Source of the DNA: Prochlorococcus sp. MIT 1307
GTDB taxonomy: Bacteria > Cyanobacteriota > Cyanobacteriia > PCC-6307 > Cyanobiaceae
Direction of reading: 5' to 3'
NCBI RefSeq assembly: GCF_034092395.1
Contig: NZ_CP139301.1
Coordinates: 1,488,001 to 1,552,000, forward strand
Length of the DNA stretch: 64,000 nt
Shown: positions 1 to 64,000 of the stretch, one piece after another
Layout of the letters: each line of letters begins with the position of its first letter
How positions within the stretch are numbered: position 1 is the stretch's first letter
The notes under the pieces: generated by a model
What the model was told of the DNA's origin: nothing
What the model saw: the letters and a program-made list of their open reading frames with translations, nothing else
Database searches by the model: none
Position numbers and translations under genes: made by a program

Positions 1-160
1 TCGGATTACAGAAAAGTTCAGCACAATGCCTTGCCAATGATGTGAGTTTTTTTAGCTTTTCGGTTTGCTTTCACCCTTTAAAGGATTTGTTGCATACTGG
101 CCCAGTAGATACCTATCGAGAAAGTGCAGGACAACAACAACATAGGAATCATTTAAAACT

Positions 161-1198
161 ATGGATTACAAGACTGCTGGTGTTGATGTCGAAGCGGGAA
201 GGGCTTTTGTTGATCGCATTAGGTCCAGTGTTGAAGCTACTCATTTGCCAGGGGTACTTGGAGGTCTAGGTGGTTTTGGAGGGGTGATGCGTTTGCCTAG
301 TGGACTATCTAGTCCTCTTTTAGTCGCAGGGGCTGATGGTGTAGGTACAAAATTGGAATTGGCTCAGGATTATCAAGCCCACTTTGGTGTGGGCATTGAT
401 TTGGTTGCTATGTGCGTCAACGATGTCATTACAAGTGGTGCACAGCCATTGTTTTTTCTTGATTACATCGCTACAGGTGTTTTGACTCCAGAGGCTATGG
501 CCGAAGTTGTGGAGGGCATTGCTAAGGGATGTCAGTTGAGTGGATGTGCATTGTTAGGAGGTGAAACAGCAGAGATGCCAGGCTTTTATGCAAAAGGGAG
601 ATATGACTTGGCCGGTTTTTGTGTTGCGGTGGTGGAAGAAGCTGATCTGATTGATGGCACTGAGATTAAAAGTGGTGATCAGATTGTTGGTGTTTCAAGT
701 AATGGAGTGCACAGTAATGGCTTTAGTCTTGTGCGCAAGGTCTTAAATGATTGTCCAATTCATGATAAAGGCGATTTGATTTCTGATGGATTGCCTGTGA
801 TTGATGCTTTGCTTAGGCCAACATCTCTTTACGTTCAGCTAGTAAAAGCTCTTTTGGGAGAGGGAATTCCAATTCGTGCTATGGCGCATATCACTGGTGG
901 GGGCTTGCCAGAAAATTTACCTCGGTGTTTACCAAAAGGCCTTCAAGCTTCGATTGACATCACGACATGGGAGAGACCTGAGGTTTTTAAGTGGCTTCAG
1001 AATGTTGGAAATATTCCTGAAATAGATTTGTGGAATACTTTTAACCTTGGAGTTGGATTTTGCCTAGTTGTTCCTTCTGAAGATGCACAAGCTACAGTCG
1101 ATATTTGTTGTGATAATGGATTTGGAGCATGGATTATGGGGCGAGTTCAAGACTCAATTACCTCTAATAGCAAAGGCTTGCTTGGCTTGCCTTTTTAA
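161..1198 (+). CDS. purM: Phosphoribosylformylglycinamidine cyclo-ligase (AIR synthetase)
   Basis: PurM closes the imidazole ring of FGAM with ATP to give AIR, the fifth step of de novo purine synthesis, in the cytosol. The 345-residue length is normal for the family. The sequence shows the nucleotide/substrate motif GADGVGTK (about residues 57-64), the [18 protein letters not shown] stretch, and GGETAEMPG (about 133-141), all diagnostic of the PurM/PurL fold. The chosen ATG gives the expected [10 protein letters not shown]-terminus. No partner purine gene is adjacent. An overlapping plus-strand frame from position 42 is a shadow. Confidence 0.97.
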
Positions 1199-1305
1199 TT
1201 GAGCTGCATTTGGTTGCTTTGGCATCAGTTGTATTGCTTCGGAGTTCAACAAGCAGAAACTTATGTCCACAAACTGTCAATTGTCCTAGTAAAATTAGGT
1301 ATTAA

Positions 1306-2007
1306 ATGCAAGCTGAGTTTTTAGCAGCTGCGAAGTTAGATCTATCTATTATTTCTATGCCCTTTGAGAATCCTCAGCGTCTCACGCGTCGACGTAGCTC
1401 AGCAGGTCCCGTGCCACCCAGACGTCCTTTGGGAAATGGATTAGATGGCATGAGCCCTCATCGTCAAGGTCCAAGACCGACTTTCTTGACTTTGAGAGAT
1501 CATGGCAAGGTTTATGTGGCGGATTTACCAAATCTCTCGGATGGACAATTAGCACATATTCGTAATGAAGCTGAAGAGGTGCTTACTAGTCTTGAAAGAC
1601 GGCTTAGTGATTTGGAGCGTGATGCTGCCAATGGTTTAGGTGATAATGACACTTTAATTAAGGCATCTACGAAACGAGATGTAACTCTCCGTTTTATTAG
1701 AGCTATTCAAGATGAGCAGGATCATCGCCGTAATAATCCAGCATTAAAGAGTGCCGCAGCTGAATCCTTGCCTCGTACATTTCTTGAAGTTGCTAGGCAT
1801 AGATTGCCTGGTTCAACTTTTGACTCTCTTTTACGAGAAGCCTTAGAAGCCTGTGCTCAAGAGGAACAAGCTAAGGATGAACCTCCAACACCAACACCAA
1901 CGCAATCACCACCACCTGTGAAGGTTGTTCCTATACGCTCCAATTCCAATAGTATGCCTGTCGTCGTCAGTCCTGACCCAAACCTCAAAAATACAACAAT
2001 TGCTTGA
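1306..2007 (+). CDS. Conserved cyanobacterial protein of unknown function
   Basis: I do not recognise a named family, but the composition is that of a real picocyanobacterial protein. It has a basic, proline-rich N-terminus (RLTRRRSS, VPPRRP), a charged helical middle (about residues 80-140, with a likely coiled segment around ADLPNLSDGQLAHIRNEAEE), and a Pro/Thr-rich low-complexity tail (PTPTPTQSPPPVK). There is no signal peptide or membrane segment, so it is probably cytosolic. The ATG at 1357 (MPFENPQRL) is an alternative start that trims 17 residues and may be the true one. No operon partner is evident. Confidence 0.85.
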   Translation: MQAEFLAAAKLDLSIISMPFENPQRLTRRRSSAGPVPPRRPLGNGLDGMSPHRQGPRPTFLTLRDHGKVYVADLPNLSDGQLAHIRNEAEEVLTSLERRLSDLERDAANGLGDNDTLIKASTKRDVTLRFIRAIQDEQDHRRNNPALKSAAAESLPRTFLEVARHRLPGSTFDSLLREALEACAQEEQAKDEPPTPTPTQSPPPVKVVPIRSNSNSMPVVVSPDPNLKNTTIA

Positions 2008-2109
2008 GGAGTTAGGAACTTACTTCTTTTACGAGGTCACGCTTTACACATAAGATAGTTTCTTTGAAAGTTGATTTTATTAGTGGTCTTGGTTGTATTA
2101 GTTATTTAA

Positions 2110-2277
2110 ATGGAAACGAATCCAATAACTACTGACTTAAATAATCTTTCGTTGCTTGGCGAGTTTGCAGCCTCTGAAATAGTTGATGAAAATAAGGTTC
2201 TTTGCCATCATTGCTTGCGAACGCTAAAGAACTCAAAGAGATGTATTGGCAAGTGTGTGGCAGATAGTGAATATTAA
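2110..2277 (+). CDS. Small Cys-rich protein (55 aa)
   Basis: This short ATG-to-TAA frame encodes 55 residues. The N-terminal half is acidic and helical (LLGEFAASEIVDENK). The C-terminal half carries four cysteines in a CHHC...CIGKC pattern, which would suit a small metal-binding or redox-sensitive module. The clear two-part composition and its place between two genes support it as real. I have a vague recollection of similar short proteins ending in a C-x-x-x-C-VAD motif in marine picocyanobacteria, which needs a search. Function unknown. Confidence 0.65.
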   Translation: METNPITTDLNNLSLLGEFAASEIVDENKVLCHHCLRTLKNSKRCIGKCVADSEY

Positions 2278-2610
2278 GATCCATTACCTGAATATTGCAT
2301 AGGTCAAATAGGGTTAGATCAGATAGTTTTTAGTAAGAGAAATTGCATTGATCTTCTAGAGGAGAGTGGCTGTTTTGGATTTTATATTTATATAAGAGAA
2401 ATTAATTAAAGAAGCTTTTAAACGTAGGAAACTTTTTATACTTAATTATTGGATAATTCATATTTCTAGGCTAAACGAGACTCTAATGTGATTCAAGGTC
2501 TTTGTTTCAGAAAATTCAAATGCAAGATTGCTTTTTAGTAATCTGCTTGTAAATATTTGCCTTGTCATCTTGTTGAAAAAGCCGCACCCTAGGAATTGTA
2601 TTAGAGACTT

Positions 2611-3003
2611 TTGGATGTGCCTGAGCTCGAACTCTGTCCATTGTGTGGTAAGCAAGTTTTAACTTCTCGCCATTCTTGGAATAAAGACAGAATCTTATGT
2701 AGGTCTTGCTTTGATTTGGAGAAGTTCAAATCACCTTCCACAAAGCCTTATAAACTTCTCACAGAAAGTGCATTTCAGGACTTTCCCACTAAATCTGATT
2801 TGTTATTAAGTAGAACTCAGAGATACTATCAAAATAATTCTGATAAGGATCATCAGGAAATCCTTGTTACATGGTCTTCTCTGGGTAAGATATTTACTGG
2901 CTTGATTTTGCTGGTTCTTTTGATTCTTACAGGGTATGTAACCTTAAGAAATGGGAGTGAAAAAACTCCTTATGAAGAGGCTTCTTCTTCGAAGATTAAT
3001 TAG
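2611..3003 (+). CDS. Zinc-ribbon-like membrane protein of unknown function
   Basis: The protein has 130 residues. The N-terminus carries CPLCGK followed by CRSCF (about residues 9-31), a two-CxxC zinc-ribbon arrangement. The middle is polar. One hydrophobic segment (about residues 92-112, IFTGLILLVLLILTGYV) is followed by a short charged tail. The predicted topology is a metal-binding head tethered by one C-terminal membrane helix. The only start near the ribbon is TTG at 2611, and no in-frame ATG lies closer, so the start is tentative. It converges on the next minus-strand gene. Confidence 0.6.
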   Translation: MDVPELELCPLCGKQVLTSRHSWNKDRILCRSCFDLEKFKSPSTKPYKLLTESAFQDFPTKSDLLLSRTQRYYQNNSDKDHQEILVTWSSLGKIFTGLILLVLLILTGYVTLRNGSEKTPYEEASSSKIN

Positions 3004-3058
3004 AGAAAGAACGGCTTCATGTTTTTCTATGAAATATGCTTTGAGCGATTTCTACTTA

Positions 3059-3490
3059 TTACTCTAAGGCATCTATTATACCTTCTGTAATATATCTAGC
3101 CATTTGCATTATATTATTGTCGATATCACGCTTTGCTGTACCCCATTTTGTTGATATTTTCTTAGATAATTTATTGGTTTTTGAGTATCTAATCATAGTA
3201 TTCGCAAGTAGTGGTGGGAGGTCTGCCTTGTTTTCTTCTGCTAATTTATCCCAACTTTCTGTATCTAATAAACCAATCGCTTGAATATCTTTTAATCCAG
3301 AGTATTTATATAGCTCCATTATCCCCACATATAAGAAAATCTCACCTAGTTGATGTAAAGGGCCTTCGCTTTCTTCTGATGCCTCATATTGCTTTAACAT
3401 TGATTCTAATTCGATGCTCTTGCCCTCTTCCCCTTCCTTAGCTGCATATAGAACCCTATAAAATTTGCTGAATTCAACTGGTTTTTCCAC
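3059..3490 (-). CDS. Hypothetical protein, 143 aa
   Basis: This is a soluble, mostly helical, charged protein with no recognised motif, signal peptide or membrane segment. It begins MEKPVEFSKFYRVLYAAKEGEEG and keeps balanced amphipathic composition throughout (LANTMIRYSKTNKLSKKISTK near the middle), which looks like real coding sequence. It is flanked by a convergent gene and by the large gene-poor stretch, so it may belong to the strain-variable gene set. Function unknown. Confidence 0.6.
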   Translation of the reverse strand: MEKPVEFSKFYRVLYAAKEGEEGKSIELESMLKQYEASEESEGPLHQLGEIFLYVGIMELYKYSGLKDIQAIGLLDTESWDKLAEENKADLPPLLANTMIRYSKTNKLSKKISTKWGTAKRDIDNNIMQMARYITEGIIDALE

Positions 3491-4081
3491 AATAGAGGTC
3501 AGGCAATATCGACCATACTACTGAAATTTAGTACTGTTGCCTTATGACCTTTGCATCCCTTTTGGGAAGTAATTTTTAGTAAATCAGCTTTTTGATGACT
3601 GCTTATCACGTTAGATTGCATTATTTCTTAGAAGGAAGGGCAATTTTTTGTAAATAGCTTTACCGTGATTAAATTTTGGAAAATTAATTGTAACCTTCTT
3701 TAAAGCAATATTGAGGTGTAATATTAAATTGCTTGTCTTTTTTTGGCACTATAATTGTTATTTAACTCTTTCTTCTTCTTCGTAAGATGGCTAACTGTAA
3801 AATGTTGTGCATTATGCTTTTCTGAGGAATGTATGAAAGGCATGTCTTCAGATAAATAATCTAGCGATGGGAGACAGGATAAGTAAAGAGCTGTGTCTTT
3901 AAATCCCTATTTCTTTTCTTTATCAATGATTTTGCAATTAGAAAAATATTTAGTACGATAAATTAAGCTTAACTTTGTTGACTTACTCCTCATAATCCTG
4001 AGTTCTTAATGTTTTCTCAACCGCTTTAAATGCTTATTTGTCTAAAAGGCGGTGCAAGTATTAGCAGGGCTCTTATGGTTA
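3491..4081. other. Gene-free stretch, 0.6 kb
   Basis: AT-rich sequence with stops in all frames. I see no convincing ORF, tRNA or strong hairpin. It contains T-rich tracts (for example around 3740 and 3770) and may hold promoters for unrecognised RNAs. Confidence 0.5.
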
Positions 4082-4300
4082 CTATTGAACTTTGTGAGAT
4101 TTTTCAAACTTGGTACTTTCCCCTTGTTCTTCGGAATAGAAGGGGTTGGGTATCTTGAAGTGTTTTTGGGAGTTCCTTTGCGGCTCTTTGGATTCAATTA
4201 AATTGGCCAGGGATCGCAAACCATTGGCGGTCACTGATCTTAAGCCTGGTGAAGTCCAAACGATGATCAGCAGTGTGCCAAGAAAGAGGTTTTTCAACAT
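4082..4300 (-). CDS. Small membrane protein, 72 aa
   Basis: The N-terminus MLKNLFLGTLLIIVWTSPGL is a single hydrophobic segment that could be a membrane anchor or uncleaved signal. It is followed by TANGLRSLANLIESKEPQ, an amphipathic helix, and a polar tail. This composition is typical of the small conserved membrane proteins of picocyanobacteria and unlike a random frame. A plus-strand frame over the same DNA (4146-4337) is its shadow. Function unknown. Confidence 0.65.
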   Translation of the reverse strand: MLKNLFLGTLLIIVWTSPGLRSVTANGLRSLANLIESKEPQRNSQKHFKIPNPFYSEEQGESTKFEKSHKVQ

Positions 4301-4602
4301 TGCAAGCCTTCTGTCAAATGACTTGTCTTGTCATTAGTTCTTTGGTGCATGTATTGGGTAGGTTCTCCTTCAATGATCCTGCTGATTCGGGAGAGAGCAA
4401 GACCTGTTTCATTCCTGGGTAATGAATATGAGCAAAATTGATTTCTTGGACGATGGTGATTTTGAAAATTGATGAGGTGGCTTGGAAATGGATGAGTGAG
4501 TGATCAGAGCTTTTGTGGCTCCAATCCTTGTTTGATGTTCAGATTCTTTCGGGCTAGATCGATGAGAAAGTTCGAACAGCTCTTCTTGTGAGACTGATGC
4601 TT
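4301..4602. other. Gene-free stretch before terminator-like hairpin
   Basis: I see no credible coding frame. The sequence ends in a terminator-like hairpin at 4603-4650, so an unrecognised plus-strand transcript (possibly an RNA gene) could end there. No known RNA family was recognised. Confidence 0.35.
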
Positions 4603-4650
4603 AAAAAGGCATCCAGTTATCTACCAGTGAGCAAGCAGGATGCTTTTTTT
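4603..4650. terminator. Terminator-like hairpin with flanking A and T tracts
   Basis: GCATCC (4609-4614) pairs with GGATGC (4638-4643). The stem extends through a G-T pair into AAAAA (4603-4607) against TTTTT, giving a helix of about 12 bp with a 23-nt loop and T7 at 4644-4650. The flanking A and T tracts could make it work in both directions. No recognised gene ends just upstream. Confidence 0.5.
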
Positions 4651-4710
4651 AGCCTTTTGTTTGCAGATATTTCATACCACTCGCTGACAAATACTCATCA
4701 AAGCATTAGA

Positions 4711-4777
4711 ACATGTATACGACACTCCTCACACAAGTTTGTCGGTATGGGCGTTGCTCGATGAGGACGCCCTTTTT
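4711..4777 (+). ncRNA. yfr1: Yfr1-like small RNA
   Basis: Positions 4724-4734 read ACTCCTCACAC, the ultraconserved unpaired core of the cyanobacterial sRNA Yfr1. About 15 nt downstream is a textbook intrinsic terminator: GGGCGT (4749-4754), a 12-nt loop, ACGCCC (4767-4772), then T5. The total is about 60-65 nt, matching known Yfr1 RNAs. Here the core sits in a 15-nt loop (4725-4739) closed by an 8-bp helix (4717-4724 with 4740-4748, one bulge). In the usual structure it lies between two hairpins. Known Yfr1 regulates outer-membrane porin mRNAs by antisense pairing through this core. The 5' end is estimated. A 103-aa frame starting inside it at 4713 is not believed. Confidence 0.72.
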
Positions 4778-5462
4778 CATGCCTGTTCTTCTGGCCCTCT
4801 ATCTCTATCGATGGATACCTTGCGATAATTCAGGTTTGAATCGCTCATGCCATACATGTATCCGCACTCTCTTGGGTGGTGACAATAAACAGGAAGTACT
4901 GAATGAAAAATGGAAGAGATTTGTTATTCCAGCAATGATGCAGATGCTGGGTATAAATACTCTATTTATGAGAAGGAATGAGAGGCAAGCTATTAGGCAG
5001 AGAGTATTCCTTGTATCTAATTGAGTCACGACTTTCTTGGAAAATATCAACTTGACGTTCAGTGGCTTGATGTGAAGTACTAATTACCTCGTAACCAATA
5101 ATTTGTTGACTGATTTTTTCTTTCAAATCGTCTGTTTCTTGAAAGATGATTGAACCTTGTTTACTAAGGCTTTTCCTGTCTTGTTTGGATTGCTGGAGCT
5201 CTTATAACGAACCTTTGGGTGGTTTGTACAGCAATAAATCCTGACTTACGTATCCAAGGATTTTTAGATGGTGGGTATCTTTGAGCAAGATGATCTGGAT
5301 TGGTCCAGTCAGAGAGTATCTTTTTGCGCGTTGGTAGGTAAGAATTGGATCTATAGGTCTACTCAGTTGCGAACTGACTTAGCTACCGGCTACTTACCGT
5401 GTCAATTAGGAAGAGAGATTTAATAATCGAGTTTCTGCAGTTGATTTGCGGGAAAGGTAAGG
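4778..5462. other. Gene-poor stretch, 0.7 kb
   Basis: Several short frames exist here. They include a 51-codon plus frame at 5268-5423 and an open minus frame between about 5200 and 4969 that lacks an ATG. None has recognisable features or a good start. It may include gene remnants or leader sequence for the downstream LpxB-like gene. Confidence 0.4.
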
Positions 5463-5533
5463 AGGCGGCACCCAGATTCGAACTGGGGATAAAGGATTTG
5501 CAATCCTCTGCCTTACCACTTGGCCATGCCGCC
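5463..5533 (-). tRNA. trnC: tRNA-Cys (GCA)
   Basis: Read on the minus strand this is a complete 71-nt cloverleaf. The acceptor stem is GGCGGCA/TGCCGCC with discriminator U. The D-arm contains AAGTGGTAAGGC, the anticodon loop reads TTGCAAA (anticodon GCA), and the T-arm contains GTTCGAATC. CCA is not encoded. It lies antisense to the region where the next plus-strand gene must start. Confidence 0.97.
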
Positions 5534-6811
5534 AATTCTGAGCATTTAAGCTCTTTAGCGGATCGTATCAGTCACACTCCTGCGAATCTATTATTTCTCT
5601 CGAATGGACATGGTGAGGACTTAATAGCTCTCCAAGTTCTTCAATCTTTGCATCAACTTCACCCTAGCTTGAATTTAGAGGTATTACCTCTGGTGGGAGA
5701 AGGCAAGGCATATGCGACTGCAATCTCTGAAGGGTGGCTTCGTCGAGTTGGCCCTTCGCTGCGTTTGCCTAGTGGTGGTTTTAGCAATCAGAGTTTTCGG
5801 GGACTAGTTCAGGATATTTTCGCGGGGCTTGTGAAGGGTACTTGGGAGCAATGGTGTTGTATTAAGACCAAGGCTCGTAACGGAAGAGTCATTATTGCTG
5901 TTGGTGACTTTTTGCCATTACTTTTTGGATGGTGCAGCGGAGCCTCATTTGGATTTATAGGGACTCCAAAGAGTGATTACACCTGGAGAAGTGGTCCTGC
6001 TTATGCACTTAGTGATTATTACCATTCATGGAAAGGTACTGAATGGGATCCTTGGGAGTATGCCCTTATGCGGTCTTCTCGCTGCAAGATGGTTGCAGTA
6101 CGGGATCATTTGACTGCACGTGGATTAAGAAAGCATGGAGTGGCAGCTTATTTCCCTGGTAATCCCATGATGGATAACCTTCAGGGAGTTGAATTACCTC
6201 AAGCTTTAAAAGGCTTTCGTCGTTTGTTATTACTTTGTGGTAGTCGGGTCCCAGAGGCGAAGGTTAATTTTAAACGCCTCATACATGCCATTTCATTTTT
6301 AAACAGCAAAACTCCGATCAAGATTTTGGTCCCCTTGGGCTCCTCACCTTCAGTAACTGAACTTGAAGAGTTATTGGATGAATTGGGATATCGACAATTT
6401 TCATGTCCTGGCAATCAAATTGGCGTAAATACCTTTTGGAAAAATGGTTTTTGCAATGTTTTCTTAGGACCAGGAAAATTTAGCCTTTGGGTTTCTTGGG
6501 TCGAGATTGGATTAGCAACAGCAGGTACCGCTACAGAGCAATTGGTTGGACTGGGCATTCCTGCGTTGTCTTTGCCAGGTGAAGGGCCTCAGTTCAAGCG
6601 CAGCTTTGCTTTGCGTCAGAGTCGATTGCTTGGAGGGGCAGTCATGCCTTGCAGAAGTCCAGGCTTGTTGGCTGAACATCTAGAAACTTTGCTTAATGAT
6701 GCTTCTCTTCGGGAGCGGATAGGCAGAGTTGGATCAAGAAGAATGGGCTCAAGCGGAGGAAGTAGTGCATTGGCAGCCCTGATTTCGAAATTTTTATTAG
6801 AGCATGCATAA
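5498..6811 (+). CDS. LpxB-related (lipid-A-disaccharide synthase-like) protein
   Basis: This is the cyanobacterial LpxB-related family, a GT-B-fold glycosyltransferase-like protein. Visible motifs are FLSNGHGEDLIALQ (positions about 5594-5635), VGDFLPLLFGW, FIGTPKSDYTW, FPGNPMMDN, and a late donor-site-like stretch ATAGTATEQLVGLGIPALSLPGEGPQ. True LpxB joins two acylated glucosamine units; the substrate of this family is not established. The start is a problem. Between the tRNA-Cys and the conserved motif there is no in-frame ATG, GTG or TTG. The nearest is TTG 5498 inside the antisense tRNA, and other candidates are TTG 5441 and GTG 5399. A rare ATC near 5567 is possible. The function call rests on the motifs. 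Confidence 0.85.
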   Translation: MQSSALPLGHAANSEHLSSLADRISHTPANLLFLSNGHGEDLIALQVLQSLHQLHPSLNLEVLPLVGEGKAYATAISEGWLRRVGPSLRLPSGGFSNQSFRGLVQDIFAGLVKGTWEQWCCIKTKARNGRVIIAVGDFLPLLFGWCSGASFGFIGTPKSDYTWRSGPAYALSDYYHSWKGTEWDPWEYALMRSSRCKMVAVRDHLTARGLRKHGVAAYFPGNPMMDNLQGVELPQALKGFRRLLLLCGSRVPEAKVNFKRLIHAISFLNSKTPIKILVPLGSSPSVTELEELLDELGYRQFSCPGNQIGVNTFWKNGFCNVFLGPGKFSLWVSWVEIGLATAGTATEQLVGLGIPALSLPGEGPQFKRSFALRQSRLLGGAVMPCRSPGLLAEHLETLLNDASLRERIGRVGSRRMGSSGGSSALAALISKFLLEHA

Positions 6812-6868
6812 TATTTTTAGAGACTTGGTCTTTCAAGATGGATACTGAAGCTGTAAAGCAATTTTGAT

Positions 6869-7138
6869 ATGGCACCTATTGAGGATCATCTCTATATGAA
6901 ACTTTGTGCAGAATTGGCTAGTTGTTTAAGTATTAGCCTTGCTTCTGCTAGAAGAAAAGTTGAGTTGGTTGCTGCAAGAGATGGCGTGAAAAATTTGAAT
7001 AACAAAAAAGATATTGCTGAGCGTCTACTGAAAGAGGCCCGTTCACATAAAAGTTCAGGGGATGTTGAGGTAGCTGCCAAATTAGATGAGTTGTTAAGAG
7101 CATTGGCAGAGGAAGAGAACTTTATGGTGGAAGATTGA
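6869..7138 (+). CDS. Small conserved cyanobacterial protein, 89 aa
   Basis: This is a soluble, helical, charged protein. It shows a conserved-looking core SISLASARRKVELVAARDGVKNL (about residues 21-43) followed by ERLLKEAR and a C-terminal acidic helix. It has no membrane segment or known catalytic motif. It resembles small conserved proteins seen across cyanobacteria, but I cannot name a function. It follows the LpxB-like gene on the same strand after 57 bases. Confidence 0.75.
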   Translation: MAPIEDHLYMKLCAELASCLSISLASARRKVELVAARDGVKNLNNKKDIAERLLKEARSHKSSGDVEVAAKLDELLRALAEEENFMVED

Positions 7139-7156
7139 AGCTATGAAGTAATTGGT

Positions 7157-7801
7157 TCAGTGTTCAAAAACTTGTGTAAATCGCAATTTATCTAGTTCAG
7201 CCATCACTGGAATACATTTGAAACATCTTTGGGTTAATTCCCATCTATTCTCTCGTTTCAACATATCTTCGAGTTTTATTTTTGCTTTTAGTAAATAACG
7301 AACATCATTAGACGCATATGCTAATTGGTCTGTAGTTAGCTCTTCTACTCGTCCCCAGTCGCTGCTTTGTGATTTTTTGTCGAGCTCTACTCCTACTAGT
7401 TCCATGATTACTTCCTTGAGCCCATGACGAGGGCTATAAGTACGTCCGATTTTGCTTGCCACTTTGGTGCAGAAAATAGGATTAACTTCAATGCCAAGAC
7501 CGCTTCCTAGTGCAGCCACATCAAAGCGAGCAAAATGAAATACTTTTTCAATAGTAGATTTTTCCAATAAGGTTTTCAGTCTTGGAGCAGTTTTTTGCCC
7601 AACACCAATTCTTACGCATGCAACGTTGTCATCTGAGTCGCAGATTTGTACTAGGCAAAGTCGATCTCGACCATGAATGAGGCCCATGGCTTCTGTATCG
7701 ACTGCAATTGCCGATGCTTTGGTGAAGCAATCAGCACTTTCTATATCTAGGTCTCCGTCAAAAATGGAAAAACTATGAGGAGTCATTGAGAAGTTGCTCA
7801 T
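7157..7801 (-). CDS. rnd: RNase D-like 3'-5' exonuclease
   Basis: This is a DEDDy-family exonuclease. Exo I is VDTEAMG (Asp/Glu about residues 35-37), Exo II is FHFARFDVAAL, and Exo III is YASNDVRYL (Tyr and Asp four apart). At about 214 residues it has only the nuclease domain and lacks the HRDC domains of E. coli RNase D, as is usual in cyanobacteria. The expected role is 3' trimming of tRNA and other small RNAs. ATG 7801 (MSNFSMTPHSF) is preferred over the frame's earlier start at 7831, which adds ten atypical residues. Confidence 0.88.
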   Translation of the reverse strand: MSNFSMTPHSFSIFDGDLDIESADCFTKASAIAVDTEAMGLIHGRDRLCLVQICDSDDNVACVRIGVGQKTAPRLKTLLEKSTIEKVFHFARFDVAALGSGLGIEVNPIFCTKVASKIGRTYSPRHGLKEVIMELVGVELDKKSQSSDWGRVEELTTDQLAYASNDVRYLLKAKIKLEDMLKRENRWELTQRCFKCIPVMAELDKLRFTQVFEH

Positions 7802-8035
7802 GAAACAATAAAGGGGAGAGGTCAGGCCCAAAGTACTAACAAGTATTTTGCATCTTTAAAGTTCCTCACTTGCTAATTTATTCAGACTGAAATTGTGACA
7901 TTTGATTTCTGCTGGCAGTGGGTAGGTAAGTTAATTAAGACGACAATTGAAAAAATCTTGCGAACTGTTCTAAAGCTTTTTATAGGTTGAGGACTTTCGC
8001 AAATATTGATTTGATTTATTACCTCTGAGTTGTGA

Positions 8036-8587
8036 ATGGGCTTCTCTTCCGTACTTTTGCTAACTCTTTTGTTGGCTATTGGATTGGTTTTTTTTCTGCG
8101 GGCTGCCAGCAAAGACCGCACGACCGTAGTAGATGTGCGATCAACATTGCCACCATTGAAAGTCCTGAATGGACTGAGTGTCTGGTTAGAAGAAAGAGGC
8201 TGGAAAAGAGATGGTGGGGATGCTGATAGACAATTGCTTCGCTTCCAGGGCAGTGTTGCATCTAGTAGAACCTTGGCAGTTTTGTTGTCAATTTTCGGAA
8301 GCCTTGGCTCTGCTTGCTTGGGCTTGGTAATAACTCAGTTGTATCCCGTTTTGGGTTGGTGGCCGTTGTTACTTGCCTTGATAGGAGGACCTGCAGCAGG
8401 ATTTGTTTATCAAAGAAGAGCTGCTCGGATGGAATGTTTAGAGCTTCGGTTGATTAGTTCTGCTGAAGAAGAAGGTAGTTTGTTGCGTATTCGAGCTCAT
8501 CGTGATGAGTTGATTGCTATTGAATTAGAACTAGCCAAAAGTCTGCAATTAGCAACTGATGGCTCACTCCTTTCTTCTCCGATTTAA
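8036..8587 (+). CDS. Cytochrome b6f cofactor assembly factor, CCB2/CCB4-like
   Basis: The N-terminal membrane helix followed by FFLRAASKDRTT matches the FF-R-AS-KDR signature of the CCB2/CCB4 family. In algae and plants these proteins help attach heme c(i) to cytochrome b6. Further features are a GLSVWLEERGWKRDG segment and two more hydrophobic stretches (about residues 80-125), then a soluble helical tail. The predicted location is the thylakoid membrane. It lies 3 bases before the next gene, so the two are probably cotranscribed. Family call from recalled motif; biochemical role in bacteria is inferred. Confidence 0.75.
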   Translation: MGFSSVLLLTLLLAIGLVFFLRAASKDRTTVVDVRSTLPPLKVLNGLSVWLEERGWKRDGGDADRQLLRFQGSVASSRTLAVLLSIFGSLGSACLGLVITQLYPVLGWWPLLLALIGGPAAGFVYQRRAARMECLELRLISSAEEEGSLLRIRAHRDELIAIELELAKSLQLATDGSLLSSPI

Positions 8588-8590
8588 GAG

Positions 8591-9358
8591 ATGGGGTATA
8601 TATCTTCATATGTGAGAAATGCTTTGCTTACTGCCATAGGACTATTTGGTTTTTGGGGCGTTTTTGATTTACAAGCTTCAACCGAAAAATTACCTCTGCA
8701 TTTTAAAGATCCCCTTTTGGGCTCGAGAGTAGGACTCAAAAGTGAATGGTTGGGGACAAAAAAAGTGTCACCTTCATTGTCATTTTTGATTCTGGCTGGT
8801 CATGCAGACTCACAAGGTATTGCAGGTGCAGGAACTGCTGGTGAAGCTGTTGACTTAAAAGGCAAGATGCCAATGGATCCATCCATGAGTGATGAGCTTT
8901 TTTGGAATATGAAAGTACGTGATGCCATTGTTCAACTTGGTAGAGAAAGAGGTCTGAATATCAACTCCTATGATCCTGGAATACGTAATATTGTTGATGG
9001 TAATCACCCCAGTACAAATTGGTCTGTTGGTTCAAGACACGTAAGGGAAGGAGGCTATGCAATAGAAATTCATTTTGACTCTTATGGCGAATATGGTTTT
9101 GGTTCAGGTCTTATACCTGCAATCTCTCGAAGTCTAAACAGTGTAGATGAAAGCCTGGCTAGGAGTTTTGGACGGTATCCGATTTTTTTTCGTGGAGGTT
9201 TAGGTGCTCCTAGAAGAGGTATAAGAATTCTGGAAATAGGAAAACTAGAAGGGAAATTAGAGAGAAATTTACGAGATATCAATTCTCGAGACAAAGTTGT
9301 GAAACAACTCGCTAGTAGAGTTGTTCAAGCAATAACTCAAGGAATTAGTAGTAAATAA
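8591..9358 (+). CDS. Zinc amidase-like (Amidase_3 fold) exported protein
   Basis: A hydrophobic N-terminal segment (about residues 8-28) suggests export. The remainder has the spacing of N-acetylmuramoyl-L-alanine amidases: LAGHADSQG for the first zinc His, a Glu in SDELFWN, AIEIHFDSYG for the second His, and RILEIGKLEG for the catalytic Glu. The motifs deviate from the classic DPGHGG and SIHAN forms, so it is a divergent member that may act on a different substrate or have only structural homology. It follows the CCB-like gene by 3 bases and converges on hemF. Confidence 0.6.
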   Translation: MGYISSYVRNALLTAIGLFGFWGVFDLQASTEKLPLHFKDPLLGSRVGLKSEWLGTKKVSPSLSFLILAGHADSQGIAGAGTAGEAVDLKGKMPMDPSMSDELFWNMKVRDAIVQLGRERGLNINSYDPGIRNIVDGNHPSTNWSVGSRHVREGGYAIEIHFDSYGEYGFGSGLIPAISRSLNSVDESLARSFGRYPIFFRGGLGAPRRGIRILEIGKLEGKLERNLRDINSRDKVVKQLASRVVQAITQGISSK

Positions 9359-9363
9359 AGTAT

Positions 9364-10476
9364 TTAGTCAATCGCTTGATGAACAAGACATCGTTCATCA
9401 AGTGTCCGGTCATTTAGCCAATCTTGTGGCTGAGTAAACAGGTCAGTTAGTAGGGCTTCTCTTGAATTACTTGGGGCTTTGTATCCGTATTCCCATCGTG
9501 CCATTGGTGGGAGAGACATCAGAATTGATTCAGTACGCCCATTGGTTTGTAACCCAAAAATTGTGCCGCGGTCCCAAACAAGATTGAATTCGACATAGCG
9601 CCCACGACGATATAGCTGGAATTGTCGCTCTCTATCGCCATAATTTTGATTTTGACGCTTTTCAATTATTGGAGTGTAAGCAGGTAGAAAAGCTTCTCCA
9701 CATGATTTTGCTAATGCATAAAGTTGATCCCAAGTTTGAGGACAGGCTCCAAGTTCATTAGAGATTTTTCCAGCAGGGCCGTTTGGATTTTGTCCTTTGT
9801 AAAGGACTCCTGAGCCGTCCTGATAGTCATAGAAGATTCCTCCTACTCCACGAGTTTCGTTTCGATGTTTGAGGAAAAAATATTCATCACACCAAGGTTT
9901 AAAAACGTTGTGTAGTTCAGGACTAACTGAATCACATGCTTGTTTGTGGACTCTATGAAAGTGGCGTGCATCTTCCAAATAGGGATAGAAAGGAGTCAGG
10001 TCAGCACCTCCACCAAACCACCAAACTGGACCAGCTTCGAAGTAACGATAGTTGAGATGAATGGTTGGTATATAAGGATTGCGTGGATGTAGCACCATTG
10101 AGGTGCCTGTTGCAAACCAATTATGCCCCTTTGCTTCTGGTCTTTGACTAAGGATTGATGGTGGTAATTCAGCACCCTCAACTTCTGAAAAATTAACTCC
10201 TCCTTGTTCAAAAATTCTTCCTTCCTGCATTACTCGTGAACGGCCACCCCCCCCTTCAGGCCGTTCCCAAGTTTCTTCTTGAAATTTACCTTCTCTGTCT
10301 ATAACTTCTAATCCAGCACAGATTTCATCTTGCAGTCCTAAGACAAGTTCTCTTGCTTTTTCTCTGGAATTTGTTGGAGGCATTGACAAGTTTTTTTCAG
10401 TCAGCGATTTATCACTTCCTCTCATATCAGCATCAACTGAAGACTTTTTGAAAAGCTTGGTGATGGAACGCAACAT
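9364..10476 (-). CDS. hemF: Coproporphyrinogen III oxidase, oxygen-dependent
   Basis: HemF oxidatively decarboxylates coproporphyrinogen III to protoporphyrinogen IX, feeding heme and chlorophyll synthesis. The 370-residue protein shows the family core: [54 protein letters not shown] and the C-terminal [18 protein letters not shown] polar N-terminal extension of about 35 residues precedes the conserved part, so the ATG at about 10380 ([13 protein letters not shown]) is an alternative start. It is divergent from mrp. Confidence 0.96.
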
Positions 10477-10597
10477 AGGAATTCTACAAATAAAGCTTTT
10501 TTGCTATTTAGGTCAAAGCTAAAAGCCAAGTTTTTGCGATTTTTAGACTAAGTCATAGGATTTCACGCTTAGGATTAAAGCCATTAGATTTGAATGA

Positions 10598-11674
10598 ATG
10601 ACAACTGCTGAGCAGGCGAGAATCGCTCTCAATAACGTCAAAGATTCAGGTAGTGGTCGCTCAGTCGTTGAGCTTGGTTGGCTTGACAAAATTAGAGTCG
10701 ACCCTCCCAAAGCTATCGTTCGTCTTCGGTTGCCTGGCTTTGCACAGAGCCAAAGGGAAAGTTTGGCTGAATTAATTAGGGCGCACCTTCTTGACCTACA
10801 AGATGTCAGTGAGGTTCAGATAGAAATTGGGAGCCCACCCTCTCAGGCTCCACTTGGTCAAGCTGGGCATGGGCAAGTTGCTCAGCTTGAGTCTATTGCT
10901 GGCGTAAAAAAGATTATCGCTGTCAGCAGTGGTAAAGGTGGTGTTGGAAAAAGTACGGTTGCCGTCAATCTGGCTTGTGCCTTGGCTCAGAGGGGGCTTC
11001 GGATTGGTTTGCTTGATGCAGATATATATGGCCCTAATATCCCTATTATGCTTGGTGTTGCTGATTCCACACCAGAGGTAGTAGGTAGTGGGGCTGAGCA
11101 ACAAATAATCCCTATAGAAAGTTGTGGTGTTGCCATGGTATCTATGGGATTACTAATAGATGAGAGTCAACCAGTTATCTGGCGGGGCCCAATGCTTAAC
11201 GGAATAATTAGGCAATTTCTTTTTCAAGCGCTTTGGGGCGAAAAAGACATTTTGGTTGTCGATCTTCCACCTGGGACTGGAGATGCACAACTTTCTTTGG
11301 CGCAAGCAGTCCCAATGGCTGGCGTCATAATAGTTACTACACCTCAGAAGGTTTCCCTTCAGGATGCCCGGCGTGGATTAGCAATGTTTAAACAAATGGA
11401 TGTTCCTGTTCTTGGAGTAATTGAAAACATGACTGCTTTTGTTCCTCCAGATCAGCCAAATAAAAGTTATTCCTTATTTGGTTCGGGTGGAGGAGATCAG
11501 TTGTCAGATGAAAATGATGTCCCATTATTAGCGAAAATTCCAATGGAGATGCCCCTTCAAGAAGATGGAAACGAAGGCAAGCCAATAGTTCATAGTCGTC
11601 CTGAATCTCTTAGTGCTCAAGTTTTTCTTGATCTCGCCAATAGTGTTTTGGAATCTATATCTCAAAACACTTAA
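10598..11674 (+). CDS. mrp: Mrp/ApbC-family P-loop ATPase, Fe-S cluster carrier
   Basis: This is an Mrp/NBP35-type ATPase, related to plastid HCF101, which transfers Fe-S clusters to targets such as photosystem I. It has an N-terminal MIP18/DUF59-type domain (about residues 1-90), then the deviant Walker A SSGKGGVGKSTVAVNLA (about 110-126), DADIYGPNIP, and VDLPPGTGDAQLS. The C-terminal CxxC seen in many Mrp proteins is absent: the matching stretch reads IENMTAFVPPDQPNKSYS. This form is familiar from cyanobacterial and plastid members. It is followed 2 bases later by rodA. Confidence 0.92.
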   Translation: MTTAEQARIALNNVKDSGSGRSVVELGWLDKIRVDPPKAIVRLRLPGFAQSQRESLAELIRAHLLDLQDVSEVQIEIGSPPSQAPLGQAGHGQVAQLESIAGVKKIIAVSSGKGGVGKSTVAVNLACALAQRGLRIGLLDADIYGPNIPIMLGVADSTPEVVGSGAEQQIIPIESCGVAMVSMGLLIDESQPVIWRGPMLNGIIRQFLFQALWGEKDILVVDLPPGTGDAQLSLAQAVPMAGVIIVTTPQKVSLQDARRGLAMFKQMDVPVLGVIENMTAFVPPDQPNKSYSLFGSGGGDQLSDENDVPLLAKIPMEMPLQEDGNEGKPIVHSRPESLSAQVFLDLANSVLESISQNT

Positions 11675-11676
11675 TT

Positions 11677-12957
11677 ATGCCCTCAAGTTTCTACTTAAAG
11701 GGCCGACGAAACTTGATGCGGCGTACTGGTCGTTTGAGAAATACCTTGAACCATATGGAGTTTGTACTGTGGGGTATTCCTTTGTTGTTGGTGCTTTTGG
11801 CCAGTGTTTTGATCGCAAGTACTCAGAGACAGGTTGATTACGCTGATTGGTCTCAACATTTGATAATTGCTTTTTTAGGTATTTGCTTCGCCAATGTACT
11901 TGCTCAAATCTCTATTGAGAGAATCCGACCATTTTTAATGTTTCTATATTCTTTATCAATTGGTAGTTTGGTTGCTGTTCAACTGATTGGTACAACAGCT
12001 TTGGGTGCGCAACGGTGGCTCAGCATTGCTGGGCTCAATGTTCAACCTTCAGAGTTCGCAAAATTGATTGTAATTATTGTTTTAGCAGCAGTTCTTGATG
12101 GGTATCAAATAAGAAAACCAATCAACTTGTTGAAGCCTCTAAGTGTGATTTTGTTGCCCTGGTTATTGGTATTTTTCCAGCCTGACTTGGGTACTTCTTT
12201 AGTTTTTGGTGCTGTTCTTTTAACAATGCTCTATTGGTCTGGAATGCCTTTTGAATGGCTTTTACTTGTTTTATCTGCAATAGTTACTGCGGTTTTAGCT
12301 GGATTACTGCCTTGGGTTTTGTTTGTTTGGATTCCATTAATGGGTGTCTTGGCGTATCGATCTTTGCCAAAACGGAATTTTGCGGCTGCATTCACAATGA
12401 TTTTGCAAGCTGTAATTGCATGGGTTACCCCTTGGTTATGGCTTTATGGTTTAAAGGACTATCAAAGAGATCGTTTGGTTTTATTTCTTGATCCCACTAA
12501 AGATCCTTTAGGGGGTGGTTATCACTTACTCCAAAGCACTGTTGGGATTGGATCTGGCCAGTTATTTGGAACTGGCTTGCTTCAAGGTCAGCTTACAAAA
12601 TTGCGTTTTATTCCTGAACAACATACCGATTTTATTTTTAGTGCATTAGGGGAAGAAACGGGCTTTTTAGGCACAATGCTTGTGATAACAGGTTTTTTCT
12701 TTTTACTGCTTCGACTCTTGACTGTGGCTAGAGAAGCACGAACTGATTTTGAGTCACTTGTTGTCGTTGGAGTTTTAGCAATGTTGGTCTTTCAAGTGAT
12801 GGTGAATATCTTTATGACTATTGGTTTAGGCCCTGTCACAGGAATTCCTTTGCCATTTATGAGTTATGGACGAACTGCTTTGTTAGTGAACTTTGTTGCT
12901 CTTGGCCTTTGCATGTCGGTAGCCCGACGTGGATATACAGCAAGTAGAAGCTGGTGA
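11677..12957 (+). CDS. rodA: Rod shape-determining SEDS protein RodA
   Basis: This is a polytopic SEDS-family peptidoglycan glycosyltransferase for lateral wall growth. The 426 residues carry about ten hydrophobic segments. Family signatures visible are GAQRWLSIAGLNVQPSEFAKL, FFQPDLGTSLV, and the C-terminal FIPEQHTDFIFSALGEETGF and GLGPVTGIPLPFMSYG. The basic N-terminus (KGRRNLMRRTGRLR) agrees with a cytosolic N-terminus. It starts 2 bases after mrp and its stop overlaps the histidine kinase start, suggesting an operon. The RodA rather than FtsW call is based on overall resemblance. Confidence 0.93.
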   Translation: MPSSFYLKGRRNLMRRTGRLRNTLNHMEFVLWGIPLLLVLLASVLIASTQRQVDYADWSQHLIIAFLGICFANVLAQISIERIRPFLMFLYSLSIGSLVAVQLIGTTALGAQRWLSIAGLNVQPSEFAKLIVIIVLAAVLDGYQIRKPINLLKPLSVILLPWLLVFFQPDLGTSLVFGAVLLTMLYWSGMPFEWLLLVLSAIVTAVLAGLLPWVLFVWIPLMGVLAYRSLPKRNFAAAFTMILQAVIAWVTPWLWLYGLKDYQRDRLVLFLDPTKDPLGGGYHLLQSTVGIGSGQLFGTGLLQGQLTKLRFIPEQHTDFIFSALGEETGFLGTMLVITGFFFLLLRLLTVAREARTDFESLVVVGVLAMLVFQVMVNIFMTIGLGPVTGIPLPFMSYGRTALLVNFVALGLCMSVARRGYTASRSW

Positions 12958-14333
12958 GTGCACAAATTTCTTTAAGTGCCATTCAAGAGCGAATGGCTCA
13001 AGATGTTCCAAATAGCAGAGTTGATGAACAAACTGCTAGGAGAATGTGGTGGGGGGCTTTGGATACTTTGCAGGATGAAATTCTAGGCCCTATGGAATTA
13101 GACAAAGGCTTATGGCTGGCTTCTCCTCTGCCTGCTCTTTATGAGCCGAGGTTGTTAGACAAATTGCAGGGATGGGTTTGGGCTCCGGAAGCTTTGGAAA
13201 GACTTAATGCCCCTTTTGCTTCTTTATTGCCTCCCAGCCGAGCTGGTTCAGTAAACGAGATCAATGAGTTAACACTAGGGCGCTACATACGCCTCCCACT
13301 GAGAGATGAGGATGGCCACGATCCTTTTTTGATGATCATCACTCCTGATGTTCAAGTTGCACTGGCTTTGCAAGGCCCTCCAGGCGAAAGGAATCTTCTT
13401 ATGCGTAGTGATTCAGAAACAATTAGGGATCTATTGAGAATGCTTGATTTGAGATTTGATGATGAAGACCCGAAACAGGCCCGAGAACTTCGCTTTTCTT
13501 TAGCTTCACTTGGAGATCTACGCGGTAATGATGGGATTCAGAAGATATTTTGGCCTTTTCTTTCAGCAAGGTTGGCTGGCATTGCTCCTAGCTTGACACT
13601 TCAAACTCTGCCGGATCACTCAGCTAGCAATCAGAAAGAAAATGAGTCAAGTACTCATTTGAATCTTCTTGAGGCATTAACTCATGAGATTCGAACACCT
13701 CTTGCAACGATTCGAACATTGATTCGCTCTCTTCTTAGGCGTGAGGATCTTTCAGAATTAGTAATAAATCGCCTTAATCAAATTGATTCAGAGTGCACTG
13801 AGCAAATAGATAGATTTGGGTTGATTTTTAATGCTGCCGAATTACAAAGGCAGCCACCAGAGTCATCTCAGCTAGCGATAACTGATTTGGGCAACATGCT
13901 CGAGATGCTTCACCCTGTTTGGAGTCAAGTAGTTGAAAGGCGAGGCATCAAGCTTCATTTGGATATATCCCCTGATTTGCCGCATGTTCTTAGTGACCCA
14001 GCGAGATTGGAATTAATGCTGGGAGGTTTGATAGATCGAAATACCCGGGGATTGCAATCTGGTGGAACTCTTTGTTTAGAGCTTCGTCCTGCAGGTCAGA
14101 GACTAAAGCTCACAATTTTGAGTAAGACCCCAAAGTCCAAGCACTCTGCAAATGCTCGTGATGAACAAAATTCTGACTTGGGGCCTGTTCTTAGTTGGAA
14201 TCCAAGCACCGGAAGCCTCCAACTAACTCAGGAAGCTACTCAGCGTTTATTAGCGAGTTTGGGAGGCAGACTTACCCGTCGTGGAGAGAGTGGATTAATT
14301 ATTTTCTTCCCAATTGCGGAAGTTAAAAATTGA
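12954..14333 (+). CDS. Sensor histidine kinase, degenerate ATPase domain
   Basis: This is a soluble two-component kinase. An uncharacterised sensor region (about residues 1-225) is followed by a DHp helix with the H-box EALTHEIRTPLATI (phospho-acceptor His about 244). The catalytic domain is unusual. The N-box region reads ARLELMLGGLIDRNTRGL and I see no clear DxGxG G1 box, only a C-terminal GPVLSWNPSTGSLQL-type stretch, so ATP binding may be altered. There are no membrane segments. It starts at GTG overlapping the rodA stop (GTGA). No response regulator is adjacent, so it is an orphan here and the signal is unknown. Confidence 0.82.
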   Translation: MSAQISLSAIQERMAQDVPNSRVDEQTARRMWWGALDTLQDEILGPMELDKGLWLASPLPALYEPRLLDKLQGWVWAPEALERLNAPFASLLPPSRAGSVNEINELTLGRYIRLPLRDEDGHDPFLMIITPDVQVALALQGPPGERNLLMRSDSETIRDLLRMLDLRFDDEDPKQARELRFSLASLGDLRGNDGIQKIFWPFLSARLAGIAPSLTLQTLPDHSASNQKENESSTHLNLLEALTHEIRTPLATIRTLIRSLLRREDLSELVINRLNQIDSECTEQIDRFGLIFNAAELQRQPPESSQLAITDLGNMLEMLHPVWSQVVERRGIKLHLDISPDLPHVLSDPARLELMLGGLIDRNTRGLQSGGTLCLELRPAGQRLKLTILSKTPKSKHSANARDEQNSDLGPVLSWNPSTGSLQLTQEATQRLLASLGGRLTRRGESGLIIFFPIAEVKN

Positions 14334-14375
14334 TTTTTTGAATGTACTAATGTTGACGGGTGTGAAGGTTAGACC

Positions 14376-14418
14376 AGTGAAGTGCCTTAGGGCACAAAAT
14401 GCGGTGCTACTTTTCACT
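14376..14418 (+). promoter_or_regulatory. Hairpin in the psaD leader region
   Basis: GTGCC (14382-14386) and GGCAC (14391-14395) form a 5-bp stem with a TTAG loop. An outer AGTGAA (14376-14381) can pair with TTCACT (14413-14418). It lies between the histidine kinase stop and the psaD ATG. It could be a 5' leader structure or part of the promoter; no poly-T follows. Confidence 0.35.
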
Positions 14419-14450
14419 TAACCAAGGCATGTTGATTCACGACTTCAGCC

Positions 14451-14873
14451 ATGACAGAAGCTCTAAAAGGTAATCTTCCTCAAAGCATCGCCAGCACTGG
14501 TGGCTTGCTTAATTCTGCGGAAACAGAAGAAAAGTATGCAATTACTTGGTCTAGTTCCAAGTCACAAGCATTTGAGCTGCCTACTGGTGGGGCAGCTGTG
14601 ATGAACGAGGGCGACAATTTGATGTACTTTGCTCGTAAGGAGCAATGCCTGGCCCTCGGAACTCAATTAAGGACTTTTAAGCCAAGAATTGAGGACTACA
14701 AGATTTACCGAATCTTTGCTGGTGGTGATACTGAGTTCCTTCACCCTAAAGATGGTGTATTCCCTGAAAAGGTAAATGAAGGACGTCCAATGGTGGGCCA
14801 CAATCCACGCCGTATTGGTGAAAACCCAAATCCAGCAAGTGTTAAGTTCAGCGGCAAGCAAAGCTACGAATAA
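14451..14873 (+). CDS. psaD: Photosystem I reaction centre subunit II
   Basis: PsaD is the stromal-side extrinsic PSI subunit that docks ferredoxin. The 140 residues carry the family pattern [65 protein letters not shown] and [14 protein letters not shown]. There is no transit peptide, as expected in a cyanobacterium. A 117-bp upstream gap probably holds its own strong promoter. It lies upstream of trpE. Confidence 0.99.
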
Positions 14874-14941
14874 ATTCAATCAATACAACTACAATTTGCC
14901 TGTTCATTTGGGCTCCAGGTTAGAGCTGCAATGATCTCTTC

Positions 14942-16462
14942 ATGCAAAGCTCAGACTTTGACTCATTTTTAGAGTCAGCCTCAAACGGCGCCAATTTCAT
15001 CCCTGTAGCTCATAGTTGGCCTGCAGACCTTGAGACTCCCTTAACTACTTGGTTAAAGGTTGGCCACGGCAAACCACCAGGAGTCTTGCTGGAATCTGTT
15101 GAAGGTGGAGAAAATTTAGGGCGATGGAGTGTTGTGGCCACTAATCCTTTATGGACTGCTAGTGCCTATGGAGATCGCTTACAACGTATTTGGCGAGATG
15201 GTCGAATTGATGAATCACAGGGAAACCCTTTTGAAGAACTACGACGCTGGCTTGCTCCTTATAGGTCGTTAAGCAAGCCTGAACTTCCTCCACTTGGTCA
15301 GCTTTATGGGATGTGGGGATATGAATTGATTCAGTGGATTGAGTCAACTGTGCCTGTGCATACGAGGAAAGAACAAGACTTACCTGATGGTGTATGGATG
15401 TTGATGGATAGCATTTTGATTTTTGATCAAGTTAAACGTCTTATTACTGCAGTGGCCTATGGGGATTTAAGTAGTAACCAGTCGCCGGAGGAAGCATATG
15501 AGGGAGCTTGTGAGCGTATTCAGAACCTTGAAAAGCTTATGGAAGAGCCCCTTCCTGCTATGAAGCCTTTGCGCTGGAGAGAGAATGGCTTAGCTATACC
15601 CAGAACGAAACGTAACTTTCGCAAATCTGACTTTGAGGCTGCAGTGCGCAATGCCAAGGAACATATTGCTGCTGGAGATGTGTTTCAGCTTGTTCTTAGT
15701 CAGAAGCTAGAGGCTCGAGTCAATCAGGATCCCTTTGAGTTGTATCGCAGCTTGAGAATGGTAAACCCCTCTCCTTATATGGCCTTCTTTGATTTTGGAG
15801 ATTGGCAGCTTATTGGTTCTAGCCCTGAGGTCATGGTTAAGGCTGAGCCAACAATTGATGGTATTCGTGCAAGTCTTAGGCCAATTGCAGGTACTCGGCC
15901 TCGTGGTCGCAATGAGAAGGAAGATTTAGAATTGGAAGCAGATCTGTTGTCTGATCCTAAGGAAAGAGCTGAGCATGTGATGCTTGTAGATTTAGGGCGC
16001 AATGATCTTGGTCGGGTTTGTCGACCAGGCAGTGTTGCGGTTCAGGAACTCATGGTGATTGAGAAATATTCCCATGTGATGCATATCGTTAGCGAAGTCG
16101 ATGGCTTACTTTCAGTAGGGAAAGATGTCTTGGACTTATTGATGGCTTCATTCCCTGCAGGGACTGTTAGTGGTGCACCAAAGATTAGAGCTATGCAATT
16201 GATAAATGAGCTTGAAACTCAAGCAAGAGGACCCTATTCGGGGGTTTATGGGTCATTGGATTTGAATGGAGCTTTAAATACTGCGATTACTATTCGCACA
16301 ATGTTAGTGCGAGCACATCCTCAGGGCGGTTGGCTTATGCAGGTACAGGCAGGAGCAGGTGTTGTCGCAGATTCGGTCCCCACTTCTGAATATCAAGAGA
16401 CCTTAAATAAGGCCAAGGGAATGTTGACGGCTCTTGCGTGCCTTAGTCCGATGAAGCCATGA
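14942..16462 (+). CDS. trpE: Anthranilate synthase component I
   Basis: TrpE makes anthranilate from chorismate using ammonia supplied by TrpG. The 506-residue length is normal. The chorismate-binding half shows GDVFQLVLSQ, PSPYMAFFDFGDWQLIGSSPE, RPIAGTRPRGRNEKEDLELE, LVDLGRNDLGRVC and FPAGTVSGAPKIRAMQLI. The N-terminal half includes LLESVEGGENLGRWS, which resembles the LLES feedback site for tryptophan. Its stop overlaps the gshA start. Confidence 0.97.
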   Translation: MQSSDFDSFLESASNGANFIPVAHSWPADLETPLTTWLKVGHGKPPGVLLESVEGGENLGRWSVVATNPLWTASAYGDRLQRIWRDGRIDESQGNPFEELRRWLAPYRSLSKPELPPLGQLYGMWGYELIQWIESTVPVHTRKEQDLPDGVWMLMDSILIFDQVKRLITAVAYGDLSSNQSPEEAYEGACERIQNLEKLMEEPLPAMKPLRWRENGLAIPRTKRNFRKSDFEAAVRNAKEHIAAGDVFQLVLSQKLEARVNQDPFELYRSLRMVNPSPYMAFFDFGDWQLIGSSPEVMVKAEPTIDGIRASLRPIAGTRPRGRNEKEDLELEADLLSDPKERAEHVMLVDLGRNDLGRVCRPGSVAVQELMVIEKYSHVMHIVSEVDGLLSVGKDVLDLLMASFPAGTVSGAPKIRAMQLINELETQARGPYSGVYGSLDLNGALNTAITIRTMLVRAHPQGGWLMQVQAGAGVVADSVPTSEYQETLNKAKGMLTALACLSPMKP

Positions 16463-17601
16463 CGCGAGAATATTTGCTGAAAGGATTCGAAGTTGAACTT
16501 TTTACTGGACTTGCAACTGGTGAGCATGTGGGTGTTTCAGCTGATGTTTCTAAAGACCTTGCAGGTTTTGTAAAGGAACCAGATCAAAGAAATCTCGAAT
16601 ACATTACAGCTCCAATTCGTAAGTATGAATGTTTAAAAGAGGCCCTTCTTACTCCTAGAAGAAGATTGCGTGAGTGGTTAGCTGTTAGGCAACTCACTCT
16701 TTTACCTGGCAGTACTCTAAGTCTTGGTAATAGTGCACAATTTGAACGTTCAGAACCCTCAAATCCCTATCATGATTTGATTGAGGCTACTTATGGGACA
16801 AGAGTAGTTACCACTAGCATTCATATCAATCTGGGTATAGCAGATTTACCTAGGCTTTTTTCAGCTCTTCGTTTGGTTAGGTGCGAGGCAGCGCTGTTTC
16901 TTTCATTGAGTGCTAGCTCTCCTTTTCTTGATGGCAGACCTACAGGTGCACATTCCCAGAGATGGTTGCAGTTTCCACTTACGCCAAAAAAAGTGCCCCT
17001 TTTTCTAAATCATGCTCATTATGTGCATTGGCTTGAAGATCAGCTTGCTAATGGAAGTATGTGGAATGAGCGTCACCTTTGGACTTCGGTTCGTCCGAAT
17101 GGGCCCTCTCGGCCACATGACTTGAATCGCCTTGAGCTTCGTATTTGTGATTGTATAACCAATTGCGACTTGCTTTTGGCTATTACTGCTCTGCTTGAGC
17201 TCCGGCTTTTAAAACTATTTCAGGACCCAGACCAGCTTGACCCTTTAAAAGTAAGTCGTTTATCAGCGGTAGAGCTTGCAGATTTAAGTGATATGAACGA
17301 TTCAGCAGCAGCTCAAGATAGTCTTGATGCAACTTTGCACTCTTGGTTAGACGGTAAGCCAATTCTCTGCCGTGAATGGCTATACAACTTGCTTGAGAAT
17401 GTTACGCCTTTAGCTAAGGATATTGAGATGTTTCATCTGCTTGCCCCAATTCAATCCGTTTTAGATCAGGGGAACCAAGCTATGAAATGGCTCAAGAAAC
17501 ATTCCTTAGGTGATTCAGTTGAGGATGTTGTACAAGAAAGTATTGCAGAGATGGAAGTAGAAGAAATCGCGACTACTAAGAGCGAGGCCATTTTGGGATG
17601 A
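16459..17601 (+). CDS. gshA: Glutamate-cysteine ligase, cyanobacterial type
   Basis: This catalyses the first, ATP-dependent step of glutathione synthesis (gamma-Glu-Cys). The 380-residue length and N-terminus [12 protein letters not shown] fit the cyanobacterial GshA group. Other supporting segments are [39 protein letters not shown] and the [14 protein letters not shown] metal/substrate region. Its ATG overlaps the trpE stop (ATGA) and its stop overlaps the ppc start, so trpE-gshA-ppc look translationally coupled. Confidence 0.9.
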
Positions 17602-20600
17602 TTATGACCAATAATGATTCGACTAGTTCTTCCAAGGAGCAATCTTCCATTCATTTACCTGGTGGTCAAAATATCAATTCTCAAGAAAGTGATCATGATG
17701 CCAGCCGTTTGCTTCAGCAACGCTTGGAGTTAGTTGAAGACCTTTGGAAAACAGTTCTAAAAAGTGAATGTCCACCTGAGCAAACAGAACGTCTGCTACG
17801 ACTCAAACAACTTAGTGATCCAGTTAATGTTGAAGGGGCGAATACGACTACTAGTGATGCCATTGTGCTACTAATTCGTGAAATGGATCTTGCGGAGGCT
17901 ATTTCCGCTGCTCGTGCCTTCTCTCTTTATTTTCAGTTGGTCAATATTCTTGAGCAGCGAATTGAGGAAGATAGTTATCTCGCAACTATGAGTCGCTCTC
18001 AAGACCAAGCTTCACAAGATGAATGTTTGGACCCTTTTGCTCCTCCCTTGGCTAGCCAGACAGCTCCAGCAACATTTAGAGAGCTTTTTCAGAGACTTCG
18101 TGGATTAAATGTGCCTCCTGCACAGTTGGAGAAATTGCTTCAGGAGATGGATATACGCCTTGTTTTTACAGCTCACCCTACTGAGATAGTAAGACATACA
18201 GTTCGCCACAAGCAACGCCGGGTGGCCAGCCTTTTGCAGTTACTGCAGTCTGATTGTTCAGCGCCTGGACCAGATCATGAGAGCCTTAGACTGCAACTAG
18301 AAGAGGAAATCCGTCTTTGGTGGAGAACTGATGAGTTACATCAATTCAAGCCGACTGTTTTAGATGAAGTTGATTATGCACTTCACTATTTTCAGCAGGT
18401 TTTGTTTGATGCAATGCCTCAGTTGCGTCGACGTATTGCTTCAGCTTTATCGGCTAGTTATCCAGATGTACAGATTCCTCAAGAGGCTTTTTGTACTTTC
18501 GGATCTTGGGTGGGCTCAGATCGTGATGGCAATCCATCTGTTACGCCTGAAATTACTTGGCGCACAGCTTGTTATCAGCGTCAGCTGATGCTTGAGCGCT
18601 ATGTAAGCGCTGTCCAGAAATTAAGAGATCAATTAAGTATTTCCATGCAGTGGAGTCAGGTCAGTACACCATTGTTGGAGTCATTGGAGATGGATCGCTT
18701 GCGATTCCCTGACGTGTATGAAGAAAGGGCTGCTCGCTATCGATTAGAACCTTATCGATTAAAACTTAGCTATACCCTAGAAAGACTACGATTAACTCAG
18801 CAACGCAATCAACAACTTGCTGAAGCCGGCTGGAAGACATCACTTGAAGGACTGAACCCCGCGACTCTCGATTGCAGTGGTGGAGATGAACTTCACTATG
18901 GATTAATTACAGAATTTCGAGGAGACTTGGAACTGATTAGAAATAGCTTGGTGAGTACTGATCTGAGTTGTGAGCTTCTCGATACACTCTTGACTCAGGT
19001 ACATATTTTTGGCTTTTCATTGGCAAGCTTAGACATTCGCCAGGAAAGCACTCGTCATAGTGACGCACTTGACGAATTGACTCGATATCTCAAGCTTCCA
19101 AAGGCCTATGGCGAGATGGATGAGGGAGAACGTGTGCAATGGTTAATGCAAGAATTACAGACACGCCGCCCATTAATTCCTTCTGCAATTACTTGGTCCC
19201 CCACTACATCGGAAACAATATCTGTGTTTCGTATGTTGCATCGACTACAGGAAGAATTTGGAAGCCGAATTTGCAGGACTTATGTGATTTCTATGAGTCA
19301 TACGGTGTCTGATTTACTTGAGGTTCTTTTGCTAGCAAAGGAAGCCGGATTAGTTGATCTTTCTGCTGGCACTGCTGACTTATTAGTTGTTCCTTTGTTT
19401 GAAACTGTTGAGGATTTACAGCGAGCACCGGCAGTGATGGAGCAATTGTTCCAGGAAACTATGTATAGAAATTTGCTGCCTCGTGTTGGCGAAAGTTTTC
19501 AGCCTCTCCAGGAATTGATGCTTGGCTATTCCGATAGCAATAAAGATTCAGGCTTCTTGTCTAGTAATTGGGAGATTCATCAAGCACAGATTGCTTTACA
19601 AGACCTTGCCCAAAGGCAAGGCGTTGTTTTGCGTTTATTCCATGGTCGAGGTGGCTCTGTAGGTCGAGGAGGCGGGCCAGCTTATCAAGCAATTCTTGCT
19701 CAGCCAAGTGGAACCCTTCAAGGACGAATTAAAATTACGGAGCAGGGCGAGGTCCTTGCTTCTAAGTACAGTCTCCCTGAACTTGCGCTCTATAACCTTG
19801 AAACGGTTACAACTGCTGTGCTTCAAAATAGCTTGGTTACAAATCAGTTAGATGCAACACCAAGTTGGAATCAACTTATGAGTCGACTAGCTGCAAGCTC
19901 TCGTGAGCATTATCGTGCACTAGTTCATGATAATCCTGATTTGGTCGCGTTTTTTCAAGAGGTTACCCCTATTGAAGAAATCAGTAAGTTGCAGATTTCA
20001 AGCCGTCCTGCACGTCGTAAAACTGGAGCTAAGGACTTGGGAAGTCTTAGAGCGATTCCATGGGTGTTTGGTTGGACGCAGAGTAGGTTCCTCTTGCCTA
20101 GCTGGTTTGGGGTAGGTACAGCTCTTGCTGCTGAAGTCGAGTCAGATGCTGACCAATTGGATTTGCTAAGAAGATTGCATCAACGTTGGCCATTTTTTCG
20201 TATGTTGATATCAAAGGTTGAAATGACTCTATCGAAAGTAGACTTAGAATTGGCCAATCACTACATGATTAGTCTTGGTAGTGACGTTCATCGAGATGCT
20301 TTTAGATCCATATTTGACACTATTTCCACTGAGTACAGTCTGACGAAGAAGTTGATTTTGGATATAACAGGGAACTCTAGATTGTTGAGTGCGGATCCTG
20401 CATTGCAACTCTCAGTCGACTTGCGCAATAGCACTATTGTGCCATTAGGTTTTTTGCAAGTTGCTTTATTGCGAAGATTACGTGATCAGAATCGTCAACC
20501 ACCTATTAGTGAGACTATGGGCGCAGAAGGTGATGGTGGCCGTACTTACAGCCGTAGTGAATTACTGAGAGGTGCTTTGCTCACAATTAACGGAATTGCG

Positions 20601-20624
20601 GCAGGTATGCGTAACACTGGTTGA
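17598..20624 (+). CDS. ppc: Phosphoenolpyruvate carboxylase
   Basis: PEPC carboxylates PEP to oxaloacetate, the anaplerotic reaction feeding the incomplete TCA pathways of cyanobacteria. The 1008-residue protein has the catalytic His in [17 protein letters not shown], the Lys region [16 protein letters not shown], the glycine-rich loop [14 protein letters not shown] and the conserved C-terminus ending [10 protein letters not shown]. The frame starts ATG ATT ATG, so a second ATG six bases on is also possible. It overlaps gshA by four bases. Confidence 0.98.
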
Positions 20625-20628
20625 GGTT

Positions 20629-21078
20629 TTGTTCTCTTTTCGTCAGCGATCCCCCCATTTACCATCTGGCTTTGTCTTAGATATTGACTATGTACCTTCT
20701 CCAGATGCTTTAAATCGTCTTTTGGCTAGATGTAATGAAGAGACTCACCCCTCTAGGAGATTGGCTTTGGCATTGGAAAAGAGTGATTTTCATCTAAGCA
20801 TCTTGGAAGAATCAAGTGGGAAACTATCGGGTTTTGTAAGGGCTACAAGTGATAAGGGATTAAATGCAAACCTATGGAACCTTGTCGCGGAGCCATCTTT
20901 TGCTCAAGGGCAATTGCTAGCAGTTTTAGTGCATCGTTCATTAGGAATTTTGCGCAAAAAAATGCCTGGTTGCAGTGTTTCAGTATCAGCTCCTGTGATA
21001 GCACTGGAAGCATTGAAAGAAAATGGATTTTTAATTGACCCAGGAGGCATTCGTGCGATGGGCTTCAAGCTTCGTTAA
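20629..21078 (+). CDS. GNAT-like N-acetyltransferase, small
   Basis: About 149 residues with a GNAT-like layout: ARCNEETHPSRRLALALEKS, LSGFVRATSDKGLNANLWNLVAEPSFAQGQLLAVLVHRSLGILRK (acetyl-CoA-site-like region) and a final EALKENGFLIDPGGIRAMGF. The Q/R-x-x-G-x-G/A motif is degraded to AQGQLLA. The substrate is unknown. The frame opens inside ppc, but I prefer TTG at 20629 (reading M-FSFRQRSP) just after the ppc stop. It is probably cotranscribed with ppc. Confidence 0.75.
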   Translation: MFSFRQRSPHLPSGFVLDIDYVPSPDALNRLLARCNEETHPSRRLALALEKSDFHLSILEESSGKLSGFVRATSDKGLNANLWNLVAEPSFAQGQLLAVLVHRSLGILRKKMPGCSVSVSAPVIALEALKENGFLIDPGGIRAMGFKLR

Positions 21079-21099
21079 TTACAAGAACTTTAAAATTTA

Positions 21100-21173
21100 C
21101 GAGCATGGAGGGACTCGAACCCCCGACTCTCAGAACCGGAATCTGATGCTCTATCCAACTGAGCTACATGCCC
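21100..21173 (-). tRNA. trnR: tRNA-Arg (CCG)
   Basis: The minus strand reads a complete 74-nt cloverleaf. The acceptor GGGCATG pairs with CATGCTC (one G-U) and the discriminator is G. The D-arm contains AGCTCAGTTGGATAGAGC, the anticodon loop TTCCGGT gives anticodon CCG, and the T-arm contains GGTTCGAGTCC. CCA is not encoded. Confidence 0.97.
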
Positions 21174-21258
21174 AAACATCAGCTTGATGCAGATGTATGA
21201 GAGCCACTTTCTAGCAGTCTCATTACAATTAGCTTAGCCAAAAGATGCCCAAAGAAAG

Positions 21259-22365
21259 ATTCGGCTTCACCAGCTCGAGCTCTATTCATTCCGTAATTAC
21301 AGTCGGCTTAATTTTGAGCTGACTGAAAAACGTTTGCTGGTTGTAGGGCCTAATGGAGTTGGAAAATCAAATCTTTTAGAGGCAGTTGAGTTGCTGGGTA
21401 GTCTGCGCTCACATCGCGCTAGTAGTGATCAGGACCTTATTAGTTGGGATAAAGAGAGGGCGTTATTGCGTGCTACAGCCAATAACACTGAAGAGCTCCA
21501 ATTGGAGTTACGAAGAAAAGGAGGAAGACAGGCTCATCGAAATCAAAAACCATTATTGCGTCAGCTTGACTTGATAGGTCCCTTGAGATGTGTTGGCTTT
21601 AGTGCTCTTGATTTGGAATTAGTGCGTGGTGAACCGGGACTGAGACGGAATTGGCTAGATAGAGTGATTCAACAATTGGAACCAATTTATTCAGATTTGA
21701 TAAGTCGCTTTGGAAAATTACTGCGCCAAAGAAGTCAGATTTGGAAACAATCTCACAATTTTCCTCTTAAAGATCGAGATGCGTTGTTAGATGCATTTGA
21801 TTCCCAAATGGCTTTAGTGAGTACACGTATTCATCGCCGTAGAAGTCGCGCTTTACGACATTTAGAACCATTGGCAGCTACATGGCAACAGAGATTGAGT
21901 AACAGTCAAGAACATTTAGAGCTTTCTTATTTACCTGGAAGTCTTTTAGAGGGAGAGGAGGAAGAAGAATCTTGGAGAATATCAATAGAACAGCAATTAC
22001 TGGCGCAAAGACCTCATGAAGAGAAGTTAGGTCGTTGCAAGATTGGTCCACATCGTGATGAGATAGGTCTTTTGCTTAATGGAAATCTTGCTCGGCGTTT
22101 TGCTTCGGCTGGGCAGCAAAGGACATTAGTTTTGTCTTTAAAACTTGCTGAATTGGAATTAATAGGAAAACTTTTTGGGGAACCACCGATATTGCTGTTG
22201 GATGATGTGCTTGCAGAATTAGACCCCACTCGACAGCTGCTTTTGCTTGATGCGGTTGGAGATTCTCATCAATGTCTTGTAAGTGCTACTCATTTGGAGG
22301 CATTTGAAGGAGATTGGCAGAAGCATGCACAAGTGGTAGAAGCAGAATTATTGCGCGCAATGTAA
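21259..22365 (+). CDS. recF: DNA replication/repair protein RecF
   Basis: RecF is the SMC-like ATPase that loads RecA at single-strand gaps with RecO and RecR. Visible are the N-terminal strand [14 protein letters not shown], Walker [16 protein letters not shown], the signature [14 protein letters not shown], and Walker [12 protein letters not shown]. The reading frame covering the conserved N-terminus contains no ATG, GTG or TTG after the in-frame TAG at 21235. The best-placed initiator is ATT at 21259. The first ordinary codon (TTG 21334) would remove the first strand. An ATG at 21245 is in another frame. Either a rare start or a sequence error is implied. Confidence 0.9.
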
Positions 22366-22405
22366 GAGGTGTCGGCTAAGGTAGGCAGTCATTTTTAATT
22401 TGCCA

Positions 22406-22897
22406 ATGGAGCATATTTTGCCTTGCTTGCATCCAAATCCTGGATGGATAGATAGTGATATTGTCCACACCCCTGGAACAGTTACTACTAGTGCTGCCGA
22501 AGTTGTGGGTAAGCATTGCATTCTCGAACTTTATGAATGTGACACAGCCAGATTGAATGACGAAGCATTCTTGAGGACCACCATTACAACTTCAGCAAAA
22601 ATGTCTGGAGCTACTCTTCTCAACTTAATTACTCATCGATTTGAGCCTCAAGGAGTAACTGGATTGGCTCTTTTAGCTGAATCTCATATTTCTATCCATA
22701 CCTGGCCTGAAAATGGTTATGCAGCTGTGGATGTTTTCACTTGTGGTGACCATACGATGCCAGAAAAAGCTTGTGAGATACTTCGACAAGAATTTCTAGC
22801 AAGACGTTTTTCTTTAAAAAGCTTTCAACGTGAAATTCCTGACACCTTAAGTAATACACTTCGCAGGCCACATTCTGTTAAGCAAGTAAGTCGCTGA
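22406..22897 (+). CDS. speD: S-adenosylmethionine decarboxylase proenzyme
   Basis: SpeD makes decarboxylated SAM, the aminopropyl donor for spermidine. The self-cleavage site [14 protein letters not shown] is present; the Ser after Glu becomes the pyruvoyl group. Other family residues are [13 protein letters not shown] and [18 protein letters not shown]. The length (about 163 residues) fits a class 1B bacterial SpeD with an N-terminal extension. ATG 22406 is preferred over the TTG two codons upstream. No speE is nearby. Confidence 0.95.
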
Positions 22898-22979
22898 CTA
22901 TTGATATTATTTGTTGAGTATAATAAGCCACTTATAGTTTTTCAATTGATCTGAATCCATATAATTAACTGGCTATTTG

Positions 22980-23825
22980 TTAACTATTCTTTTGGTGTTG
23001 ATCTCGGTTCAGCTTTCCACTAACTAATCCTTCTAGATCAATACTTACTGATGTAAACCCTATAGATAAAAAATAATTGACGATATTATCTCGACCTATT
23101 TGAGAAATTAATTCTTCAATTTGATTTGTAGGAACCTCTATTCTCGCAGAAAGGTTGTGTGTTCGTACTCGTATTTCATCAAATCCATTCGCTCTCAACC
23201 AAGCTTCGGCATCTTCTACTTGTTTTAGTCGTTCTGATGTTATTTCTTCACCATAAGGAAAACGTGAAGCTAGGCAGGGTTGTGAAGGTTTGTTCCACCA
23301 AGAGAAACCTAATGATTGTGATATTTCACGGATTTCAACTTTGTTCATTTCTAGTTCGGCCAGAGGAGATCGAACACCTGCTTTACGAGCAGCTTCAACA
23401 CCTGGTCTATGGTCACTGAGATCATCAAAATTCACACCATCAATTACTTGGCAGCCAGGGGAAGCTTGAGCTATTTCACTTAGATGAAGGTGTAACTCTT
23501 GCTTGCATGCAAAACATCGATCTCTTGGATTTTTGCTGTAAGAGGGATCTTGAAGCTCTTTCGTGATGCATTCTTGGTGACGAATGCCTATCCATTTCGC
23601 TTGTTGCCGTGCTTCATCTCTTAAATGGCTGGCAAGTGATGGAGAAATACCAGTAATTGCTAATGCTTGTGCACCTAGTTGTTCTTGAGCAATTGCGGCC
23701 ACTAGAGAACTGTCAACTCCTCCTGAATAAGCTACGCATACTTTTTCGAAGCTCCTTAGCTTCTCTCTCAAGAGTGCTAATTTCTTTTGCTTTGCCTTGG
23801 GCAAAAGTTTCAGCTGACGAAACAT
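22980..23825 (-). CDS. larE: LarE-like ATP-dependent sacrificial sulfur transferase
   Basis: This PP-loop (adenine nucleotide alpha-hydrolase) enzyme has SGGVDSS near residue 34, then CFACKQEL, VIDGVNFDDLSDHRPGVEA, RSPLAELEMNK and PCLASRFPYGEEIT. This order is characteristic of LarE, which in lactobacilli donates cysteine sulfur to build the nickel-pincer cofactor. The larA, larB and larC genes are not nearby, so the sulfur acceptor here is unknown. The 281-residue length is normal. It is divergent from cobO. Confidence 0.85.
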   Translation of the reverse strand: MFRQLKLLPKAKQKKLALLREKLRSFEKVCVAYSGGVDSSLVAAIAQEQLGAQALAITGISPSLASHLRDEARQQAKWIGIRHQECITKELQDPSYSKNPRDRCFACKQELHLHLSEIAQASPGCQVIDGVNFDDLSDHRPGVEAARKAGVRSPLAELEMNKVEIREISQSLGFSWWNKPSQPCLASRFPYGEEITSERLKQVEDAEAWLRANGFDEIRVRTHNLSARIEVPTNQIEELISQIGRDNIVNYFLSIGFTSVSIDLEGLVSGKLNRDQHQKNS

Positions 23826-23900
23826 TTTTCTCCGGCAATCCTTTGAAGACTACCTTCACTGATTGATCAAGTTAAGCTCCAAACATTAAGAGGTCCATAC

Positions 23901-25091
23901 ATGGTGTTAAAGCCTGAAGACTCCAAGGCAATTCGCCGAGGACGTGTAAGAGGTATTGGCATAGTTACTGCTGCTGATAGCAAAGAACGGAGCCATGGTC
24001 AGCTTCATATTTATGACGGCGAGGGTAAAGGGAAAAGCCAGGCGGCCCTGGGAGTTGTATTGCGAACTATTGGTTTAGGAATATGTGAGCAGCGACGAAC
24101 TCGGGTGCTTCTTCTTCGGTTTCTCAAAGGACCAGGTAGAGCGTATGACGAGGATGCAGCGATAGAGGCTTTGCAGCAGGGTTTCCCACATTTAATAGAT
24201 CAGGTGAGAACAGGAAGAGCAGATTTCTTCACTGCTCATGAAGCAACAGAATTCGACGCCATGGAAGCGCAACGAGGGTGGGATATAGCTAAGGGAGCTA
24301 TCGCAAGCGCACTTTATTCAGTTGTTGTGCTCGACGAGTTAAGCCCTGTATTGGATCTCGGATTACTTCCTGTCGAAGATGTTGTGCGTACCCTTAATGA
24401 TCGACCAGAGGGCATGGAAATCATTGTTACTGGCAGGGGAGCACCTGCTTCTCTTGTCAGAGTTGCTGATTTGCACTCTGAGATGCGGGCACATCGACGC
24501 CCAGAAATTGATTCTGAGAATTTAACTATTCCTAATTCCATTGGTGGTATTGAGATTTATACCGGAGAGGGGAAAGGTAAATCGACGAGTGCATTAGGTA
24601 AAGCTTTGCAAGCGATAGGTCGTGGAATCAGCCAGGATAAGAGTCATCGAGTACTTATTTTGCAATGGCTAAAAGGCGGAAGTGGGTATACAGAAGATGC
24701 TGCAATAGCTGCACTTCGTGAGAGTTATCCGCATTTAGTCGATCATCTTCGCTCGGGCAGAGACGCAATTGTTTGGCGTGGTCAACAGCAACCTATTGAT
24801 TATGTGGAAGCAGAGCGTGCTTGGGAAATAGCAAGAGCTGCCATAGCAAGTGGACTATATAAAACAGTAATTCTTGATGAATTAAACCCAAGTGTAGATT
24901 TGGAACTGTTACCTGTAGAGCCAATAGTTCAAACTTTACTTAGAAAGCCGGCAGAAACCGAAGTGATTATTACTGGGCGCTGTAAGAATTTGCCCTCTTA
25001 TTTTGATCTTGCAAGTGTTCATTCAGAAATGGTGTGTCATAAGCATTATGCTGAACAGGGAGTGAACCTAAAGAAAGGAGTCGACTATTAA
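23901..25091 (+). CDS. cobO: Cob(I)yrinate adenosyltransferase CobO, two tandem domains
   Basis: CobO/BtuR adenosylates corrinoids. Two homologous copies lie in tandem. Copy 1 (about residues 30-200) has the P-loop YDGEGKGKSQAALG, RVLLLRFLKGPGRAYDEDAA and VVLDELSPVLDLGLLP. Copy 2 (about 213-380) has YTGEGKGKSTSALG, RVLILQWLKGGSGYTEDAA and VILDELNPSVDLELLP. Each copy ends with a TGR and LHSEM or VHSEM motif. Normal CobO has about 200 residues and dimerises, so the fusion may form an intramolecular pseudo-dimer. The role is cobalamin synthesis. Confidence 0.92.
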   Translation: MVLKPEDSKAIRRGRVRGIGIVTAADSKERSHGQLHIYDGEGKGKSQAALGVVLRTIGLGICEQRRTRVLLLRFLKGPGRAYDEDAAIEALQQGFPHLIDQVRTGRADFFTAHEATEFDAMEAQRGWDIAKGAIASALYSVVVLDELSPVLDLGLLPVEDVVRTLNDRPEGMEIIVTGRGAPASLVRVADLHSEMRAHRRPEIDSENLTIPNSIGGIEIYTGEGKGKSTSALGKALQAIGRGISQDKSHRVLILQWLKGGSGYTEDAAIAALRESYPHLVDHLRSGRDAIVWRGQQQPIDYVEAERAWEIARAAIASGLYKTVILDELNPSVDLELLPVEPIVQTLLRKPAETEVIITGRCKNLPSYFDLASVHSEMVCHKHYAEQGVNLKKGVDY

Positions 25092-25106
25092 CTGTACTGT
25101 TGGGAG

Positions 25107-26282
25107 TTAATAATTAGATGATTCTTTTGGCATATCTGCACTCCACGCATTCATGCCGCCAGTGATATTGATGCCTTGTATGTTATGCCGCCTAAGCTCT
25201 ATTAACGCTTGAATTGAACGGCTACCACTTTTGCAGATAGCATAAAGTCGTTGATTATTTGAAAGCATATTTCGTATAAGCTCAATTGCTTGATCATTTT
25301 TAATGCTTGGGAGTGGAACTGATATTGCTCCTTTAATTGAGGATAACTCATACTCTTTTGGATTACGTACATCTATCAACACAATACTTTCTGAATCATT
25401 TTTAATCTCTTCTTTAAGCATCTGAACGGAAATACTTTTTATTGAAAAAGTCTCAAGACTATCTTTTGCATGGCTTTCTAGTGAGCAAAATTCTTCATAA
25501 TCAATCAAGCAATCTATTTTCTTTTGATCAGAACTTGGGTTTAAAGTTAATTCTCTGAATTTCATTTCTAGAGCATTGAAGACTAATAACCTTCCACAAA
25601 GAGGCTTTCCTATGCCCGTAAGTATCTTTATCACTTCGGTAGCTTGAATTACCCCTATTAATCCTGGTAGAACACCAAGTACTCCTCCTTCTGCGCAAGA
25701 GGGAAGCATGCCTGGTGGCGGGGGGTCGGGCATTAAGTCCCTATAATTTGGACTTTGCTTATTTAAATTGAAAACTGTTACTTGGCCTTCAAAATGAGCA
25801 ATAGATCCATATATATTTGGCTTTTTTAAAAGGACACATGCATCATTTATTAGATATCGACTAGGAAAATTATCTGTGCAATCACAAACAATATCGAACT
25901 TTGGAATTATATCTAGCGCATTCTTACTAGTAAGTAGGGTTTGGAAAGTTTTAACTTTGCAATTTGGATTTATTTCTAGAATCCTCTCTTTTGCAGAAGC
26001 GGTTTTGGGTTTTCCTAACCAGCTGACTCCATGCAGTACTTGTCTTTGGAGGTTTGAGTCTTCTACGCAGTCGGGATCGACAATACCAATTTGCCCCACG
26101 CCTGCAGCGGCAAGATAAAGCAGGACTGCGGAACCCAGTCCACCACCACCAATACATAAGACTGAGCTTGCTTTTAGTCGCTTTTGGCCTGTTAGGCCTA
26201 TTTCTGGAAGAGTTAAGTGACGGGCATAACGAGCAATCTCCTCTTGACTCAATTCAATTCCACGGGCTTCGTGGTCTTGCAT
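25107..26282 (-). CDS. moeB: E1-like adenylyltransferase with rhodanese domain (MoeB/ThiF family)
   Basis: The N-terminal E1-like domain shows the ATP loop GGGGLGSAVLLYLAAAGVG, IVDPDCVEDSNLQRQ and CDCTDNFPSRYLIND, followed by SCAEGGVLGVLPG with the likely catalytic region. The C-terminal rhodanese domain (about residues 275-391) carries VLIDVRNPKEYELSSIKGA and active-site Cys in AICKSGSRS. These enzymes activate the C-terminus of MoaD/ThiS-like carriers and add sulfur. The paired CxxC zinc site of E. coli MoeB is not visible. It lies next to a JAMM peptidase gene. Confidence 0.9.
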   Translation of the reverse strand: MQDHEARGIELSQEEIARYARHLTLPEIGLTGQKRLKASSVLCIGGGGLGSAVLLYLAAAGVGQIGIVDPDCVEDSNLQRQVLHGVSWLGKPKTASAKERILEINPNCKVKTFQTLLTSKNALDIIPKFDIVCDCTDNFPSRYLINDACVLLKKPNIYGSIAHFEGQVTVFNLNKQSPNYRDLMPDPPPPGMLPSCAEGGVLGVLPGLIGVIQATEVIKILTGIGKPLCGRLLVFNALEMKFRELTLNPSSDQKKIDCLIDYEEFCSLESHAKDSLETFSIKSISVQMLKEEIKNDSESIVLIDVRNPKEYELSSIKGAISVPLPSIKNDQAIELIRNMLSNNQRLYAICKSGSRSIQALIELRRHNIQGINITGGMNAWSADMPKESSNY

Positions 26283-26313
26283 CAGGAATGAAAAATACTC
26301 TTCTATCGTCTTA

Positions 26314-26820
26314 CTAAGTCTTCCAAATTGCCACCTCTATTGGTGGAAAAGTTTCATCTCCACCCATCCACCATGCACGCACTTCGCCAAATTGCCCAAT
26401 AATTAACATTAACCCAGGAGAAAAATTCAGATTTCGATCGATGGAAGATGGGATTGGATCTCCAGTTGGGTGGGAATGAGCGCTTCCTACTACTTCCCAA
26501 TTATGTTCTCTTGCCCAATGCTGTGCTTGGAGTTGTTCACGGGGATCTATTGCAAATCGATTTTTCTTTGAATTATCTTTTTGAAGGACACTATTTGGTT
26601 CTTCAGGAGATTCAAGAAAATTAATTATCTCTGAACCCCAGACATTGCAGCAAGGCCAAATCATTTGCAATTGCAGGATATATTCTGCTGGTAAAGAGGT
26701 TGATTTCTTTAGATTGCCAAGCAGCAAAGCGCAGCCTTCATTAGGGTTTACAGCGAGTAGTGTTTCGCGAAGTACTGTCAGGCATTCTCCAATTAATTCA
26801 ATACCAATTGGTCTTTTCAT
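26314..26820 (-). CDS. JAMM/MPN metallopeptidase (Mov34 family)
   Basis: The zinc site is complete: Glu in NEGCALLLG (about residue 28), HSHP in GSAHSHPTGDPIPSSID, with Ser and Asp at the expected spacing (HxH-x7-S-x2-D). The 168-residue size fits stand-alone bacterial JAMM proteases. Some of these cut extra C-terminal residues or cysteine from ubiquitin-like sulfur carriers (as Mec does for CysO). The adjacent E1-rhodanese gene on the same strand, 31 bases downstream, supports a shared sulfur-carrier role. Confidence 0.85.
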   Translation of the reverse strand: MKRPIGIELIGECLTVLRETLLAVNPNEGCALLLGNLKKSTSLPAEYILQLQMIWPCCNVWGSEIINFLESPEEPNSVLQKDNSKKNRFAIDPREQLQAQHWAREHNWEVVGSAHSHPTGDPIPSSIDRNLNFSPGLMLIIGQFGEVRAWWMGGDETFPPIEVAIWKT

Positions 26821-26941
26821 TGGCAGATTGCATAGGTTCGGAATTCTCTATATCGAGGTTCGGGGTTATCTCTATTTAGAACCTGGCATTTATTAGTTAA
26901 ATTCGATACGCTCATTACAAATTGCATTTAGCGTTGTGTTC

Positions 26942-27331
26942 ATGAGTGACTCCAATCCAGAGGAGAATCAAGCTCCTGGCTTCGAAACACCTCCTGTCGA
27001 CAATGTTGCCAACAAAGTTCAGGAAAATAGTGTCTCTGACCGGTTCACTGAAGTAATGGGAACAATTAATCAGACTTTGGGCAAGATCGATTGGAGTCAA
27101 ATGGGCAAATATGGTAAAGCACTGGGAATTATTGCTGTTGTAATTGTTGCGCAGGTAATTATCAAGGTAGTTATCGACACAATAAATTTCTTCCCTGTTG
27201 TGCCAGGACTTCTTGAGCTTCTTGGTGTTGTTGTACTTGGGCAATGGAGTTGGCAAAACTTATCAACTAGCGATAAACGGAATGCTGTTTTTGAGAGAGT
27301 TCAGACTTTGCGAAAGGAATATTTGGGGTAA
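26942..27331 (+). CDS. CAAD/CURT1-domain thylakoid membrane protein
   Basis: About 129 residues: an acidic Pro-rich N-terminus, an amphipathic helix (RFTEVMGTINQTLGKIDWSQM), two adjacent hydrophobic segments (about residues 62-105) and a basic amphipathic C-terminal helix. The pair of helices followed by WSWQNLSTSDKRNAVFERVQTLRKEYLG is typical of CAAD/CURT1. These proteins bend thylakoid membranes in plants and cyanobacteria. A GTG two codons upstream (26936) is an alternative start. Confidence 0.85.
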   Translation: MSDSNPEENQAPGFETPPVDNVANKVQENSVSDRFTEVMGTINQTLGKIDWSQMGKYGKALGIIAVVIVAQVIIKVVIDTINFFPVVPGLLELLGVVVLGQWSWQNLSTSDKRNAVFERVQTLRKEYLG

Positions 27332-27355
27332 GCCTTTATCTTCCCATCAGAGACA

Positions 27356-28279
27356 TTAATAAAGAATATTTCTTTTAATATTTTCTAAAGTTGTGAGGCA
27401 TTGAACTTTATATGCACCTCCAAATATATTTGCATGATTGAGTAAGTGATACAAGTTATAGATATCTACTCTCGATTCTGCTGTAGATTCTAGAGGGAAA
27501 ATACTTTCATAACCTTTATAAAAATCTTTGGAAAACCCTCCAAATAGTCTTGTCATAGCTATATCTACCTCTCTATCTGCCCACCAAACGGCAGGGTCAA
27601 AAATCACAGCTTTTCCTTCTTTTGTAATACCTGCATTACCACTCCATAGATCCCCATGAACAAGAGTGGGTTTTGGTTTATGTCTTTCCAGAAAAACTAT
27701 TAAAGACTCTAGTAAATCTTTCCAATCAGAAATATTTAGCCCCCATTTTCTGGCAATTTTTAACTGTGGAAGTAAGCGTAGATTAATAAAACATTCACCC
27801 CAACTATCTTTCCATCCTCCTATTTGTGGACCAGCTCCAATATATCCATGCTCCTCCCAACCGAATTTTTCTGGGTGTTGGGCTAATGAAGACTGGTGAA
27901 GCAAAGCCAGTCCTTTCCCTATAGCAGTCTGACTCCCATTGCCTAAATCTAGCCATGGTAGAAACAACACTGAACCGTTTTCGAACTTTTTTAGTAGTAA
28001 AGGTTTGGGAATTTCAATCGTATGCTTATTAGCGAATTTTGCTAGTGAGTTCAGTCCGCTGGCTTCGAAGCTAAGTTTTGGAAAATCTTCAACCGCCGCA
28101 GTTTTAGCAAATAACTGCCTTCCATCACTCAATGTCAATCTCCAAGCTTTGTGAATGCACCCACCTGCTACAGAATTAATTTGTGAAATTGATTGACCTG
28201 ACCCATCTCCCTTGGCGCCCAAGAGAGCTTGTTGGAGAAATTGATGCATGTACTTTTCTTCTTTTAACTCTTCCAACAT
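27356..28279 (-). CDS. Fructosamine kinase-family protein
   Basis: This is a protein-kinase-like fold enzyme of the FN3K/ketosamine kinase family. GGCIHKAWRLTLSDGRQLFAKTA gives the nucleotide-binding loop and Lys. PTLVHGDLWSGNAG is the catalytic loop (HGDxxxxN), and VIFDPAVWWADREVDIAMT is the metal/activation region. The expected activity is phosphorylation of ketoamine-modified amines, a deglycation repair step. The length (307) is slightly above average. Its start is 6 bases from the divergent crtD start. Confidence 0.9.
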   Translation of the reverse strand: MLEELKEEKYMHQFLQQALLGAKGDGSGQSISQINSVAGGCIHKAWRLTLSDGRQLFAKTAAVEDFPKLSFEASGLNSLAKFANKHTIEIPKPLLLKKFENGSVLFLPWLDLGNGSQTAIGKGLALLHQSSLAQHPEKFGWEEHGYIGAGPQIGGWKDSWGECFINLRLLPQLKIARKWGLNISDWKDLLESLIVFLERHKPKPTLVHGDLWSGNAGITKEGKAVIFDPAVWWADREVDIAMTRLFGGFSKDFYKGYESIFPLESTAESRVDIYNLYHLLNHANIFGGAYKVQCLTTLENIKRNILY

Positions 28280-28285
28280 GATGTG

Positions 28286-29797
28286 ATGTTTGAGGAATCG
28301 GTAATAGTTGTTGGTGGGGGTATTGCTGGACTGACAGCTGCTGCCCTTTTAGCCCATGAAGGGATTCCCGTCACTCTTCTTGAGGCTCATCATCAAACAG
28401 GTGGCTGTGCAGGAACCTTTTGTAGAGGACCATATGTTTTTGATGTTGGTGCTACTCAAGTTGCAGGGCTGGAGGCTGGTGGAATTCATGAGCGTTTATT
28501 TAGATATCTTGGAACTTCTGCTCCTGCTGCGGAGATCCTCGACCCAGGCTGTTCAGTAGATCTTGCGGATGGATATGGGCCTATAAATCTTTGGCATGAT
28601 GCTCGACTTTGGAAACAGGAGCGAGAAAAACATTTTCCTGGGAGCGCACTTTTTTGGTCACTTTGTTCTGAGTTACATAAAAGTAATTGGGCCTTCGCTG
28701 GTAGAGACCCTGTCTTGCCAGTTAGGAACTTTTGGGACTTACAACATCTCTTAAAAGCACTTCGTCCTTTTAATTATGCAACAGGGATTCTTAGCAAATT
28801 GACTGTAGAGGATCTTCTAAGAATTAGTGGGGCCCATCAAGATCAGCGATTAAGGCAATTTCTTGATTTACAGCTCAGGTTGTATTCCCAAGAGCCTTCG
28901 AATAGAACTGCTGCACTTTATGGGGCGACTGTTCTGCAAATGGCTCAGGCACCATTAGGGCTATGGCATTTAGATGGCTCTATGCAAAAACTAAGTGATG
29001 TTTTAACAAGTTGTTTGATGCGTGATCATGCTCGCTTGCTTTTGAGACATCGTGTTGTTGGGTTGTCTTTTGGTCGTTTGTCTGAGCGATGGACAGTCAA
29101 TGTGACTGGACCCAAAGGCAAATCTTTGCAATTTCAATCGAAAGATGTTGTATGCAGTCTTCCTCCACAGTGTCTTCTAGAGTTATTGCCTTCAGATATA
29201 AATTTCGTCAATAAATATAGAAAGAATCTGGAAAAATTACCCAAGCCAAGTGGAGCAATTGTCTTTTACGGCGTGATCAATCGACATGCATTACCAGAAA
29301 ATTGCCCTAGTCATCTTCAGCTAGCTGCAGATGACCCAGGTTCTCTTTTTATTTCGATTAGCCGTGAAGGTGATGGTCGTGCTCCTCTTGGGCAGGCAAC
29401 TTTAATAGTTAGTGTTTTTAGTGAAACAGAACATTGGTTCCATTTAGAGGAACTTGATTATCAAGAGAAAAAAATAATTTTAGTTGATAAAATAGTTCAG
29501 AAACTTCAGACTTGGTTGGGAATTGATTGTTCCGATTGGCGACATAAAGAACTAGCAACCCCTACGAGCTTTGCAAAATGGACTGGTCGGCCTAACGGGA
29601 TTGTGGGTGGATTAGGTCAACACCCATCATTTTTTGGCCCTTTTGGGCTTGCTAGTAGAACTCCACTTAGAGGGTTATGGCTTTGTGGAGATTCCATTTA
29701 CCCTGGTGAGGGAACTGCAGGAGTCAGTCAGTCAGCCTTAATGGCATGTCGTCAATTAATGGCAGAACGCGGACAGAAATTTAATTTCCCAAGTTAA
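28286..29797 (+). CDS. crtD: Carotenoid desaturase CrtD-like (FAD-dependent)
   Basis: This flavoprotein of the phytoene desaturase family has the N-terminal dinucleotide fold VIVVGGGIAGLTAAALLAHEG, GGCAGTF, and the C-terminal FAD motif LRGLWLCGDSIYPGEGTAGVSQSALMA. Among cyanobacterial members it looks closest to CrtD (C-3',4' desaturase), but CrtH/CrtISO-like isomerase is a possible alternative that only phylogeny would settle. The start (GTG 28283 or ATG 28286) lies beside the start of the divergent fructosamine kinase. The stop codon abuts the tyrA stop. Confidence 0.82.
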   Translation: MFEESVIVVGGGIAGLTAAALLAHEGIPVTLLEAHHQTGGCAGTFCRGPYVFDVGATQVAGLEAGGIHERLFRYLGTSAPAAEILDPGCSVDLADGYGPINLWHDARLWKQEREKHFPGSALFWSLCSELHKSNWAFAGRDPVLPVRNFWDLQHLLKALRPFNYATGILSKLTVEDLLRISGAHQDQRLRQFLDLQLRLYSQEPSNRTAALYGATVLQMAQAPLGLWHLDGSMQKLSDVLTSCLMRDHARLLLRHRVVGLSFGRLSERWTVNVTGPKGKSLQFQSKDVVCSLPPQCLLELLPSDINFVNKYRKNLEKLPKPSGAIVFYGVINRHALPENCPSHLQLAADDPGSLFISISREGDGRAPLGQATLIVSVFSETEHWFHLEELDYQEKKIILVDKIVQKLQTWLGIDCSDWRHKELATPTSFAKWTGRPNGIVGGLGQHPSFFGPFGLASRTPLRGLWLCGDSIYPGEGTAGVSQSALMACRQLMAERGQKFNFPS

Positions 29798-30670
29798 TTA
29801 AAGTTTGTCATTAAGAAACTCTGGTCTTAGTGTTTGGGTTTTTTCGAGTTCTGCTTGAATCTGCGACCAGTGTTGAGAAATCATGGCCTCCTCAAATTGC
29901 TCAAGGCTCCAGCGATAAGAGCTCAATGCTCTCAAAATCGCAGAACTGTTGTTTTCCATCATTCCGGTTCCAAGAGTTGGATTACCTCCTCCAACTCTTG
30001 TGGTGTCAGCGAAACCAGTGGATGCAAGTTTTTTGGCTAGTTCTAATAAAGATGGATTGCGCTCATTACAAAGTGTTTTTAGTAAAGCAGCACTTATAAG
30101 TACAGGTAAATGTGAAATAAGTGCTACAGCTTGATCGTGCATTTCAGCTTCAGCTGTGATCCATTCACTACTTAAAGCAAGTGCTAGGTCCTGAACTTTT
30201 TTCAGGGCTTCCGTGTCTGTATTGGTATCAGGTGTTGCCACCCATGGACGATGTTTAAATAACTCTATTTGGCCGGCTCCTACCCCTGAATTAGCATTTC
30301 CTGCCATTGGATGACTTGCTACAAAACGTTGATGAAGCTTGGTCCAAGTTTTCAAAACAGGAGCTTTTACTGAACCTACATCTGTAATGACTGCTGATGG
30401 TGGCAATGCCTTAAGGAGTGATTGAGATGGCTTCAGAAGTTGGTCGAGAGGTAAAGCAAGGATTATTAGGTCACAATCTGAAAGGATTTTTGGATCTGTG
30501 CTAATTACTTGAGCTAACCCTCTTTCTTTTGCTTTTGTAGCAGTAGTAGCGCGATGAACAAGACCATGCACCTTAAAGCCAAGAGCTTGTAGATCTAGAG
30601 CTAATGATCCTCCGATTAGTCCGAGTCCAACTATCCCAATGCAGTTCGATGAATTTTTTGTGTGCGTCAT
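29798..30670 (-). CDS. tyrA: Prephenate/arogenate dehydrogenase
   Basis: TyrA is the NAD(P)-dependent dehydrogenase of tyrosine synthesis. GIVGLGLIGGSLALDL is the Rossmann motif. DVGSVK and SHPMAGNANSGVGAG carry the catalytic His, and VALISHLPVLISAALL is the conserved helix. At 290 residues it is the monofunctional cyanobacterial type, which usually prefers arogenate and NADP. It is convergent with crtD and divergent from the DinG-like gene across an 82-bp gap that holds a perfect inverted repeat. Confidence 0.94.
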   Translation of the reverse strand: MTHTKNSSNCIGIVGLGLIGGSLALDLQALGFKVHGLVHRATTATKAKERGLAQVISTDPKILSDCDLIILALPLDQLLKPSQSLLKALPPSAVITDVGSVKAPVLKTWTKLHQRFVASHPMAGNANSGVGAGQIELFKHRPWVATPDTNTDTEALKKVQDLALALSSEWITAEAEMHDQAVALISHLPVLISAALLKTLCNERNPSLLELAKKLASTGFADTTRVGGGNPTLGTGMMENNSSAILRALSSYRWSLEQFEEAMISQHWSQIQAELEKTQTLRPEFLNDKL

Positions 30671-30687
30671 TTCAAGTTTTTACCTGC

Positions 30688-30719
30688 TCTCCATGTTGAT
30701 CGGTAGATCAACATGGAGA
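30688..30719. repeat. Perfect 14-bp inverted repeat, 4-nt loop
   Basis: TCTCCATGTTGATC (30688-30701) is matched exactly by its reverse complement at 30706-30719, with loop GGTA. It sits inside the 82-bp divergent gap between tyrA and the DinG-like gene, 18 bases upstream of the tyrA start. No T-run follows on either strand. It could be a transcription factor site or a leader hairpin. Confidence 0.85.
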
Positions 30720-30752
30720 AATCAACTGTGTTGTATTAACTAAACTTGCAAG

Positions 30753-32198
30753 ATGCTGGAAGCTAGTGCCCATGCCCAGCTCAAAGATATTCTGCAGGCT
30801 ATTTCATGCCCATGGCCGCACAACTTGACGCTTGGTCGCTTGGTTGCGCGAACTTTTAGGAGAAGAGATAACACTTTGATTCAACTTGATATAGGTAGTC
30901 AAGATTTTTGGTGGCTCGGGCTTCTTATTCCACTTTCTTTTGATCCCTCAAGTGCGGTTTTAATTCTTTCAGAAAAGCAACGTCAACGGCTTTTAAAAAT
31001 TGAACTACCTCGACTTAGAGAGAAAGGGGTACAGCTGGAATGTTGGGAAGGCTCTCAAGCTCCACCTGATGGACAACTCTGGCTAATGGATTATTTGGGG
31101 TTGGTTCAAGCTTTTCGGCAAGAGTCACTGCAATCTAAGCATTTGATTATTCCGGAGGCTGAGTTTCTCAACGAAAGACTTCGTGATGTGATGGCGTTGA
31201 AAATTACGTCAGAAGATTGGGAACGGCTCAGAAGGGCTCACCCCTCTGTTGATGTTGCATTGATGCAGTTACATGAGCGCTTAAGTCGAAAACTTTTTGC
31301 GCAATCCACCCGAGTTGGTGCTCATGTTCGTATGGATTGCAGTGAAATATTTGCACTAAGAGATCTCATCGATTCTTTATTGCCTTCTCCCCCCCCTTGG
31401 TTTGAGTTGCTTCAGCCTGAGAGTGATCATTGGGCCAGTTGGGCTGAACTTGATCACAAAACATTGAATTGGATTTGGCATTTGAAGCTTTTAGACCCTC
31501 TAAAACACTTATATGGCCTTTTTAAGCATCAACCTTATCTTTTGCTGACTGGCACGGACCGCAATGATTTGTTGATTACTCAATTGGAATCATTAGCTAG
31601 CCCTCTCAAGGTCAAGGTCACATTGGGAGGACACCTTTTGCAAGAGCCGATTTCGCTATTTGCACCTCGAAGTCAACCACTGCCAAATACAGAGTTTTAT
31701 GCACAGCATTTACTAGATCAATCTCGAAGATTGATCCTTGGACTTGCTGGAGTTACTATTCTTTTGCTAGATGACGATCAATTACGGCGACAAATAACTA
31801 GTGAGTTGGCGTCAGAGTTTGGTAAAAGAGTGATACATGAAACAATTACTCCTGATTCCAATGGAGTTATATGTTGCCGATGGTCTTGGTGGCTTCTTCA
31901 TCAAGATCAACTTCCACCCCCTCAGCAACTCATTATAGCAATACTGCCGTTGTCCAGTGTTGAAGAACCATTAATAGCAGCAAGGGTTGAGGCCTTGAAA
32001 CGACAAGGTCGTGATTGGTTCCGTGAGTTACTTTTACCAGAAGCGTTGAGTGTGCTACCGCAAGCAGTAGCTCCTCTGAGAGCTAGTCACGGCCGCCTTG
32101 CGATTCTTGATGGTAGGTTACGTTCTCGTAGTTGGGGAGAGCAGTTTTCTAGATCGCTAGAACCTTGGACACCATTACAACGGCTTTTGCCTAACTAA
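30753..32198 (+). CDS. DinG/Rad3-like helicase-related protein, degenerate
   Basis: The 481-residue protein resembles the DinG/Rad3 group mainly in its C-terminal part: LIIAILPLSSVEEPLIAARVEALKRQGRDWFRELLLPEALSVLPQ and HGRLAILDGRLRSRSWGEQF, where helicase motif V/VI-type residues would lie. I see no Walker A (GxGKT) or DEAH box in the first half. A conventional ATPase site is therefore missing, and the protein may be a non-catalytic derivative. It is divergent from tyrA. Confidence 0.7.
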   Translation: MLEASAHAQLKDILQAISCPWPHNLTLGRLVARTFRRRDNTLIQLDIGSQDFWWLGLLIPLSFDPSSAVLILSEKQRQRLLKIELPRLREKGVQLECWEGSQAPPDGQLWLMDYLGLVQAFRQESLQSKHLIIPEAEFLNERLRDVMALKITSEDWERLRRAHPSVDVALMQLHERLSRKLFAQSTRVGAHVRMDCSEIFALRDLIDSLLPSPPPWFELLQPESDHWASWAELDHKTLNWIWHLKLLDPLKHLYGLFKHQPYLLLTGTDRNDLLITQLESLASPLKVKVTLGGHLLQEPISLFAPRSQPLPNTEFYAQHLLDQSRRLILGLAGVTILLLDDDQLRRQITSELASEFGKRVIHETITPDSNGVICCRWSWWLLHQDQLPPPQQLIIAILPLSSVEEPLIAARVEALKRQGRDWFRELLLPEALSVLPQAVAPLRASHGRLAILDGRLRSRSWGEQFSRSLEPWTPLQRLLPN

Positions 32199-32240
32199 AA
32201 GGCCCTACTCTGTTTAAGACCTAATCCTTTAAGTCAGACC

Positions 32241-32480
32241 ATGGGAGAAGCTCGTCGCCGAGTGGAGCAGGGATTGCCCCCACGTCAATCAAAGATTAAA
32301 AGAGGTGATACTTCTAGGCTTTTCCCCTGGCCATCTAATGATAAAAGTCCAAGAGAGCAGTTCTATTCCATTACACAACGTGGTGCTTGGATTGGTATTG
32401 GTCTTTTGCTCGTTGTATGGGTCGTAGTTAGGTTCGTTGGACCTGCTTTGGGTTGGTGGATACCTGCTGATATCCGATAA
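32241..32480 (+). CDS. DUF2839-family small membrane protein
   Basis: This 79-residue protein begins MGEARRRVEQGLPPRQ, a basic and conserved cyanobacterial N-terminus. It ends with a hydrophobic helix (about residues 50-70) and GPALGWWIPADIR. It matches the DUF2839 small-protein pattern as I recall it. The predicted topology is a cytosolic basic head with one membrane helix. It is downstream of the DinG-like gene and converges on recA. Function unknown. Confidence 0.85.
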   Translation: MGEARRRVEQGLPPRQSKIKRGDTSRLFPWPSNDKSPREQFYSITQRGAWIGIGLLLVVWVVVRFVGPALGWWIPADIR

Positions 32481-32502
32481 TTGTTGGCTCTTAGTGAAAT
32501 TG

Positions 32503-33642
32503 TTAGGCGGCTTTAGAGCTTGGACTTATTTGTTGCTTTTCATTGGCTGTGCGCGCAGCCGCCGCTAATGGCTTCATTGAGTTAGAACTTACTTCTGAGC
32601 CTTCAGTTAGTTTTTGACGAACTAATAGTTCAATTTTTTCTTTGATCTCAGGGTTTTGTTCAAGCCAGATAATGCTGTTATCACGTCCTTGGCCAATATT
32701 GTCACCTTCGTAGCTATACCAGGCACCTTTCCGGCTAACGATGGAGGTTTCCTCTGCTAGATCTAATAAACAGCCCAGTGTGCTGATACCTTTGCCAAAA
32801 AGAATATCGAATTCGGCAATACGAAAAGGAGGTGCAACCTTATTTTTAGCCACTTTCACTTTTGCACGAATGCCATATTCTTCTGTTCCTCTTTTGAGTG
32901 TTTGAATGCGACGTATATCGAGTCTTACAGAAGCGTAGAACTTCAAAGCATTACCACCAGTTGTGGTTTCTGGATTGCCATACATGACTCCAATTTTGAG
33001 GCGTAGTTGATTGAGGAAAATCACTGTGCAGCCCGATTTGCCGATGTTCCCAGTAATTTTTCGCATTGCTTGACTCATCAGTCTGGCCTGGCTTCCTACA
33101 GCCAAATCTCCCATTTCTCCTTCGATTTCGGCTCTAGGGGTTAGAGCTGCTACAGAGTCAATGACAACCAGATCAACAGCCGCTGAACGCACTAGTTGAT
33201 CGACAATCTCTAGGGCCATTTCTCCAGTATCTGGTTGTGAAACTAGAAGATTTTCAACATCGACACCAAGAGATGCTGCGTATACAGGATCTAGAGCATG
33301 TTCGGCATCAACGAAGGCTGCTACCCCACCACGACGCTGAACTTCGGCAATAGCATGCAAAGTCAGAGTTGTTTTGCCGGAACTTTCTGGGCCATACACT
33401 TCGATAACTCTGCCTTTTGGATAGCCGCCACCTAGTGCCAGGTCTAGCGTGAGTGCTCCAGTAGATATTGTCTCTACTCTCATCCTGGAGGCATCTCCTA
33501 GGCGCATAATTGAGCCTTTGCCAAAGTTGCGCTCTATTTGACCGAGGACCAGGCTCAGCGCTTTGTCTCTTTGACCTGAGGCTGTACCAAGCTGTTGAGA
33601 ATCTTTATTTGAGGAATGAGTTGATTGGATTTCGACTGCCAT
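32503..33642 (-). CDS. recA: Recombinase RecA
   Basis: RecA is the strand-exchange ATPase and SOS co-protease. Visible are Walker [10 protein letters not shown] (about residues 84-92), [10 protein letters not shown] (Walker B), loop L1 [20 protein letters not shown], and L2 region [27 protein letters not shown]. The 379-residue length includes an N-terminal extension of about 20 polar residues and a Ser/Ala-rich tail. The upstream 158 bp carry an inverted repeat and a LexA-box-like sequence, so damage control is plausible. Confidence 0.99.
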
Positions 33643-33680
33643 TGTGCTGATTGTTTTAGTTAAAGATCTAGAGAATTCAT

Positions 33681-33706
33681 TTGACCGGTGGGTTGTTCCC
33701 GGTCAA
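33681..33706 (-). promoter_or_regulatory. Inverted repeat in recA upstream region
   Basis: TTGACCGG (33681-33688) and CCGGTCAA (33699-33706) form a perfect 8-bp inverted repeat with a 10-nt spacer, 39 bp upstream of the recA start codon. It would fold as a leader hairpin in the recA mRNA, or act as an operator. Confidence 0.5.
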
Positions 33707-33778
33707 GGAGCGCTGTGCTAAGGGAGCGTGAGGAGCGGAAGTACGTAAGTGCTTCTATAGCTTCCAACCACCATTTGT

Positions 33779-33792
33779 AGTACACACGTACG
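33779..33792. promoter_or_regulatory. lexA box: LexA-box-like sequence upstream of recA
   Basis: AGTACACACGTACG resembles the cyanobacterial SOS-box pattern RGTACNNNDGTWCB, with one mismatch at the D position (C). It lies about 137 bp upstream of recA, somewhat far for a core-promoter operator. Tentative. Confidence 0.35.
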
Positions 33793-33800
33793 CTAACGAA

Positions 33801-34577
33801 TTAAGGCCAGCTCGCCAAGGGGGTCATGAAAGTTTGTTTGTCTAGTAGGTGAATATTGTGAGGCAGATCTTTTGTGTCTTCATCTTTTAGGTAGCCCCAG
33901 CTTGCCAAATAGAAAGTTAGGGAATTCAGCTCAGGGGTATTGATCATTGTTTCAAGGGTTTTACGACGATCTTCTATAAACCCTTTAAGGCAATGAGTTT
34001 TGGCTAATTGCAGTAGAACATCTTGTTTGCTCCCTGATTCATGGCCATAGATCAGGCTTGGTGTTATGTGGAAATGATCCAGTAGCTCGGCGGTAAACTC
34101 TGAGCCCTTTGTTGTTAGGACAGCAAATTCGTAGCCTTCCGTATTGAGTTGGTGGAGACGCTGCACAACCCCTGGAAAGGCTTTATAACTTCCTAACCAT
34201 TGTGTTCGATTGCTTTTTATGGCTTGTCTGCGAACGCTTTCTAGTGCGTTCTGCAAGACGCCTGGCTCCCAGTTTCGTGCGTTTAGGGCTTCCTTGCAAT
34301 TCAATTGGTAATTATTTGCGAATGCTTTGGCTCCTGAAAGGACTAACGCACTTTCTGGTCGAATTAATTCGGAGGCTAAAAGAACCATTTCCCATCCTTG
34401 ATGAACCCAAGGTCGGATCTGACGAAAAATTTGAGGTACGTCTTCAGGCAACGTAGTCGAATCTGATTTGTAATCTAAAAGTTCAAAACAGGCTCTGCGT
34501 GAACTCCACCAGTACTCGGCGATGCCATCTGCAATGACCCCGTCAAAATCGAAAATTAACAGTGGTCTAGATGTCAA
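33801..34577 (-). CDS. HAD-superfamily hydrolase
   Basis: The N-terminal motif I FDFDGVIADG carries the two catalytic Asp residues. FAVLTTKG is motif II. Motif III/IV are less clear: KQDVL supplies a likely Lys and CLKGFIEDRRKTLETM the acidic pair. The 258-residue length fits phosphatase members of the family with a helical cap. The substrate is unknown. It lies upstream of recA on the same strand and starts 16 bases downstream of the tRNA-Gln gene. Confidence 0.85.
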   Translation of the reverse strand: MTSRPLLIFDFDGVIADGIAEYWWSSRRACFELLDYKSDSTTLPEDVPQIFRQIRPWVHQGWEMVLLASELIRPESALVLSGAKAFANNYQLNCKEALNARNWEPGVLQNALESVRRQAIKSNRTQWLGSYKAFPGVVQRLHQLNTEGYEFAVLTTKGSEFTAELLDHFHITPSLIYGHESGSKQDVLLQLAKTHCLKGFIEDRRKTLETMINTPELNSLTFYLASWGYLKDEDTKDLPHNIHLLDKQTFMTPLASWP

Positions 34578-34593
34578 TAATGTGAGTTGAAAA

Positions 34594-34665
34594 CTGGGCC
34601 GCTAGGATTCGAACCTAGGAATGGCGAGACCAAAACCCGCTGCCTTACCGCTTGGCGACGGCCCA
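34594..34665 (-). tRNA. trnQ: tRNA-Gln (TTG)
   Basis: This is a complete 72-nt cloverleaf on the minus strand. The acceptor TGGGCCG pairs with CGGCCCA and the discriminator is G. The D-arm contains AAGCGGTAAGGC, the anticodon loop TTTTGGT gives anticodon TTG, and the T-arm contains GGTTCGAATCC. CCA is not encoded. Confidence 0.97.
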
Positions 34666-34767
34666 TTGAGTAGGGCTACTTACCTAAGCAGGGCTTATGT
34701 AAGTAGCATTCAAATAATTACATACGACGGATTGAACTACGTCATTTCAGTATGAGTAGGTTCATGT

Positions 34768-36438
34768 TTAGGGGGGGTAAACCCTTAGCCGCTGTTGATC
34801 ACCATCTCCAAAAATATCGCAACGAAGACGATAACGGTGCACCAGATCAACTTGCACCTGCAGCACCTTCATATTCCGTGGCAAAAGCTCCATTGGTCGT
34901 CCTAAGGGCACAACGATTTTTTCCAATGCCAGCCTGCATTCTTCCAAAGCAGCAATCTCGTTATCTCTATCAGCGCAAATGTTTTTGGATGATACATTTT
35001 TGCTATTTGCTTCAATCTGGTGTCTGTTCAGCAGGCGCTTTATAGCTCGTTCGATCTGGTGCAGGGTATCTGATTTGATTACAAGAATTGGTATTTGGAG
35101 CTTACGAGCTTCCTTTCTCAGGGCTGGGTTGTGACTTAGCCCATTACGGATAGTTATTACCACATCAGCTTCCTCTAGCTTTTCTGTTCGACGAGCGGGC
35201 CAAGCATGATGACGTATAGCTTCTTCAACAATTTGATGTGAGATTTCACAGCAAAGAATTTGCAAACTGATTGATTTATCTTTTTCCTTAACAGCCTGTT
35301 GATTAGTTATACAAGACAGATTTTCTTTCGGAATAGAATCAAAATCAGTAATACCTAGACTCGATAAATTATTAATAGATTCAGATAAATTTGCCTTGTT
35401 GGATCTGCTTTCTTTGACGATAGAAGAGATCTTTGTATTGCCTAATAGTCTTACTTTTCCATTGTTGCCTAATGTTCTTTCTTGGGGGTGCGGTGGCTCT
35501 CCACGCAACAGTAAATCTACAGTGTTTGCAACATCTTTGTGAATAGACCAACAACTGCGACTATTGATTTCAACAGCGATTGTAAAAGTGGGCTCAGCTG
35601 CTCGTTCTAAAACGGTTTTTTGTGTACGCCTGCGCCTAGCCTCATCATCCCCTAGTGTCACTGACTGAATACCTCCAATTAAATCACATAGAGTTGGGTT
35701 TTTTATTAAGTTTGAAAGAGCATTTCCATGCGCAGTAGCAATAAGTTGAACTCCTCTCTCTGCAATCGTTCTTGCGGCCTGTGTGTCGAGCTCTGTTCCA
35801 ATTTCATCTACGACTATAACTTCTGGCATATGATTTTCTACTGCCTCAATCATGACTTGATGTTGATATTCAGGCTGTGTCACTTGCATTCGCCTTGCGC
35901 GGCCAATAGCCGGGTGAGGAATGTCCCCATCACCAGCGATTTCGTTACTTGTATCTATAACAATGACTCTTCGCTGGAGATCATCAGCCATTACTCTTGC
36001 AATTTCTCTAAGAACAGTTGTTTTACCAACTCCAGGGCGGCCCATTAATAAGAGTGATTGGCCACTTTCAATAAGGTCTCTAACTATTGCCACTGTTCCA
36101 AATACAGCTCTACCTACTCGACAAGTAAGTCCTATGACATCATTTTTTCGATTTCGAATCGCACTTATTCGGTGAAGTGTCCTTTCAATTCCAGCACGGT
36201 TATCTGATCCGAATTTTCCTAGTTGATTTATAGTAGCTTGTAAATCATTGATAGATAAATATTTGTTTCCTAGAGTGATTGACTGACTTGGGTATCTGGC
36301 TTCAGGAAGTCGGCCAAGATCAAGTACAACCTCTATTAAGTCATCCTTACTGTTACTTTCAGCCAGTGCTTTTTGAACTATTGGAGGTAATACCTCCAAT
36401 AGCTTATTTAAATCATCTGTTATTTGCTTGGCTTGCAT
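34768..36438 (-). CDS. ycf45: Ycf45-type AAA ATPase (SpoIIIAA-like)
   Basis: This is a P-loop ATPase of the Ycf45/SpoIIIAA type known from cyanobacteria and red plastids. Walker A is LLMGRPGVGKTTVLREIA (about residue 135). Next come VIVIDTSNEIAGDGDIPHPAIGRARRM, Walker B EVIVVDEIG and IATAHGNAL. A polar linker (about 330-395) leads to a C-terminal domain with EEADVVITIRNGLSHNPALRKEA and IPILVIKSDTLHQIERAIKRLL, which resembles an R3H-containing tail. The substrate is unknown. The 556-residue length is normal for this group. Confidence 0.88.
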   Translation of the reverse strand: MQAKQITDDLNKLLEVLPPIVQKALAESNSKDDLIEVVLDLGRLPEARYPSQSITLGNKYLSINDLQATINQLGKFGSDNRAGIERTLHRISAIRNRKNDVIGLTCRVGRAVFGTVAIVRDLIESGQSLLLMGRPGVGKTTVLREIARVMADDLQRRVIVIDTSNEIAGDGDIPHPAIGRARRMQVTQPEYQHQVMIEAVENHMPEVIVVDEIGTELDTQAARTIAERGVQLIATAHGNALSNLIKNPTLCDLIGGIQSVTLGDDEARRRRTQKTVLERAAEPTFTIAVEINSRSCWSIHKDVANTVDLLLRGEPPHPQERTLGNNGKVRLLGNTKISSIVKESRSNKANLSESINNLSSLGITDFDSIPKENLSCITNQQAVKEKDKSISLQILCCEISHQIVEEAIRHHAWPARRTEKLEEADVVITIRNGLSHNPALRKEARKLQIPILVIKSDTLHQIERAIKRLLNRHQIEANSKNVSSKNICADRDNEIAALEECRLALEKIVVPLGRPMELLPRNMKVLQVQVDLVHRYRLRCDIFGDGDQQRLRVYPP

Positions 36439-36486
36439 TACTTCTATTTGCTTGAAAACTTTAAAAAGGATTCTGTTTAAAGACTT

Positions 36487-37572
36487 TTAGCAGGTGTGAT
36501 GCCCAGAACTTCTTAATAACCAAGGATTTATCAGTTGTTTTGCTTCTTGAAGAGCTGCTTGCCATCCTTCTGGCCATTTTCTAAGAGGAATTTGATTGGC
36601 TTCTGCTTGTATTAGCCAGGGTTGGATCAATTTGCGTGCCATACCTCCAAAAGCTATTCCTGCTGGTCCATTTTTAGTAGGTAGATAATTGATGGTCTTT
36701 TCATTTGTTCCACCTGCTAGTTGGAGAGGCCCTGGTGGTGCTAAAGGATGAATTTTCTGCCATAACTTTGCAGCGACTTTGGCTGTACCTCCACCAAGAT
36801 CTCCACTCATGCGGCGCCCATCAAGTTGCCATAATGGCTTTTGCTTATAGCGTCGTAGGTATGAATGACGCTCCCAAAGTTCTTGAGCCAATTCTTTAGC
36901 GGTAATCCCATACCCTTGGAGACCACAGCTGACAGCTACTCTTTGGAAGGGTACTTTTGCAGACATGATTTCACTGAAAGTAGCTTGGAATTCGTTCTTC
37001 CGTCCTGGAGCTGTATGAATTTCAATAGCGTCAGGACGTAACTCTGCTAATAGGGGGCCAACGTCTTTTAGTTTTAGGTGATGGTCCTGTTCCACAATGA
37101 GACCTAAGGGGCATCTGGGTATACAACGCCCACACCCGTAACAGCGTTTTGAATTTATTCCTTCTTGTTTTGTAATTGCTAGGGCGGGACATGTTTTTTG
37201 GCATGGTCTTGGACAATCCATAGGGCAAAGTTTTGGATTGAACCAGGCTTTCCGAAAATGTTCGTCTTGTCCGTCACTCACGCTGATCATTAACCAAGGA
37301 CGGACACCTATAGATTTTTGAACCCAATCAAGTGCTTCTCGAGCTGTATGGACCACTGCAGCATCTGCCGCCACGTCAATGCAGTGAACACCTGCTGTGG
37401 CATAGAGAGCACAAAGGTCCCAAATAGAAGACAGGTCTTGATTGCTTGCACCACAGATCAACTTCACCCATGACCCTCTTCTGAGAGCCTCTTCGCCGGT
37501 TATAAAACCTTTGCTTCTCACAATCGATTTGGCAACATTTAGCTTTCTAATAGTGAATGCATTGGTTGCCAT
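36487..37572 (-). CDS. ldpA: Light-dependent period protein LdpA (Fe-S)
   Basis: LdpA is a redox-sensing iron-sulfur protein that adjusts the circadian period to light in Synechococcus. The ferredoxin-like cysteine cluster is complete: [18 protein letters not shown] then [16 protein letters not shown] (about residues 113-160). The N-terminus includes [18 protein letters not shown], and the C-terminus has the [13 protein letters not shown]-like stretch. Its start overlaps the end of ndhN by 34 bases. LdpA copurifies with NDH-1, which fits this linkage. Confidence 0.92.
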
Positions 37573-38000
37573 TTGAGGCTTCGTGCACCTCCCATTTCCA
37601 CTACTATTTTTAATCTGGGCTCTCGTTTGCAGAGATCTAAAAGTGCTAGTAGTTCTGAACGAGATAAAACCTGTCCTTCAAGTAACCAGAGCACTACAGG
37701 TTCATCATGCATTAGTAATTCGCTTAATTTCGGAATTACTTGTTGCACTTCTCCTAGAGCACCATTGCGACCAACACTCTGGTGCCCAAGATGTGGAGGC
37801 CGAATTCCATGCAGCTGCATGAGAAACACCTCTGGATCTCCAAGGCCTCTTGCTGAGGCGATTTGGGTGCGATATCCAGCCGCTCTTAAACGACGAAGTA
37901 GCCGAGTTTCAGTTCCACCTTCAAGAGGAACATTTATAGCCATGCAGCCGGAAGCTTCAAGCTCACGTCGAAAACCCTTTCCAGATAACAAAAGCGGCAT
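37539..38000 (-). CDS. ndhN: NAD(P)H-quinone oxidoreductase subunit N
   Basis: NdhN is a cytosolic-side subunit of the cyanobacterial NDH-1 complex. The 153 residues from [21 protein letters not shown], through [39 protein letters not shown] and [12 protein letters not shown], match the family and its usual size of about 150-160. The open frame extends 52 codons upstream to 38156, but that part looks atypical, so ATG 38000 is chosen. The 3' end overlaps ldpA. Confidence 0.93.
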
Positions 38001-38379
38001 GGATTTAGGTGAATTATTAAAAGGCTGACACTTGAAAACTTTAACTAAATGGGTGCCATCGTGGTGTAGGGTTTTATATCGCTCAGCTTTCATGTGCCCG
38101 TCCGCTAGCCGGGCCTCCATAAGGCTAAGCGGATTCAGCGATTGCGCTGGATCCAAAGGCCATAGCAGATGGGTGATTTATCCCTGTTTGCCGAGAAACT
38201 GACTGAACTCAATAAGTTCAGCCAAGTCTCAGCCTGTTGATTAAGCTTGCTAGCTCCAATTATTCCTTGAGTTTCGTGTAATACGGCCGAGGTTTGATTG
38301 TGATCAAGTGAGTAAATGATCAGCCCACTTAAACTAAGTCTCAATAACGAGATTAATAGCGCTGGCGTCATCTCATCTC
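38001..38379. other. Divergent intergenic region, ndhN / ribosomal operon
   Basis: No convincing gene lies here. Minus-strand frames run through it but look like extensions or shadows. It should contain the ndhN promoter (minus) and the major promoter of the ribosomal operon (plus). Confidence 0.5.
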
Positions 38380-39036
38380 ATGTCTATAGGTATCCTCGGG
38401 AAAAAATTGGGTATGTCCCAATTTTTCGATGATCAAGGCAGAGCTGTTCCGGTCACCTTGATCGAGGCAGGACCTTGCCGAATCACCCAGCTGAAAACTT
38501 CTCAAACTGATGGTTATGCCGCAGTTCAGATTGGTTTTGGCTTGACTCGTGAAAAGCTTATTAATCAACCTGCCAAAGGACACCTTGCTAAGTCTGGTGA
38601 AGAATTTCTTCGCCATTTACGTGAATATCGCGTAGAGGACCTAGGAGGGTTGGAACTTGGCTCGCCCATTACTGTTGATCGCTTTGAAGCGGGTCAAAAG
38701 GTTGATGTGAGTGGAAATTCAATGGGTCGAGGGTTTTCTGGTTATCAGAAGCGCCATGGATTTAGTCGAGGTCCAATGAGTCACGGTTCAAAAAACCATC
38801 GTGAACCTGGTTCGACTGGAGCTGGAACTACACCTGGGCGGATTTATCCAGGGAAGCGAATGGCAGGTCGTTATGGCGGTAAGAAGATCACAACCCGTGG
38901 ACTCACGATTATCAAAATTGATAGTCAAAGAAATCTTCTTGTAGTGAAGGGTTCTGTTCCTGGGAAACCAGGTTCCTTCCTAAATATCCGTCCCGCCAAT
39001 CGGGTGGGTTCTCAGCCTGCTAAAGGAGGGAAGTGA
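38380..39036 (+). CDS. rplC: 50S ribosomal protein L3
   Basis: This is the first gene of the ribosomal cluster. At 218 residues it carries the L3 hallmark [27 protein letters not shown] and [16 protein letters not shown]3 binds 23S rRNA near the peptidyl-transferase centre. rpsJ, which precedes rplC in E. coli, is not here, as expected in cyanobacteria. The stop overlaps the rplD ATG. Confidence 0.99.
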
Positions 39037-39671
39037 TGGCTAGTTGTGTTGTACGAGATTGGCAAGGAAACGAATCTGGAGAGGCTAATCTTGATTTAAA
39101 TGTCGCGAAGGAATCCTCTGCCGTTGACCTAATGCATAGGTCGATTCTTCGTCAGCAGGCTCATAGTCGGCAGGGAACGGCCAGTACCCTTACTAGGGCG
39201 GAAGTCAGAGGTGGAGGTCGTAAACCCTATAAGCAAAAGGGAACTGGCCGGGCTAGACAAGGTTCAATTCGAACTCCCTTACGTCCCGGTGGTGGAATTA
39301 TCTTCGGGCCCAAACCTCGTACTTATAACCTTGCAATGAACCGCAAGGAACGTCGACTTGCTTTGCGCACAGCTTTAATGGCTCGCATAGAAGATTGGAT
39401 AGTTGTTAAAGATTTTGGTAAAGCTCTAAAAGCTCCAAAAACTAGCGAGATCAGTTCTGCATTAGACCGTTTCGGAATCGCATCTGAGTCCAAAGTTTTG
39501 ATTATCCTTAGAAATCCGTCCGAGATTATTAGGCGTTCAATACGCAATCTTGAGAAGGTCAAGTTGATTGCTGCAGATCAACTCAACGTTTTTGATTTGC
39601 TTAATGCTCATTCGCTTGTAATCGGAGAAGAGGCTCTTTCAACTATTCAGGAGGTCTATGGCAATGACTGA
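39036..39671 (+). CDS. rplD: 50S ribosomal protein L4
   Basis: About 211 residues with the L4 loop [22 protein letters not shown] and [13 protein letters not shown]4 lines the exit tunnel and in enterobacteria also represses its operon; such autocontrol is not shown here. ATG 39036 overlaps the rplC stop (TGATG). The stop overlaps the rplW start. Confidence 0.99.
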
Positions 39672-39966
39672 GCTTTTTGAAAGCAGACTTGCGGATGTAA
39701 TTCGACGACCATTAATTACTGAAAAAGCAACAAAGGCTCTTGAGTTAAATCAGTACACTTTTGAAGTCGATCATCGAGCTGCAAAACCTGATATTAAGGC
39801 AGCGGTTGAAAAGATGTTCGATGTGCGAGTAGTGGGAGTAAGCACAATGAATCCTCCTCGAAAGACTCGTCGAGTTGGTCGTTTCTCTGGTAAACGAGCC
39901 CAGGTAAAGAAAGCTGTTGTGCGCTTGGCTGAAGGCAACAGTATTCAATTGTTCCCTGAGTCCTAA
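39658..39966 (+). CDS. rplW: 50S ribosomal protein L23
   Basis: The 102 residues show [23 protein letters not shown] and [22 protein letters not shown], typical of bacterial L23, which forms the docking site at the tunnel exit for SRP and trigger factor. It overlaps rplD by 14 bases and lies 17 bases before rplB. Confidence 0.98.
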
Positions 39967-39983
39967 ACGAGTTTTATACAATC

Positions 39984-40847
39984 ATGGCAATTCGTTCTTT
40001 TCGTCCCTATACCCCAGGCACTCGTACAAGAGTAGTTACTGATTTCAGTGAAGTAACCGCTCGGAAGCCTGAACGTTCTCTTCTGGTTGCAAAGCACCGT
40101 CGAAAGGGACGTAATAATCGAGGAGTTATTACATGTCGCCATAGAGGAGGTGGACATAAGCGCTTATATAGGGTTGTTGATTTTCGACGGAATAAGCACG
40201 GAATCTCCGCGAAAGTCGCAGCTATTCATTACGATCCCCATCGCAATGCCCGTTTGGCTTTGCTGTTTTATTCCGATGGAGAGAAGCGTTATATTTTGGC
40301 TCCAGCTGGTATCAAGATTGGGCAACAAGTTATCTCCGGTTCAGAAGTTCCAATTGAGATTGGCAATGCAATGCCCCTTTCGGCGGTTCCTCTTGGATCA
40401 GATGTGCATTGTGTAGAGCTTTATGCGGGCCGAGGCGGGCAAATGGTTCGCACTGCTGGGGCAAGTGCTCAGGTTATGGCTAAAGAGGGTGATTATGTAG
40501 CCCTTAAATTGCCTTCTACAGAAGTTCGATTAGTACGTCGTGAGTGTTACGCGACTCTTGGGGAAGTGGGCAACTCTGAAAATCGAAACACTAGTCTTGG
40601 AAAAGCCGGGAGAAGACGCTGGTTGGGAAGACGCCCGCAGGTTCGAGGCAGTGTGATGAATCCGTGCGATCACCCTCATGGTGGTGGTGAAGGTCGAGCA
40701 CCTATTGGACGAGCAGGCCCTGTTACGCCTTGGGGTAAACCTGCACTTGGGCTGAAGACACGAAAGCGGAACAAGCCCAGTAATAGGTATGTTCTTAGGA
40801 AACGTCGACGTATCTCCAAACGGAGTCGCGGGGGAAGGGATTCCTAA
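39984..40847 (+). CDS. rplB: 50S ribosomal protein L2
   Basis: The 287-residue L2 has [20 protein letters not shown] near the N-terminus and the conserved C-terminal region with the catalytically important His ([19 protein letters not shown]). It is required for subunit association and peptidyl transfer. Confidence 0.99.
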
Positions 40848-40882
40848 TGCTTTTCACTTTTCTTCTTTACGCTTAATCCGTT

Positions 40883-41158
40883 ATGGGACGTTCACTAAAA
40901 AAAGGACCTTTTATTGCTGACAGCCTTCTTCGTAAGGTTGAAAAGCAAAATTCAGATGATGACAAGTCTGTTATTAAAACCTGGTCTAGAGCTTCAACTA
41001 TCTTGCCAATGATGATCGGCCACACAATCGCAGTTCATAACGGTAAGAGCCATGTGCCTGTATTTATCACAGAGCAAATGGTTGGTCATAAGCTAGGCGA
41101 ATTTGCGCCTACTCGTACTTTCAAGGGTCATATCAAAGACAAGAAAGGAGGCCGCTAG
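40883..41158 (+). CDS. rpsS: 30S ribosomal protein S19
   Basis: The 91-residue protein begins [16 protein letters not shown] and has the S19 core [32 protein letters not shown]19 forms a complex with S13 in the head of the 30S subunit. It is in the standard position between rplB and rplV. Confidence 0.99.
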
Positions 41159-41164
41159 TAACCA

Positions 41165-41533
41165 ATGACAACCTCAACTCCTAATTCAACTTCTATAGCA
41201 AAAGCTCATGGCAGATATATACGTGGATCTGTCTCAAAAGTAAGACGTGTTCTTGATCAAATTCGTGGTCGAACTTATCGGGATGCATTGATAATGCTCG
41301 AATTTATGCCCTATCGCTCCACTGGCCCGATCACTAAGGTGCTGCGTTCAGCTGTTGCCAATGCGGAGCATAATCTTGGGCTGGACCCTGCTTCCCTGGT
41401 CATCACCAGTGCAATAGCAGACATGGGCCCTTCTATGAAGCGCTATAGGCCTCGAGCTCAAGGCCGTGCTTTTCAGATCAAGAAACAGACCTGCCATATC
41501 AGCATTGCTGTGGCGGCTCCCTCCGAATCCTGA
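41165..41533 (+). CDS. rplV: 50S ribosomal protein L22
   Basis: The 122 residues include [20 protein letters not shown]-like sequence, the [18 protein letters not shown] segment and the hairpin [20 protein letters not shown] that reaches into the exit tunnel. It is 6 bases after rpsS. A few N-terminal polar residues precede the conserved part. Confidence 0.98.
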
Positions 41534-41552
41534 CCCCCGACTTCATCGACTG

Positions 41553-42284
41553 ATGGGACACAAAATCCATCCAACTGGTTTACGCCTTGGGATTACCCAG
41601 GAACATCGTTCTCGTTGGTACGCTCCTAGCAAGACTTATCCAATTCTTCTGCAAGAGGATGACAGGATTCGTCGATTCATTACTAAAAAATATGGTACAG
41701 CAGGCATTAGTGATGTCTTGATTGCTCGCAAAGCAGATCAGCTTGAAGTTGAGCTGAAGACTGCTCGACCTGGAGTAATTGTGGGCCGTCAGGGTAGTGG
41801 TATTGAAGATCTTCGTTCTGGTATTCAGAAGACCATTGGAGATAGAAGCAGACAGGTAAGGATTAACGTTGTAGAAGTTGAGCGAGCAGATGCAGACGCA
41901 TTCCTTTTGGCAGAATACATAGCCCAACAGCTTGAAAAGAGGGTAGCTTTTCGCCGCACAATTCGTATGGCAGTGCAGCGGGCTCAAAGAGCAGGAGTTC
42001 TTGGATTAAAAATTCAAGTCGGTGGTCGATTAAATGGTGCTGAAATTGCTCGTACTGAATGGACCAGAGAGGGCCGTGTTCCACTTCATACCCTTCGGGC
42101 TGAGATTGATTATGCAACGAAGGTTGCAACCACCACTTATGGAGTTTTAGGCATCAAAGTGTGGATTTTTAAAGGGGAAGTGCTTGCGAAAGAAGATCAG
42201 CCATTGCCAGTGGGTACAAGCCCTCGGCGAAGGGGTAATCGAAGACCCCAACAGTTTGAAGACCGCTCAAATGAAAGTTCATAA
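41553..42284 (+). CDS. rpsC: 30S ribosomal protein S3
   Basis: S3 starts at ATG 41553 ([24 protein letters not shown]). The open frame continues upstream to 41466 but those residues overlap rplV and are atypical. The KH domain contains [17 protein letters not shown], and the C-terminal part has [15 protein letters not shown]3 shapes the mRNA entry channel and has helicase-like activity. Confidence 0.98.
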
Positions 42285-42297
42285 GGAGACTTAAATC

Positions 42298-42783
42298 ATG
42301 CTTAGTCCAAAACGCACAAAATTTCGCAAGCAACATCGGGGCCGGATGCGCGGTGTTGCAACTCGTGGCAACAAAATTGCCTTTGGAGAGTTTGCTTTAC
42401 AAGCCCAAGACTGTGGCTGGGTTACATCCCGACAAATAGAAGCCAGCAGGAGAGCCATGACTCGTTACGTAAAACGGGGGGGCAACATCTGGATCAGGAT
42501 TTTCCCTGATAAGCCAGTCACAATGAGACCTGCTGAAACTCGAATGGGATCTGGTAAGGGCAACCCAGAGTTCTGGGTTGCTGTTGTCAAGCCAGGGCGA
42601 ATTCTTTTCGAAATGGGAGGTGAAGAGATTACAGAAGAAATTGCTCGGGAAGCAATGCGCTTAGCCCAATACAAGCTCCCTGTCAAAACTAAGTTCCTTT
42701 CCTTGGAAAATCAGGGACAGAAAACTCTTAGCAAACAATCTTCTATGCCAACAACATCAGAAGTAACTGAGGAGATTTCATGA
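42298..42783 (+). CDS. rplP: 50S ribosomal protein L16, with C-terminal extension
   Basis: L16 is identified by [40 protein letters not shown] and [21 protein letters not shown]. At 161 residues it exceeds the usual 136-140 because of a polar Ser/Thr/Gln tail after about residue 138. A good AAGGAG ribosome site precedes the ATG. It overlaps the rpmC start. Confidence 0.98.
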
Positions 42784-42995
42784 TGGCCAAATCAGACACC
42801 TCAGAGTTGCGCAAGCTCACAGAATCAGAGATTACTGAACAGATTGATGGCATTCGTCGTGAGCTCTTTGATCTCCGCTTTCAAAAAGCGACCAGTCAGT
42901 TGAGCAACACACACCGCTTTAAAGAGGCCCGTACCAAGTTGGCTCAACTTTTGACGGTCCAAAATGAGCAATCACGCTCCAATTCCTCCACTTGA
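42783..42995 (+). CDS. rpmC: 50S ribosomal protein L29
   Basis: The short helical protein (about 70 residues) has the L29 core [13 protein letters not shown]-like sequence ([35 protein letters not shown]). An adjacent ATG at 42780 is an equivalent start. It overlaps the rplP stop and lies 18 bases before rpsQ. Confidence 0.96.
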
Positions 42996-43013
42996 TCATC
43001 TTCTTATAAACCA

Positions 43014-43280
43014 ATGGCACTCAAGGAAAGGGTCGGCACTGTAGTCAGCGACAAGATGGATAAAACAGTGGTAGTTGCGGTACAAAACCGTTTCCCACAT
43101 TCCACTTATCAAAAGATAGTTAGCCGGACCACTCGTTACAAGGCACATGATGCTGAGAACAACTGTCGCGTTGGTGACAGAGTTCGAATCACAGAGACTC
43201 GTCCTTTAAGTGCAACTAAGCGCTGGGCTGTTTTGGAAGTTCTCAGTCATAGTGCCAATTTACAGGAGGTTCCCAAATGA
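43014..43280 (+). CDS. rpsQ: 30S ribosomal protein S17
   Basis: The 88 residues match S17: [54 protein letters not shown]. It is an OB-fold protein of the 30S body. It overlaps rplN by four bases (ATGA). Confidence 0.98.
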
Positions 43281-43642
43281 TTCAGCAGGAGACATTCTTG
43301 ACTGTCGCTGATAACAGTGGCGCCAAGCGAATTCAGTGCATACGTGTCTTGGGTTCCAATCGACGTTATGCCCATGTAGGAGATGTAATTGTTGCTGCAG
43401 TGAAGGACGCTATGCCAAATATGGGAGTGAAGAAATCAGAGGTAGTCAAGGCGGTAGTGGTCCGTACAAAGGCAACTATGCGACGAGAGACTGGAAATTC
43501 AATCCGATTTGATGATAATGCTGCTGTTTTGATTAATGAGGATAAAAATCCTCGTGGGACAAGGGTTTTTGGCCCTGTTGCACGTGAGCTTCGTGAGCGC
43601 AATTTTACAAAGATTGTTTCTCTTGCACCGGAGGTTATTTAA
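43277..43642 (+). CDS. rplN: 50S ribosomal protein L14
   Basis: At 121 residues this is the standard size, with [26 protein letters not shown] and the conserved C-terminal [30 protein letters not shown]14 contributes to the intersubunit bridges. The rplX ATG follows immediately. Confidence 0.99.
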
Positions 43643-43999
43643 ATGGCGAACTTAATGCAAAAGGCGAAACCTACTCAACGGATCAAGATGCGAATCCGAA
43701 AAGGAGACACAGTGCAGGTGATTAATGGCAAAGATAAGGGTAAGACCGGTGAGGTCTTAAAAACATTGCCTCTTGAGAATAGGGTGGTTGTGCAAGGGGT
43801 AAACCTGCGTACTCGTCATGTCAAACCTACTCAGGATGGTGAGAGCGGCAGAATTGTTACCGAAGAAGCGTCATTGCATGCTTCCAACGTGATGATTTAT
43901 TCCACAGCCAAAAAAGTCGCAAGCCGTGTGGAACTCATTATCGAAAAAGATGGGACTAAGAAGCGACGACTTAAAAAAACCGGAGAGTTGATTGATTAA
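43643..43999 (+). CDS. rplX: 50S ribosomal protein L24
   Basis: The 118 residues contain the KOW motif [25 protein letters not shown] and [23 protein letters not shown]24 is an assembly initiator for the 50S subunit. It is directly adjacent to rplN. An 84-bp gap follows before rplE. Confidence 0.98.
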
Positions 44000-44083
44000 T
44001 GATTCTTTCTTTCTCTTCTTCTCTCATCCCTTCTAATTACTTCGACTTCTGACCAAGACCAGAAGCAACTTTCCTTCCTAGCT

Positions 44084-44623
44084 ATGTCATTAAAACAGCG
44101 CTATCGGGAGACAATTCAGCCCAAATTGCTGAAAGATCTCAGTCTCTCGAACATTCATCAAGTCCCAAAGGTTCTCAAAGTCAATGTTAATCGTGGCTTA
44201 GGAGAAGCAGCTTCCAATGCCAAATCTTTGGAAGCTTCTTTGGCTGAAATAGCCAATATCACAGGACAAAAAGCATTGGTGACAAGAGCTAAGAAGGCAA
44301 TTGCTGGTTTTAAAATTCGAGAAGGAATGCCAATAGGCTGCGCTGTCACCCTTAGGGGGGAACGCATGTACGCCTTTTTGGAACGACTTGTCAATCTTGC
44401 TCTACCAAGAATTAGAGATTTCAGAGGTGTGAGCCCTAAGAGCTTTGATGGTCGTGGTAATTACACCCTTGGGGTCAGAGAGCAGCTTATTTTTCCTGAG
44501 ATTTCTTTTGACAAAATTGACGCTATTCGGGGGATGGACATCACCATCGTTACAAGTGCTCGCAACGATGAAGAGGGCCGAGCCCTCCTCCGCGAGATTG
44601 GATTCCCCTTCCGTAATAACTGA
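44084..44623 (+). CDS. rplE: 50S ribosomal protein L5
   Basis: The 179 residues show [48 protein letters not shown] and [31 protein letters not shown]5 binds 5S rRNA and contacts tRNA. It lies in the standard position. rpsN (S14), which follows rplE in many bacteria, is not here. Confidence 0.99.
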
Positions 44624-44642
44624 GCCCTCTTCGTAGACGACT

Positions 44643-45044
44643 ATGGCAAACCACGATCCAATTTCAGACATGCTCACTCGCATACGTAATGCGAGTCAAA
44701 AACGACATGAGACTACGCGTGTTCCTGCATCACGCATGTCTCGCAGTATTGCAAAAGTGCTGCGACAAGAGGGCTTTATTTCAGAAATCAGTGAAGAAGG
44801 TGAAGGAATTAGTACGCAGTTAATTCTTGGGTTGAAGTACAGCGGTAAGCATCGTTATCCAACAATCCGCTCTATGCAAAGGGTTAGTAAGCCTGGACTT
44901 CGTATTTATAAAAATACTCGTGGACTTCCCAAAGTTTTGGGAGGATTAGGAGTTGCCATCATTTCAACCTCTAAAGGGGTGATGAGTGATCGGGATGCTC
45001 GTAAACAAGGTGTTGGGGGAGAAGTCCTCTGCTATGTGTACTGA
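44643..45044 (+). CDS. rpsH: 30S ribosomal protein S8
   Basis: The 133-residue S8 begins [18 protein letters not shown] and ends [22 protein letters not shown]. It binds the central domain of 16S rRNA and in E. coli represses the spc operon. Such autocontrol cannot be judged here. Confidence 0.99.
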
Positions 45045-45059
45045 TCTGGAGTTTTAATT

Positions 45060-45599
45060 ATGTCTCGTATCGGAAAACAACCAATTCCAATTCCTGAAAA
45101 GGTAGCTGTTACATTTGACGGCCTTTCTGTCAAAGTAAAAGGCCCAAAAGGAGAGTTAAATCGTACCCTCCCTGATGGTGTGAGTATTACTCAAGTAGAA
45201 AACAGTATTGTTGTCGCACCCACAACCGATAAGCGTAAGTCTCGAGAGCTTCACGGACTATGTAGGACACTGGTGGCCAATATGATTGAAGGTGTGAGTA
45301 AGGGATATACCCGCAACTTGGAAATTGTAGGAGTGGGTTCACGTGCTCAGTTAAAAGGAAAAAACCTTGTTGTTAGTGCTGGGTTCAGTCATCCAGTAGA
45401 AGTTATCCCTCCGGCAGGAATTAGCTTTGCTGTCGCAAATAACACAAATGTCACTGTTTCAGGAACCGATAAGGAGATTGTTGGAAATGAAGCAGCCAAG
45501 ATTCGTGCAATCAGGCCTCCTGAGCCTTATAAGGGCAAAGGGATTAAGTATGCGGGCGAACGAATACTTAGAAAAGCTGGTAAGTCCGGCAAGAAGTAG
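45060..45599 (+). CDS. rplF: 50S ribosomal protein L6
   Basis: The 179 residues include [49 protein letters not shown] and the C-terminal [29 protein letters not shown]6 lies near the factor-binding site. Confidence 0.99.
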
Positions 45600-45633
45600 A
45601 GGACTTTCTTAATTTTTTTTCATTTATTCAATC

Positions 45634-46002
45634 ATGTCTATTCTTTCTCGAAAACAACAAACTCAGAAGCGTCATAAGCGCCTGCGCCGCAACCTTAATG
45701 GAACATCAGATCGTCCAAGGCTTGCAATTTTTCGTTCTAATAACCATATTTATGCTCAGGTTATAGATGATCAGGCTCAAAATACACTTTGTGCTGCATC
45801 AACCTTAGATAAGGATTTACGGGAGACTTTAAAAACTGGTGGGAATAATTGCGATGCATCTAGTGCTGTTGGTGAGCTTGTCGCTAAACGTGCTTTAGAA
45901 AAGGGTATACAACAAGTCGTCTTTGATCGTGGCGGCAACCTCTATCACGGCAGGGTTAAAGCCCTCGCTAGTGCAGCCCGTGAAGCGGGCCTTCAATTTT
46001 GA
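45634..46002 (+). CDS. rplR: 50S ribosomal protein L18
   Basis: The 122 residues show [35 protein letters not shown] and the C-terminal [29 protein letters not shown]18 binds 5S rRNA. The rpsE ATG follows 14 bases after the stop. Confidence 0.99.
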
Positions 46003-46016
46003 TTCCTGCTTTAACC

Positions 46017-46673
46017 ATGACCGAACCAAACTCACAGTCCAAATCTAAAGAAGTCCCTGCAGCAGACGTGCCAGCAGCCGCTGAAAGCCAACAAGGCCAA
46101 GAACAACAGCAAAATCAGCAGCAGCAGCAACGCCGAGGTGGGCGAGGAGAGCGACGTGGCCGACGAGGAGACCGACGTGGTCAAGACCGTGATTCCGAAT
46201 GGCAAGAGCGTGTTGTGCAAATTCGCCGGGTTTCTAAAACGGTCAAGGGAGGTAAAAAAATGAGTTTTAGAGCAATTGTTGTTGTTGGTAATGAGCGTGG
46301 CCAAGTTGGCGTAGGAGTTGGAAAGGCAGGTGATGTGATTGGTGCAGTTCGAAAGGGAGTAGCTGATGGTAAGAAGCATATTGTTAAGGTTCCTTTAACT
46401 CGAAATAGTTCTATTCCTACGCTTTCGAATGGGCGCGACGGTGCCGCTAGTGTTCTTATTCGACCTGCTGCTCCAGGTACTGGAGTAATTGCTGGAGGTT
46501 CAATTCGTACTGTTCTAGAACTAGCTGGAATTAAAAATGTTCTTGCTAAGAGACTTGGCAGTAAAACACCGCTTAATAATGCAAGGGCTGCCATGGTTGC
46601 TTTAGCTAGTCTCCGGACTCATAAGCAGACAGCAAAAGAACGAGGGATCTCCCTCCAGCAGATCTACTCTTGA
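46017..46673 (+). CDS. rpsE: 30S ribosomal protein S5, with Gln/Arg-rich N-terminal extension
   Basis: The S5 core is clear: [44 protein letters not shown] and [29 protein letters not shown]. About 60 residues precede it, first acidic/Ala-rich, then glutamine runs, then arginine/glycine repeats ([17 protein letters not shown]). Many cyanobacterial S5 proteins have some extension, but the Q/R composition is notable. ATG 46017 is chosen over TTG 45999. Confidence 0.98.
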
Positions 46674-46679
46674 TTTCTC

Positions 46680-47132
46680 ATGACACTTCGACTCGATACT
46701 CTCAAAGCAAACTCTGGAGCTCGTCGCCGTAAGTTGCGGAAAGGACGTGGTATAGCAGCTGGCCAAGGTGCAAGTTGTGGTTTTGGCATGCGTGGACAAA
46801 AATCAAGATCAGGGCGTCCTACTCGACCTGGTTTTGAAGGTGGTCAAATGCCTCTCTACAGACGCGTACCAAAACTCAAGCATTTCCCATTAGTTAATCC
46901 AAAAGCCTTTACTGTTATAAATGTGTCAGCTCTAAATGAACTCAAACCAGACAGTAAAGTGAATCTTGATTCACTTGTTAAGGAAGGACTGTTGACTAGC
47001 CCTAAGCATCCTCTCAAAGTACTTGGTAATGGGCAGCTAAAAGTTAAACTTAATGTACAGGCATCTGCGTTTACAGCTTCTGCTAGAAGCAAGATAGAGA
47101 GTGTTGGAGGAACTTGTGAAGTTTTGACTTAG
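46680..47132 (+). CDS. rplO: 50S ribosomal protein L15
   Basis: The 150 residues include [31 protein letters not shown] and [17 protein letters not shown]15 is a late-assembly 50S protein. rpmD (L30), which precedes rplO in many bacteria, is absent, as in cyanobacteria generally. A 99-bp gap then leads to secY. Confidence 0.98.
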
Positions 47133-47231
47133 ATGAACAAATCATAGTCAAAAGATACTCTCCTTCACCTCTTAGTAAAGAGACCCTCTTATTCAAGCCT
47201 CCTCCATAAAGTCCAACTATTAATTACATAC

Positions 47232-48551
47232 ATGCTCGTAGACCGGGGTCGTAATCCAAGTGCAGCTGAGATTATTACTCAGTTATTTAGGAACAAAGAA
47301 CTTCGAGGAAGAGTTCTTACAACTTTAAGTTTGTTGTTGCTCATACGTCTTGGTATTTATATACCTCTTCCAGCGATTGATAGAGAGGCCTTTCAGAGCT
47401 TTATTGCACAAGGTGGTCAGTTGATTGGATTTTTGGACATTTTTACAGGGGGAGGTATTTCCACGTTAGGAATTTTTGCGCTTGGGATTCTTCCCTTTAT
47501 AAATGCTTCGATAATTATTCAGTTACTTACCGCTGCAATCCCTCAACTAGAGGATCTTCAAAAAAATGAAGGTGAAGCAGGAAGGAGAAAATTAGCCCAA
47601 ATAACTCGTTATGTTGCTTTGGGCTGGGGACTTCTCCAAAGTTTGGTTTTTGCTTCAATCCTTCGTCCATATGCAATAGAAAGTCTTAGCTCAGGGGCAT
47701 TTGTTTTTCAGACTGCACTTGCATTGGTTACTGGGTCAATGGTAGTGATGTGGCTTAGTGAAATCATTACAGAAAAAGGGATAGGCCAAGGTGCATCATT
47801 AGTTATCTTTTTGAATATTGTTGCTACTCTTCCCAAGGCACTTAGCTCCACTATTGAAAAGGCTCAAACTGGAGATAGGAATGATGTAGTAGGAATAATT
47901 GTTTTATTAGTTGTTTTTTTGATAACTATTGTTGGGATCATATTTGTGCAAGAAGGTGCGCGAAGGTTGCCAATTATTAGTGCTAAAAGACAGATTGGTG
48001 GCAGTAGCCTTTTGCCTAATCGTCAGAGTTACCTTCCTTTGAAGCTTAATGCAGGTGGTGTGATGCCGATAATATTTGCCTCGGCTTTGATTTTTTTACC
48101 TTTAACAATTGCCAATTTCAGCAAGAACTCTTTTCTTATTAAAGCTGCAAGTGCATTAAGTCCTGGCGCAGCAAATCCTTGGCCTTATGCAATTGCTTTT
48201 TTTGGATTAATAGTTGGGTTTGCTTATTTCTATGCTTCATTAACTATTAATCCAATTGATATAGCTGCAAACCTTAAACGTGGAGGAGTAGCAATTCCTG
48301 GGGTAAGACCAGGAAGTGCTACTTCAGGCTACTTATCTGGAGTTCAAAATCGATTGACTTTGCTTGGTGGTTTGTTTTTGGGTTCGGTAGCGATTATCCC
48401 TTCAGCTGTAGAGAGAGCTACGAATGTGCAAACATTTCAAGGCCTTGGCGCTACTTCTTTGCTGATACTTGTTGGAGTGGCTATAGATACTGCTAAGCAA
48501 GTTCAGACTTATGTCATTTCTCAGAGGTATGAAGGATTGGTCCGTCAATAG
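47232..48551 (+). CDS. secY: Protein translocase subunit SecY
   Basis: SecY is the central channel of the Sec translocon in plasma and thylakoid membranes. The 439-residue protein has about ten membrane segments with family motifs LGIYIPLPAIDREAF, GGGISTLGIFALGILPFINASIIIQLLT, LPKALSS and NRLTLLGGLFLG. It follows rplO as in the spc operon of most bacteria. Confidence 0.99.
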   Translation: MLVDRGRNPSAAEIITQLFRNKELRGRVLTTLSLLLLIRLGIYIPLPAIDREAFQSFIAQGGQLIGFLDIFTGGGISTLGIFALGILPFINASIIIQLLTAAIPQLEDLQKNEGEAGRRKLAQITRYVALGWGLLQSLVFASILRPYAIESLSSGAFVFQTALALVTGSMVVMWLSEIITEKGIGQGASLVIFLNIVATLPKALSSTIEKAQTGDRNDVVGIIVLLVVFLITIVGIIFVQEGARRLPIISAKRQIGGSSLLPNRQSYLPLKLNAGGVMPIIFASALIFLPLTIANFSKNSFLIKAASALSPGAANPWPYAIAFFGLIVGFAYFYASLTINPIDIAANLKRGGVAIPGVRPGSATSGYLSGVQNRLTLLGGLFLGSVAIIPSAVERATNVQTFQGLGATSLLILVGVAIDTAKQVQTYVISQRYEGLVRQ

Positions 48552-48592
48552 TCCACCTTCAATTAACTCTTGCTTTCCAACGAATTAGACAA

Positions 48593-49141
48593 ATGAAGCA
48601 ACGTTTACTATTCCTTGGCCCTCCAGGAGTTGGTAAAGGAACTCAAGCGGCCCTTTTGTGTCAAAAACAGAACCTTTTACACTTGTCTACTGGGGATTTG
48701 TTGAGGGCAGAAGTCGCATCTCAAACGTCTTTGGGCATTGAGGCTGCTGAAATAATGAATCGTGGTGAGTTGGTTAGTGACTCTATTGTTTTGTCCATTG
48801 TTGAGAAAAGACTTGCTACTTCTAATGATGGCTGGCTTTTAGATGGGTTCCCTAGAAATCTTCTTCAGGCTGAAGCGCTTGAAGTTTTGCTAGAGAAAAT
48901 CAATCAACCTATTGATGCTGTCTTGTTAATTGAATTAGCTGATGAACTCTTAGTTGAAAGACTGATAGCTAGGGGTAGAGCTGATGACAAGGAAACTGTG
49001 ATTCGTCATCGACTTGAGGTTTATAAAGAAAAAACTGCTCCCTTAATAGATCACTACAACCAACACGGGTTGGTGATGACGATTTCGGGCGAAGGTGACA
49101 TCGAAGCAATATCAAGTCGAATACAGCAAAAATTAATTTGA
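48593..49141 (+). CDS. adk: Adenylate kinase
   Basis: Adk balances ATP, ADP and AMP. The P-loop is LFLGPPGVGKGTQAALL, the AMP site LSTGDLLRAEVA and GWLLDGFPRN. At 182 residues it is the short type lacking the long LID insert. It lies between secY and rpmJ as in many bacteria. infA and map, often placed here, are missing. Confidence 0.97.
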   Translation: MKQRLLFLGPPGVGKGTQAALLCQKQNLLHLSTGDLLRAEVASQTSLGIEAAEIMNRGELVSDSIVLSIVEKRLATSNDGWLLDGFPRNLLQAEALEVLLEKINQPIDAVLLIELADELLVERLIARGRADDKETVIRHRLEVYKEKTAPLIDHYNQHGLVMTISGEGDIEAISSRIQQKLI

Positions 49142-49186
49142 TTGGTGTAGTAAACTTTTAGTTTGGACTTTGGAGAGCCACACCAT

Positions 49187-49300
49187 ATGAAGGTGCGTGC
49201 TTCAGTAAAAAAAATGTGTGAGAAGTGCCGGGTGATTCGCCGCCACGGTCGGGTAATGGTCATCTGCACCATCCCCAAGCACAAACAACGCCAGGGTTAA
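49187..49300 (+). CDS. rpmJ: 50S ribosomal protein L36
   Basis: This 37-residue frame ([14 protein letters not shown]...) ends IPKHKQRQG. The zinc ligands are in place: CEKC, then ICTIPKH. It is too short for ordinary ORF lists but unmistakable. It stands 45 bases after adk and before rpsM. Confidence 0.97.
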
Positions 49301-49408
49301 ACCTCTGGAATTAACACCATCGAAAGAGTTATGGGCATTTATCCAATGACTCTTTCTTTGCTTCCCGCCTCCTTTGGATGGCACCTGTTCCTTTTGATTG
49401 ATTGCTAA

Positions 49409-49774
49409 GTGGCAAGGATTGCTGGCGTTGACATACCCCGTGATAAGCGGGTTGAAGTTGCCCTCACCTACATCTATGGAATTGGTCTGACTAGAGCCAA
49501 AACCATTCTTGTTAAAACCGGAGTCAATCCGGATATACGAGTAAAGGATCTCGAAGATGGTGATGTTCAGAAGCTAAGAACAGCTACTGAAGCTTTCACT
49601 ATTGAAGGTGATTTAAGACGTCAGGAAGGGATGGCGTTAAAGCGTTTACAAGATATAGGTTGCTTGCGGGGTCGCCGACACCGCATGAGTCTTCCTGTTC
49701 GAGGACAAAGGACTAGGACTAACGCACGCACACGACGGGGTTCTAGAAAAACTGTGGCAGGTAAAAAGAAATAA
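49409..49774 (+). CDS. rpsM: 30S ribosomal protein S13
   Basis: The 121 residues start at GTG ([26 protein letters not shown]) and show [43 protein letters not shown]13 lies in the 30S head and contacts P-site tRNA. It is followed by rpsK. Confidence 0.99.
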
Positions 49775-49843
49775 GCTTAAGACTGCTCTCTATGCAGTAC
49801 CTCAATTCCTAAATTTTTAATCTAAAAGGCCCAAACACACACA

Positions 49844-50236
49844 ATGGCCACACCAGCAAAGAAAACAGGTTCCAAGAAGGTCAAGCGCAATGTACCTAAC
49901 GGTGTTGTGCATATTCAAAGCACCTTCAATAACACCATCGTTTCAATTACCGATACCTCTGGGGAAGTTATTTCATGGTCTTCCGCTGGGGCTAGTGGAT
50001 TTAAGGGCGCTCGAAAGGGGACTCCCTTTGCAGCCCAAACTGCAGCTGAAGCTGCAGCAAGGCGAGCTCTTGAGCAAGGTATGCGCCAGATAGAAGTCCT
50101 AGTTCGAGGGCCAGGCTCTGGCCGTGAAACAGCTATTAGGGCTCTTCAAGTCGCTGGTCTCGAGATCACTCTGATCAGAGACGTTACCCCCCTTCCTCAC
50201 AATGGTTGCCGGAGACCCAAACGTCGACGCGTTTGA
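49844..50236 (+). CDS. rpsK: 30S ribosomal protein S11
   Basis: The 130 residues contain [46 protein letters not shown]-type sequence and end [19 protein letters not shown]11 helps form the mRNA exit. rpsD is not between rpsK and rpoA, as usual in cyanobacteria. Confidence 0.99.
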
Positions 50237-50291
50237 TATCCGCTTCTCTTCATTGAATCTCAACCTTTAACCCTCTCTCCCGCTTCAGCCC

Positions 50292-51227
50292 GTGTTGCAA
50301 TACCAGATCGATCGGATTGACCATCAAGTCGCAGCTGATCGCGCCCAAACAGGTGTGTTCTTAATAGGCCCTCTTGAACGAGGCCAGGCAACAACTTTGG
50401 GCAATTCCTTGAGACGGGTCTTAATGGGAGGTCTGGAAGGAAGTGCTGTTACTGCAGTGCGGATTGCTGGTGTGAACCATGAATACGCAACTATTCCTGG
50501 AGTGCGTGAAGATGTTTTGGATATTCTTCTAAATTGCAAGCAATTATCAGTCAATAGTAGAAGTGAAGAGTTGGAAATAGGTCGTTTAGTAGTAACAGGT
50601 CCTGCTGAAGTGAAGGCCAAAGACCTTCAATTTTCTTCACAGGTCCAGGTTGTTGATGGCGAGCGGCCAATTGCAACAGTCCATGAGGGTCATAGTCTTG
50701 AATTTGAGGTCCATGTTGAACGGGGTGTTGGTTATAGGCCTGTTGATCGACGTAACGAAGAAACCAGTGCTATCGACTTGCTTCAAATAGATGCTGTTTT
50801 TATGCCTATTCGTCGTGTGAATTTCACGATTGATGAAACCGCAGTTGCTGAAGGGGGATCTTCTCGTGAGCGTCTTCGCATGGAGGTTGTGACTGATGGT
50901 TCCACGACACCTGACGATGCCATTGCTGAGGCTGCTAATCAGTTGATTGAACTCTTTCAACCTTTGGCCACAGTAACTATGGTTGAAGAAGAAATTCCAG
51001 AGGTTGAACCATCTGCTGAAGCTCAAATTCCATTAGAAGAGCTTAATCTGTCTGTAAGGGCTTATAACTGTCTCAAACGTGCTCAAGTTAATTCAGTCTC
51101 AGACCTGATGGGATTTAGTTATGAGGACCTTCTGGAAATTAAAAACTTTGGCTCTAAGTCTGCCGATGAAGTGATTGAGGCCTTAGAAAGAATAGGCATT
51201 TCAATTCCTCAGAGCCGTACTTCCTAA
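50292..51227 (+). CDS. rpoA: RNA polymerase subunit alpha
   Basis: The 311 residues comprise the N-terminal dimerisation domain ([52 protein letters not shown]) and the C-terminal DNA/activator-binding domain ([37 protein letters not shown]). It starts at GTG 50292. The standard neighbours are rpsK and rplQ. Confidence 0.99.
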
Positions 51228-51255
51228 CTTCTCTTGTCTTTTACTTCTTAATACC

Positions 51256-51606
51256 ATGCGTCACCTTCGTCGAGTTCCTCAGCTTGGTCGTCCAGCTGAT
51301 CAACGAAAAGCAATGCTTCGTGGATTGACTACTCAGTTGATTCGTGAGGGTCGTGTAACCACAACTAAAGCAAGAGCTAAAGCATTAAGAGATGAAGTTG
51401 AAAGGATGATTACTTTGGCGAAAGAAGGCAGTCTTTCTTCAAGGCGTCGTGCTATTGGATATATCTATGACAAGCAATTAGTTCACGCACTTTTCGATAA
51501 GGCTCAAGATCGTTATGGTGATAGGCAGGGCGGCTATACAAGAATTGTCAGAACAGTTCCTAGAAGAGGCGATAATGCTCAAATGGCAATCATTGAGCTT
51601 GTTTAA
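51256..51606 (+). CDS. rplQ: 50S ribosomal protein L17
   Basis: The 116 residues match L17: [45 protein letters not shown] and [20 protein letters not shown]. It follows rpoA by 28 bases. Confidence 0.99.
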
Positions 51607-51673
51607 TTTAAAAGAAATTTTGTCTTTGTAGAAAAGACACTTTAGGTACTAATAATTCGATCAATCTTCAAGA

Positions 51674-52528
51674 GTGGCAGGTGACTCTTTCAATCTGAAA
51701 AGAATTGCTTTGTGCCTTCAATATGAGGGCTCAAGTTTTTGTGGCTGGCAGAGGCAACCTAAAGGCAAGAGCATTCAAGGTGTTCTGGAAGAAGCAATAT
51801 CTATTCTTGACCCACTCAGACCAGTTAGGACAATTGCTGCTGGTAGAACAGATTCTGGAGTCCATGCAGCAGGACAAGTTGTACATTTTGATGCTAGTGG
51901 GCCGATTCCAGCAGGCAGTTGGTCTTCTGCCTTGAATGGCAGACTCCCAAAACAAATCAGAGTTCGGCAAGCGGTCTTAAGACCTTCGGAGTGGCATGCT
52001 TGCTATTCAGCTATCTATAGACGTTATCGATACACGATTTATAACGCATGTATGCCCAACCTCTTTTTAGCTCCATGGAGTTGGCATCGTTATAAGTTTC
52101 GTTTAGATGAAAAGTTAATGAGAATTGCTTTGGAGGGACTTCTTGGGTTCCATGATTTTTATGCTTTTCAGCGTTCGGGCAGTAAAAGGAAACATTCATG
52201 GACAACAATTCAAGAAGTTGAATTAGACCGCCATGGTGATTTATTAGTACTTGAGATTCAGGCGAGTGGTTTTTTGTATGGCATGGTTCGATTATTGGTA
52301 GGTCAGCTGGTTGCCTTGGGAGAACATAGGATTAGTTTGAAAACCTTCGAAAAGCGTTGGAAAGAATGTTTGCGGTCAGAGGTTAAAGAATCTGCACCTG
52401 CAAAAGGACTGTGTTTAGTGCGTGCGGGGTATGCAGAACCTGTCTTCTCTGAGTCAGCCTGGCATGACTCTTTCCCTAGATATTCTCTTGCAACAATTGA
52501 TTCGCCAATTGCGCCTCCTCCTATTTGA
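51674..52528 (+). CDS. truA: tRNA pseudouridine(38-40) synthase TruA
   Basis: TruA modifies U38-40 in the anticodon arm. The catalytic Asp is in [18 protein letters not shown] (about residue 58). Further signatures are [12 protein letters not shown] and [17 protein letters not shown]. The 284-residue protein starts at GTG 51674. Position between rplQ and rplM is typical for bacteria. Confidence 0.95.
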
Positions 52529-52647
52529 GCTTTAAAGGAGATTTTTTTGCCTTTTGAACTTTGAACTGGTTATCTCAGGCTGAACGCTGACATACAAAAG
52601 CATTTTGATTGCATGAAAGTGTAAAGTTATAACTTGAGCATTTAAAT

Positions 52648-52726
52648 AGGCCTTAGACCCATGGGCCTGTAGCTCCAAAGACCAGCCCTTTCGCTTGCGA
52701 TAGGGGCATTAAAACCGGCATGCCGG
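52648..52726 (+). promoter_or_regulatory. Structured leader upstream of rplM
   Basis: Three hairpins lie in a row. AGGCC (52648-52652) pairs with GGCCT (52664-52668). GCCCT-TCGC (52685-52694) pairs with GCGA-AGGGGC (52697-52707). The perfect palindrome CCGGCATGCCGG (52715-52726) ends 4 bases before the rplM ATG and covers the ribosome-binding region. It could be an autoregulatory leader for rplM-rpsI. Confidence 0.45.
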
Positions 52727-52730
52727 CGAG

Positions 52731-53183
52731 ATGAACAAGACCTCTATCCCTTCCCTTGATTCAAGTGACCGCCAGTGGTACTTGGTGGATGCAGCTGATC
52801 AGACTCTAGGAAGATTGGCTACTGAAGTTGCTTCAATCCTTAGAGGAAAAAACAAACCCAACTTCACACCTCACTTAGATACAGGTGATTTTGTAGTGGT
52901 TGTGAATGCTGACAAGATCCGGGTCACTGGGAAGAAAGCTCAGCAAAAACTTTATCGTCGGCACTCAGGAAGGCCAGGCGGCATGAAAGTTGAGACATTT
53001 AGCTCCTTACAGCATCGTCTTCCTGAAAGAATTGTTGAGAAGGCTATTAAAGGTATGCTTCCTCACAATGCTTTGGGAAGACAATTGTTTCGCAAACTCA
53101 AGGTTTATAAAGGCTCAGAGCACCCTCATGCTGCACAAAAGCCACAGACTCTTACTCTCGACCCCTCTGTCTTAGCTCAATGA
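52731..53183 (+). CDS. rplM: 50S ribosomal protein L13
   Basis: The 150 residues include [45 protein letters not shown] and [25 protein letters not shown]13 is an early 50S assembly protein. It overlaps rpsI by four bases (ATGA). The 202-bp gap before it holds the structured leader. Confidence 0.99.
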
Positions 53184-53590
53184 ATAGCACTCTTAATAAC
53201 AAAGTTGTTTATTGGGGTACTGGGCGTCGTAAGACATCTGTAGCTCGTGTTCGTTTGGTCCCAGGTAATGGCGCTATTACCATTAATGGTCGACCAGGTG
53301 ATCATTACTTGAATTTCAATCCTGCTTATCTTGCATCTGTTAAAGCTCCATTACAAACTCTAGGTCTTGCAGATTCATATGACGTACTAGTGAATGTGCA
53401 TGGAGGGGGGCTGACAGGCCAGGCAGATGCAATTAAGCAGGGTGCTGCTAGAGCACTTTGTGATTTGTCTGCTGATAATCGAAAACCTTTAAAAATTGAA
53501 GGCCATCTAAGTAGGGATCCAAGAGCTAAAGAGCGTCGTAAATATGGACTGAAGAAAGCTCGGAAAGCTCCTCAGTTTTCTAAGCGTTAA
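53180..53590 (+). CDS. rpsI: 30S ribosomal protein S9
   Basis: The 136 residues show [29 protein letters not shown] and the C-terminal [25 protein letters not shown], whose tail contacts P-site tRNA. It is translationally coupled to rplM. Confidence 0.99.
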
Positions 53591-53638
53591 CCTCTACCTC
53601 ATACAGGTCTTTCCCTTAATTCCTAACTTATTTCTCAA

Positions 53639-53896
53639 ATGCCCAAGTCAGATATTCATCCCACCTGGTATCCAGAGGCCAAGGTTATTTGTAATGGAGA
53701 AGTTGTTATGACAACAGGCTCTACTCAGCCAGAAATACATGTTGATGTTTGGAGTGGTAATCATCCATTTTTTACTGGTACACAGAAGATCTTGGATACA
53801 GAGGGTCGTGTTGATAGATTTATGAGGAAATATGGAATGGGATCAACTTCAGAAAGTTCTGATGAAACAACCAATTCAGAAAAAGATTCAAATTAA
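53639..53896 (+). CDS. rpmE: 50S ribosomal protein L31
   Basis: The 85-residue protein has MPKSDIHPTWYPEAKVICNGEVVMTTGSTQPEIHVDVWSGNHPFFTGTQ-type L31 sequence. It lacks the CxxC zinc pair (KVICNGEV has one Cys). A Ser/Thr/Glu-rich tail extends the C-terminus. It precedes prfA. Confidence 0.97.
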   Translation: MPKSDIHPTWYPEAKVICNGEVVMTTGSTQPEIHVDVWSGNHPFFTGTQKILDTEGRVDRFMRKYGMGSTSESSDETTNSEKDSN

Positions 53897-53971
53897 GCCT
53901 TAATTGCAGAAGCTTGGGCTTCTTATAATTTTTCCTCAATCTACTTTTATGTTTACTTGGAGTTGATGGGT

Positions 53972-55066
53972 ATGGACTCTTCAACCCTAAAGTCAAGGCT
54001 TGAAACAGCAAGTATTAGCTTTAGGAATTTGGAACTTCAGCTTGCAGATCCTGATGTTGCTTCGAACCCTAAACAGCTTGAAAATATTGCACGCGAAAGA
54101 GCCAGATTAGAACCTTTGGTATTGGATTATGAGTCTTTGCAGAATGTTGAGAAAGAGTTGAATGAGACAAGAACTTTATTGAGAACGATCAAAGAAGATA
54201 AAGATATGGAGTGCCTCGCTCAGGAAGAGCTGCATCGTTTAGGCGTTTTGAAGGAAGAATTATTGCAACGCTTGACTTTGGCTCTTTTGCCACAAGACCC
54301 TAGAGATCAGCGTAGTGTGATGCTTGAGATTCGTGCTGGAGCTGGTGGTGATGAGGCATGCCTTTGGGCGGGTGATCTTGCAAGAATGTATGAAAGATAT
54401 GGGCAGCGTGTAGGTTGGCTTGTCACGCCTATGAGTGCTACTGAGGCTGATTTAGGAGGATTTCGTGAACTCATTATTTCAGTCAAGGGCGATGCGGTTT
54501 TTAGTCAACTTAAATTTGAGGCAGGCGTGCATCGAGTACAGCGAGTTCCTTCAACTGAATCCCAAGGGCGGGTGCACACTTCAACAGCTACTGTCGCTGT
54601 TATGCCTGAGGCCGACCCTGTTGAAGTACAGATTGATCCAAAAGATTTAGAAATTAGTACTGCTCGTTCTGGCGGTGCTGGTGGGCAGAATGTAAATAAA
54701 GTAGAAACAGCTGTTGATTTACTTCATAAACCCACTGGAATCAGAGTTTTCTGTACACAGGAGCGTTCGCAACTTCAGAATAGAGAACGAGCTATGGAGA
54801 TCTTGCGGGCAAAGTTGTTGGAAATGGAAATAGCAGAGGCAAATGCTAAAGAAAGGTCAGCGCGATTGGCCCAGGTAGGTACGGGAGATCGTAGTGAAAA
54901 AATACGTACTTACAACTACAAAGATAATCGAACTACTGATCATCGTTTAGGTTGCAATTTTTCTTTAGACCCTGTTCTTGAAGGTCAATTAGAAGATTTG
55001 ATTGGAGCATGTATTGCAGAAGAACAGCGACGTCAGATGCAAGAACTTAGTCAACAAAGTGATTAA
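53972..55066 (+). CDS. prfA: Peptide chain release factor 1
   Basis: RF1 terminates translation at UAA and UAG. The GGQ catalytic motif is in [18 protein letters not shown]. The PxT-type recognition region precedes it at [20 protein letters not shown]. The 364-residue length fits. Upstream in-frame starts (TTG 53957, ATG 53966) exist, but [11 protein letters not shown] at 53972 gives the usual N-terminus. It is the last gene of the ribosomal run. Confidence 0.96.
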
Positions 55067-55077
55067 AAGAACATTTT

Positions 55078-55581
55078 CTAGCTCCAACCGATTACATATT
55101 TGCTCCACTCTTTGTAACGTCCAGAATTAATTTGTTTCTTAGCTTCAAAACTCATGTTGCTTAGAGGTTTAAAAGGAATCTTTTTTAATGTCATTCCAGC
55201 TTCCTGAGGTGTTCGATTGCCTTTCATTACATTGCATGTCAAGCAAGCAGTGGTGACATTTGACCATTCATCCCTCCCTCCACGGCTGCGAGGGAGTACG
55301 TGATCAATGGAGAGCTTTTCATTGAATGATCCACAGTATTGGCAGCAATTGTTATCTCTTTGAATGATATTTTTGCGAGTCAGAGGTAGTTCGCGATAAG
55401 GCACACGAACAAAATGTCTTAGGCGAATGACTGTAGGTAGAAGGGTGTCATGCCTTAACTTGTGGCTTGAATCTTCTTCTAAAGTTTCTGCTTTTCCCTT
55501 AAGCATTAAGACCGTGGCACGACGCCAGGTGGTGATATTTAGCGGCTCATAGGATGCATTGAGAACGAGAACCTGGCCCAT
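55078..55581 (-). CDS. HNH endonuclease-family protein
   Basis: A compact HNH domain: CQYCG, LSIDHVLPRSRGGRDEWSNVTTACLTCNVMKGNR, with the zinc CxxC pairs and catalytic His. The N-terminal MGQVLVLNASYEPLNITTWRRA is the conserved start in cyanobacterial homologs, so ATG 55581 is preferred over 55632. It is a widespread stand-alone protein, not part of a visible restriction system. Substrate unknown. Convergent with prfA. Confidence 0.92.
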   Translation of the reverse strand: MGQVLVLNASYEPLNITTWRRATVLMLKGKAETLEEDSSHKLRHDTLLPTVIRLRHFVRVPYRELPLTRKNIIQRDNNCCQYCGSFNEKLSIDHVLPRSRGGRDEWSNVTTACLTCNVMKGNRTPQEAGMTLKKIPFKPLSNMSFEAKKQINSGRYKEWSKYVIGWS

Positions 55582-55692
55582 GCCAGCCCCTTCATTTCGC
55601 GGCATGCTTACTGTATCAACTGTTAGATGCATGCCTTTAGCAGAAAATTCTGCTCATACAGAGGCTGATCGCTCAGTAGAGGTGCCCATTTC

Positions 55693-56841
55693 TTGAGCAA
55701 AAGTCAGACGGTACTAGTAAATGCTGATCCTCGTCAGAGAGCTTGGATAGAGATTCAACCTGCTGCCATTGAATCTAATGCACGCATTTTGAAGGATCTA
55801 ATAGCAGATAGTTGTTTATTAATGGCAGTTGTTAAAGCAGATGGATATGGTCACGGGGCCCAAACAGTTGCACGTGCAGCCTTGCTAGGTGGGGCTGACA
55901 CCCTTGGAGTTGCAACTTTGCAGGAAGGATTAGAACTGCGGCAGTCAGGAATAACTTGTCCGATCCTTTTGCTTGGAAACCTTATCAATAGTGAAGAATT
56001 GGCTGCTTGTCTTCATTCTCGGCTTATGCCCACTATAAGTAGTTCCCGAGAAGCATTGCTTTGTCAAAAGGTAGCCGAAGACCGTGGCGTCAAATTTAGG
56101 GTTCATCTGAAGGTAGACACTGGCATGACAAGGCTCGGTTGTGATTTGACGAAAGCATTAGCGCTTATTCAGACAATCGATAGATGTAATGATGTTGATC
56201 TTCAGGGTGTTTATAGCCATTTGGCATTGGCTGATGATGAATTTTCGAGCGTGACTACTAAGCAGTACCAACGATTTGAAGAGTTATTGGGAAGTTTGAA
56301 GCAAAAACATCATGACTTATGTTTTCACTTGGCGAATTCTGCTGGAACCCTTCGAGACCAAGCCTTTCACTATGACATGGTTCGAGTGGGCCTAGCTCTG
56401 TATGGATATAGTCCTCTTAAAAAGTTTCAGGGTGATTTAGGCCTACAACCTGCCTTGTCACTTAAAGCAAAAGTGACTCTTGTGCGTGAAGTTGCTAAAG
56501 GTGTTGGGGTGAGTTATGGCCATCGTTTCATAACAAAACGTTCTTCCCGATTAGCTGTTGTTGGAATTGGTTATGCAGATGGCGTTAGTAGAGCACTTTC
56601 AGGCAGGCTTCTGGTCCTTATAAATGGCCGGCCTTTATCTCAGGTAGGAAACATCACAATGGATCAGCTTGTCTTGGATGTAACAGATCGCTTAGATGTT
56701 GGGCCTGGAAGTGTTGTGACTTTACTTGGCTCTGACGGCAAAAATTGCATCACCCCTCAGCAATGGAGTGATTGGAGTGGATCTATACCTTGGGAAGTTC
56801 TCTGTGGATTTAAAAACCGCCTCCCTCGCATAGTGATTTGA
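55693..56841 (+). CDS. alr: Alanine racemase
   Basis: This PLP enzyme makes D-alanine for peptidoglycan. The PLP Lys is in LMAVVKADGYGHGAQTVA (about residue 48) and the second catalytic base Tyr is in GVGVSYGHRF. LKVDTGMTRLGC and YSHLALADD are also conserved. The 382-residue length is normal. It starts at TTG 55693, since a GTG at 55681 is blocked by an in-frame stop. Confidence 0.96.
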   Translation: MSKSQTVLVNADPRQRAWIEIQPAAIESNARILKDLIADSCLLMAVVKADGYGHGAQTVARAALLGGADTLGVATLQEGLELRQSGITCPILLLGNLINSEELAACLHSRLMPTISSSREALLCQKVAEDRGVKFRVHLKVDTGMTRLGCDLTKALALIQTIDRCNDVDLQGVYSHLALADDEFSSVTTKQYQRFEELLGSLKQKHHDLCFHLANSAGTLRDQAFHYDMVRVGLALYGYSPLKKFQGDLGLQPALSLKAKVTLVREVAKGVGVSYGHRFITKRSSRLAVVGIGYADGVSRALSGRLLVLINGRPLSQVGNITMDQLVLDVTDRLDVGPGSVVTLLGSDGKNCITPQQWSDWSGSIPWEVLCGFKNRLPRIVI

Positions 56842-56904
56842 TGTTTTTGAATGCAAGAAGAGACTCTTAGGGGATAAAGCTCTTGATAAGGTATGCAGGC
56901 TGCT

Positions 56905-56993
56905 GGAGAGGTGGCTGAGTGGTTGAAAGCGGCTCCCTGCTAAGGAGTTACAGGAGGCAACTTCTGTCGAGGGTTCGAATCCCTCCCTCTCCG
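56905..56993 (+). tRNA. trnS: tRNA-Ser (GCT)
   Basis: This 89-nt class II tRNA has acceptor GGAGAGG with CCTCTCC, an anticodon loop CTGCTAA giving anticodon GCT, a long variable arm (GTTACAGGAGGCAAC region) and T-arm GGTTCGAATCC. CCA is not encoded. Confidence 0.97.
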
Positions 56994-57228
56994 TTTCTAA
57001 GTGATTCAGAAAGACATAAATTTTTTAAAAACTTTTCAATATATTTTTAGAGGGCCATGCCTTGTAAATCTTTACCTTGCTTAGTTTCTTTTCATAGACT
57101 TGTTCTTAGGATCCAATTTTTGTGAAGGAATAGAAGTCAATTATCCCAGTTGATTTCAACGATGCTGTCCGAGTAATTTTTGTTACTACCAAAGTGCTTG
57201 AATACCTTTATATTTTTTAGAGCAACCA

Positions 57229-58332
57229 GTGGCAGAGAAGAACGTAGTAGCGGCTGAGAAGAAGGCAGCAGCTGAGAAGAAGGCAGCAGCTGATAAGAAG
57301 GCAGCAGCTGATAAGAAGGCAGCAGCTGAGAAGAAGGCAGCAGCTGAGAAGAAGGCAGCGGCTGAGAAGAAGGCAGCGGCTGAGAAGAAGGCAGCGGCTG
57401 AGAAGAAGGCAGCGGCTGAGAAGAAGGCAGCAGCTGAGAAGAAGGCAGCGGCTGAGAAGAAGGCAGCAGCTGATAAGAAGGCAGCAGCTGAGAAGAAGGC
57501 AGCAGCTGAGAAGAAGGCAGCAGCTGAGAAGAAGGCAGCAGCTGATAAGAAGGCAGCAGCTGAGAAGAAGGCAGCAGCTGAGAAGAAGGCAGCAGCTGAG
57601 AAGAAGGCAGCAGCTGATAAGAAGGCAGCAGCTGAGAAGAAGGCAGCAGCTGAGAAGAAGGCAGCAGCTGAGAAGAAGGCAGCAGCTGAGAAGAAGGCAG
57701 CAGCTGATAAGAAGGCAGCAGCTGAGAAGAAGGCAGCAGCTGAGAAGAAGGCAGCAGCTGAGAAGAAGGCAGCAGCTGATAAGAAGGCAGCAGCTGAGAA
57801 GAAGGCAGCAGCTGAGAAGAAGGCAGCAGCTGAGAAGAAGGCAGCAGCTGATAAGAAGGCAGCAGCTGAGAAGAAGGCAGCAGCTGAGAAGAAGGCAGCA
57901 GCTGATAAGAAGGCAGCAGCTGATAAGAAGGCAGCAGCTGATAAGAAGGCAGCAGCTGATAAGAAGGCAGCAGCTGAGAAGAAGGCAGCAGCTGAGAAGA
58001 AGGCAGCAGCTGATAAGAAGGCAGCAGCTGAGAAGAAGGCAGCAGCTGATAAGAAGGCAGCAGCTGATAAGAAGGCAGCAGCTGATAAGAAGGCAGCAGC
58101 TGATAAGAAGGCAGCAGCTGATAAGAAGGCAGCAGCTGATAAGAAGGCAGCAGCTGAGAAGGAAAGACCTTCTTCTGCAACGAAATCAGTATCAGAAAAG
58201 AAGCGTGATCAACGCACCCAGTTGCTATCTGTTTCTGTCTCTGTCAATACTGGGAAAATTGCAGCAATAGTGTCTGTTGGTGTTGTCGCTTCAGCAATTT
58301 TGGTCGCAGCTTTAGTGTTTATTGCCAGTTGA
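57229..58332 (+). CDS. Hexapeptide-repeat (AAA[E/D]KK x50) tail-anchored protein
   Basis: The 367-residue protein consists of a short N-terminus, 50 tandem hexapeptides AAAEKK or AAADKK (residues 13-312), a linker of about 30 residues (RPSSATKSVSEKKRDQRTQLL...) and one C-terminal membrane helix (about 343-365). Each repeat carries one net positive charge, about +50 in all. Lys at i and Glu/Asp at i+4 can form salt bridges, so a very long single alpha helix is likely (about 45-47 nm if continuous). There is no signal peptide, so a cytosolic rod on a tail anchor is inferred. TolA domain II and histone H1-like tails have similar composition but other arrangements. GTG start. Function unknown. 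Confidence 0.8.
   Translation: MAEKNVVAAEKKAAAEKKAAADKKAAADKKAAAEKKAAAEKKAAAEKKAAAEKKAAAEKKAAAEKKAAAEKKAAAEKKAAADKKAAAEKKAAAEKKAAAEKKAAADKKAAAEKKAAAEKKAAAEKKAAADKKAAAEKKAAAEKKAAAEKKAAAEKKAAADKKAAAEKKAAAEKKAAAEKKAAADKKAAAEKKAAAEKKAAAEKKAAADKKAAAEKKAAAEKKAAADKKAAADKKAAADKKAAADKKAAAEKKAAAEKKAAADKKAAAEKKAAADKKAAADKKAAADKKAAADKKAAADKKAAADKKAAAEKERPSSATKSVSEKKRDQRTQLLSVSVSVNTGKIAAIVSVGVVASAILVAALVFIAS
57265..58164 (+). repeat. 18-bp coding tandem repeat, 50 copies
   Basis: The unit is GCAGCAGCTGAGAAGAAG with GAT replacing GAG in the Asp units; 50 units span exactly 900 bp. Units 6-9 and 11 use GCG in the second alanine codon, and the E/D order shows EEED blocks in the middle and D-runs toward the 3' end. 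Near-identity of the DNA suggests recent slippage or recombination. The reverse strand stays open only because of the repeat. Confidence 0.95.
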
Positions 58333-58440
58333 GTGAAAGTGGAAGTATGAATAAGTTTGTTTTTGTTAGATAGGCTTCTCTGTGGCCTAGGGAAGCTCTC
58401 TTTCGATGCTTGAATATAGGTTCACCTTGAGGAAGTACTA

Positions 58441-58938
58441 GTGGTAAGGGAGAGAATTAAAGAGCTGGTTGATTTCGCAACGACCGAATCACCCTATAGA
58501 GATGCCAATAAAGGATGGCTGACTGATGATGTCTACATAGAGTGGGGTAAATCAAACGAGAAAAACTCTCTTCCAGGAAATGAATTCGCAAATGTCTCTG
58601 TTTATTGGAAGCCTATAAATGAAATATTATTAATTCTTTTTATTGTCGTTTTTCTTGCGGTGATATTTGTTTTCACTTCTGTTTCCTTTGCTCATGGGAG
58701 ATTTCAGACCCCTTTAGGTATTGCTCAGTTGGAGCCAGAAAGGGTTGAGGTATCAAAGGAATTTGTTCCAGTTCTCCAAGAGCAAAGCAATCAGTTAATA
58801 GCCTCTGATTTGCCTTTTCCAGCTTCTAACGAAGATGATCAGCAGACTGATAGAAAGCTTGAATTAGAAAGAGCTCAAAAGAAATCCGAATTTGCTGCTG
58901 CTGCGCTTGGTGGTCGAAGCTTCAAAACTAGTCCTTAA
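58441..58938 (+). CDS. Single-pass membrane protein of unknown function, 165 aa
   Basis: Starts at GTG. The polar N-terminal part (about 60 residues) is followed by one strong membrane segment (about residues 61-83, ILLILFIVVFLAVIFVFTSV) and an acidic, Gln-rich C-terminal region ending with Ala-rich AAAALGGRSFKTSP. I recognise no family. It lies downstream of the hexapeptide-repeat gene on the same strand, so the two small membrane proteins may be functionally linked, but this is only context. Confidence 0.65.
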   Translation: MVRERIKELVDFATTESPYRDANKGWLTDDVYIEWGKSNEKNSLPGNEFANVSVYWKPINEILLILFIVVFLAVIFVFTSVSFAHGRFQTPLGIAQLEPERVEVSKEFVPVLQEQSNQLIASDLPFPASNEDDQQTDRKLELERAQKKSEFAAAALGGRSFKTSP

Positions 58939-58968
58939 TATCATTCTCAGGAAAAGATATTTTTAGCT

Positions 58969-59028
58969 CTGCAATACCCAAAGTTCAATACTCTGCCAGC
59001 CTCTGTGTAAAGGATTGCAGAATTTTTT
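58969..59028 (+). terminator. Possible terminator with long loop
   Basis: CTGCAAT (58969-58975) pairs with ATTGCAG (59014-59020), followed by AA and T6. The 38-nt loop is long, so efficiency is doubtful. It would end the transcript of the preceding membrane-protein gene. Confidence 0.35.
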
Positions 59029-59114
59029 GTAGTAATTGCTTTGAGGAGTCCTGTCTTCCGTGTTTGAGGTGATATGTGATGCTTGAATATTGGGGCTAAT
59101 TATGGGATCAACAA

Positions 59115-59249
59115 GTGGCCGAAAAACAAGGAAATGAGTTGGCAAGCATATCCGTATATTTGAATACACCAATAGTGGCAGTCCTTTTGGGAGTTGGTTT
59201 CATCGTTGGATCAGTTCTTTTTGCAGGTGTCATGCTGCTTGCTAGATAA
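59115..59249 (+). CDS. Very small membrane protein, 44 aa
   Basis: GTG start; polar N-terminus MAEKQGNELASISVYLN, then one long hydrophobic helix (about residues 18-42, VAVLLGVGFIVGSVLFAGVML) and a final Arg. Its composition is that of small thylakoid or plasma membrane proteins and it ends in a proper stop. No family is recognised. A minus-strand frame over the same DNA is a shadow. Confidence 0.55.
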   Translation: MAEKQGNELASISVYLNTPIVAVLLGVGFIVGSVLFAGVMLLAR

Positions 59250-59280
59250 TTCACACAGCTCACCGTTAAAAATTTTGATC

Positions 59281-59325
59281 CCTTTACTTGGGAGCCCAAA
59301 TTTAGGGTGGGCTGATTAGTAAAGG
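59281..59325. other. Two-stage hairpin
   Basis: CCTTTAC (59281-59287) pairs with GTAAAGG (59319-59325). Inside, AGCCCA (59293-59298) pairs with TGGGCT (59308-59313). On the plus strand no T-run follows. On the minus strand it is followed by GATCAAAATTTTT, so it may be a weak terminator for the serine hydrolase gene, or an RNA element. Confidence 0.45.
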
Positions 59326-59501
59326 AATTAATTTGATGGAAATTAGTTGGCGGAAGATTGCCAAGTAAAATATTTTTATTCTTCCAAAGCAAACATTTTA
59401 AAAGACTTTTATCTTTATCTCAGCCTTGTTTTCCTTGTAAAATCTTTTGCTGCAGTACTTTCTAATTTTATTTAATTGAATTTTTCTCCTGTATTGCAGT
59501 G

Positions 59502-60428
59502 TCAAGAGGAGTCTTTTTCCATGTGGTAGTTGATGAGTTTTTTCGCTAGATTAGGTAAGAGATCTGTGTCAGTTGAGTTTTGTCTGCCTTGACTAAATAT
59601 CACTAGGAGCATGGGATTCCCTTTTGGGGGGCAACACCATGCCGCATCATGTCTTACTTGACTCATCCATCCAGCTTTGCTCCACAATCGAGTGCCTTTA
59701 GGTAGACCTTCTCCAAGAAAACCGTCTATTTGATTCTCTGGGTTTTCTTTCCGATGCTTTTCATCTAAGGATCTGGAGAGATATGTTCTTAATCTATTGC
59801 AGGCGGGCGGAGAAAGTATCCCATTTGTCATGACCCCTTCCAGCATGCGGGCTGTTGCTGCAGTACTAAGACTGTTTCTGTTGTCATAGCCATCTTTGTA
59901 GAAATCTTGTTCCCTTCCATATGGGCCGTCTTCCCAAGTTTTTTGACAACAGTTGCTGCCTTTTAGTTCTGCCCAATTAAAGGTTTTCAACCATTCGTTA
60001 ACAAGTAGACGCTGCTTTTGCCAAGCCTGCAACCTTTCTCCAAACAAGGAAGGACCACTTGTAGTTCCAGAAAGTAGATCTAGTACAAGGCTAGTTGCAT
60101 CATTGCTTGAATCAACGATCATTTTCTTAACCGCTCTTTGTAGCTCTCTGGTATTAAGGAGTAAGTCTTTTTGAAGCCATGCTTCTATTGCTACTGCATA
60201 AATCAGTTTGACAACGCTGGCTGGGTAGATGAGCTTTTCTTCTGACCACCCAGTTCCTATGCCGCTGCAGGACTCTGGATTTGGACAGTCATAACGAATC
60301 CAGGTGATTGCGATACTTTTGTGAAGTCCTGGACGTCCTTGCTTAGCTAGTTGATTAAGCAGCTCTCCAAGCAGGGAAGCCATTTCTGTATCGGCACGGT
60401 AGAACGCCATAGCGCTCGCATTGTTCAC
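59502..60428 (-). CDS. Beta-lactamase-like serine hydrolase
   Basis: This is a penicillin-binding/class A beta-lactamase fold. The SxxK motif is SVVK (about residues 71-74), the second motif SND is within VDSSNDATSLVLDLL (about 108-110), and SKAGW stands for the KTG box. No signal peptide is visible, unlike periplasmic enzymes. Role may be cell-wall or other amide/ester hydrolysis; I would not claim antibiotic resistance. It starts at GTG 60428 or ATG 60410, essentially back to back with the NlpC/P60 gene. Confidence 0.8.
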   Translation of the reverse strand: MNNASAMAFYRADTEMASLLGELLNQLAKQGRPGLHKSIAITWIRYDCPNPESCSGIGTGWSEEKLIYPASVVKLIYAVAIEAWLQKDLLLNTRELQRAVKKMIVDSSNDATSLVLDLLSGTTSGPSLFGERLQAWQKQRLLVNEWLKTFNWAELKGSNCCQKTWEDGPYGREQDFYKDGYDNRNSLSTAATARMLEGVMTNGILSPPACNRLRTYLSRSLDEKHRKENPENQIDGFLGEGLPKGTRLWSKAGWMSQVRHDAAWCCPPKGNPMLLVIFSQGRQNSTDTDLLPNLAKKLINYHMEKDSS

Positions 60429-60430
60429 TG

Positions 60431-61183
60431 ATGACCCTAGGAGCCTTAATGACCATTCATGGAATGTTGTTGGGAAGTTGTTGGCAACTGTGTGTTGACG
60501 TTAATGGATTTGCAGGGCCCAACAGTGATGAATTAGTTACTCAGGCCTCAGCTGGCCGTAGGTTTCAATTAATTCATGATGATGCTAAAAATGTTATCGG
60601 CATGAATAACTTTCCACGTGTAGAGATTCGACTATTAGAAGATGATTATCAATGCTGGGTAGAACTTAAAGATGTTGTTGGTCACGCCCTTTCTATTGAA
60701 TCCTGGAGACCTAGGCTTTTTAATAGTGGGCAAATTCAACGTCGGATTCCATCTATTTTGAATTGGTTAACGAATTCAGCAACTCTAGAGAATAAATACC
60801 TTTGGGGTGGAACACTAGGTCCTGATTTTGATTGTTCAGGTCTTGTACAGGCCGCTTTTTCTCGTGAAGAAATTTGGCTTCCACGTGATGCATACCAGCA
60901 AGAAAGATTTTGCCAACCGCTCAAAATCTCTTCCATTAGCTTTAAAATATTGCTGCCGGGCGATTTGTTGTTTTTTGGTACACCCGAGCAGTGTAATCAT
61001 GTGGGGATATATATAGGTGAGGGCAAATTTTGTCATAGTTCTGGTGTAATTAATGGTAGAAATGGGATTGGGTTTGATGGGCTTCAATCAATTGATAACA
61101 ATCCAGTGGCTTCCTATTACCGTTCACACCTTCGAGGTGCAGGCAGAGTAATGAACTGTTATGAGGGGATGACGTATCCTTAG
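60431..61183 (+). CDS. NlpC/P60-family cysteine peptidase
   Basis: The C-terminal domain carries the catalytic Cys in PDFDCSGLVQAAF (about residue 135) and His in QCNHVGIYIGEG (about 190), with FCHSSG after it. The YLWGGTLGPDFDCSG context matches D,L-endopeptidases that cut peptidoglycan stem peptides. An N-terminal SH3-like region (about 15-110) precedes it. ATG 60449 (MTIHG) is an alternative start. Divergent from the serine hydrolase. Confidence 0.85.
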   Translation: MTLGALMTIHGMLLGSCWQLCVDVNGFAGPNSDELVTQASAGRRFQLIHDDAKNVIGMNNFPRVEIRLLEDDYQCWVELKDVVGHALSIESWRPRLFNSGQIQRRIPSILNWLTNSATLENKYLWGGTLGPDFDCSGLVQAAFSREEIWLPRDAYQQERFCQPLKISSISFKILLPGDLLFFGTPEQCNHVGIYIGEGKFCHSSGVINGRNGIGFDGLQSIDNNPVASYYRSHLRGAGRVMNCYEGMTYP

Positions 61184-61225
61184 GGTTATGGCTTATTGAT
61201 TTTCTCTTTTCCAAGAATTGAAGGG

Positions 61226-62200
61226 ATGACAAACAACCAGATAGATATCTCCGTAGTAGTTCCAATATTTAACGAAGAAGACAGCCTCCCTCAATTGGTT
61301 GAGCAATTATTAGTTGCTATGCGCCAGATTGGTGAATCATTTGAACTTGTTTTGGTTAATGATGGATCTAGTGATCGGAGTGCTGAGGTCTTAACTCGTT
61401 TAAGTTCTGAGACCCCAGAACTAGTTTGCGTTTTACTGCGAAAAAATTATGGACAAACTGCTGCTATGGCTGCAGGTTTTGATTTGTCGCAGGGAGAAAT
61501 AATCGTTAGCCTTGATGGCGATTTGCAGAACGATCCAGCTGATATTCCTCTACTCGTTTCAAAATTGAAGGAGGGGTTTGATTTGGTTAGCGGCTGGCGG
61601 TATCAACGACAAGACGCTGCAATTCGACGAAAGTTGCCTTCGAAAATTGCGAATCGTTTGATAGGACGGGTAACTGGTGTTCGATTGCACGATTATGGAT
61701 GCTCTTTGAAGGCCTATAAGAGAGAGGTTCTTGCTGATATTCGACTTTATGGAGAGTTACATCGCTTTTTGCCTGTGTTGGCAAATATTGAAGGAGCAAA
61801 AATTACCGAGGTCAAGGTGAATCATCGCTCGCGGCAATTTGGTAGTAGCAAGTATGGGATAGATCGTACGTTTCGTGTACTCATGGACTTGCTAACTGTT
61901 TGGTTTATGAATCGGTTTTTGACTCGACCAATGTATGTATTTGGTTTTGGAGGCATTGTTGCCATTTTTGGGAGCCTATTGGCTAGTGGCTATCTGTTGA
62001 CCCTTAAGGTTTTGGGTGAAGATATTGGGACACGTCCGCTACTTACTTTTGCGTTAGTACTTGGGATTACAGGAGTTCAGCTTTTTTGTTTTGGTCTGCT
62101 TGGAGAATTGCAAATTCGCACTTATCACGAAAGTCAAGGTCGCCCGATTTATCGCATCAGGGCCACATTACGAGGAGGGCGGGGAGTAACTGGCTCCTGA
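61226..62200 (+). CDS. Glycosyltransferase family 2 (dolichol-phosphate mannosyltransferase-like)
   Basis: The GT-A domain shows ISVVVPIFNEEDSLPQLVEQ, ELVLVNDGSSDRSAEV, VSLDGDLQNDPADIP and the GTR-like acceptor region DYGCSLKAYKREVL. Two C-terminal membrane segments (about residues 235-260 and 270-300) suit the GtrB/DPM1 group that transfers a sugar from a nucleotide donor to a polyprenyl phosphate. ATG 61226 is preferred to the upstream TTG 61196. Its 3' end overlaps the convergent gene by 52 bases. Confidence 0.9.
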   Translation: MTNNQIDISVVVPIFNEEDSLPQLVEQLLVAMRQIGESFELVLVNDGSSDRSAEVLTRLSSETPELVCVLLRKNYGQTAAMAAGFDLSQGEIIVSLDGDLQNDPADIPLLVSKLKEGFDLVSGWRYQRQDAAIRRKLPSKIANRLIGRVTGVRLHDYGCSLKAYKREVLADIRLYGELHRFLPVLANIEGAKITEVKVNHRSRQFGSSKYGIDRTFRVLMDLLTVWFMNRFLTRPMYVFGFGGIVAIFGSLLASGYLLTLKVLGEDIGTRPLLTFALVLGITGVQLFCFGLLGELQIRTYHESQGRPIYRIRATLRGGRGVTGS

Positions 62201-62643
62201 TTGTCGAGCAAACTAGGCATGATTCGATATTTTTGGATTGCGCTAGCTGCGGCTTTCATGACTCGACTATCTGAATCTTTTAAACCTCTTCTAAGGATCG
62301 GTAAAACAGCCTTATCTCCCCAAAGATCAGCCAGGATTATTGCTTGAAGACGGCTTTCAGGGCCATTAACCATTAGTTGATAGAGGTGCTGCTGAAGAAT
62401 GATGCGTTCTTGTAGGGAAGTTGGAGGGCTCCAAACTATTTCATTAGTGGAAGGAGATTCCATGTGCTTTTCTTTATGAGCAGATTCGTTAGTGGTTTCA
62501 ACTAGAGCTAATTGTGGAAGGCTTGCAGTTCCGATATTTTGTAGGCCATTTTTATTAATCCGACCTCTAAGGGGCTTCTTGCCGATGCCCCAAAGCAGTA
62601 GGGCAAGGATTAGAGCACTAGCTCCAGCAATAACCTGGTTCAT
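62149..62643 (-). CDS. HEAT-repeat-like protein with N-terminal membrane anchor
   Basis: The 164 residues begin with one hydrophobic segment (MNQVIAGASALILALLLWGIG). A polar linker leads to two helical repeats, SRLQAIILADLWGDKAVLPILRRGLKDSDSRVMKAAASAIQKY, which fit a HEAT/PBS-lyase-type repeat. No catalytic motif is present. It probably acts as a membrane-tethered protein-binding module. It overlaps the glycosyltransferase gene tail to tail. Confidence 0.75.
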   Translation of the reverse strand: MNQVIAGASALILALLLWGIGKKPLRGRINKNGLQNIGTASLPQLALVETTNESAHKEKHMESPSTNEIVWSPPTSLQERIILQQHLYQLMVNGPESRLQAIILADLWGDKAVLPILRRGLKDSDSRVMKAAASAIQKYRIMPSLLDNQEPVTPRPPRNVALMR

Positions 62644-62784
62644 GGCACAAATGTTGATTGATCGATGGTTGCTCGATGGTGAATTTAGATGAGTTGGATT
62701 GAACTTTTATGTCACCAATGTGCCTAAAGGTGCATCATCACAACAGCAATCTATACAGTAACTATGGATCTATTGGTATAAGTC

Positions 62785-62901
62785 ATGTCTAGCGAGTTCG
62801 CTGCCAACTGGTTGCCCGGTGTTTTTGTCCCTCTTATAGGGCTTGTGACACCAGCGGTTTTCATTGTTCTTGTTGGTCGCCACATTACTGCAACTGACTG
62901 A
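62785..62901 (+). CDS. psaI: Photosystem I subunit VIII
   Basis: The 38-residue PsaI ([20 protein letters not shown]...) has one membrane helix and ends VGRHITATD. It helps anchor PsaL and the PSI trimer. It is followed by psaL, the usual marine cyanobacterial arrangement, 47 bases from stop to the psaL ATG. Confidence 0.97.
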
Positions 62902-62947
62902 AAAACCTCAGTCTCTTCATTTCAGCCAACCCAGTTTTTTCCAGCCA

Positions 62948-63547
62948 ATGACTGATTTCCAAGACCCATTCTTAAAGTCCAGCGAGCCCGTTAAAATCAA
63001 TCCAAAGTACGTTGATAGCAACGTACGCCCTGATGATATCGGCATAGCTGATCAGTGGGCTGTGAAACCAGCAGCTGATCCCTGCGTTGGCGACTTATTA
63101 ACTCCCGTCAATAGTGGATATTTCACTAAAGCTTGGTTAAACAACTTACCCTTTTATCGTGAAGGGCTTTCTCCAAATTTCCGTGGCCTCGAAGTAGGTG
63201 CGATCTTTGGATATTTTTTATATGGACCGTTTACTATTACAGGTCCATTCCGCAATAGTGACTTTGCTTTGACCGCAGGCCTTTTGAGCGCTGTGGGTGC
63301 GATGCACATTCTTACAGCTCTTCTTGTTCTCTATAACGCTCCTGGTAAAGCTCCAAACGTTCAACCCGCTGATTCAACTATAGATAACCCGCCCACCGAC
63401 TTGTTTACCAGAACTGGCTGGGCAGATTTCACAAGTGGTTTCTGGCTTGGAGGTTGTGGTGGCGCAGTGTTTGCATGGCTCTTATGTGGCACCTTGCATG
63501 TAGACACCCTGATGAAGCAAGGTGCTTTTTTCCCTTGGGTAGGCTAA
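62948..63547 (+). CDS. psaL: Photosystem I subunit XI
   Basis: The 199-residue PsaL is needed for PSI trimerisation. It shows [37 protein letters not shown] and later [23 protein letters not shown], with three membrane segments. ATG 62948 is chosen; the frame upstream overlaps psaI and is spurious. A strong terminator follows. Confidence 0.98.
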
Positions 63548-63594
63548 CTTTTAGCCCTCATTTTTTATCAAGAATCAACTTGTTGGACCGATTG

Positions 63595-63634
63595 ATTGTC
63601 CTGGGCAGTAAAACTGTCACAGGACAATTTTTTT
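63595..63634 (+). terminator. Intrinsic terminator after psaL
   Basis: ATTGTCCTG (63595-63603) pairs with CAGGACAAT (63620-63628), with an inner CAGT/ACTG stem and a T-run. It lies 48 bases after the psaL stop. Confidence 0.9.
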
Positions 63635-63723
63635 GACTGATGCCGGAATATTTGCCAATATTTGATGTAGTTTTTGGCTCATAAATCTAGTTCACTTGGC
63701 CAATTAAGAAAGCCTAATCATTT

Positions 63724-64000
63724 ATGGCGAGCACTGAATCTTTAACTAGTCAAATTTATTCAGCTCTTTCTGATATCAGCCATCCCATAGAAGGCACTTT
63801 CTACTTATTTCTGCTTGCTTTGCTTTTTAGATGGAGATGGCCAAATATTTGGAATAATTTTCTCAAAAAAATTTCAGCACCTGTAAAAAATAACTTGGAA
63901 AAAGATTCTGAATCTTCTTTAATTTCCTCGTCAATCATTAATGAAAAACTTGAATCAACTGATTGTGCTCACCAGGAAGAGGAATCTGGATTGAACAAAT
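63724..64000 (+). CDS. Hypothetical membrane protein, 3' end outside window
   Basis: An ATG-started frame runs to the edge with no stop (92 codons visible). It shows a short polar N-terminus, one hydrophobic segment (about residues 20-37, FYLFLLALLFRWRW) and a long acidic Ser-rich region. No family recognised. It may be a membrane protein with a cytosolic acidic domain. Confidence 0.6.
   Translation, partial: MASTESLTSQIYSALSDISHPIEGTFYLFLLALLFRWRWPNIWNNFLKKISAPVKNNLEKDSESSLISSSIINEKLESTDCAHQEEESGLNK

Follow-up and report, generated by a model that had tools for sequence, protein, structure and literature searches.

A probable, nearly emptied gene-exchange site beside tRNA-Cys in Prochlorococcus sp. 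MIT 1307 that probably retains a Yfr10-type sRNA and a relic recombinase cassette

We analyzed a window of 64,000 nucleotides from Prochlorococcus sp. MIT 1307, whose genome is a single contig of 2,032,419 bases, and within it the interval 3491–5460, which lies between an open reading frame (ORF) of 143 amino acids (aa) on the left and a tRNA-Cys gene on the right. The interval is probably a gene-exchange site that has been nearly emptied in this strain, where the relic of a small recombinase cassette remains and a small RNA (sRNA) has survived. Most likely, as far as the sequence indicates, the genes for the sRNA and for a small protein are still whole, and of the recombinase gene there are only fragments (Table 1). 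On the minus strand, the relic would comprise a 72-aa ORF together with a serine recombinase, which would stand head-to-head with a Yfr10-type sRNA on the plus strand; in that case the cassette would once have been intact here and may have been delivered by recombination at or near the tRNA.

Table 1 Features in and around the interval next to tRNA-Cys, with window positions
Feature	Position	Strand	Basis
143-aa ORF, left border	3059..3490	-	Homologues in 34 of 99 genomes, own included
AT-rich stretch	3491..4081		31.5–32.5% GC in 200-base steps
72-aa ORF	4082..4300	-	Conservation; missed by the sequence-only reading
C-terminal helix-turn-helix fragment, serine recombinase	4366..4452	-	Profile positions 177–205, E 0.0014
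Second Yfr10-type sRNA-like copy, degenerate	4572..4655	+	Alignment with L067 element; folding
Promoter-like site, CTGACA - 17 nt - TAGAAC	4684..4712	+	Sequence, upstream of the sRNA
Yfr10-type sRNA (ends estimated)	about 4719..4778	+	Covariation in 69 copies; R1 model
N-terminal fragment, serine recombinase	5031..5129	-	Profile positions 13–45, E 0.0005
tRNA-Cys with conserved 3' flank	5405..5533 (tRNA 5461–5533)	-	Flank comparison with relatives

At each of four ORF cut-offs, the longest stretch of the 64-kb window free of ORFs fell inside the interval (591 bp at 60 aa, 1,222 bp at 80 and 100 aa, and 1,908 bp at 120 aa; median gaps in the window 55–82 bp), with gap sizes taken from greedy ORF calling, so that the ORFs are mechanical and not curated genes. 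A two-kilobase stretch had been described from the letters alone as gene-poor, with about 1.75 kb lacking convincing genes, of which the first part stands and the second does not, a conserved 72-aa ORF being present. GC content was 38.4% in 3491–5462 and 43.2% in the whole window, and 31.5–32.5% in 3491–4090; neither gene nor relative was found in 3491–4081, except for the first ~40 bases adjoining the 143-aa gene. The 143-aa protein had no match in Pfam, PHROGs or NCBIfam at the thresholds used. To its left, at window positions 2611–3003, a 130-aa ORF had weak zinc-ribbon-like matches below the cut-offs, and beyond the tRNA lies a lipid-A-disaccharide synthase-related gene (5588–6808; TIGR03492, 460 bits). 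A blastn search of the interval against 50,697 phage records returned no match at E 0.01, and the exact 18-mer CGACACTCCTCACACAAG was absent from IMG/VR (exact search only), such that carriage of the interval by phages is not supported within the phage records and IMG/VR searched. Sub-threshold Rfam matches in the interval at E 5 were SNORD64 and GlsR14, chance hits of snoRNA models away from the sRNA; no Rfam family matched the motif copy at 4724–4734.

The sRNA carries ACTCCTCACAC (11 nt) at 4724–4734 in a hairpin loop, with ACUCCUCACAC likewise in the loop, ahead of a terminator hairpin (4749–4772) and a T run (4773–4777); the 2.03-Mb genome holds two exact copies of ACTCCTCACAC. A 101-base query around the motif matched 52 of 201 family genomes, and the loci that we fetched include some, not all, of the places matched by this query. 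From these loci 94 matches were extracted, 16 of them without CTCCTCACAC, and 73 distinct matches with the motif and full flanks were kept, of which four with damaged or shifted hairpins were omitted before alignment (L099:8305, L085:14688, L132:1409 and L133:4062). The 69 aligned copies share two helices with 13 pairs, and 99.0% of cells were standard-paired, where motif invariance is by construction and the paired-cell percentage is flattered; versions of the alignment slid out of register reached at most 62.7%. Double changes occurred in nine of the 13 pairs, with 75 double-change cells versus a shuffled mean of 12.7, and none of 500 shuffles was as high. RNAalifold recovered the same helices and two further pairs, and single-sequence folding of the window copy was only mildly stable (z = −1.41). 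These comparisons give strong covariation support to the structure of the predicted Yfr10-type sRNA in the window. The TAGAAC box of the promoter-like site upstream is in register with a box conserved among other sRNA copies, while a consensus promoter scan did not list the CTGACA/TAGAAC site.

A covariance model built from the 69-copy alignment (R1) matched 62 of 201 genomes, including strong matches in G115, and gave one strong match in the window's own genome (4715–4782, 88.3 bits). Two weak matches elsewhere in that genome (22 and 20.7 bits) were set aside; one is a terminator-like hairpin, judged by eye, and the other falls in a frame that we take to encode ribosomal protein S1. We also rejected as genes the ORF at 4713–5024 (+) and others overlapping the sRNA, since nearly all similarity stopped with the sRNA among the matches shown.

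The sequence-only reading had called this a Yfr1-like RNA, which holds for the motif alone. ACUCCUCACAC is common to Yfr1 (RF01116) and the window RNA, whereas locus and fold differ, and the Rfam Yfr1 model missed the interval even at E 5 but matched the genome's other motif copy at 62.7 bits, for which reason Yfr1 identity was rejected. That other copy sits between ORFs which are presumably guaB and trxA, and a Yfr1 query matched 145 of 201 genomes, with a single match in nearly every one. A Yfr1 orthologue moved to a new site would explain the identical 11-nt motif, but given the match of the Rfam model to the other copy and the position of the window motif in a hairpin loop, we give this explanation almost no chance of being right. 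According to the excerpts of PMC6778093, the motif lies in a hairpin loop in Yfr10 and is single-stranded between two stem-loops in Yfr1.

The window RNA resembles Yfr10 (RF02362; excerpts of PMC2518516 and PMC6778093) in placing the 11-nt motif in the loop of one hairpin and a terminator hairpin after it, within about 60–80 nt, while its stem and terminator sequences differ. RF02362 had no match to the interval at E 5 nor, under stricter filters, in the whole genome, and the window sRNA is therefore not filed as a member of that family; among 101 family genomes the model matched six, four of them over its cut-off, and the window's genome was not among them. R1 weakly matched nine g18 genomes (E about 1e-5 to 1e-3), and its place in G192 (346659–346733) is that of the MED4 Yfr10 as published (346661..346738; excerpt of PMC2518516), where the Rfam Yfr10 match reached 99 bits (locus L192). 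In all four g18 high-light loci scanned, a Cyano-1 (Yfr2) match lay 62–87 bases beyond Yfr10, unlike in the window, where RF01701 (Cyano-1) had no match within 3000–5700; exact GTGTGTAGGAG was also absent from the genome. Excerpts of PMC6778093 further report Yfr10 in SS120 and Yfr104, a further low-light sRNA of MIT9313 with the Yfr1 motif. G017 has two exact motifs, one of which is a tRNA-Cys copy. In MED4 the exposed motif pairs with mRNAs and Yfr2 RNAs, and the ppa footprint was abolished by changing UCCU (excerpts of PMC6778093 and PMC2518516). Judged by its structure and its motif, the RNA of the window should work as MED4 Yfr10 does: it would be transcribed, and its loop-exposed ACUCCUCACAC would pair with mRNAs and Yfr2-type RNAs.

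Another terminator-like hairpin had been noticed in the gap, and it bore scrutiny: 4600–4656 folded better than most shuffles (z = −2.36, seven of 200 as good), with the terminator-like hairpin at about 4603–4650. When 4572–4655 was aligned with the L067 element from the same interval of G004, of the same genus, the score was 76, compared with at most 40 in 1,000 shuffles. In this test no shuffle out of 1,000 reached the score for the L067 and L132 elements alone; six shuffles reached it with L085, 10 with L194 and 23 with a high-light Yfr10, and 116 of 1,000 did so with the window's own Yfr10-type copy. The L067 element has ACTCCTCAC in its loop and scored 27.1 bits with Rfam Yfr10, under the cut-off of 43, and hairpins with the same loop are present in other island loci. 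We read the second hairpin as a further, degenerate Yfr10-type copy, and with its motif altered it is probably dead or changed. An expectation of more unknown RNAs in the gap was borne out by the sRNA with covariation and this second degenerate copy. A second sRNA-like architecture, of which window 4572–4655 is a degenerate member, was observed at L085, L074, L132, L133, L126 and L067; it comprises a promoter-like TTGACG, a stem-loop with Yfr1-motif variants and a terminator hairpin with loop ACCAGTGAGC.

Recombinase remains were assessed by searching a profile of 16 recombinase sequences, taken from the fetched loci, against all 1,865 stop-to-stop pieces of the window. Two pieces had E < 0.01, at 4965–5201 (−) and 4297–4503 (−), both in the interval and on one strand, where E-values refer to the window's own pieces; the next-best piece had E 0.88, and the best of the reversed window 2.8. 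The fragments within them are 33 (N-terminal) and 29 (C-terminal) residues long, and neither piece had a Pfam or PHROGs match. The C-terminal fragment was also matched to relatives' recombinases by tblastn, and the N-terminal fragment shows 79% DNA identity over 72 bases to G010, where a similar N-terminal fragment with a stop lies beside the tRNA-Cys. C-terminal fragments were found with the same profile in G001 and G008 (30 loci). Read along the minus strand, the N-terminal fragment precedes the C-terminal one, with start points 677 bases apart versus 492 in an intact gene; the fragments are thus 185 bases too far apart for one intact gene and have the sRNA between them, so that they would represent either two relics or one disrupted gene. 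The profile search did not find the middle of the gene between them, and a single open frame with a Resolvase domain, catalytic serine and C-terminal helix-turn-helix is absent, leaving fragments only and a recombinase that appears to be at most a relic. Uninterrupted relatives of this Resolvase/DNA invertase class beside the sRNA carry PF00239 (4/4 tested) and PHROG 125 (2/2 tested), in contrast to the two short fragments remaining here. Remnants of deleted genes, the other content proposed for the gap, are accordingly represented by the two serine-recombinase fragments. The sequence-only reading had counted a gene that is normal in relatives and broken here against itself; the recombinase, uninterrupted in relatives, comes close to such a gene, and it favours the 'remnants' half of that proposal.

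The 72-aa ORF had matches in 12 of 60 genomes, own included, at 31–52% identity outside its own genome. Across eight chosen homologues, 12 columns were invariant, among them a C-terminal NPFY, and the DNA was 69% identical to that of G006 over 165 window bases within the frame. Several of the relatives' places had stop codons inside the matched stretch, so not all copies need be intact. The protein had no match in Pfam, PHROGs or NCBIfam, and a hydrophobic N-terminus, judged by eye, makes a small membrane protein possible. A plain deletion scar, in which ordinary genes decayed at random and the motif and small ORF are there by chance, would account for the AT-rich stretch without relatives, for the degenerate second hairpin and for the presence of gene fragments, but covariation of the sRNA and conservation of this ORF would not be expected, which makes such a scar highly improbable.

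Relatives show the parts of the proposed cassette in association. G027 (L193, genus g21) has a homologue of the 72-aa ORF (−), two small ORFs (−), an uninterrupted recombinase (−) and the sRNA (+), followed by a long ORF (+) that is similar to the TPR protein of L095, and G048 (L103) has the sRNA (−), the recombinase (+) and a 72-aa ORF homologue (+). Within the same genus as the window, G006 has a 72-aa ORF, a weak C-terminal recombinase fragment (E 0.016; 30-locus set) and the sRNA, ordered as in the window. A divergent recombinase match occurred within 1 kb upstream of only 13 of 93 sRNA copies (nine long and four fragmentary), and two copies (G008 and G021) had a recombinase within 1 kb in another geometry. 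Nine of 15 full-length recombinases were divergent (head-to-head) and at most 250 bp from an sRNA (80 loci, 757,406 bases). Random placement inside these loci, repeated 2,000 times, gave 0.256 on average and never more than 3; the loci had been chosen for holding an sRNA copy or the 143-aa gene/tRNA-Cys region. The two query recombinases were only ~26% identical, so the pairing does not go back to one recently copied unit.

We tentatively propose, at somewhat less than even confidence, that low-light Yfr10-type sRNAs travel on small serine-recombinase cassettes as a head-to-head mobile unit with up to several copies per genome. Incoming islands would then shift how much a host has of a regulatory RNA motif whose pairing partners are metabolic mRNAs and Yfr2. 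The recombinase's own crossover site may lie in the divergent intergenic region between recombinase and sRNA. No description of an sRNA-recombinase pairing in Prochlorococcus was found among the literature matches listed (open-access titles and abstract openings). Other neighbors were also observed. A 68-aa ORF (L070:4930–5133 and homologues) adjoins the recombinase in several loci and matches PHROGs 16908 and 869, which are function-unassigned phage protein families. In L126 and some nine further island copies, an ion-channel gene is found within 1 kb of the sRNA, mostly on its strand and downstream of it, at a median distance of 253 bp; the single gene tested, that of L126, carries PF00520. 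Many sRNA copies in islands, such as those of L138, L092 and L099, are followed by a conserved block CGTGAGGAGTTGAGATCCTCCGAGCAG, absent beside the window copy, which includes GTGAGGAGT, the exact complement of ACTCCTCAC; the GTGAGGAGT block is a possible pairing partner of the sRNA.

The position of the sRNA relative to tRNA-Cys was assessed for the 93 distinct copies in the fetched loci, which came from 51 genomes (one copy in 27 genomes, two in 10, three in 10 and four in four). Fourteen copies, in genera g1, g4, g11, g17 and g40, pointed at a tRNA-Cys within 2.5 kb and two pointed away, while for 77 the available stretch, in some cases a short contig, showed no match to tRNA-Cys within 2.5 kb. 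G122 and G046 each have a single exact motif, that of the tRNA-Cys copy. The sRNA was beside the tRNA at 12 of the 13 fetched tRNA-Cys loci of g11, g17 and g40, and none of the 13 had a recombinase match, which indicates that the sRNA at tRNA-Cys does not need the cassette. These three observations would also fit a tRNA-Cys Yfr10-type RNA that is an old vertical gene of low-light lineages, with islands, carrying recombinases or not, merely inserting beside it and the fragments coming from unrelated visitors. We nevertheless consider an old vertical gene unlikely, since the window and G006 keep the ORF, recombinase fragment and sRNA in cassette order and sites elsewhere show the head-to-head pairing again. 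Among same-genus site loci, G001 (one side only), G003, G004 and G005 had no R1 match above 20 bits, and in G001, G003 and G005 R1 found sRNA copies elsewhere in the genome. Yfr10 homologues are described in the excerpts of PMC6778093 as having no conserved synteny and very low structural conservation, compared with which synteny appears partly conserved for the low-light subfamily.

Site occupancy in relatives is consistent with an exchange site that is nearly empty here, for which tRNA-Cys and its 3' flank are the likely anchor. In the window, 1,970 bp separate the 143-aa gene from tRNA-Cys; seven relatives with the same borders have 2,511, 2,584, 3,010, 5,950, 6,461, 7,669 and 11,723 bp there, and in the relative with 2,584 bp the homologue of the 143-aa gene is only 39% identical. 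Twelve of 15 cargo proteins tested from five loci were over the Pfam cut-off, one was below it and two had no match. Those over the cut-off, several of them sugar or surface enzymes, were FkbM methyltransferase, ABC transporter, Stealth protein, hexapeptide transferase, NeuB, AMP-binding enzyme, shikimate dehydrogenase, DAHP synthase, GFO/IDH/MocA oxidoreductase, glycosyltransferase, cytidylyltransferase and a metallo-beta-lactamase-fold protein. In L071 the tRNA-Cys 3' end and flank are directly repeated (L071:1874–1944 and L071:8493–8526), bracketing about 6.5 kb that holds a recombinase and an sRNA; such a direct repeat was absent in 29 of 30 loci with a match, and the window has one match. 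tRNA-linked genomic islands, or tycheposons, carry variable cargo next to a tRNA gene in Prochlorococcus. The site resembles them in its variable cargo beside a tRNA and, at one locus (L071), in the direct repeat of the tRNA 3' end, but differs in that the recombinases found here are of the serine class.

The low-light subfamily thus has a well-supported structure, sits repeatedly at tRNA-Cys across several genera and reaches four copies per genome in the fetched set. If the pairing with recombinases is functional, mobile elements would carry a host-type regulatory RNA, and this would open regulation by islands to testing in an organism that has few protein regulators. Regulatory genes may persist in a gap of a streamlined genome once the cargo there has been lost.

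Follow-up and report, generated by a model that had tools for sequence, protein, structure and literature searches.

The 64,000-nucleotide stretch of DNA analysed here (the window) carries, at positions 4717 to 4777 of the plus strand, a putative Yfr10-type sRNA of about 60 nt, which matches R1, a covariance model made from 26 homologues, at 4718-4777 (91.4 bits). It is flanked on one side by purM and the genes at 1306-2007 and 2110-2277, and on the other by a tRNA-Cys gene (anticodon GCA; 5463-5533, minus strand), the gene at 6869-7138 and a ribonuclease D-like gene. The 5′ end of the RNA was placed from the promoter spacing and by comparison with Yfr10 of MED4, whose 5′ end lies 7 nt before the core (PMC2518516). 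The core itself, ACTCCTCACAC (4724-4734, plus strand), is the presumed seed, and a motif scan detected it once in the window. Across the genome (2,032,419 bases in one contig), two exact copies are present, one of which belongs to Yfr1, and a reversed control pattern occurs once. Such an 11-mer is thus at chance level (about one exact copy is expected per 2-Mb genome), so that the motif alone is little proof.

The original prediction described an exact core followed by a terminator, giving an RNA of about 60-65 nt, and placed the core within a hairpin loop. Both statements agree with our results. The core is followed on the same strand by an intrinsic terminator, GGGCGTTGCTCGATGAGGACGCCC with five T residues (4749-4777), whose stem contains a bulge and an invariant inner helix CTC/GAG. 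It is enclosed by a 5′ hairpin (CGACA/TGTCG) in which 4720-4724 pair with 4740-4744 around a 15-nt loop (4725-4739); this stem shows compensatory changes, and folding assigns unpaired probabilities of 0.65 to 1.0 to the core from its second base onward. Taken as a single sequence, the sRNA folds only mildly better than its shuffles (z −1.5). A putative promoter on the plus strand, CTGACA (4684-4689) and TAGAAC (4707-4712) separated by a 17-nt spacer, precedes the sRNA, and an alignment of 42 upstream regions revealed an information peak, AGGAGTAGAACAGAA, at a fixed distance just 5′ of it. Strict sigma-70 and terminator pattern scans gave no match at the sRNA locus, because the −10-like TAGAAC breaks the last-base rule and the terminator stem is bulged. 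Just upstream of the promoter, a second terminator-like hairpin (GGCATCC...GGATGC followed by seven T; 4605-4655, plus strand) would end an unknown transcript; a similar stretch is present in the genome G004, which lacks the sRNA.

A BLAST search with 241 bases detected the piece around 4700-4785 in 23 of 60 relatives, often in multiple copies. In the same-genus genome G006, the 86 nt of 4700-4785 align with 89.5% identity, and the adjoining non-coding DNA is mostly unalignable. The alignment of 26 copies (A1) is characterized by an invariant core and two helices, with 98.9% of the pair cells kept. Double compensatory changes affect 6 of the 14 pairs, a level reached by none of 500 shuffles and by none of the slid controls. 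Covariation in the 5′ stem includes CG/GC and CGAGA/TCTCG, and the window terminator has a compensatory change of its own, from C-G to U-A (columns 39/52). Conservation in G006 and covariation place the observation above chance and, as far as sequence can tell, the sRNA is real, conserved and previously unannotated; comparison with related strains thus bears out the conservation of both core and terminator. Within the terminator, the pairs of the inner helix CTC-GAT-GAG (A1 columns 42-50, window 4757-4765) are invariant and the outer pairs vary; this helix is partly complementary to the CGAGCAG of Yfr2. R1 has matches in 56 of 251 genomes, which cover 30 of the family's 59 genera, and the number of copies per genome reaches seven.

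The original prediction interpreted this locus as a divergent, missed or moved Yfr1. The two RNAs do share an identical 11-nt core, a similar length and a 3′ terminator. The Rfam Yfr1 model (RF01116), proposed as a check, found no match in the window and a better one elsewhere: a canonical Yfr1 at 739,874 (62.7 bits), immediately preceded by guaB and followed by trxA. The neighbours of the window sRNA are indeed other than guaB and trxA, as had been pointed out. Furthermore, the core of Yfr1 is unpaired between two stem-loops (PMC2190773), whereas that of the window sRNA lies in a loop whose closing stem covaries. Yfr1 is thus a separate gene of the same genome, and it occurs together with an R1-type RNA in many others; this coexistence already refutes the identification of the window sRNA with Yfr1, to which we give hardly any credence. 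As the original prediction stated, Yfr1 is missing from some low-light strains, namely SS120 and MIT9211 (PMC2190773).

The architecture corresponds instead to Yfr10. Lambrecht et al. (2019) distinguished Yfr1, with its core between two hairpins, from Yfr10, with its core in a loop on a stem, and described Yfr10 as otherwise poorly conserved in both sequence and synteny; according to these authors it precedes Yfr2 in the genomes of high-light strains, and it was detected in SS120 and WH8102 as well (PMC6778093). The core ACUCCUCACAC, its position in a hairpin loop and a 3′ intrinsic terminator are all present in the window sRNA. The best relevant Rfam match at the locus is Yfr10 (RF02362), with 18.7 bits against a gathering cut-off of 43, for a model built on high-light strains in a family whose conservation outside the motif is reported to be very low. 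The two groups are bridged by the copy G010:C1:1390617, which is recognised by Rfam Yfr10 above its cut-off (43.9 bits) as well as by R1 (29.3 bits); we take the miss by RF02362 to be a limit of the model and not a defining trait. For the comparisons with reference strains, we take G177 to be MED4, G017 to be SS120, G107 to be MIT9211 and G100 to be MIT9313; among these four identities, that of MED4 alone is confirmed, by its Yfr10 coordinates. As a positive control, Rfam Yfr10 matched G177 at 346661-346738, the coordinates published for Yfr10 of MED4 (PMC2518516).

About 15 of the copies examined are followed, on their own strand and after 70-130 nt, by a Yfr2 homologue (RF01701 Cyano-1 or its motif), an arrangement also found in MED4, with Yfr10 upstream (PMC2518516). 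Rfam models detected no Yfr2 adjoining the copy in the window. We conclude that the window sRNA is an unannotated relative of Yfr10: the kind is known, and it is this member, together with the broad low-light distribution, that the curated model misses. Tandem Yfr10-Yfr2 pairs were observed in several low-light genomes (L080, L102, L092, L111, L108, L091, L085 and L079), where most Yfr2 5′ ends read GTGAGGAGT, a perfect 9-nt complement of the core, the high-light type being GTGTGTAGGAG. A recurrent element, TTTGCTTTAGCGATAGAAAAGTA, was noticed downstream of several copies without Yfr2 (L103, L107 and L106_5497).

Gene order points to a common origin of the window copy and the Yfr10 of SS120. 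Both flanks of the window sRNA surround an R1 copy at five other loci (L097, L076, L098, L105 and L100) and are partly shared at four more (L086, L081, L103 and L088), the orientation of the sRNA relative to the flanks being inverted in L088. A purM...tRNA-Cys slot with an R1 orthologue is found, among others, in the 1,751,080-bp (SS120-like) and 1,688,963-bp (MIT9211-like) genomes. SS120 holds the motif twice (PMC2190773), and two exact motifs were seen in the SS120-like genome. As one of them lies inside a reading frame of more than 300 codons, the R1 copy in the slot most likely corresponds to the Yfr10 reported from SS120 and, by synteny and elimination, would be the orthologue of the window copy.

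The genome containing the window encodes four Yfr2 homologues, each of which starts with GTGAGGAG, a perfect 8-nt complement of CTCCTCAC. The predicted duplex between the sRNA loop and Yfr2 has an energy of −15.3 kcal/mol, and among 1000 shuffled versions of the loop, 4 to 9 do as well; this separation was obtained with the loop alone, duplex energies computed for the whole RNAs showing none from their shuffles. The terminator loop CTGCTCG also complements the CGAGCAG of Yfr2, but we do not claim this second contact because CTACTCG replaces the loop sequence in about half the copies and Yfr2 has no matching change. In MED4, Yfr10 binds ppa through UCCU and is displaced by Yfr2 (PMC6778093). 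In the window genome, neither of the two ppa 5′ regions offers the sRNA a convincing pairing site, and a search for SLH porins found no match in this genome. In a relative (L168 13573, G212:C11), one sRNA copy is divergent from a gene whose product, by eye, resembles a Som-type outer-membrane porin.

The hairpin loop would hold the core ACUCCUCACAC open, allowing it to pair with GAGGAG-type sites in mRNAs and to alter how these are translated or how stable they are. Yfr2-family RNAs, which carry at their 5′ end GUGAGGAG, a perfect complement of the core, would in turn pair with the sRNA and act as a sponge. By analogy with Yfr10 of MED4 (PMC6778093), we infer that the window sRNA is transcribed, that it regulates targets and that it is subject to such a sponge effect. 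We thus regard it as very probable that 4717-4777 (plus strand) encodes a trans-acting Yfr10-type sRNA with Yfr2 as its sponge, orthologous to the SS120-like Yfr10 in the purM...tRNA-Cys slot.

In genomic islands, R1 copies are often neighbours of genes for DNA recombination. Among 28 genomes with R1 copies, we surveyed 34 matches to PF00239 (serine recombinase) and 21 to PF05930 (AlpA): 10 of the former and 8 of the latter have a divergently oriented R1 copy at most 400 bp upstream. By chance, about 0.01 would be expected genome-wide, or 0.2 if all copies and genes were confined to a 100-kb segment of each genome. Both figures assume independence among the copies, which does not hold: one closely related group accounts for six of the recombinases. 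The association involves recombinases of at least three groups plus AlpA, with the R1 copy always on the same side, and the spacing is nearly constant (106-112 or 265-300 nt). Small PF00239 recombinases divergent from an sRNA copy, 124-300 nt apart, were noted at L092, L088, L077, L165, L110, L103, L089 and L104. Clusters of three to five copies, both intact and degraded, were also seen within 4-20 kb of island DNA at L108 (G108:C2), L109 (G027:C6), L106 (G082:C10) and L110 (G014:C33); in these clusters, AlpA (PF05930) is head-to-head with an sRNA at 106-112 nt. The islands carry sulfotransferases, TPR proteins and an ion channel, and some of their sRNA copies are degraded.

Short resolvase-like remnants are present in the window as well. 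A remnant of 27 amino acids similar to the C-terminal end of PF00239 serine recombinases (4372-4452, minus strand; 63% identity, E about 5e-5) lies upstream of the sRNA and is divergent from it. On the other side, IGYEVISTSHQATERQVD (5007-5099, minus strand) is a possible, weak remnant of a resolvase N-terminus (E 0.009-0.05), in a region where 72 nt of DNA are 79% identical to the corresponding place of G010. These resolvase-like remnants, the many degraded copies in the islands of relatives and the link to recombinase and AlpA genes could all indicate that the window sRNA is a relic that came with a serine-recombinase island and is now functionless and decaying. A decaying element would hardly be expected to retain core, stem and a compensated terminator, as the window copy does amid DNA that is unalignable within the same genus, nor to persist in the same slot in several genera, and we consider this scenario very unlikely.

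A different reading of the same association is that the element serves mainly as a recombination site, or as a terminator or promoter acting in cis on the recombinase island, and not as a trans-acting RNA. Its divergent position beside PF00239 or PF05930 genes at near-constant distances would fit such a role, as would the invariant inner helix of the terminator, CTCGATGAG, and the existence of truncated copies. The invariance of the core and its complementarity to Yfr2 argue for a trans-acting RNA, and the literature documents Yfr10 as a genuine transcript in both MED4 and SS120. Partial copies break at different places, which led us to reject one crossover point for recombination inside the sRNA and also speaks against the cis-acting reading; we judge the latter unlikely, if somewhat less so than a functionless relic. 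PRE1, reportedly the repeat of Coleman 2006, was considered as an explanation, as were tycheposons. Scans of phage records and viral contigs, the latter with one exact 20-mer, found no match to the sRNA and thus give no evidence for carriage by known viruses.

Retaining a trans-acting Yfr10-type sRNA as our preferred interpretation, we tentatively suggest that the mobile islands of low-light Prochlorococcus contain this sRNA in multiple copies, often in tandem with Yfr2. The sRNA would lie head-to-head with genes for serine recombinases or AlpA and be propagated together with them, and it may control their activity or label their insertion points; the window copy would then be a domesticated single-copy survivor. 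This possibility falls somewhat short of an even chance. To our knowledge, no link between this sRNA and recombinase or AlpA genes has been described, and the connection of a Yfr10-type sRNA with island mobility is probably new. If true, it would couple a network of core regulation by sRNAs to the turnover machinery of the islands, and it is the part worth following. Rfam treats Yfr10 as a high-light sRNA; with R1, its range within the family widens to 30 genera, and the model offers a means to annotate this type of RNA. The sampled R1-carrying genomes of the genera g11, g17 and g63 gave no Yfr1 match. Since all sampled genera without a Yfr1 match, including the SS120-like and MIT9211-like ones, carry R1 copies, a role of Yfr10 as a substitute for Yfr1 becomes a testable idea.

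Among known RNAs, Yfr10, Yfr12 and Yfr18 of MED4 (RF02362) share with the window sRNA the core in a 5′ hairpin loop, preceded by a short leader of some 7 nt, a 3′ terminator and, in many relatives, the position upstream of Yfr2. They differ in the sequence outside the core, in the neighbouring Yfr2 that the window copy lacks, and in the terminator, the conserved inner helix CTCGATGAG of the window type being absent in MED4. Yfr104 of MIT9313, which carries the Yfr1 motif in a strain that also has Yfr1 (PMC6778093), shares this motif with the window sRNA; the 2,410,873-bp genome contains R1 copies at 1475614 and 1018042. Finally, the presumed Yfr10 of SS120 has the purM/tRNA-Cys slot, the fold and the core in common with the window sRNA and differs in its shorter loop, its GGACA/TGTCC stem and its TATAGA-type −10 box, in a strain without Yfr1, whereas the window genome encodes both RNAs.
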